This document shows, piece by piece, positions 1 to 20,442 of a stretch of 20,442 nt of DNA. The notes below the pieces were generated by a model. The model was not told the origin of the DNA, made no database searches, and was given only the letters and a program-made list of their open reading frames with translations. Every line of letters starts with the position of its first letter. Within the stretch, counting starts at the first letter, position 1. The stretch is from a virus. Made by a program: the position numbers and the translations under genes. The stretch covers positions 1-20,442 of IMG/VR virus record IMGVR_UViG_3300011258_000117; one strand, 5' to 3'.

Positions 1-342
1 GCCTCTGAGATGGGTGCTATGGAGCAACTTGAGCTATGGGAGATCTATCAGGACTTCTGGTGTGAACACAAGCCGTCAATGACGTGTTACTACCGTGACC
101 ATGAGTTCCTAGAGGTGGGCCAGTGGTTGTACAACAAGTTCGACAAGATCAGTGGCGTAAGCTTCCTGCCTTACTCAGAGCATACGTACCAACAGGCTCC
201 TTATGAACCTATTGATCTAGAGACGTATGAGAAGTTGAAGGAGGAGTTTCCAGAGACCATCGACTGGAACATCTCTGAGAACTCTGACATGACCGAAGGG
301 TCACAACAGTTGGCTTGTACAGGTAATAACTGCGAGTTGTAA
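1..342 (+). CDS. nrdJ: Class II (B12-dependent) ribonucleoside-triphosphate reductase, C-terminal end (5' partial)
   Basis: The reading frame is open from base 1, so this is the last 113 residues of a longer protein; the ATG at 10 is internal. The enzyme family reduces ribonucleotides to deoxyribonucleotides with adenosylcobalamin and supplies dNTPs for phage replication. What I can see is the typical end of the monomeric Lactobacillus leichmannii-type enzyme: the segment GVSFLPYSEHTYQQAPYE, and a terminal CTGNNC motif three residues before the stop. The two cysteines, five residues apart, match the swinging redox pair that re-reduces the active site in this family. The catalytic cysteines and cobalamin-binding regions lie outside the window. 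It is the only metabolic gene seen and is on the opposite strand from the virion genes, as expected for an early or middle replication module. Identification is confident for the family, from the C-terminus only. Confidence 0.85.
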   Translation, partial: ASEMGAMEQLELWEIYQDFWCEHKPSMTCYYRDHEFLEVGQWLYNKFDKISGVSFLPYSEHTYQQAPYEPIDLETYEKLKEEFPETIDWNISENSDMTEGSQQLACTGNNCEL

Positions 343-374
343 ACAAAAGGGGGCCTTAGTGCCCCCGTTCTTTC
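341..374. terminator. Intrinsic terminator, probably bidirectional
   Basis: A perfect 6-bp GC stem pairs GGGGGC (349-354) with GCCCCC (361-366) around a 6-nt loop. Read on the minus strand it is followed by TTTTGTTT, a good U-tract, so it should end the late transcript about 150 nt past the last minus gene. On the plus strand it lies 6 nt after the reductase stop and is followed by GTTCTTTC, a weaker tract. Strong for the minus strand, plausible for the plus strand. Confidence 0.7.
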
Positions 375-385
375 AAGGTGTGTTT

Positions 386-520
386 ATGAACATTAAACGT
401 GATATTGAGATACGCATAAGAGTACTTGAGAACAAACTAACTAAGTCTATCCCCGCTGCCCGAAATAACGAGATACGGGGTGAGATCATGGGTCTGAAGT
501 GGGTACTGGAGCGTCTCTAG
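386..520 (+). CDS. Small conserved-looking phage protein, 44 aa, function unknown
   Basis: This short gene starts ATG at 386, five bases after an AAGGTG ribosome binding site, and encodes 44 residues. The product is highly charged and predicted helical (MNIKRDIEIRIRVLENKLTK at the N-terminus, then an RNNEIRGEIMGLKWVLERL end), so it may form a helical hairpin or a dimeric coil. It resembles small proteins I recall beside replication genes in marine phages, but no function is known to me. It lies downstream of the reductase hairpin and converges on the last late gene. Its TAG stop and the TAG of the opposite gene are both contained in the self-complementary CTAG at 517-520. Transcription would need read-through of the hairpin or an unseen promoter. 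Confidence 0.65.
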   Translation: MNIKRDIEIRIRVLENKLTKSIPAARNNEIRGEIMGLKWVLERL

Positions 521-3249
521 ACACCCGCTGCTCTTTTTAACTCTTTAAACAGCTTAGGATCTTCAGCCTGTAAACGCTCAAGTCTTCCTTTTGACTCTAA
601 ATTTCTGTACAAAGCACGTTTACCAGACTCAGGAAGATTACGTATTGTTTTCTTTCGCTCTTCGCTAAACATCATTTCTTTAGGCGTAACAAGAGCACCT
701 ACAGCACCTGCTTGAGCGCCTACTGTAGTGGCTGGAGTAACTCCTGCAGATTCTAAAGCTTTCCCTGCCGCTGTAGTTGCTTCACGCATAGCTGCTTGGC
801 CTTGGGTTTGCCTAGCAAGAATTCTTTGTGTTAGCTCTCTGCTTAAAATATTAGCTGTAGGAACACCAGCCAAAATTGATGCCTTAACACCTTCCGATGC
901 TTTAGGAGTTGCAAACAAAACCGCCTGTCCTAACAAAGAAGTGTTAAACAAGCTTTCAAAAACACTAGAATCAAAAGTACTAGGCATCATGTCCTTTATC
1001 ATCTTAGCTTCGTTTTGCGCTGTTGCTATTTTGGTATCAATGTCATTAAGCTGTAAAGCGTGTCTTTCTTTAGCGTCTGCTATTCTGAGCCTTAAAGATT
1101 CCCTAGCAGATTCCGATGTTTTTGCTACTTGGTCTTGTCGTCTTAGTTCTTTTATTTCTTTTGCCAGTTCTTCCTTAAGTTTCTGCTTTGATTTACTAAG
1201 TTGATTAGCTAACGAAGCTCTGTCTCTAATAGCTTGATTCGCCACCTGTTTTACTTGGTCATCAGCCAGATCAAGTATATTAGCTTTGTTTTGGTCATTG
1301 ACCTTAGCAAGTTTTTGTGCTTCGGCCTGCAGCCTTCCTTTACCTCTGGCAGCAAACCTTGGGCTATAGCTACGAACAGCATCTAAGTACTCAGTTGCAG
1401 TGAATGCCCCCGCTTTAGCATTTCCTCCTGAAGCTTTAGCAATAGCGTCATCTACAGTGCTACGTATGCTCCATGCTTTTCGGTCAGCAGCAAACTGCGC
1501 AGCTTCTTTTTTACTCAGACCTTTTTCTAAAATGTCATGGAAGTAGTCTTGTACTTCAGCAGAAAATCTTCTAGTGGAGATGCTTTCGTTACTCAGGCTG
1601 TTAATAGCTCTGCCAATGTTGCTCCTAAGTTGTAACAAGTCTTCACCCTTCATTACGCCGTCAGGAGCTTTTGTTGCTATTTCTTCAGTAACATATATTT
1701 TAATACTACGCAACAGACTTCCGCTTTCAGTACCTATCAAAGCTAACTCAGGATGGTTTGCAGCAATCTTATCAATGAAAGAAGAAGCGTCTTCTGGGTT
1801 TAAAGAGTACTGCTTGCCGTGTGCTGTTTTAAAACCGTACTTTCTCCAAAAGTCGTCCAAAGCAGCGTTAGCGTCTTGAGGATCTAACATCCCTAAATCA
1901 TTAATCATTTCATTCGGAGTTCCGGGAGGTGCCGCCTGACGTAAGGCATCACCACGGAAAGCCGCATTAGCTGCGTTTACTGTTGCGTCAGCTTCTTTAA
2001 CCGCTAAAGTTTTCGCTACGTCTGCATTTTGTTTAGCTTCCTGTAGAAGCAAAAGCTCGTTGTCGTACTCCTCTTTAAGTTTTCCAGTAGCTTTGCTTGA
2101 AAGAAGTTTAACTTGTGCTATTTGCTCATCTAACTTAAGAGCCATTTGATCTAAGTTTTCTTTAGATGTTGTTTTTATAATTTCTTTTGCTCGTTTAGTT
2201 TGAGCAGCAGCGTCAGCAGCGAACTCTTCTCCTGCCTTCTTAGCCATCGCTGGAGTAAGCGCACGGCCTGCCATCTTTCTTGCCTGCTGCTCTGTCAGCG
2301 TACGTCCTCCGTAAGCCTTAGACACTACACTTTTGTAAACCTGTGCTAAACCGTGCTCAGTAAACATGAGGTTAACAAAGTCACCACCTTTGCCTACCTG
2401 TTGAGCCATTTTGTTTTCAGTAGCAAGGTCGTAAGTTTTTTTAGCTCCTGCAAAAGCAAAAGGAACGGCAGCAGAAATACCTGCAGTAAAGGCAGCGTTC
2501 TTAAGTTTTTCTTCTGTGGTTTCTCCTTCGTACCCTATGACAGCGCCTTCAGCGCCGACAACTCCTGCAGTAGCCACTGGTGTTGGGCTTTTGGATACTA
2601 TTTCAGCCACCTTACCGGACACAGGAACACCAAAGGCTTTGCCCGCTGCCTGCTGTCTGCCTAACTGTTGTGCAAGTTGTGCCGCCTCGTCTGCTCGTGG
2701 AGCAAAAGAACCGCCTAAAGTAGCAGCAACTTCGTCTGAAACTTTAGCAGCCTGAGCACCTTGGCGTATTCTTGCGGCTTGACTAAGTAACTGTCCCCCT
2801 GCTACAGAGGCAGGAGACGCAAAACTACCGGCAATGTTAGCTGTTGTTGCTACTACAGGTCTTCTTTCGGCAAACTCAGCAGACTCTGCCTCAAGCTTAG
2901 TCAACATGTCTTCACGTATATCAGAGACACTACGTCCTTCAAACAACTCAGGATAGATGACTTTAACGGCTACAGCAGAAACATAACTACCAACTTCTTC
3001 CGCCTTATTGAGCCACATTCCGTCTACAAAAGCACGAGCAGCCAACTCAAGGTCGCTTGTGCCAAGCCTTCCTGAGTCTACTTTTTCAGTTACTGCCTGC
3101 ATGTGTTCCGCTACGTACTGCTCTTGCCTTTCTACTACAGGTAAAGCAGCAACGCCTAGTGGGTTTGTAAAAGCTTCCCCTGATGCTGAAAGAGCCAAAG
3201 GATTGTCTTCAGACATTTCTTGACCTGTAAGTGCGCTTTTTATAGCCAT
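517..3249 (-). CDS. Large internal virion-like protein, 910 aa (putative ejection protein)
   Basis: This is the last gene of the late block. I place the start at ATG 3249 (MAIKSALTGQ) because an AAAGAGG site lies five bases upstream; the frame stays open to 3285, but that would overlap the preceding gene. The product is rich in Ala, Lys, Gln and Glu. It has a weakly hydrophobic Ala/Gly stretch about a third of the way in (AAFTAGISAAVPFAFAGAKK). A long charged coiled-coil segment follows at about residues 330-430, with a second near residues 680-780. It has no enzymatic motif that I recognise, and no peptidoglycan hydrolase motif. Size, composition and position after the adaptor and nozzle genes resemble the internal or ejection proteins of short-tailed phages (the role of T7 gp14-16 or P22 gp7/16/20). 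That role is inferred from context, not from a recognised domain. Confidence 0.6.
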   Translation of the reverse strand: MAIKSALTGQEMSEDNPLALSASGEAFTNPLGVAALPVVERQEQYVAEHMQAVTEKVDSGRLGTSDLELAARAFVDGMWLNKAEEVGSYVSAVAVKVIYPELFEGRSVSDIREDMLTKLEAESAEFAERRPVVATTANIAGSFASPASVAGGQLLSQAARIRQGAQAAKVSDEVAATLGGSFAPRADEAAQLAQQLGRQQAAGKAFGVPVSGKVAEIVSKSPTPVATAGVVGAEGAVIGYEGETTEEKLKNAAFTAGISAAVPFAFAGAKKTYDLATENKMAQQVGKGGDFVNLMFTEHGLAQVYKSVVSKAYGGRTLTEQQARKMAGRALTPAMAKKAGEEFAADAAAQTKRAKEIIKTTSKENLDQMALKLDEQIAQVKLLSSKATGKLKEEYDNELLLLQEAKQNADVAKTLAVKEADATVNAANAAFRGDALRQAAPPGTPNEMINDLGMLDPQDANAALDDFWRKYGFKTAHGKQYSLNPEDASSFIDKIAANHPELALIGTESGSLLRSIKIYVTEEIATKAPDGVMKGEDLLQLRSNIGRAINSLSNESISTRRFSAEVQDYFHDILEKGLSKKEAAQFAADRKAWSIRSTVDDAIAKASGGNAKAGAFTATEYLDAVRSYSPRFAARGKGRLQAEAQKLAKVNDQNKANILDLADDQVKQVANQAIRDRASLANQLSKSKQKLKEELAKEIKELRRQDQVAKTSESARESLRLRIADAKERHALQLNDIDTKIATAQNEAKMIKDMMPSTFDSSVFESLFNTSLLGQAVLFATPKASEGVKASILAGVPTANILSRELTQRILARQTQGQAAMREATTAAGKALESAGVTPATTVGAQAGAVGALVTPKEMMFSEERKKTIRNLPESGKRALYRNLESKGRLERLQAEDPKLFKELKRAAGV

Positions 3250-3259
3250 GTTAGCCTCT

Positions 3260-4492
3260 TTATCGTGAGTAGTAAGTAGGAACAAAACCTAAGGCTTCTT
3301 GTAAGTATCTTTTTTTATCTTCTTCAGAGTACAAAGGATTTCCTTGTTGATCTGTTGCGTTTTCTACCTTATTCCTAAACTCAGTCATTACGTTGGCGTA
3401 CTTTCTTTTTTCGTACTCAAAACCAGAAGTAGTTGCTTCTATACCGTTTTCTACTTGTTTGTTTATGTGTTGTTGAAACAGTGCTGACATGTCTGATTGA
3501 GCAGCTAAATACGTTTCTTCTGCTTCCAAGTAACGGATAATTTCCGCAGAGCCTGCAGTTTCTGAAGGAAAACCTTGACTAAAAATTCTAACATCAGTAT
3601 CAGAAGCAACACCCGGAGGAAGACCTAGCACAATGTCAGTGTTTCTTTTCCTTAAAAAGTCTGTCTTTTGTTGCTCTTCAGCGTCACGTAAACCAGCAAA
3701 ATCTAAAACTTGGGTTCTTAAAGTGCTTAAAACGCCTTCTGTTTTTTGATCGCCAGCTATTAAGTCGTCTTTTAATTTTCTTGCCCTTCCAAATTCAATA
3801 GTAGCTTTTCCAGAATCAACGTCCATGTCAATGATTCGTTTTTCTACGTTAGGTGGTATACTTCCTCTTTCTTTAGGGTCTTGAGCAAGTCTCAAGGCGC
3901 TTGTATCTATGTTGCCTTCAGCGTCTCTTTTAATTGTTGTAGGGTCGTACTTACCGCCTTTAAGCAGGTCAGCATACAGCGTGTTTTGTTGTTCTTTAAA
4001 AGGAGCTCTTGCTAATACTTCGCCAGTAGCTTTGTCCGCTAAAACACCCCCAGCAGAAATAACTGTTGTGTCTCTTCCTTTAGGCGTCAAGTACTGCTGG
4101 AGTTCTTCCGCAGACATACTAGTAATTCTAGCTGCTTCTGCTGAGTAATTTTCTATTGACTCGTTGTCTCTAGCTTTTTTAAGCGCAGCGCCCATTAAAC
4201 GACTTTTTGTTGCAGTGTCTTCAGCAGCTTTAGTTGCAGCCTGCTTTTGTTGCATAGCAGTAGCACCAGTAGCAGAAGCTTCAGTTACCTGACCACGCTG
4301 CATCTGAAGCCTTGCAAGCGCCTCGTTGTACTCAGGAGTACCGGGCACTAAGCCACCTAGCATCTGTTGTTCCTGACGTTTTTCTGCTATCTGTCTAGGC
4401 CTAGCACCTAACTGCTGTGCAGCAGAAAACAACCCTTTTTGATAAGAAGGTTGCAAAAGCCCCTGTATAAATTGTTGTCCGAATCTAGCCAC
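3260..4492 (-). CDS. Internal virion-like protein, 410 aa (putative)
   Basis: The start is chosen as GTG 4492 (MARFGQQFIQ). A GGAGG site sits six bases upstream and the preceding gene's TAA ends at 4495, giving a 2-nt gap. An upstream in-frame TTG at 4522 has no such site and would overlap the previous gene. The protein is soluble and mostly helical by composition. An N-terminal Gln/Arg-rich helical region (about residues 20-110) is followed by a middle domain with RAPFKEQQNTLYADLLKGGKY and a C-terminal helical part ending TYYSR. I recognise the pattern as common in uncultured marine phages in this genome position, but not a named domain. It lies between two other Ala/Gln-rich large proteins and is probably part of the same virion sub-assembly. 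Function is inferred only. Confidence 0.6.
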   Translation of the reverse strand: MARFGQQFIQGLLQPSYQKGLFSAAQQLGARPRQIAEKRQEQQMLGGLVPGTPEYNEALARLQMQRGQVTEASATGATAMQQKQAATKAAEDTATKSRLMGAALKKARDNESIENYSAEAARITSMSAEELQQYLTPKGRDTTVISAGGVLADKATGEVLARAPFKEQQNTLYADLLKGGKYDPTTIKRDAEGNIDTSALRLAQDPKERGSIPPNVEKRIIDMDVDSGKATIEFGRARKLKDDLIAGDQKTEGVLSTLRTQVLDFAGLRDAEEQQKTDFLRKRNTDIVLGLPPGVASDTDVRIFSQGFPSETAGSAEIIRYLEAEETYLAAQSDMSALFQQHINKQVENGIEATTSGFEYEKRKYANVMTEFRNKVENATDQQGNPLYSEEDKKRYLQEALGFVPTYYSR

Positions 4493-4494
4493 GA

Positions 4495-5610
4495 TTAACC
4501 TCCAAAGAGCCTTGACCACCAAGTGCCGTCATTGTTGCTGTCTGTAATTCCTATTACGTCTGTGATAGAGCCTAAGAGTCCACCTCCGCCTCCACCAGAG
4601 CCACCGCCCGCTGCTCCTCCTCCAGTACCACCTACAAAGGTAGGCTGTAGAGACTGTTGTAAAAGACCTGTACCGATCTGTCCCATGAGGTTAGCTTGAC
4701 CAACACCTGAAGACAGTAATGCCTCAAGACCGCTCATTTCAGCTTCACCAAACAAACCTGCTCCTGTTAACTGCCCACGTTGTGCAAGCTGAGAAGTAGT
4801 CAAGGCAGGCTCTGCCGCAGCAAGTAATTGACCTTGTGGTACATAACCAGAGCCCAAGAACTGTCCGCCTAGTTGTGCCTGTTGCATTTGCTCTGCTTGC
4901 GCCTGTTGCATTGCAGCCAACATAGCTCTGTCACGAGATTCCTGTATTGCTGCTTCTTGAGCCATGAGTTCTGGCGTAGCGCCGCCATAGGCTGCTGAAG
5001 ACGTTCCTAAGCGACCCTGAGCCGCTAGGCGCTCTTCCAAGGCTAAACGCTGTCGTTGCTCTTCAGGACGTTGTGCAGCCCTCATGCGCTCAAACACAGC
5101 CTGCTCACGAGCATCTAAAGGTTGCTGTGCTTGTCCATAGAAGTCTCTTGCTCCTCCTAGAAGTTGATTCTGAAGAGCCTGCTCTTGCGGAGATAGGGTC
5201 ATTGTAGTGCCACCTTCAGGCCCTACCCCCATCATTCCACCAGTAGAAGTAGTAACAGTAAACGGTCTGAACTCTGTTTGAGTTAAACCCTCACGAGCAA
5301 TTCCGGAAGCCTCACGTCTAGCTCGTTCACCAACGCTTCCAAGACGGTCATACGCTTGCTGTGCCAAAAGCGCTCCTGTACCAGCGCCCAAGGCTTGTTG
5401 ACCTCCGGTGCTGCCTAGGAAGTTTCCTATGTTGTCTACAATGCCACCCATAGTGTTAAAAAAGCCGCCTCCGGGTGCCGGTAAGGTCCCAACCGCTGAA
5501 GCCATTTGTTGAGGAGTTAACCCTGTTTGTGACGTATAGGCTACTGAAGGCATTTGAAACAAAGGCGTACCTGTTGTTGGATTCATGTTTAAATTTTGAG
5601 CAGTTGTCAT
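4495..5610 (-). CDS. Gln/Gly-rich virion-associated protein, 371 aa (putative)
   Basis: The start ATG at 5610 overlaps the preceding stop as ATGA, and only a weak AGG lies upstream, so translation is probably coupled. The N-terminal 90 residues contain Gly-rich weakly hydrophobic segments (GGGFFNTMGGIVDNIGNFLG). A characteristic motif FRPFTVTTSTGG follows near residue 115. Then comes a long Gln/Ala/Arg helical region with RPEEQRQRLALEERLAAQGR (about 175-195) and AMLAAMQQAQAEQMQQAQLGG. A Gly-only linker near residues 330-345 precedes an acidic tail ending WWSRLFGG. The same motif order occurs in a widespread but uncharacterised marine phage family. A membrane-interacting or DNA-ejection role fits the composition and the neighbours, but nothing in the sequence proves it. 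Confidence 0.6.
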   Translation of the reverse strand: MTTAQNLNMNPTTGTPLFQMPSVAYTSQTGLTPQQMASAVGTLPAPGGGFFNTMGGIVDNIGNFLGSTGGQQALGAGTGALLAQQAYDRLGSVGERARREASGIAREGLTQTEFRPFTVTTSTGGMMGVGPEGGTTMTLSPQEQALQNQLLGGARDFYGQAQQPLDAREQAVFERMRAAQRPEEQRQRLALEERLAAQGRLGTSSAAYGGATPELMAQEAAIQESRDRAMLAAMQQAQAEQMQQAQLGGQFLGSGYVPQGQLLAAAEPALTTSQLAQRGQLTGAGLFGEAEMSGLEALLSSGVGQANLMGQIGTGLLQQSLQPTFVGGTGGGAAGGGSGGGGGGLLGSITDVIGITDSNNDGTWWSRLFGG

Positions 5611-7145
5611 AATGTTTTACCTATTAGCGCTAGTAGGTTAATCTCTTGTAGTGACAATGCAAAACCATTGATGTCTGACTCAAGACCGACAACAACAGTT
5701 GTACCACTGCCTACAGCATTCAAGCTGCGTTGGTTAGTAAGTTCACCACCAGTAAACTCTGATAGTGGGTTAGAATTTTCGCCAAACTCGTTGACGGCAT
5801 AAAAAGCAGGATTTTGGTTACCTACTGTAAACTCTGTTGTCCTGTAGGACGTACCAAAGTCGTATGCAAACTTCATAAACACGGTAGCACTGTTTGCACC
5901 TACCAGTGTTGGCTTAATCTTCTTAAGAATCTTAAGACGAGAAGTATCACCAAATGTCAAGCTAGGGCTAAAGTACTTAAAGCGATACCTTGTGCCGTTA
6001 TCAGAATAGCCTTTGTACTCACTAACACCGTTTGTTGTTCCTACGTACAGAGTACCATCAGTTAGTCTTTCGTAAGCTGTAAAGATAGAGCCGGGCCAAC
6101 GTGTTACCCTGTACGACCCGTCTTCTAATGTTCCTCGAACGTCGAAGCAGAAGGTTGTTTTCTGACCAACAAATGTTAACAAATAAAAGTTTTCTTCAGG
6201 GCTGTAGATAGATCTAAAGAACTCTGTTTCACTTTGTATTAGACTAATGATGTCCTTTGTAATCGTACGGGATAACGTACTGATAGGCATTGACTTTTCT
6301 TGTATAGTACGTCCAAAGCTACGCAAGCCTGTATGTGACAAGAAGATAACGTCTGTACCTGTCTGTTGTACTGTGTCTCTGTCTACACACCCTACGCCAG
6401 CTACAGTGTCTGACAGGGACATCGTTGCTGGTGCTTCTGCTCCTTGGTATACAACAATGCTGTGCTGTCCAAAGATGATTAACAGTCCGTTGTGTGCTGC
6501 TAGTGACACAACCTCGTCATAACCGTCAGGCCATACTTTTGAAAGATTAATGCTACCACTAGTGCCGCCTGTCCAGTTCTGTCCGATCAAAAGATCAGAC
6601 CAGTAAACAGTAGACTTGTTATCAGTTACGTCAGCACACCAAAGACGACCGTAAGCAGCAAGAACTTCATTAGCCTTTGGAATGTCACTTGCACCTGACG
6701 CTCCAGCAAGTGTTGACATTTTCTGTACTGCACTGCTAGAGTTACTATAAACTAAAGGTTCATAACCACGCTGAAAGAAATAGATGCTGTCATTAAAGTC
6801 AACCATCTTCCAGTTGTCAGTAGTAATGGTGTAGCTTCCGGGTGTCTCATCTACTAATGTAGTTGTGCCACTAATAATCTTGTTGTTGCCAACAGAGAAG
6901 ATCTTACTGTTACCAGCGTTGTCTCTAAACTCTCTAATAGCACGTAGCGTCTCAGTGCTAAGAACAGTCTTATTTGTGGTAATAACGTCGTAGCCTTTAC
7001 GTGCAGCAATACGACCACGTTTGTCAATAACTGCGTTATCTGCAATCTCAGCAAACGACGGATCTTGAGCCAACGGCGAATCTTCGGTGTTAATACCTTT
7101 GAAGGCCGGGGCTACAAGATTAATACTACGTAGTTCTTGTGACAT
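5607..7145 (-). CDS. Tail nozzle / tubular-type protein, 512 aa (putative)
   Basis: The N-terminus (LVAPAFKGINTEDSPLAQDP, then AEIADNAVIDKRGRIAARKG) is typical of tail-completion proteins of short-tailed phages. This type begins with a strand that anchors it on the adaptor ring and then describes where each 'node' starts. The rest is rich in short beta strands with repeated aromatic/Gly turns (for example GRLWCADVTDNKSTVYWSDL and HNGLLIIFGQHSIVVYQGAE). That fits a beta-propeller-like fold like that of T7 gp12 and P22 gp10-type nozzle proteins. It follows the adaptor gene with a single intergenic base, and adaptor-then-nozzle order is normal in podoviruses. Assignment to nozzle is by motif memory and gene order. 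An alternative is a general stopper or receptor-binding structural protein. Confidence 0.6.
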   Translation of the reverse strand: MSQELRSINLVAPAFKGINTEDSPLAQDPSFAEIADNAVIDKRGRIAARKGYDVITTNKTVLSTETLRAIREFRDNAGNSKIFSVGNNKIISGTTTLVDETPGSYTITTDNWKMVDFNDSIYFFQRGYEPLVYSNSSSAVQKMSTLAGASGASDIPKANEVLAAYGRLWCADVTDNKSTVYWSDLLIGQNWTGGTSGSINLSKVWPDGYDEVVSLAAHNGLLIIFGQHSIVVYQGAEAPATMSLSDTVAGVGCVDRDTVQQTGTDVIFLSHTGLRSFGRTIQEKSMPISTLSRTITKDIISLIQSETEFFRSIYSPEENFYLLTFVGQKTTFCFDVRGTLEDGSYRVTRWPGSIFTAYERLTDGTLYVGTTNGVSEYKGYSDNGTRYRFKYFSPSLTFGDTSRLKILKKIKPTLVGANSATVFMKFAYDFGTSYRTTEFTVGNQNPAFYAVNEFGENSNPLSEFTGGELTNQRSLNAVGSGTTVVVGLESDINGFALSLQEINLLALIGKTL

Positions 7146-7146
7146 A

Positions 7147-7794
7147 TTAGATAGTCCTAAAGATCATCTCTTCTGGATGCTTTGCTGCGTCAATAGCAAT
7201 AGCGTCTGATAGGTACTTGTCAGCAATAGCAAAGTATTCAGCAGTAGAAGTACCACCTGTCTCACCACGCTCACGAGCCAATAAAGCTACTGCAAGGTGA
7301 ATCACAGGCTTTGATGGAACAAGAAGAACGTCTGCATTGTTAGACAAATCTGCTTGTCTTTTTATAACATCAAATCGTAAACTGTACACGCCGTCAGGCT
7401 TAGGGTTAACAAGTACCTGAGTGTCTCCGTTAGCGTCTAGACCGTGGTAAGTGTAGTACTGAGGAGCGCCAGAGGTTTCATTAGATATGTACAAACGGTT
7501 GTTAAACCAGTCTTTTGTCTGGTAGCTAAAGAAACAGTCTTGAGTATCATTAAGCGCAGACATGACTTTTACGTTGTCACCACAGCCTGCTAGCGAGTAA
7601 AGGTTGTCTCCTTCTACGGTTTCAATAACAAGAGTAGTGCGTAATGCAGACCAATCAGAAGCCTCTTCAACAATGGTCTTAGCGTCGTTAATAAAGTCAC
7701 CAGCCATCTTAGAGTAGGTGCTTTCGTTAACACTGTTAACTTCTTCTTCACGCAAACGGCGCAACACGTTGTTCATTATGTTTAAATATGTCAT
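7147..7794 (-). CDS. Head-to-tail adaptor protein, 215 aa (gp4/gp11-like, putative)
   Basis: The length (215 aa) and an all-helical N-terminus (MTYLNIMNNVLRRLREEEVN, then FINDAKTIVEEASDWSALR) match portal-bound adaptor proteins of short-tailed phages. In that family helices pack under the portal ring and a beta region contacts the nozzle. A middle beta segment contains GAPQYYTYHGLDANGDTQVL. A C-terminal helical part (LAVALLARERGETGGTSTAEYFAIADKYLSDAIA) follows, with the usual 'R-x-E-x-G-G' turn before the last helix. ATG 7794 overlaps the TGA of the preceding gene (ATGA), and the next gene begins one base after its stop. Its pairing with the nozzle-type gene supports the call. Confidence 0.65.
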   Translation of the reverse strand: MTYLNIMNNVLRRLREEEVNSVNESTYSKMAGDFINDAKTIVEEASDWSALRTTLVIETVEGDNLYSLAGCGDNVKVMSALNDTQDCFFSYQTKDWFNNRLYISNETSGAPQYYTYHGLDANGDTQVLVNPKPDGVYSLRFDVIKRQADLSNNADVLLVPSKPVIHLAVALLARERGETGGTSTAEYFAIADKYLSDAIAIDAAKHPEEMIFRTI

Positions 7795-10700
7795 ACTAAT
7801 GTTGCTCTCTTTAGTAATTCATCAAGATTTTTTTGAGCCAGTGATTCTTGAGGTCTTGTTAGCATACCAATGTCACCAACACCTTGATACCCTAGACCAC
7901 CAAATTGTTGTTTTTCAAAAGGTTTAATCTCAGGCTTCGTTAGCATAGCCATTTGTTGCTGCGCTAGTTGTTGCTGCTGTTGTCCAAGGCCGCCTAAGCC
8001 AGCACCTACTACTGCGCCTAACAAACCCACACCTTCTCCAAGCTGTCCTAAGCCTTGACCAATGCCGCCAAGCTCAGTACCAATACCTGCAACATCTGTC
8101 ATTAACCCGCCAACAGACTGCTCTAATCCAGCAAGTGCTTCGTTAGTTGCGCCAACAGCGGTGGTGACGTCTTCTGACGTTGCTAGCCCAGCATTAGCCA
8201 GAGCGGTATTGATGTCTTCAGGAGTTGTAAACCCTGCGTTGGCAATAGCAGTACCAACATCTTCTGGTGTTGCAAATCCAGCATTAGCAATAGCAGTACC
8301 AACATCTTCTGGTGTTGCGAACCCTGCATTCGCTAGTGCCGTACCTACATCTTCGGGTGTAGTAAAGCCAGCGTTAGCAATGGCGGTGCCTACGTCTTCA
8401 GGAGTAGCAAACCCAGCGTTGGCTAATGCAGTGCCTATGTCTTCAGGTGTAGCAAACCCTGCACTGGCTAAAGCAGTTCCTATGTCTGCTGGAGTAGCAA
8501 ACCCAGCGTTTGCAATAGCGTCAATTACATCTTCTGATGTAGCAAAAGGGTTTTCATCAAAGACAGACTGAACAATACCCCTTACTACTTCGGGATCTGC
8601 GTCTTGACCGTCTCTACCATCTCTGCCGTCAACCCCATCTACTCCATCAACACCGTCTCTTCCCGGAGCGCCGTCAACACCGTCGGTTCCATCCCGACCA
8701 TCAGTGCCCGGCTCTCCTTGTTCTCCTTGTTCTCCTTGTTCTCCTCTTTCTCCGGGAGCGCCATCAACACCATCAACACCATCTATGCCATCTATGCCAT
8801 CTATGCCATCTATGCCATCTACTCCGGGCGCTCCATCTATCCCATCTATCCCATCTATCCCATCAATTCCATCAATGCCGTCTATCCCGTCTTGTCCGGG
8901 AGCGCCATCTACTCCGTCTATTCCGTCAACACCGTCTCGGCCCGGATCTCCTTGCGGCCCTTGAATTGGAGCAGGAGCAGGAGCAGGCGCTGGTGCTGGT
9001 GCTGGTGCTGGTTCAGGCTCTGATAAATACTCAGGAAACAGTCCTGAAGTAATAGGAGTGTCTTCTTCTGGTGGCGCTATAGGCTGTGTACCAGTTTCGC
9101 CGGGTGTTTGTTGTTCGTCTGTAGTAAGCGGGTCTACAGGATCTACAGGATCTGGCTCAGGTGGTAACTCAGGCGTCTGAATTGGATCTTCTTCATACTC
9201 AAACGGGTCTACTTCTACGTCGGTCTCTAGTGGGGTTTCTGGAGCTTCCTGTACATCAACTAAGATGTCTCGAATCTCTGAAGAAACCTCACTTGTATCC
9301 ATAGGATCTAAAGAAGGGTCTGTAAACGTAGGAGGCGGAACAATTCTTTCGTTTGAAGGTGGTTCAAGGTTTAAAAGAGCGTCTTGGTCGAGACTAGTAT
9401 GGAAACCAGTAGTAGATTCTGACCCTGATACTAAAATGTAACCGCCGTCGCCTTCTGCTAAAATAAGATTATTTTCTACAAGGAGGTCACTAAGACCCTG
9501 CAAGTCACCGTCCTGCATCAATATGGCTATAGCTTCTGGAGGAAGGCCGTGAGCAGATACGCCAGTTGCTGTAGTCCATGCATTTTTGTCATTAACAAAC
9601 TGCTCAAGAATTTGCTCAGGTGTGGCGTCTGGACTGACGCCTACAGGGAATCCAGCGTCGTTGTAGTAAACACCGTTGATTAGTTCGTCGCCTTCAAATG
9701 GATTTGTTATCTGCGCCATAGGCTCAGGTTGTACGGTTGTGTCGTCAGTTAAGTCAGCCGTAGTGTCTGCAAGCTCAGAATCTGCGTCATCAACAGAGTT
9801 AGCCATAAAATCATCAACAGAAGGGCCTGTCGGTTCAGGTGACACTGCATAGGCATCTTCATAAATAGACTGAAGATTGCCTGATAAATCTCTTAGTTGA
9901 TTAGCAATTGCTTCGTTTTGTTGGTCAGCAATAGCGGCGTTAAGAGTGTCGTTCATGTTCGAGGTAATGTCCTCAAACGCCTCTTGGTTTAGGCCATCCC
10001 TAAGCTCTGCCTGCCTTCTAGCAAGCTCTTCCATTGCTTCAGGAGATGCTGTTGTGTTCTCTGCAATAAACTGTTGAATCGGCTCTAAAATAAAGTCAGC
10101 AAGCTCTCTAGCCCCAGCAAATAAACCAGACGAAACAATCTGATCCATGTCTAGCTCACCGTCAAACACTGCTTGGCGAATAGCTGTTTGACCCATTGCA
10201 TTTAGAACATTGTCTACTTCTTCAATGCCTGTAATGTCAGATAAATCTACATTAATAGCATCACTAATTGCCGGGCCGATAATGTCTGTTACTGCTTGAC
10301 CCAAACCAGCAGTAGCCGCAGTTTGAAGTAGTTGGTCAAAATCAATAGAGCCAGTAGTAATAGCCTGCGTTATAGCATTGCTAACAACAGCAGAGCCAAC
10401 GCCACCCAAAGCTGGAGCCAACGCACCGCCAGACATGATGCCAATAGCGGTAACAATGCCCATCTTTACAAAGTCAGCAAGGCCAGCGTGGTCTTCGTCT
10501 ACAACTTTTACATACGCAGAGCCATTCCATGCAAACCTGTCGCCGGAGTTACTGTATACAACAGGGTTAACACCATACTTCTGTAGTAATGCTTGGTTAG
10601 CTTCAGAATTCAACCAGTTGTTGTAAGCACCTTGCTGTGTGCTTGTTTGTTGTCTACGTAGATTTTCTAGGTTTTGACCGGGGTCGCTAGGGTCAATAGT

Positions 10701-11177
10701 AAGATCAGCGTCACCCTCAAGGATCATCTCTTGATCTTCGCTAAACCCAGCATCAGCTTCAGCCCAGTTGCCTGTGTCGTAGTCACCAGACTGAATTAAC
10801 TGCTCACGCTCAGTCATGTAAGCAAGGTAGTTATCAAACGTACCAAATACTTCGGGAAGTCTGTTTACCTTGTCACTTTCAAAGTAGTCACGTAGCTCAC
10901 TAACTGTTAACTGTTGTACTTCGCCTTCTTGACCATAAAGATAGTTCTGCTGTGCGCCTCCTCTTTCCCTGCCCTCAACAAATGTAAAGGTCATTTCAGC
11001 AGGGGTTTCTGGTGCAGGAGCAGGAGTAGGATCATCAACAACAATAGGGGCTTGCTTTGTAGGCTCGCCTTTAACATCGCCTGTTGGGCTTATTGGTTGC
11101 CCTGTGGTCTCGTCAAAAGTAGGAGTACCGCCTGCGTACATTGTGTCAGTTAGCATTCCTTTAGAAGTTTTAGCCAT
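7791..11177 (-). CDS. 1128-aa modular virion protein with collagen-like and 15-residue repeats
   Basis: ATG 11177 follows a GGAAGAA site. The order of parts is clear. Residues 1-65 are Pro/Thr-rich. Residues 65-230 are acidic with an aromatic-rich stretch. Residues 235-310 form a Gly/Ala hydrophobic glycine-zipper-like segment, and 310-450 are helical. Residues 450-735 are acidic and Pro-rich, ending in an (Ala-Pro) run at 722-737. Residues 740-860 are about 40 collagen-like Gly-x-y triplets dominated by GID and GVD. Residues 875-1004 are eight or so 15-residue units of the type ANAGFATPEDVGTAI. A Gly/Gln-rich tail ends with two copies of a 'GMLT/AMLTKP'-like motif. Such proteins are normally trimeric rods on the virion. 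Its place between the holin cassette and adaptor suggests a tail appendage or internal protein. I cannot name a family for the whole protein. Confidence 0.75.
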   Translation of the reverse strand: MAKTSKGMLTDTMYAGGTPTFDETTGQPISPTGDVKGEPTKQAPIVVDDPTPAPAPETPAEMTFTFVEGRERGGAQQNYLYGQEGEVQQLTVSELRDYFESDKVNRLPEVFGTFDNYLAYMTEREQLIQSGDYDTGNWAEADAGFSEDQEMILEGDADLTIDPSDPGQNLENLRRQQTSTQQGAYNNWLNSEANQALLQKYGVNPVVYSNSGDRFAWNGSAYVKVVDEDHAGLADFVKMGIVTAIGIMSGGALAPALGGVGSAVVSNAITQAITTGSIDFDQLLQTAATAGLGQAVTDIIGPAISDAINVDLSDITGIEEVDNVLNAMGQTAIRQAVFDGELDMDQIVSSGLFAGARELADFILEPIQQFIAENTTASPEAMEELARRQAELRDGLNQEAFEDITSNMNDTLNAAIADQQNEAIANQLRDLSGNLQSIYEDAYAVSPEPTGPSVDDFMANSVDDADSELADTTADLTDDTTVQPEPMAQITNPFEGDELINGVYYNDAGFPVGVSPDATPEQILEQFVNDKNAWTTATGVSAHGLPPEAIAILMQDGDLQGLSDLLVENNLILAEGDGGYILVSGSESTTGFHTSLDQDALLNLEPPSNERIVPPPTFTDPSLDPMDTSEVSSEIRDILVDVQEAPETPLETDVEVDPFEYEEDPIQTPELPPEPDPVDPVDPLTTDEQQTPGETGTQPIAPPEEDTPITSGLFPEYLSEPEPAPAPAPAPAPAPAPIQGPQGDPGRDGVDGIDGVDGAPGQDGIDGIDGIDGIDGIDGIDGAPGVDGIDGIDGIDGIDGVDGVDGAPGERGEQGEQGEQGEPGTDGRDGTDGVDGAPGRDGVDGVDGVDGRDGRDGQDADPEVVRGIVQSVFDENPFATSEDVIDAIANAGFATPADIGTALASAGFATPEDIGTALANAGFATPEDVGTAIANAGFTTPEDVGTALANAGFATPEDVGTAIANAGFATPEDVGTAIANAGFTTPEDINTALANAGLATSEDVTTAVGATNEALAGLEQSVGGLMTDVAGIGTELGGIGQGLGQLGEGVGLLGAVVGAGLGGLGQQQQQLAQQQMAMLTKPEIKPFEKQQFGGLGYQGVGDIGMLTRPQESLAQKNLDELLKRATLV
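8166..8558 (-). repeat. Tandem 45-bp coding repeats (15-residue units)
   Basis: About eight or nine consecutive 45-bp units encode variants of TPEDVGTAIANAGFA. Protein identity between units is very high, but the codons differ widely (for example Ala, Thr and Val codons change freely from unit to unit). This shows either old duplication with selection on the protein, or selection against identical DNA repeats. Confidence 0.85.
8598..8960 (-). repeat. Collagen-like Gly-x-y coding repeat with perfect 9-bp tandem copies
   Basis: The region encodes about 40 Gly-x-y triplets. Within it are short perfect arrays of a 9-bp unit: four copies of ccatctatg at 8779-8814 and three of ccatctatc at 8833-8859. 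A triplet-multiple unit lets the array expand or contract without breaking the frame. Confidence 0.9.
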
Positions 11178-11179
11178 AA

Positions 11180-11524
11180 TTATTTCTTCCAGTTAGCCAG
11201 ACCACGTAGGCCAAACGACGCTGCTACTGCTGCACCTAAGAATGCTTTGTACCACTCAGGCATACCCTCAAGAACAACAAAGCCCTGCATAACTACAGGC
11301 ACTGCTGGTTCGTAAAACGCAAGAATACAAGGTATAGAAAACAACAATGTAAACCACTCGTCCTTCCACGATGCACCTGCGTTACCTGCTTGGATGTTTT
11401 CCCAGTTACTGTCTTGCTTGATAACCTCTAGCTTACGCTCATGAACAGCCTTCTTTTCTTCTGCTTTACGTTGCAGATGTCCACCAACAAGGTTAACAAT
11501 AGGGCCGATCAAAGCTTGTATCAT
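11180..11524 (-). CDS. Holin of the GTA 3TM type, 114 aa
   Basis: The N-terminus is a short hydrophobic/amphipathic segment (MIQALIGPIVNLVGGHL), then a Lys/Glu-rich helix at residues 18-38. The conserved SWKDEWFTLLFSIPCILAF follows at 52-70 and WYKAFLGAAVAASFGLRG at 91-108. These are the landmarks of the holin family described as 'holin of 3TMs, for gene-transfer release'. Holins oligomerise in the inner membrane to let endolysin out, or collapse its potential. The ATG at 11524 overlaps the preceding stop as ATGA, so it is coupled to the small coiled-coil/TM protein. No endolysin is next to it, so the lysis enzyme must be elsewhere in the genome. Confidence 0.8.
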   Translation of the reverse strand: MIQALIGPIVNLVGGHLQRKAEEKKAVHERKLEVIKQDSNWENIQAGNAGASWKDEWFTLLFSIPCILAFYEPAVPVVMQGFVVLEGMPEWYKAFLGAAVAASFGLRGLANWKK

Positions 11525-11718
11525 CTAGCAAACTCCAAGATAGCAATAGCCATAGTAACGATAACAGCAATAGAAGCAAAGCCACCTGTCATCATCTTCT
11601 CAAGCTTATCAAAGCGTTGATTGTGTGCATCCAACTGCATCTGGATCATTTCATAACGAATACTACACTCACGCTCATGAGCTTCTAACCGACTTAATGC
11701 TTGCTCTAGGTCTGACAT
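11521..11718 (-). CDS. Small coiled-coil protein with C-terminal membrane anchor, 65 aa (lysis-associated, putative)
   Basis: Residues 1-42 form a charged heptad-type helix (LEQALSRLEAHERE through RFDKLEKMM). Residues 46-62 are one clean transmembrane helix (GFASIAVIVTMAIAILEF) followed by Ala-Arg at the end. This N-cytoplasmic coil plus C-terminal anchor layout resembles XhlA-type accessory proteins that assist holins. An AAGGA site lies upstream at good spacing, and the stop overlaps the holin start. The accessory-lysis role is inferred from topology and coupling. It could instead be a membrane protein unrelated to lysis. Confidence 0.7.
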   Translation of the reverse strand: MSDLEQALSRLEAHERECSIRYEMIQMQLDAHNQRFDKLEKMMTGGFASIAVIVTMAIAILEFAR

Positions 11719-11720
11719 GA

Positions 11721-12083
11721 TTATTCCTTACCACTCTGATGATCCACAGTCACCTGTGCATTCAGTTTACCAATTTCTACTTCTATCTTGTTTAGCTGCC
11801 TGCGTAACTCGTGTATCTCTACGTTGCGTTCTTCCAGAGCCATAATCTTAGCGTTCTGTATAAGATCGTCTGGTAACGCACCACGTAGACCTAGAGGCCA
11901 TTCACGAACAAACGCAGAGTTTTCCAGTATGTTCATGTTCTGTATTTCTTGACCGTGTTCAATAGAGATGATACGAGTGTCAAGAGTTACGTAAGCAGTA
12001 GTAGCCATAACGATGCCAGCACCAAGAGCAACTAAGTTCCTTAGCGGTATAGCTACCTTGGTGTTGTCATCAATCTCAGGCAT
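11721..12083 (-). CDS. Membrane protein with N-terminal TM and C-terminal coiled coil, 120 aa (spanin- or holin-accessory-like)
   Basis: One transmembrane helix is visible at residues 15-33 (RNLVALGAGIVMATTAYVTL). A short middle part follows (FVREWPLGLRGALPDD), then a heptad-type helix at 78-112 (ALEERNVEIHELRRQLNKIE). An N-terminal anchor with a long periplasmic coil is the shape of an inner-membrane spanin, but no overlapping outer-membrane lipoprotein partner is seen, so spanin is only one option. It starts at ATG 12083, sharing one base with the previous TAA (TAATG), and is followed two bases later by the next gene. It clearly belongs to the membrane cassette; the exact role is unknown. 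Confidence 0.65.
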   Translation of the reverse strand: MPEIDDNTKVAIPLRNLVALGAGIVMATTAYVTLDTRIISIEHGQEIQNMNILENSAFVREWPLGLRGALPDDLIQNAKIMALEERNVEIHELRRQLNKIEVEIGKLNAQVTVDHQSGKE

Positions 12084-12244
12084 TACTGCTTTGCTTTACC
12101 GATGTTAATCGCCAAGATGTCAATAAAGCGGTATAGTTTAGCCATCCACTCGTCATCTTTAGGTGTGGGTGTAAGGGCTGCTATAACAGAAGCTACTGAG
12201 ATAACAGCCGTTGCAATGTTAGCAATGTCAGCAATGACATCCAT
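12083..12244 (-). CDS. 53-aa small hydrophobic protein, holin-like (putative)
   Basis: This gene was found by reading the gap between its neighbours. It starts at ATG 12244 and ends TAA at 12083, sharing one base with the stop of the previous gene and one with the start of the next (TAATG at both ends). Residues 1-24 are a hydrophobic helix (MDVIADIANIATAVISVASV). The motif TPTPKDDEWMAKLYRFIDIL follows, ending in a basic tail. I recall the 'PTPKDDEW..K.Y...D.LA.N.GKAK' end from small proteins in many phage lysis regions, where it is often called holin-like. Perfect packing between two genes makes it very likely real. Confidence 0.7.
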   Translation of the reverse strand: MDVIADIANIATAVISVASVIAALTPTPKDDEWMAKLYRFIDILAINIGKAKQ

Positions 12245-12537
12245 TACCAAGGTACACCGTCAGCAGTGACAGGGTTCTTCTCTGCTTCAATCTTAGCCGC
12301 TAGAGCCGCCTCAGTTGCCTCCTGATCGACTTCACCCCAGACCCAACCTAAGACTACCTCTTCAGTTAAACTGTCGTAGGAGACAAATGAGGGGTCAGAG
12401 GAGTCATAGGTAAAGCTACAGGTACCGTAGGCAGAAGCAGAGTAGTCTCCGTCTACCTCAGATACACGCCAGTGTGCTACTACTACGCCACCGTCTGATA
12501 ACTCTCTTTCCAATGTTGCGATTGTCCATGTAGCCAT
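12244..12537 (-). CDS. Small virion-associated protein, 97 aa, function unknown
   Basis: The protein begins MATWTIATLERELSDGGVVV and is mainly beta by pattern, with Trp/Tyr-rich strands (AHWRVSEVDGDYSASAYGTC). A 'L.EE.VLGWVWGEVD' segment then leads into an Ala/Glu helix and a short tail ending VPW. I recognise this as a family common after tail-fibre genes of marine phages, with no established function. A domain-of-unknown-function label exists, but I cannot cite it with certainty. A GGAG site lies seven bases before ATG 12537. The next gene starts in its stop codon. It may decorate or bind the fibre, but that is only positional inference. Confidence 0.65.
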   Translation of the reverse strand: MATWTIATLERELSDGGVVVAHWRVSEVDGDYSASAYGTCSFTYDSSDPSFVSYDSLTEEVVLGWVWGEVDQEATEAALAAKIEAEKNPVTADGVPW

Positions 12538-12539
12538 TG

Positions 12540-12752
12540 TTATGCTCCGAATACTGCGTTGCAGATAGCTTGTACGTTAGAAGGCTCTGATGACCAATCG
12601 TCTCCAGAGTTGATAACATGGCGGTGATAAGACTGAGAAATGACAGCGCCATCCTCAACGATACGAGTAGCAGTACGTACTTGAACGACTTGGCCGTCCT
12701 CTGTAGCTACTACTTCGATTTTGTCTGCTGTTGTTTCTTTAGTTAGTGACAT
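12540..12752 (-). CDS. Small protein between tail fibre and membrane cassette, 70 aa, function unknown
   Basis: The product begins MSLTKETTADKIEVVATEDG and continues VVQVRTATRIVEDGAVISQS with a YHRHVINSGDDW segment. This pattern of beta strands and a conserved His/Arg turn recurs in small proteins next to tail-fibre genes in marine phages. No function is known to me. AGGAG six bases upstream of ATG 12752 is a strong ribosome binding site, suggesting high expression, and its partner 97-residue gene follows after two bases. The two are probably one functional pair. Confidence 0.65.
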   Translation of the reverse strand: MSLTKETTADKIEVVATEDGQVVQVRTATRIVEDGAVISQSYHRHVINSGDDWSSEPSNVQAICNAVFGA

Positions 12753-12772
12753 TGTTGTCTCCTGTTGGTCTG

Positions 12773-12792
12773 GCCCCAGAGTCCACTGAGGC
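12773..12792 (-). other. Hairpin in the tail-fibre 3' leader region
   Basis: On the minus strand GCCTCAG pairs with CTGGGGC (seven pairs, one G-T wobble) around a 6-nt loop, in the 50-nt gap between the fibre stop and the next start. No U-tract follows, so it is not a standard terminator. It could protect or separate the mRNA segments. Confidence 0.45.
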
Positions 12793-12802
12793 TATAGGGT
12801 TA

Positions 12803-15283
12803 TTAAGCGGCAATATATGTTCCAGAGAGTCTAGTACCAGAAGCGTGAGTAAGAGATCCTGATACGTTTGTAATAACAACAGATATAACTGTAGAATTAT
12901 CTAAGCCAACCGTACCTTGAGCAAGCACATTTGTTCCATACGAGTTATATGTAACTGCTGTTCCTACTCCTGTAATTGTTTCTATAGCGCTATTTCTAGT
13001 AAAAGGTAAGTTAGAAACTAAAACACGATCTCCTACATCTACTGTATCTGTAGAATCAAAATCTAAAAGAACAGTAAAATAAACTAATCGACCTATCTTA
13101 GTATAAGTAGCGGAGTAGCTAGGAGATGCCCCAACAGTAAATCCGTTTACGCCTAAAATCGTAGGAGTCCACGTCCCTTCTTCATAGTCATCCAGCTTGT
13201 TAGCCGCCGTAGTACCGCCGAGGTATGCACCGCCTGACAGGTAGAGGTCACGAAAACGTGCATTTAAACCACCTAAATCAACGGCATTATCTCTTAAGGA
13301 TGAAGTATTAGGTTGATAAGGTTGAATACTGTTAGCGCCATAATCGTAAACCAAAGCAGTATCCACAGCCCCTGTGTACAACCACCCACCGGAAGCAGTA
13401 CCAACGGAGCCGACTGTGGCGCCGTCTTTCTTAAAGTCAGCTATTGAGCCATCTGATGATGTTCTATTTAGCTCTAAAGCAATACCGCCAGATCTAGTAG
13501 AGCGCAAAAGTCCAGCACCATAACCAACAATGCCCGCTGTTCCTAAAGACGTAGAGGTCTTACCAATCAACAAGTCGCCGCTGGCGTCGATGCGTACACG
13601 CTCAGAGCCGTCTACATTCATGACTATACGACTATTAGCCACTGCGTTTGTCCCGTCAGCACTTAATGCCAAAATGCCAGAGCCGCCTGTTATTTCACTA
13701 ACAGCATTAGAGGTGTCGGTGTCTGTCAAGCGAATAGCTGGGAAGGTTGAAGCAATTTCTAAGTCTTGCGAAGGAGAATCCGTACCGATACCTACGTTGC
13801 CGCTGGTGTCGATACGCATGTTTTCTTGCTGAACACCTAAACTATCGCCGTTCCTAAAAACTATGTCCGTAGCGTTTCCAAAAGCACTAGCGGCTTCAGC
13901 TTGTACCGATGCTCTGACGCTAGCTCCACTGCCTGAACCGTCTGCCGAATAAAACTCAAGCGCACCAAATACTGGGTCTGTGTCCCAATTAGAGTCATTG
14001 CGTGTATTTGAGATTCGGATAGTAGGCGAAGAATTAGAAGAAACGTCTAGGAGCTTAGCTGGCGAACTCGTACCGATACCTACGTTGCCTGCGGGATCAA
14101 TTCGCATATGCTCATTAGCAATCGTGCGGTCGCTGTCGTTGGTTTTTTCGCCAAATGCAAGAGAGTCGGCTTGATCGCAAGTAATGTAAGTAACGTCTTC
14201 ACTGCCTGTTATATCAAGGTCAATAGCAAGGAATCGGTCGTTACCTACTGTACCTGATGCAATAAACTGAGTTCTACTTGCGTCATTGGCAATGTGCAAA
14301 GAAGCTTGAGGTGAGCCTACGCCAATTCCTAAAGATTCTTTAGAAGAGTCCCAGTTCATTTTTACTGTAGTGCCAGTATCTTCATAAAATTGAACGTCAC
14401 CGCCACCACTAAATTGAACGATGTTGTTGTCTCTTCCAATTACTAAAGCGGCATTTTTGGTTCCGTCTGTTACACCGCCAAGATGCACTACTGTGTTTGC
14501 ATCGTCATAACCAAAGAAAGCACCGTATGTAGCCGCTGTGGGATCTTTTACAAAAATACCAGTATTTGAATTAGTGGCTCCTGTAAGCGTGATGTCTCCA
14601 GAAGACGATCCATCAACAGTCAAACCATCAGCAGAAATACTGCCGGTTACGTCGATGCCTGTGGCGGTGGTGGTTAGTTTTGCGCTTGTGTTGTGGTAAA
14701 GAGTTGTTGCGGAATCAAGATCAACATTAAAAACAAGATTATCGCTTCCATCTCTAAAATGAATGCCAGCGCCGTTTGACTTAAGGGTCAAATTACCTGC
14801 ACCAGCGTCCTCAATTACACTGTTTGAGCTTGGAGAGCCGGTATGATAAATCTGTAGGTCAGAACTAGCACCAAAGATGGCTTTGTCGTTGTCGCCAAAG
14901 GTTACGTTGCCGGTAGTAGCAAAACCGTCAATGGTGTCAATGTAAGCAACACCGTCTACGTGGAGATCATTCCACTCTGCGCCGACTGCTCCTAAGTTAT
15001 AGGTGTCGTCAGCAGAAGGAAGAAGGTTAGAAGCAATGTCTGCCGTAACGGTTACAGTGTCTGTAGCGGCGTTGCCCAGAACTGTATTGCCGTTGACAGT
15101 AAGCCCGTCAATAGTAACGGTGCCTGTGAATGTTGGGTTGTTTGCGTCTGACTTAGAGGCAATCGCTGTTGCGATATTGTCAAATTCTGTTTCAAACTCT
15201 GAGCCACGGATAATCTTACCTGAGTCACCAGACGGCAAGGAATCCTTTGCTTCAAAGTCAGTGGTCTTTGTGTAGTTGGACAT
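12803..15283 (-). CDS. Tail fibre protein, 826 aa
   Basis: The N-terminal 45 residues (YTKTTDFEAKDSLPSGDSGK, then FETEFDNIATAIASK) are a typical virion-attachment segment in marine phage fibres. The shaft that follows is a run of beta repeats: 'TFTGTVTIDGLTVNGNTVLG', 'YNLGAVGAEWNDLHVDGVAY', and four related stations at residues 317, 399, 496 and 569. Three of these are of the type NVGIGTSSPAKLLDV, each preceded by 'MRID.(S/A)GN'; the fourth is a diverged DLLIGKT form. Near residue 672 is FRDLYLSGGAYLGG. The C-terminal domain begins DDYEEGTWTPTI and contains YTKIGRLVYFTVLL, a common receptor-binding end domain. The fibre binds the host surface as a trimer. It is the first gene after the capsid terminator; an AGAGGA site precedes ATG 15283. 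No chaperone-type autocleavage domain is visible. Confidence 0.85.
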   Translation of the reverse strand: MSNYTKTTDFEAKDSLPSGDSGKIIRGSEFETEFDNIATAIASKSDANNPTFTGTVTIDGLTVNGNTVLGNAATDTVTVTADIASNLLPSADDTYNLGAVGAEWNDLHVDGVAYIDTIDGFATTGNVTFGDNDKAIFGASSDLQIYHTGSPSSNSVIEDAGAGNLTLKSNGAGIHFRDGSDNLVFNVDLDSATTLYHNTSAKLTTTATGIDVTGSISADGLTVDGSSSGDITLTGATNSNTGIFVKDPTAATYGAFFGYDDANTVVHLGGVTDGTKNAALVIGRDNNIVQFSGGGDVQFYEDTGTTVKMNWDSSKESLGIGVGSPQASLHIANDASRTQFIASGTVGNDRFLAIDLDITGSEDVTYITCDQADSLAFGEKTNDSDRTIANEHMRIDPAGNVGIGTSSPAKLLDVSSNSSPTIRISNTRNDSNWDTDPVFGALEFYSADGSGSGASVRASVQAEAASAFGNATDIVFRNGDSLGVQQENMRIDTSGNVGIGTDSPSQDLEIASTFPAIRLTDTDTSNAVSEITGGSGILALSADGTNAVANSRIVMNVDGSERVRIDASGDLLIGKTSTSLGTAGIVGYGAGLLRSTRSGGIALELNRTSSDGSIADFKKDGATVGSVGTASGGWLYTGAVDTALVYDYGANSIQPYQPNTSSLRDNAVDLGGLNARFRDLYLSGGAYLGGTTAANKLDDYEEGTWTPTILGVNGFTVGASPSYSATYTKIGRLVYFTVLLDFDSTDTVDVGDRVLVSNLPFTRNSAIETITGVGTAVTYNSYGTNVLAQGTVGLDNSTVISVVITNVSGSLTHASGTRLSGTYIAA

Positions 15284-15312
15284 GGCTAAGTTTCCTCTTG
15301 CCTAGCTAAATC

Positions 15313-15345
15313 AAAAAAGAAGAAGGGGGCCATGAAGACCCCCCG
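15313..15345 (-). terminator. Strong intrinsic terminator after the major capsid gene
   Basis: On the minus strand GGGGGTC (15343-15337) pairs with GGCCCCC (15331-15325), with one T-G wobble, around a 5-nt loop. It is followed by TTCTTCTTTTTT. It begins about 10 nt after the capsid stop. It should end or strongly reduce transcription before the fibre gene, as seen after major capsid genes of other phages. Confidence 0.9.
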
Positions 15346-15353
15346 AGAGTTTC

Positions 15354-16298
15354 TTAGGCTGGGACAGCCAGAATGAAACCAGCTTCTGGACGGTATGCTT
15401 GGACACCGTAGAGGCAGTCAGCAGTGTACAGCGTTGAGAGGTACTCCTGCTTGTACTGAGTCTGTGAACGTACAGACATTTGCTCTGCAAGGACAACAGC
15501 GTCACGGTGGAACAACAAAGCAGCGCGCTTGCCTGAAGCAATAGTTGCACAGTTGTTAGACACGTATACGTCTACACCGTAGAGGTTACCGATGAGGCCA
15601 GACTGAACGCCTTGACCAGATACGAAGTCAGAAGACACGTAGCGGTCGATACCCATGATTGAGTTACGCGCAGAAGGAGGAATAACAAGGCAACGATCTT
15701 CCATAGGTACGTTGTTGTCATCAAGCTTCTGGATCATGTCACGGAAGAATCCGTCGCTGAACTCAGTGTTAGCTGGGAGTGCTTGTCCAGTAAACGCAGT
15801 AGTAGTGCCGTTGTTGTTGAAGAAAGCAGCACTGTTCTGGTAGCTAGTAGCAGTTGGAGACAGAGTCATTGTTCCGTCACCGAAGCCAGTAGCAACAGCG
15901 TGAAGATCAGTGTCGATCTTAGTAGCAAGAGCATAACCAGCATCTTCAGTGTAGAACTGACGGAGGCTGTTAAGTGCTTGTACTTCTACGATGTCTTCAA
16001 TAAGACGTGAGTATTCAAAGTGACGGTTAACGTCTACTTGGATTTCGCTTTCAGTGTTAGCAATAATGTTAACAGCAGCGTTCTCAGCCTTGACACTTGC
16101 GTCAGCACGAGTAGGCTTAGGGATGTGGAGCTTGTCGCCCTTCTTGCCTGTCATGCCAAGCTTCTTTACAAGAGGAACCATCTTGAGGTTCTTCTGGTAA
16201 GCAGCAATGATCTCATCGCTCCAGATTTCTGGGATGAAAGTTCCTGCTTCAGTTTTGCCGGTAATTCCGGTTGCGCCGGGATATGGTACAGTAGCCAT
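15354..16298 (-). CDS. Major capsid protein, 314 aa
   Basis: The length and content fit HK97-fold major capsid proteins of marine short-tailed phages. An N-terminal arm begins MATVPYPGATGITGKTEAGT. It is followed by FIPEIWSDEIIAAYQKNLKM and the strand KKGDKLHIPKPTR. A helix-rich core contains SRLIEDIVEVQALNSLRQFY and DAGYALATKIDTDLHA. The peripheral domain is around RCLVIPPSARNSIMG, and the C-terminus runs DCLYGVQAYRPEAGFILAVP. It assembles the icosahedral shell around the scaffold and portal. AGGAG six bases before ATG 16298, the scaffold gene directly upstream and a strong terminator directly downstream fit the most abundant virion protein. The N-terminus suggests no large prodomain, consistent with a separate scaffold gene. 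Confidence 0.9.
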   Translation of the reverse strand: MATVPYPGATGITGKTEAGTFIPEIWSDEIIAAYQKNLKMVPLVKKLGMTGKKGDKLHIPKPTRADASVKAENAAVNIIANTESEIQVDVNRHFEYSRLIEDIVEVQALNSLRQFYTEDAGYALATKIDTDLHAVATGFGDGTMTLSPTATSYQNSAAFFNNNGTTTAFTGQALPANTEFSDGFFRDMIQKLDDNNVPMEDRCLVIPPSARNSIMGIDRYVSSDFVSGQGVQSGLIGNLYGVDVYVSNNCATIASGKRAALLFHRDAVVLAEQMSVRSQTQYKQEYLSTLYTADCLYGVQAYRPEAGFILAVPA

Positions 16299-16312
16299 GA
16301 TAATCTCCTAGA

Positions 16313-17113
16313 TTATTTTACACGACCCTCTGCGTATGCTGTCAGTATCTCTTCTGACAAAGATTGGTAACGCTCGGGGTCTGTTCTCATTAGTTTAATA
16401 ATGTCGGCCCTGCGATATACTTTTTTACGTGTCCCTTCAGCACTGCCTCGTGCATTACCTGTATTAGCTGCCTTGAGTGTCTGCTTACGTGCCTGTTTTT
16501 CAACCTTGGCAGTCTGCTGTGCTACTGTTTTACGTTCTTTCCAGAGTGTAAACAATTCGTCAGCAGATTCAGCGTCGTACTGTTGGTCAGCCGCTACAAA
16601 TAACTGAGTCCTAATCTTTGAAGCTTTAATCCATTCAGCAAACTTAGGATCACCAAGAATTTGCTGCATGTCTGGATGTTTGTTGTTTAGAGTAGCCAAA
16701 GCAGATTGTTTCTTGTAGTCTGCTGTGTACTGCTCTGCTTCACGTATCTTAGGATGATTCTCAATTGCACGATTTACTGCACCTTGAGGATCTGTAAAAT
16801 AGTCTATATCGTCTTCAGGCTCAACATATTGTGGTTGAGGTGCTGATTGTGTTTGACTACCAATGTAGTCATCCACGACTTTACGAAGTTCGCCCACTTC
16901 AGAAGACTGACGACCTAAAAGCTTCTCAGCTTCTTGGTGCATCTTAACGATGTCTTCTAAAGACTTACCTTGGTACTTATCTGGTAAGCTTGACTCTTCT
17001 ACTTGAGGTTGCTCAACTTCTGCTTCTTGTTGAATCTCGTTAACTTCGTTGGTTTCGATCTCGTCCACATTTTCCTCTTCAGGTTGTGGATCTACAATCA
17101 TTGCTCGTGACAT
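16313..17113 (-). CDS. Head scaffolding protein, 266 aa
   Basis: The protein has the layout of podovirus scaffolds. An acidic Glu/Asn/Gln-rich N-terminus (residues 10-42) leads to the conserved SLPDKYQGKSLEDIVKMHQE (42-61) and a heptad-type helix AEKLLGRQSSEVGELRKVVD. A Gln/Pro linker and DIDYFTDPQGAVNRAIENHP (103-121) follow. The end is basic and helical, with YRRADIIKLMRTDPERYQ (234-250) and a final Arg-Val-Lys. The basic end is expected to bind the coat protein's inner surface, and the scaffold leaves before DNA packaging. GGAG lies seven bases before ATG 17113. It directly precedes the major capsid gene. The motif order and position make this a confident call. Confidence 0.85.
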   Translation of the reverse strand: MSRAMIVDPQPEEENVDEIETNEVNEIQQEAEVEQPQVEESSLPDKYQGKSLEDIVKMHQEAEKLLGRQSSEVGELRKVVDDYIGSQTQSAPQPQYVEPEDDIDYFTDPQGAVNRAIENHPKIREAEQYTADYKKQSALATLNNKHPDMQQILGDPKFAEWIKASKIRTQLFVAADQQYDAESADELFTLWKERKTVAQQTAKVEKQARKQTLKAANTGNARGSAEGTRKKVYRRADIIKLMRTDPERYQSLSEEILTAYAEGRVK

Positions 17114-17149
17114 TATTAAACTCCGTGATTATAATCATTGTGGAGATGT

Positions 17150-17362
17150 TTATTTTCTACCTGCTTTTTCGTGTTCCCTAACCCATTTCATATGCGCTCC
17201 GGGGAATGAACCATCGGAACCGTTAAGGTGGAAAGACGGGGCAGATACCATTCTTGTAGAAGTACTGCCACAGATTTTGCACCTACTTTCTGTGACAGTG
17301 GACTTTACAAATTCTTCAGTGACGTGACCGTTAGTACAACGGAAGTCATAGATTTTATACAC
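17150..17362 (-). CDS. Small FmdB-like zinc-ribbon protein, 70 aa
   Basis: GTG at 17362 overlaps the last 8 nt of the previous gene; there is no later in-frame start before the conserved N-terminus, so I keep GTG. The N-terminus YKIYDFRCTNGH resembles the FmdB family start. The metal-binding residues visible are C9 and H13 in the first knuckle and C28-x2-C31 in the second (RCKICGS). The second Cys of the usual first CxxC is missing. The C-terminal SAPSFHLNGSDGSFPGAHMK is a phage-type extension also known in such proteins. The role is unknown: it may be a small regulator or a zinc-stabilised accessory of capsid assembly. It sits inside the capsid transcription unit, just before the scaffold. 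Confidence 0.7.
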   Translation of the reverse strand: MYKIYDFRCTNGHVTEEFVKSTVTESRCKICGSTSTRMVSAPSFHLNGSDGSFPGAHMKWVREHEKAGRK

Positions 17363-17609
17363 TTACAGGGCCTTCTTCTTCTACTTCTGCTTGCTCTCTG
17401 GCAGCTTCTATAGTACCCTGAAGATTAATTACAGTAGCTAAAGCAGCAACTTGACCTTTGCGATAGAAGAGTTCTTCTACGTCTTTTACGGACTGTATGT
17501 CTGCTAACTGTTGTGCATTATTAGATAACTCTTGTAAGAGTTGTTTGAAACCTTCGTGATTGAAGAGTTCGTTGTAGTTGTCGAAGTAGGTTTCAAGCTC
17601 AGGAGTCAT
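17355..17609 (-). CDS. 84-aa helical protein, first gene of the capsid unit, function unknown
   Basis: It begins MTPELETYFDNYNELFNHEG and continues with a long amphipathic helical region ending in an acidic tail (AREQAEVEEEG). The 'ETYFDNY.ELF..EGFKQL' start and 'VEELFYRKGQVAALATVINL' middle are familiar from small proteins just upstream of capsid-scaffold genes in marine phages. No function is known to me. An AGAGGA site is about six bases before ATG 17609, and the sigma-70 promoter at 17642-17670 gives it a short leader. Being first behind this promoter, it is probably made in amount with the scaffold and capsid proteins, suggesting an assembly or early-head role. Confidence 0.65.
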   Translation of the reverse strand: MTPELETYFDNYNELFNHEGFKQLLQELSNNAQQLADIQSVKDVEELFYRKGQVAALATVINLQGTIEAAREQAEVEEEGPVSV

Positions 17610-17629
17610 AGTTTCCTCTAAAGTTGTTT

Positions 17630-17639
17630 AACTATAGTT
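17630..17639. promoter_or_regulatory. 10-bp perfect palindrome at the expected transcription start
   Basis: AACTATAGTT is a perfect inverted repeat centred near the predicted start site of the capsid promoter. It could be an operator for a repressor or just AT-rich initially transcribed sequence. Low confidence as a regulatory site. Confidence 0.25.
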
Positions 17640-17641
17640 TA

Positions 17642-17670
17642 ATTATAGCATACTTTTGTACAGATGTCAA
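17642..17670 (-). promoter_or_regulatory. Consensus sigma-70 promoter of the capsid unit
   Basis: On the minus strand TTGACA (17670-17665) and TATAAT (17647-17642) are separated by exactly 17 bases, with TGC just before the -10, an extended -10. All twelve hexamer bases match consensus. The start site is expected near 17635, 25 nt upstream of the first gene. The -35 hexamer includes the TGA stop of the upstream gene (17669-17667). Confidence 0.9.
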
Positions 17671-17939
17671 GCTTTTCTTGTAGATTTCCTACGTTTACCT
17701 GAAGCTGTTACTGCATGTTTAATTTTAGCAGGCCCTGTCTTACGTCTAGCAGAAGAAGCTTTCTCTGCCTTGGTCATCTTAGCAGCAACTGCTTTAGGTC
17801 TACAGGAGGGGTAGGGACGCTTAGACTCACCTTTCTTAGCAGACTTACGTCCACAGGGCTTACCTGTCTTAACGTCTACCCACTCCTCCTTAAACCATTT
17901 CTTAAGGGCTGCGCCTTTCTTACTTTTTCTTACGGCCAC
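17667..17939 (-). CDS. Basic Lys/Arg-rich protein, 90 aa, function unknown
   Basis: The start is GTG 17939; GGGGT lies upstream. The protein is strongly basic and has a recognisable core: ALKKWFKEEWVDVKTGKPCG, then ESKRPYPSCRPKAVAAKMTK and ASSARRKTGPAKIKHAV. The 'KWFKEEWVD...G.PCGR...RPYP.CRP' pattern is a family found in marine phages and some large viruses. I cannot give it a secure function. Two Cys in CG and SC contexts might bind metal. High positive charge suggests nucleic-acid contact, for example DNA condensation or packaging, but this is inference. Its stop lies inside the -35 of the capsid promoter, and its start overlaps the upstream 53-aa gene by 20 nt. Confidence 0.7.
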   Translation of the reverse strand: MAVRKSKKGAALKKWFKEEWVDVKTGKPCGRKSAKKGESKRPYPSCRPKAVAAKMTKAEKASSARRKTGPAKIKHAVTASGKRRKSTRKA

Positions 17940-18081
17940 TTTTGTTACCCCAGTTCTTAGCGCCGACTTTGCGGCACTTGGCTACAGCACCAGAGGCGTA
18001 TGCAGAAGGCCAGACCTTGTATCTGGACTTGACCTTTTTTGCACAAGCGTCGTTAGCCTTCTTAGTTTTAGCTTTAGGCAT
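17920..18081 (-). CDS. Basic microprotein, 53 aa, function unknown
   Basis: It runs from ATG 18081 to TAA at 17920, overlapping the next gene by 20 nt. AAGGGG eight bases upstream is a ribosome binding site. The core YKVWPSAYASGAVAKCRKVG followed by KNWGNKSG is a pattern I recall from small proteins in cyanophage and other marine phage genomes, often next to other Lys-rich microproteins. It has two Cys (residues 13 and 36). The charge is strongly positive. No function is known to me; nucleic-acid binding is a reasonable guess. Confidence 0.7.
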   Translation of the reverse strand: MPKAKTKKANDACAKKVKSRYKVWPSAYASGAVAKCRKVGAKNWGNKSGRKKK

Positions 18082-18083
18082 CT

Positions 18084-18143
18084 TTAGTACCCCTTGGGTT
18101 TGCTCTTGCCTTTCTTTTTGCGTTTACCTGTACAGTTTGGCAT
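18084..18143 (-). CDS. 19-aa basic peptide gene (putative)
   Basis: This is a very short open frame, ATG 18143 to TAA 18084, with an AAGGA site seven bases upstream, and it ends 2 nt before the next start. The peptide begins MPNCTGKRKK and is half Lys/Arg. It fills the space between two real-looking genes almost completely and keeps the same style of spacing as its neighbours. That supports translation, but peptides this short cannot be proven from sequence. Confidence 0.5.
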   Translation of the reverse strand: MPNCTGKRKKKGKSKPKGY

Positions 18144-18153
18144 AGTAGTTTCC

Positions 18154-18300
18154 TTACTTTTTGTGGGCTTTTTGGACTGCAAAGTTAGCTGACTTAGATG
18201 CACCTTTGTGTGGCTTGTAGCCGTCTGCGGGGTCTTTCATCAGCTTGTGTTCTTTACCGCTTTTCATCCAGTGGTAACCTTTAGGCGCATTAACCTTCAC
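18154..18300 (-). CDS. Basic microprotein, 48 aa, function unknown
   Basis: GTG 18300 is preceded by AAGGAG at six bases, the best ribosome binding site nearby. There is no in-frame ATG until residue 12, which would remove the conserved start, so I choose GTG. The protein begins KVNAPKGYHWMKSGKEHKLM and ends with GASKSANFAVQKAHKK. 'PKGYHWMK.GKEHKLMKDP' is a familiar opening of small phage proteins near portal and capsid genes. The charge is strongly positive with several His and aromatic residues. The function is unknown; a virion or DNA-binding role is possible. Confidence 0.7.
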   Translation of the reverse strand: MKVNAPKGYHWMKSGKEHKLMKDPADGYKPHKGASKSANFAVQKAHKK

Positions 18301-18302
18301 AG

Positions 18303-18536
18303 TTAACTCCTTACTTGATAGTAGTCTTCAATTGTACACCGGACTTGTCGCCCTTGGTGATTCATGTATATTGGTGCGCCTACTCTAAGCCACCGTAGTG
18401 ATACTTGAGTTACGTCTTCAGATACTGCACAGTCCGGGACTACTACGTACTGCTGATCTGCTTTCTCAACGAGAATCTTGGTGTTAGCTGATGCCTGTAA
18501 CGACAGCAGCATTACCGCTACTAATAACTTTCGCAT
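18303..18536 (-). CDS. Exported small protein with Sec signal peptide, 77 aa, function unknown
   Basis: Residues 1-17 are a classic Sec signal: Met-Arg-Lys, a hydrophobic core LLVAVMLLSLQ, and Ala-Ser-Ala before the predicted cleavage at Asn18. There is no lipobox Cys, so the 60-residue mature form should be soluble in the periplasm or outside. The mature part is beta-rich (KILVEKADQQYVVVPDCA) with two cysteines, C36 and C67, that could form a disulfide. AGGAG six bases upstream of ATG 18536 gives strong initiation. It sits among basic microproteins in the late block, an unusual place. It could be a cell-surface modifier, exclusion factor or lysis aid; nothing specific is recognised. Confidence 0.7.
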   Translation of the reverse strand: MRKLLVAVMLLSLQASANTKILVEKADQQYVVVPDCAVSEDVTQVSLRWLRVGAPIYMNHQGRQVRCTIEDYYQVRS

Positions 18537-18548
18537 TGTGTTCTCCTA

Positions 18549-18580
18549 ACGTCATCTCGACGTGCAATAGCCTCACGGCT
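18549..18580 (-). other. Two small adjacent RNA hairpins before the exported-protein gene
   Basis: On the minus strand AGCC-GTGA-GGCT (18580-18569) forms a 4-bp stem with a GNRA-type loop, and ACGTC-GAGAT-GACGT (18563-18549) forms a 5-bp stem ending next to the AGGAG site. No U-tract follows. They could shape translation initiation or processing; the evidence is structural only. Confidence 0.35.
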
Positions 18581-18583
18581 GTT

Positions 18584-18850
18584 TTACCACTTCTTACAAG
18601 ACCAGTACCTCGCCGTGAGTTTGCTGGGTGGGTTTGTGTCACACTTGTGACGTGCTCTAAACGACTTCCGTCGTGCAGGCTGGTCTTTCTTGATAGTCAT
18701 CTTGGCATCGCCAAAACGAATAGTCTTAGTCTTGTCACCTTCTTTGGCTACTACTACAAACTTCTTAGTAGGGTGACTAGGCGTCCTTTTTGGTTTGTTG
18801 TACCCGCTTACGCCCGCTCGTGCTAGTTTTGGGTCCTTGGACTTTGGCAT
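18584..18850 (-). CDS. Conserved basic phage protein, 88 aa (DUF6321-like, from memory)
   Basis: The N-terminus SKDPKLARAGVSGYNKPKRT followed by PSHPTKKFVVVAKEGDKTK and TIRFGDAKMT is a strongly conserved pattern in marine phage proteins that I associate with DUF6321. The label should be verified. The C-terminal half normally ends 'RKSFKARH...AAYWA..VKW'; here it is RRKSFRARHKCDTNPPS and a Cys-containing RYWSCKKW. GAGGA eight bases before ATG 18850 supports the start. Its first 74 nt overlap the end of the preceding coiled-coil gene in another frame. The function is unknown; a basic, compact protein in the structural block may be a minor virion component. Confidence 0.75.
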   Translation of the reverse strand: MPKSKDPKLARAGVSGYNKPKRTPSHPTKKFVVVAKEGDKTKTIRFGDAKMTIKKDQPARRKSFRARHKCDTNPPSKLTARYWSCKKW

Positions 18851-18959
18851 TTTGTAATTCCTCTACTTGCTTTGTTAGCTCTTGTACTTGCGCTTCCAAA
18901 GGACTTACCATTTGTTGCATCCTGTCTAGAAACATTTGAAACTCAGTGTTTGTTAACAT
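18777..18959 (-). CDS. Small coiled-coil protein, 60 aa, function unknown
   Basis: It starts ATG 18959 with AAGGA six bases upstream, directly after the stop of the previous gene. Residues 5-38 form a convincing heptad helix (FLDRMQQMVSPLEAQVQELT, then KQVEELQN), followed by a basic Ser/Thr/Lys tail. The tail is encoded by the 74 nt that also encode the start of the next protein, so its composition may be constrained by that other frame. It is likely a dimer or trimer; the role is unknown. Confidence 0.65.
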   Translation of the reverse strand: MLTNTEFQMFLDRMQQMVSPLEAQVQELTKQVEELQNAKVQGPKTSTSGRKRVQQTKKDA

Positions 18960-18968
18960 GTTTTATCC

Positions 18969-19316
18969 TTAGTTATAAGGGAACCATTCTCCAAACTTAC
19001 GGACATATATCAGTATAACCGTAGTGTCTGGTGTGTTGATTGTTACCGTTGTTCCGCCGTACTCATCTATGTTGTACTGGGCGATGTTAAAGAAAGAAGA
19101 AGAAGACGTAATGTTAATGTCACCTATGATCTTTACGGTGTTGGCTGTAGTCAGCTTTACCATTACCGTTTCACGATCTTTAGGTGTTGGGTTTAACACA
19201 ATGTCTACGTCAGAACTGCACCGTAGTATCTCAGTCCCAGAAGTAGTATGACTACCTGAAACCTCATACGCCTGCGCTATACCTAAGTCTGCTCTGGATT
19301 GTGGTATGTAACTCAT
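18969..19316 (-). CDS. Stalkless paralogue of the collagen-protein head domain, 115 aa
   Basis: I choose ATG 19316, which shares a base with the preceding TAA (TAATG). An upstream in-frame GTG at 19331 has no spaced ribosome binding site. The whole protein aligns by eye with the C-terminal 115 residues of the gene just upstream: both share SRADL, HTT-x-G-(S/T)-EIL, DRETV-x-V, I-x-G-(D/E)-INI, a 'YNI(N/D)EYG' motif and DTT....Y...F.EW at the end. It is therefore a tandem duplicate without the collagen stalk. The beta-rich, Asn/Thr-rich sequence suggests a trimeric surface domain. It could co-assemble with the longer protein or form its own appendage. Function is not established. Confidence 0.75.
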   Translation of the reverse strand: MSYIPQSRADLGIAQAYEVSGSHTTSGTEILRCSSDVDIVLNPTPKDRETVMVKLTTANTVKIIGDINITSSSSFFNIAQYNIDEYGGTTVTINTPDTTVILIYVRKFGEWFPYN

Positions 19317-20005
19317 TAGATTGCCAACCACTCTTTGAATTCTTGGATGTATACCAAGTGCAATGTTGTGTCGTCTTGTTCAACAATAATACTACGAGCG
19401 CCATACTCATTAATGTTGTACTTAGCTACGTCGTAGTAAGACATGTTGACAATGTTAATTTCACCCACAATGTCTATTCGATCATCAGTACGGCAGTTGA
19501 CAATAACTGTCTCACGATCCTGCGGATGTTCTCTTAAGTTAATAACAACACCAGAGGTAACCTTTAGGATCTCAGATCCACCTGTTGTGTGGTTAGCAGT
19601 GATAATCCTAGCGTTAGCATTCTTAAGATCTGCACGACTAGCCATGCTACCCATAGAGATGTTGTACACATTGGGTGCCTGAGCCTCGTTAATGTCCTTC
19701 ACAGAGCCTGCGTCTACTTCCTCACCGTTGGTAAGGGTCAACACTAAATGCCCGTCAAAGTCCACTGTGGCGTCCTGAACGCCTACTCCGTCTTCCCCAT
19801 CAGAGCCGTCTGCTCCGTCCTTACCGTCAACACCATCCTTGCCGTCTTTACCTACACCAGTATCACCCTTGTCACCTTTAGGTCCTTTTTCACCTGTAGG
19901 TCCGGGATCGCCTTTGTCACCCTTTTCCCCACGGATAGCTTCTACTGCCTGTATCTTAGACAGTAGTTTGTCGTAGAGGGCTGTAAGTTTTAAGTCCACG
20001 TTCAT
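19316..20005 (-). CDS. Collagen-stalk virion protein with C-terminal beta domain, 229 aa
   Basis: The parts are an N-terminal helix (residues 3-24), then about 17 collagen-like Gly-x-y triplets at 26-75 (GEKGDKGDPGPTGEKGPKGD and later GKDGADGSDG). A short beta linker of the type 'DATVDFDGHLVLTLTNGEE' spans 78-96, and a C-terminal domain starts near 113 with NISMGSMASRADLK. Collagen-like phage proteins are normally trimeric and form whiskers, fibre shafts or capsid spikes. ATG 20005 overlaps the stop of the probable portal gene (ATGA) with no clear ribosome binding site, so translation is probably coupled. Location right after the portal suggests a head- or neck-attached fibre, by inference. 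Confidence 0.8.
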   Translation of the reverse strand: MNVDLKLTALYDKLLSKIQAVEAIRGEKGDKGDPGPTGEKGPKGDKGDTGVGKDGKDGVDGKDGADGSDGEDGVGVQDATVDFDGHLVLTLTNGEEVDAGSVKDINEAQAPNVYNISMGSMASRADLKNANARIITANHTTGGSEILKVTSGVVINLREHPQDRETVIVNCRTDDRIDIVGEINIVNMSYYDVAKYNINEYGARSIIVEQDDTTLHLVYIQEFKEWLAI

Positions 20006-20442
20006 TCTTGGTTAAGACGTTGCATCAACATTTGTTCAGCTTGACGTGTTTCGTTGTCACGCTTTTCTACTTGTTGGGTTCCTTTCTCCCTTGCTTTAAC
20101 TTCACGTTCCTTAAGCATTGTTTCTGCTACACGCATACGACGCTCAAACTCTTTGTCGTCTTGGTCACCTTCTTTGAGGTTACGTGTAATTGCGTTGATC
20201 TTGTCAATCTCAAGCTCTTGAGGAACAACTGCTGCTTCTGCTGCAAGCTTGGTAGCCCTAGCGTTAGACTCTTGCGCCTGTGCTGCCAATGCTGCTGTCT
20301 GAGACTGCTGGAACTGCATTTGCAACTGCTGTGCTTGTTGTTGCATCTGCTGTGCTTGAGGGTTAGGTTGCATAGCTTGTTGCATAGCCGCAAGCAGTTC
20401 TTCACGGTTAGACAAGTTCATGTTGTCAATGATGCTTTGGAT
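20002..20442 (-). CDS. C-terminal end of probable portal protein (5' partial)
   Basis: The frame is open to the right window edge (residues IQSIIDN precede the first internal Met), so this is the 3' end of a longer gene. The visible 146 residues are helical and Gln/Ala-rich: EELLAAMQQAMQPNPQAQQM, a long Gln run, KLAAEAAVVPQELEIDKINA and a charged end MLKEREVKAREKG. Portal proteins of many marine short-tailed phages end in just such Gln-rich helical tails, and the portal gene usually lies upstream of the scaffold and capsid genes. The clip, wing and stem domains are outside the window, so the call rests on composition and position. A separate scaffold or internal protein is the main alternative. 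Confidence 0.55.
   Translation of the reverse strand: MQSIIDNMNLSNREELLAAMQQAMQPNPQAQQMQQQAQQLQMQFQQSQTAALAAQAQESNARATKLAAEAAVVPQELEIDKINAITRNLKEGDQDDKEFERRMRVAETMLKEREVKAREKGTQQVEKRDNETRQAEQMLMQRLNQE

Follow-up and report, generated by a model that had tools for sequence, protein, structure and literature searches.

What do the short, strongly basic open frames between the portal side and the capsid unit of this phage encode, and is a frame of only 19 codons a gene at all? The stretch of DNA analysed, referred to here as the window, comprises positions 1–20,442 of the IMG/VR record IMGVR_UViG_3300011258_000117 (20,442 nucleotides). An initial annotation, made from the letters alone, had described a run of four Lys/Arg-rich frames of 48, 19, 53 and 90 aa at 17667–18300, tightly spaced or overlapping, three of them with Cys and all with good ribosome binding sites (RBSs), and had suggested that the products condense DNA, take up space inside the capsid or target host nucleic acid. 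All four frames were recovered, on the minus strand. M1 (18154..18300, −) is an open frame for a 48-aa basic protein (MKVNAPKGYHWMKSGK...HKK) with a GTG start and the RBS taaggag; M2 (18084..18143, −) is a 19-codon gene (MPNCTGKRKKKGKSKPKGY) with an ATG start, whose clear RBS (taagga) was found as described; M3 (17920..18081, −) encodes a 53-aa basic module of the Cys type (KANDACAKKVKSRYKVWPSAYASGAVAKCRKVGAKNWGNK; ATG start, RBS aagggg, phrog_727 at 1.5e-17); and M4 (17667..17939, −) encodes a 90-aa basic module (LKKWFKEEWVDVKTGKPCGR...YPSCRP) with ggggt before its GTG start and a match to Pfam DUF5872. M1 and M2 are separated by 10 nt and M2 and M3 by 2 nt, M3 and M4 overlap by 20 nt, and the Cys counts from M1 to M4 are 0, 1, 2 and 2, as the description of spacing and Cys content had it. 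Good RBSs, on the other hand, were seen for M1 and M2 only, that of M3 being fair and that of M4 weak; because of this weak RBS and the overlap, translation of M4 is probably coupled to that of M3.

The basic run consists of five genes and not four, since upstream it is joined by M5 (18584..18850, −), an 88-aa basic protein (SGYNKPKRTP...RRKSFRARH...YWSCKKW) matching phrog_7595 (3.6e-27). The computed pI values were 10.1, 10.5, 10.7, 11.2 and 10.7 for M1 to M5, respectively, with a joint net charge of about +80, whereas every other window protein computed had a pI of 9.3 or less. Between M5 and M1 lies an optional gene whose 77-aa product has a signal-like start (MRKLLVAVMLLSLQASA; 18303..18536, −), present in 25 loci of L002–L157, about one sixth of those examined. 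On the 3' side, M4 is followed by the genes of an 84-aa acidic protein (17355–17609, −; a neighbour kept in 134 loci), a 70-aa zinc-ribbon protein directly ahead of the scaffold gene (17150–17362, −; kept in 130 loci; Zn_ribbon_8 at 29.1 bits, under the Pfam cut-off), a scaffold-like 266-aa protein (16313–17113, −; weak match only, phrog_19777 at 0.0096) and the major capsid protein (15354–16298, −; phrog_267 at 1.1e-50).

Scans of IMG/VR gave at least 593 relatives of M1, at least 571 of M4 and more than 570 of M3, and M5 was found in 67 phage records; homologues of M1 also occurred in Roseobacter phage CRP-901 and in Pelagibacter phages HTVC103P, HTVC104P and HTVC106P. Across relatives, pN/pS was 0.129 for M1, 0.098 for M3, 0.080 for M4 and 0.035 for M5, compared with 0.233 for the capsid gene. 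A counterpart of M2, i.e. a short basic frame, was present in all 59 loci bearing both M1 and M3 (36 distinct neighbourhoods, 22 distinct sequences), with GGAG-type RBSs in the sites listed. In its MPN/HC family (12 variants), variable columns numbered 3, 0 and 16 at codon positions 1, 2 and 3, respectively, with 20 columns each (Fisher 2.4e-8, pN/pS 0.051), which shows that codon-level selection can reveal a phage gene of only 19 codons; outside this family the slot held other short basic peptides of 16–34 aa. The gene order in relatives was portal, a 60-aa coiled-coil-like gene (cc60), M5, (77 aa), M1, M2, M3, M4, 84 aa, zinc ribbon, scaffold and capsid, so that the position first assigned to the run, between portal side and capsid unit, recurs; in loci L002–L157 some members were absent or swapped for others. 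The 138 M4 loci represent 102 distinct neighbourhoods, some contigs occurring twice, and the alignment of M4 relatives showed invariant L12, W15, F16, W20, C29, C46, P48 and K67. Even in the far more distant phage C72C1 the order is kept, M5 being followed by a basic frame of 20 aa, then by an M3-type gene and M4, and several cassette genes are separate ORFs in the cultured phages CRP-2, CRP-7, CRP-901, HTVC106P and C72C1. Among genome contigs, a lone relative was found, in a Gammaproteobacteria MAG.

M1–M5, including the 19-codon M2, are thus genuine genes under purifying selection, since the many relatives, the conserved order and the strong codon-level selection are not expected of chance. 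That they are merely chance open frames in lysine-rich sequence has practically no probability left: M2 does lie under the usual gene-calling limits, but the codon-position pattern, the pN/pS values and the conserved order and start sites speak against it, and no other point in its favour remains. The selection check proposed in the initial annotation therefore came out positive for all frames, and the loss of conservation or frameshifts in relatives that would count against genes were looked for and not seen.

As for kinship, M4 is a member of DUF5872 (PF19197) as judged from its Pfam score (27.7 bits, cut-off 27.5; positions 49–90). Window M3 gave no match to DUF5872 in the Pfam search; the slot is occupied by two types of M3, the Cys type, as in the window, and a DUF5872 type, and the M3-type gene of C72C1 matched DUF5872 positions 1–39. 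Since M4 matches the second part of the family and the C72C1 gene the first, M3 and M4 are, by these profile matches, split halves of DUF5872, which elsewhere are joined in one chain and in the window are separate, overlapping genes. Of the 80 fetched loci with a DUF5872-type M3, 77 also had M4; the two were encoded separately in 64 of these and fused in one ORF in the other 13. M5 resembled Tlr6F/DUF5754 (PF19058) over most of the domain, at E 0.0063 and 17.0 bits, below the cut-off of 27.4, and just one of seven M5 relatives matched it. This family is conserved among phages as well as polinton-like and giant viruses (PMC4642659, PMC12220804), and M5's likeness to it is no more than a weak lead. 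In the open-access literature searched, one paper mentions DUF5872 and none mentions DUF6321, and no report in it of a head location for DUF5872, DUF6321 or Tlr6F-like families was found.

Structure prediction by AlphaFold was poor for M4 alone (pLDDT 61); for a fused M4–M3 homologue (L298) it reached pLDDT 82.5, with about 95 in the M3 part, and gave a strand-helix-helix-strand arrangement. Among solved structures, M4 had no match by sequence, the fused M4–M3 profile hit only bS20, non-significantly (E 0.72), and the fused model gave a best Foldseek E of 3.7 and a VIA-align Z of 2.3; a new fold does not follow from this lack of a match. The top hits among predicted viral structures were uncharacterised phage proteins; lower in the ranking came the S-SCSM1 virion protein (E 0.036) and, from a giant alga virus, a DUF5872 protein (E 0.28).

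The Cys-type M3 was found embedded in large proteins of T4-like marine phages and cyanophages, where the T4-GC119/phrog_727 proteins of cyanomyoviruses, which also carry DUF6321, contain M3 and M4-like modules as the cassette does, but as a single large mosaic with linkers instead of separate peptides. In S-SM1, the T4-GC119 gene, bearing M3, lies directly 3' of the small terminase gene. When M3-bearing ORFs of at least 120 aa were searched with the M4 profile, 34 of 52 had a match elsewhere in the ORF at 15 bits or more, compared with 0 of 1040 local shuffles. Some mosaic proteins additionally bore DUF6321 or M5 (M5 and M3 share one ORF in L201), and in L301 a single ORF encodes a head maturation protease (phrog_9427, 1.8e-50; Peptidase_S78 above the cut-off) followed by DUF6321, M4 and M3. 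A further small module, CWxGYxxKG...NC (the CW module), was observed in the mosaic proteins of L208, L219, L235, L240 and L243, often with an [ILV]xE motif on each side.

Published virion proteomes place fused relatives in the particle. In CsCl-purified S-CREM2 virions (PMC10665884, Table 3), 7 unique peptides came from ORF160, which consists of an M4-like module (M4 profile 1.2e-7) and then M3, and 4 from ORF137, which has DUF6321 at its C-terminal end; these are few peptides, and the authors remark that CsCl-purified virions can contain contaminants. ORF29 of S-SCSM1 (517 aa; M4, M3 and DUF6321) bears the record label ‘virion protein’, which, to judge from PMC9602691, presumably stems from mass spectrometry. 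On the other hand, the DUF6321 gene of S-SZBM1 (gene 192) was undetected in the virion, the main text of PMC3037559 does not name T4-GC119 as a virion protein, and M1 and M2 had no relative among known virion proteins; the literature searched yielded no virion proteomics of the window phage or of any phage with separate micro-genes. One candidate was discarded: gene 195 of S-SZBM1, an abundant small virion protein whose gene lies next to that of the small terminase, has a sequence without any cassette module. Separately, residues 17–70 of S-CREM2 ORF160 (L243 1643–2536) matched phrog_696, labelled major head protein (4.8e-10), and this stretch is possibly a shared targeting region.

The T4 protease gp21 cleaves Alt at ITE and LTE (PMC5694885), and similar motifs were sought in the linkers of the mosaic proteins. 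An [ILV]xE motif occurred within 15 aa before the module in 35 of 44 distinct M3 linkers, 15 of 17 CW linkers and 12 of 14 M4 linkers, compared with 11/43, 0/17 and 1/14, respectively, one window further upstream. Among non-redundant M3 linkers, 22 of 28 had the motif (2000 shuffles: mean 7.8, maximum 15), and neither [ILV]xD nor the reversed motif was enriched in M3 linkers. The reversed motif was enriched before the CW module, indicating that this control is not clean everywhere, and before M4 modules alone the count of [IL]xE was weak, only the wider [ILV]xE being clear. After the CW module [ILV]xE occurred again in 13 of 17 cases, as expected if the following piece is also cut.

Some mosaic ORFs begin with MKTFQEFILE|A, MKTFSQFLLE|A or MKSFKEFIKE|A, matching the start of T4 IPII and IPIII, MKTYQEFIAE|A, in which residues 4 and 7 are reported to direct targeting, while processing requires residues 8 and 10 (PMC9026906). 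Of the 52 mosaic ORFs, only about 10 have such a capsid-targeting-like start, several of these being near-identical, and a few other genes have it as well; it is absent from M1–M5 of the window. When records were searched for prohead proteases of the S77 and S78 families, the two covered, 8 of the 10 with fused modules had a match (one of these, an S78 match in G014, below the cut-off) and 0 of the 13 with separate genes (Fisher 9e-5), a comparison that is confounded by phylogeny. Neither the window record nor 8 relatives of 33–37 kb, which may be incomplete, had an S77/S78 match.

Since relatives of two of the genes occur in larger virion proteins, capsid-internal, DNA-neutralising peptides are the most likely product of the cassette, and we consider it fairly probable that it supplies small basic peptides, made from separate micro-genes, that lie inside the phage head with the DNA. 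Of the three functions first suggested for the run, the capsid interior is the one that gained independent support, from virion proteomes, protease-like motifs, targeting starts and the protease fusion. In the scheme we propose, the peptides would move into the procapsid while the head is being built and remain inside with the DNA, where they would neutralise or organise the packaged genome, and some may leave with it at ejection. DNA condensation is plausible from their charge, and, by charge only, the acidic scaffold-like 266-aa protein (pI 4.9) and the 84-aa protein (pI 4.2) are candidate partners for head entry. A phage without a prohead protease would have to make its peptides separately, whereas with the protease one cut polyprotein would be possible. 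Phages lacking a recognisable S77/S78 protease, such as that of the window, would thus use one micro-gene per peptide in a tight, partly overlapping operon, and T4-like marine phages would carry the modules as polyproteins, some with a capsid-targeting start, which the prohead protease probably cuts at hydrophobic-x-Glu sites directly ahead of the modules.

The closest known parallel is T4, in which IPI, IPII and IPIII are small basic head proteins that bind DNA at low salt and are supposed to neutralise it (PMC9026906); M1–M5 are likewise small and basic (pI 10.1–11.2). The T4 proteins share their capsid-targeting start and [IL]xE processing motif with some T4-like relatives of the cassette, whereas M1–M5 have no such start and their phage no S77/S78 match, and a further difference is that the cassette is made up of several micro-genes, which form a single operon with partial overlap. 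IPI, IPII and IPIII gave no significant match to the module profiles. By analogy, then, the cassette would rather probably work like the T4 internal head proteins, while membership of their family is not supported by sequence.

It could be argued that the peptides are packaged as T4 IPI is, and after ejection act on host nucleases or polymerase in host takeover or counter-defence. In T4, internal proteins leave the head by ejection and IPI blocks a restriction enzyme (PMC9026906), the M2 slot holds very different sequences that are always basic, as would fit fast-changing effectors, and a PBECR5-domain nuclease gene adjoins the cassette in CRP-901. M3, M4 and M5, however, are strongly conserved over phages of SAR11, Roseobacter and cyanobacteria, unlike a host-specific inhibitor, so we regard such effectors as unlikely. 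Packaging or scaffolding accessories, active solely while the head is assembled or the DNA packaged and not retained in the virion, would suit genes that adjoin the terminase in CRP-2, CRP-7 and T4-like cyanophages and the scaffold and capsid genes in the window; because module-bearing proteins appear in virion proteomes (S-CREM2, and S-SCSM1 by its record label), this role seems improbable. Late intracellular proteins that bind RNA or the nucleoid, with no head role, are more improbable again: the high charge and the non-significant bS20 match of the fused M4–M3 profile would agree with them, but not the fusion to a head maturation protease, the capsid-targeting starts, the protease-like sites or the virion detection of fused forms.

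The head-internal reading offers a mechanism that ties micro-genes to polyproteins, and gives DUF5872 and DUF6321, two unexplained families, a testable place, the interior of the phage head. More tentatively, and with the odds somewhat against it, marine phages might share an exchangeable kit of basic peptides for DNA packing, the phage equivalent of protamines, which would reach the head either from a micro-gene operon or as a protease-cut polyprotein; DUF5872, DUF6321 and perhaps the Tlr6F-like families of giant viruses would belong to this kit.

Even in cultured isolates, some cassette members escape annotation. In CRP-901 (OQ401623), three of them, the homologues of M3, M4 and M1 (L239 3603–4126), are without annotation; the nuclease gene directly adjoining them, with the PBECR5 domain, is gp66 (L239 4388–5947). 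In the window itself, two further genes encode collagen-like repeats: one at 7791–11177 (−), which is tail-fibre-like and additionally contains ANAGFATPEDVGTA repeats, and one at 19316–20005 (−), which lies between the portal gene and the 60-aa gene and was present in only 12 of the examined loci.
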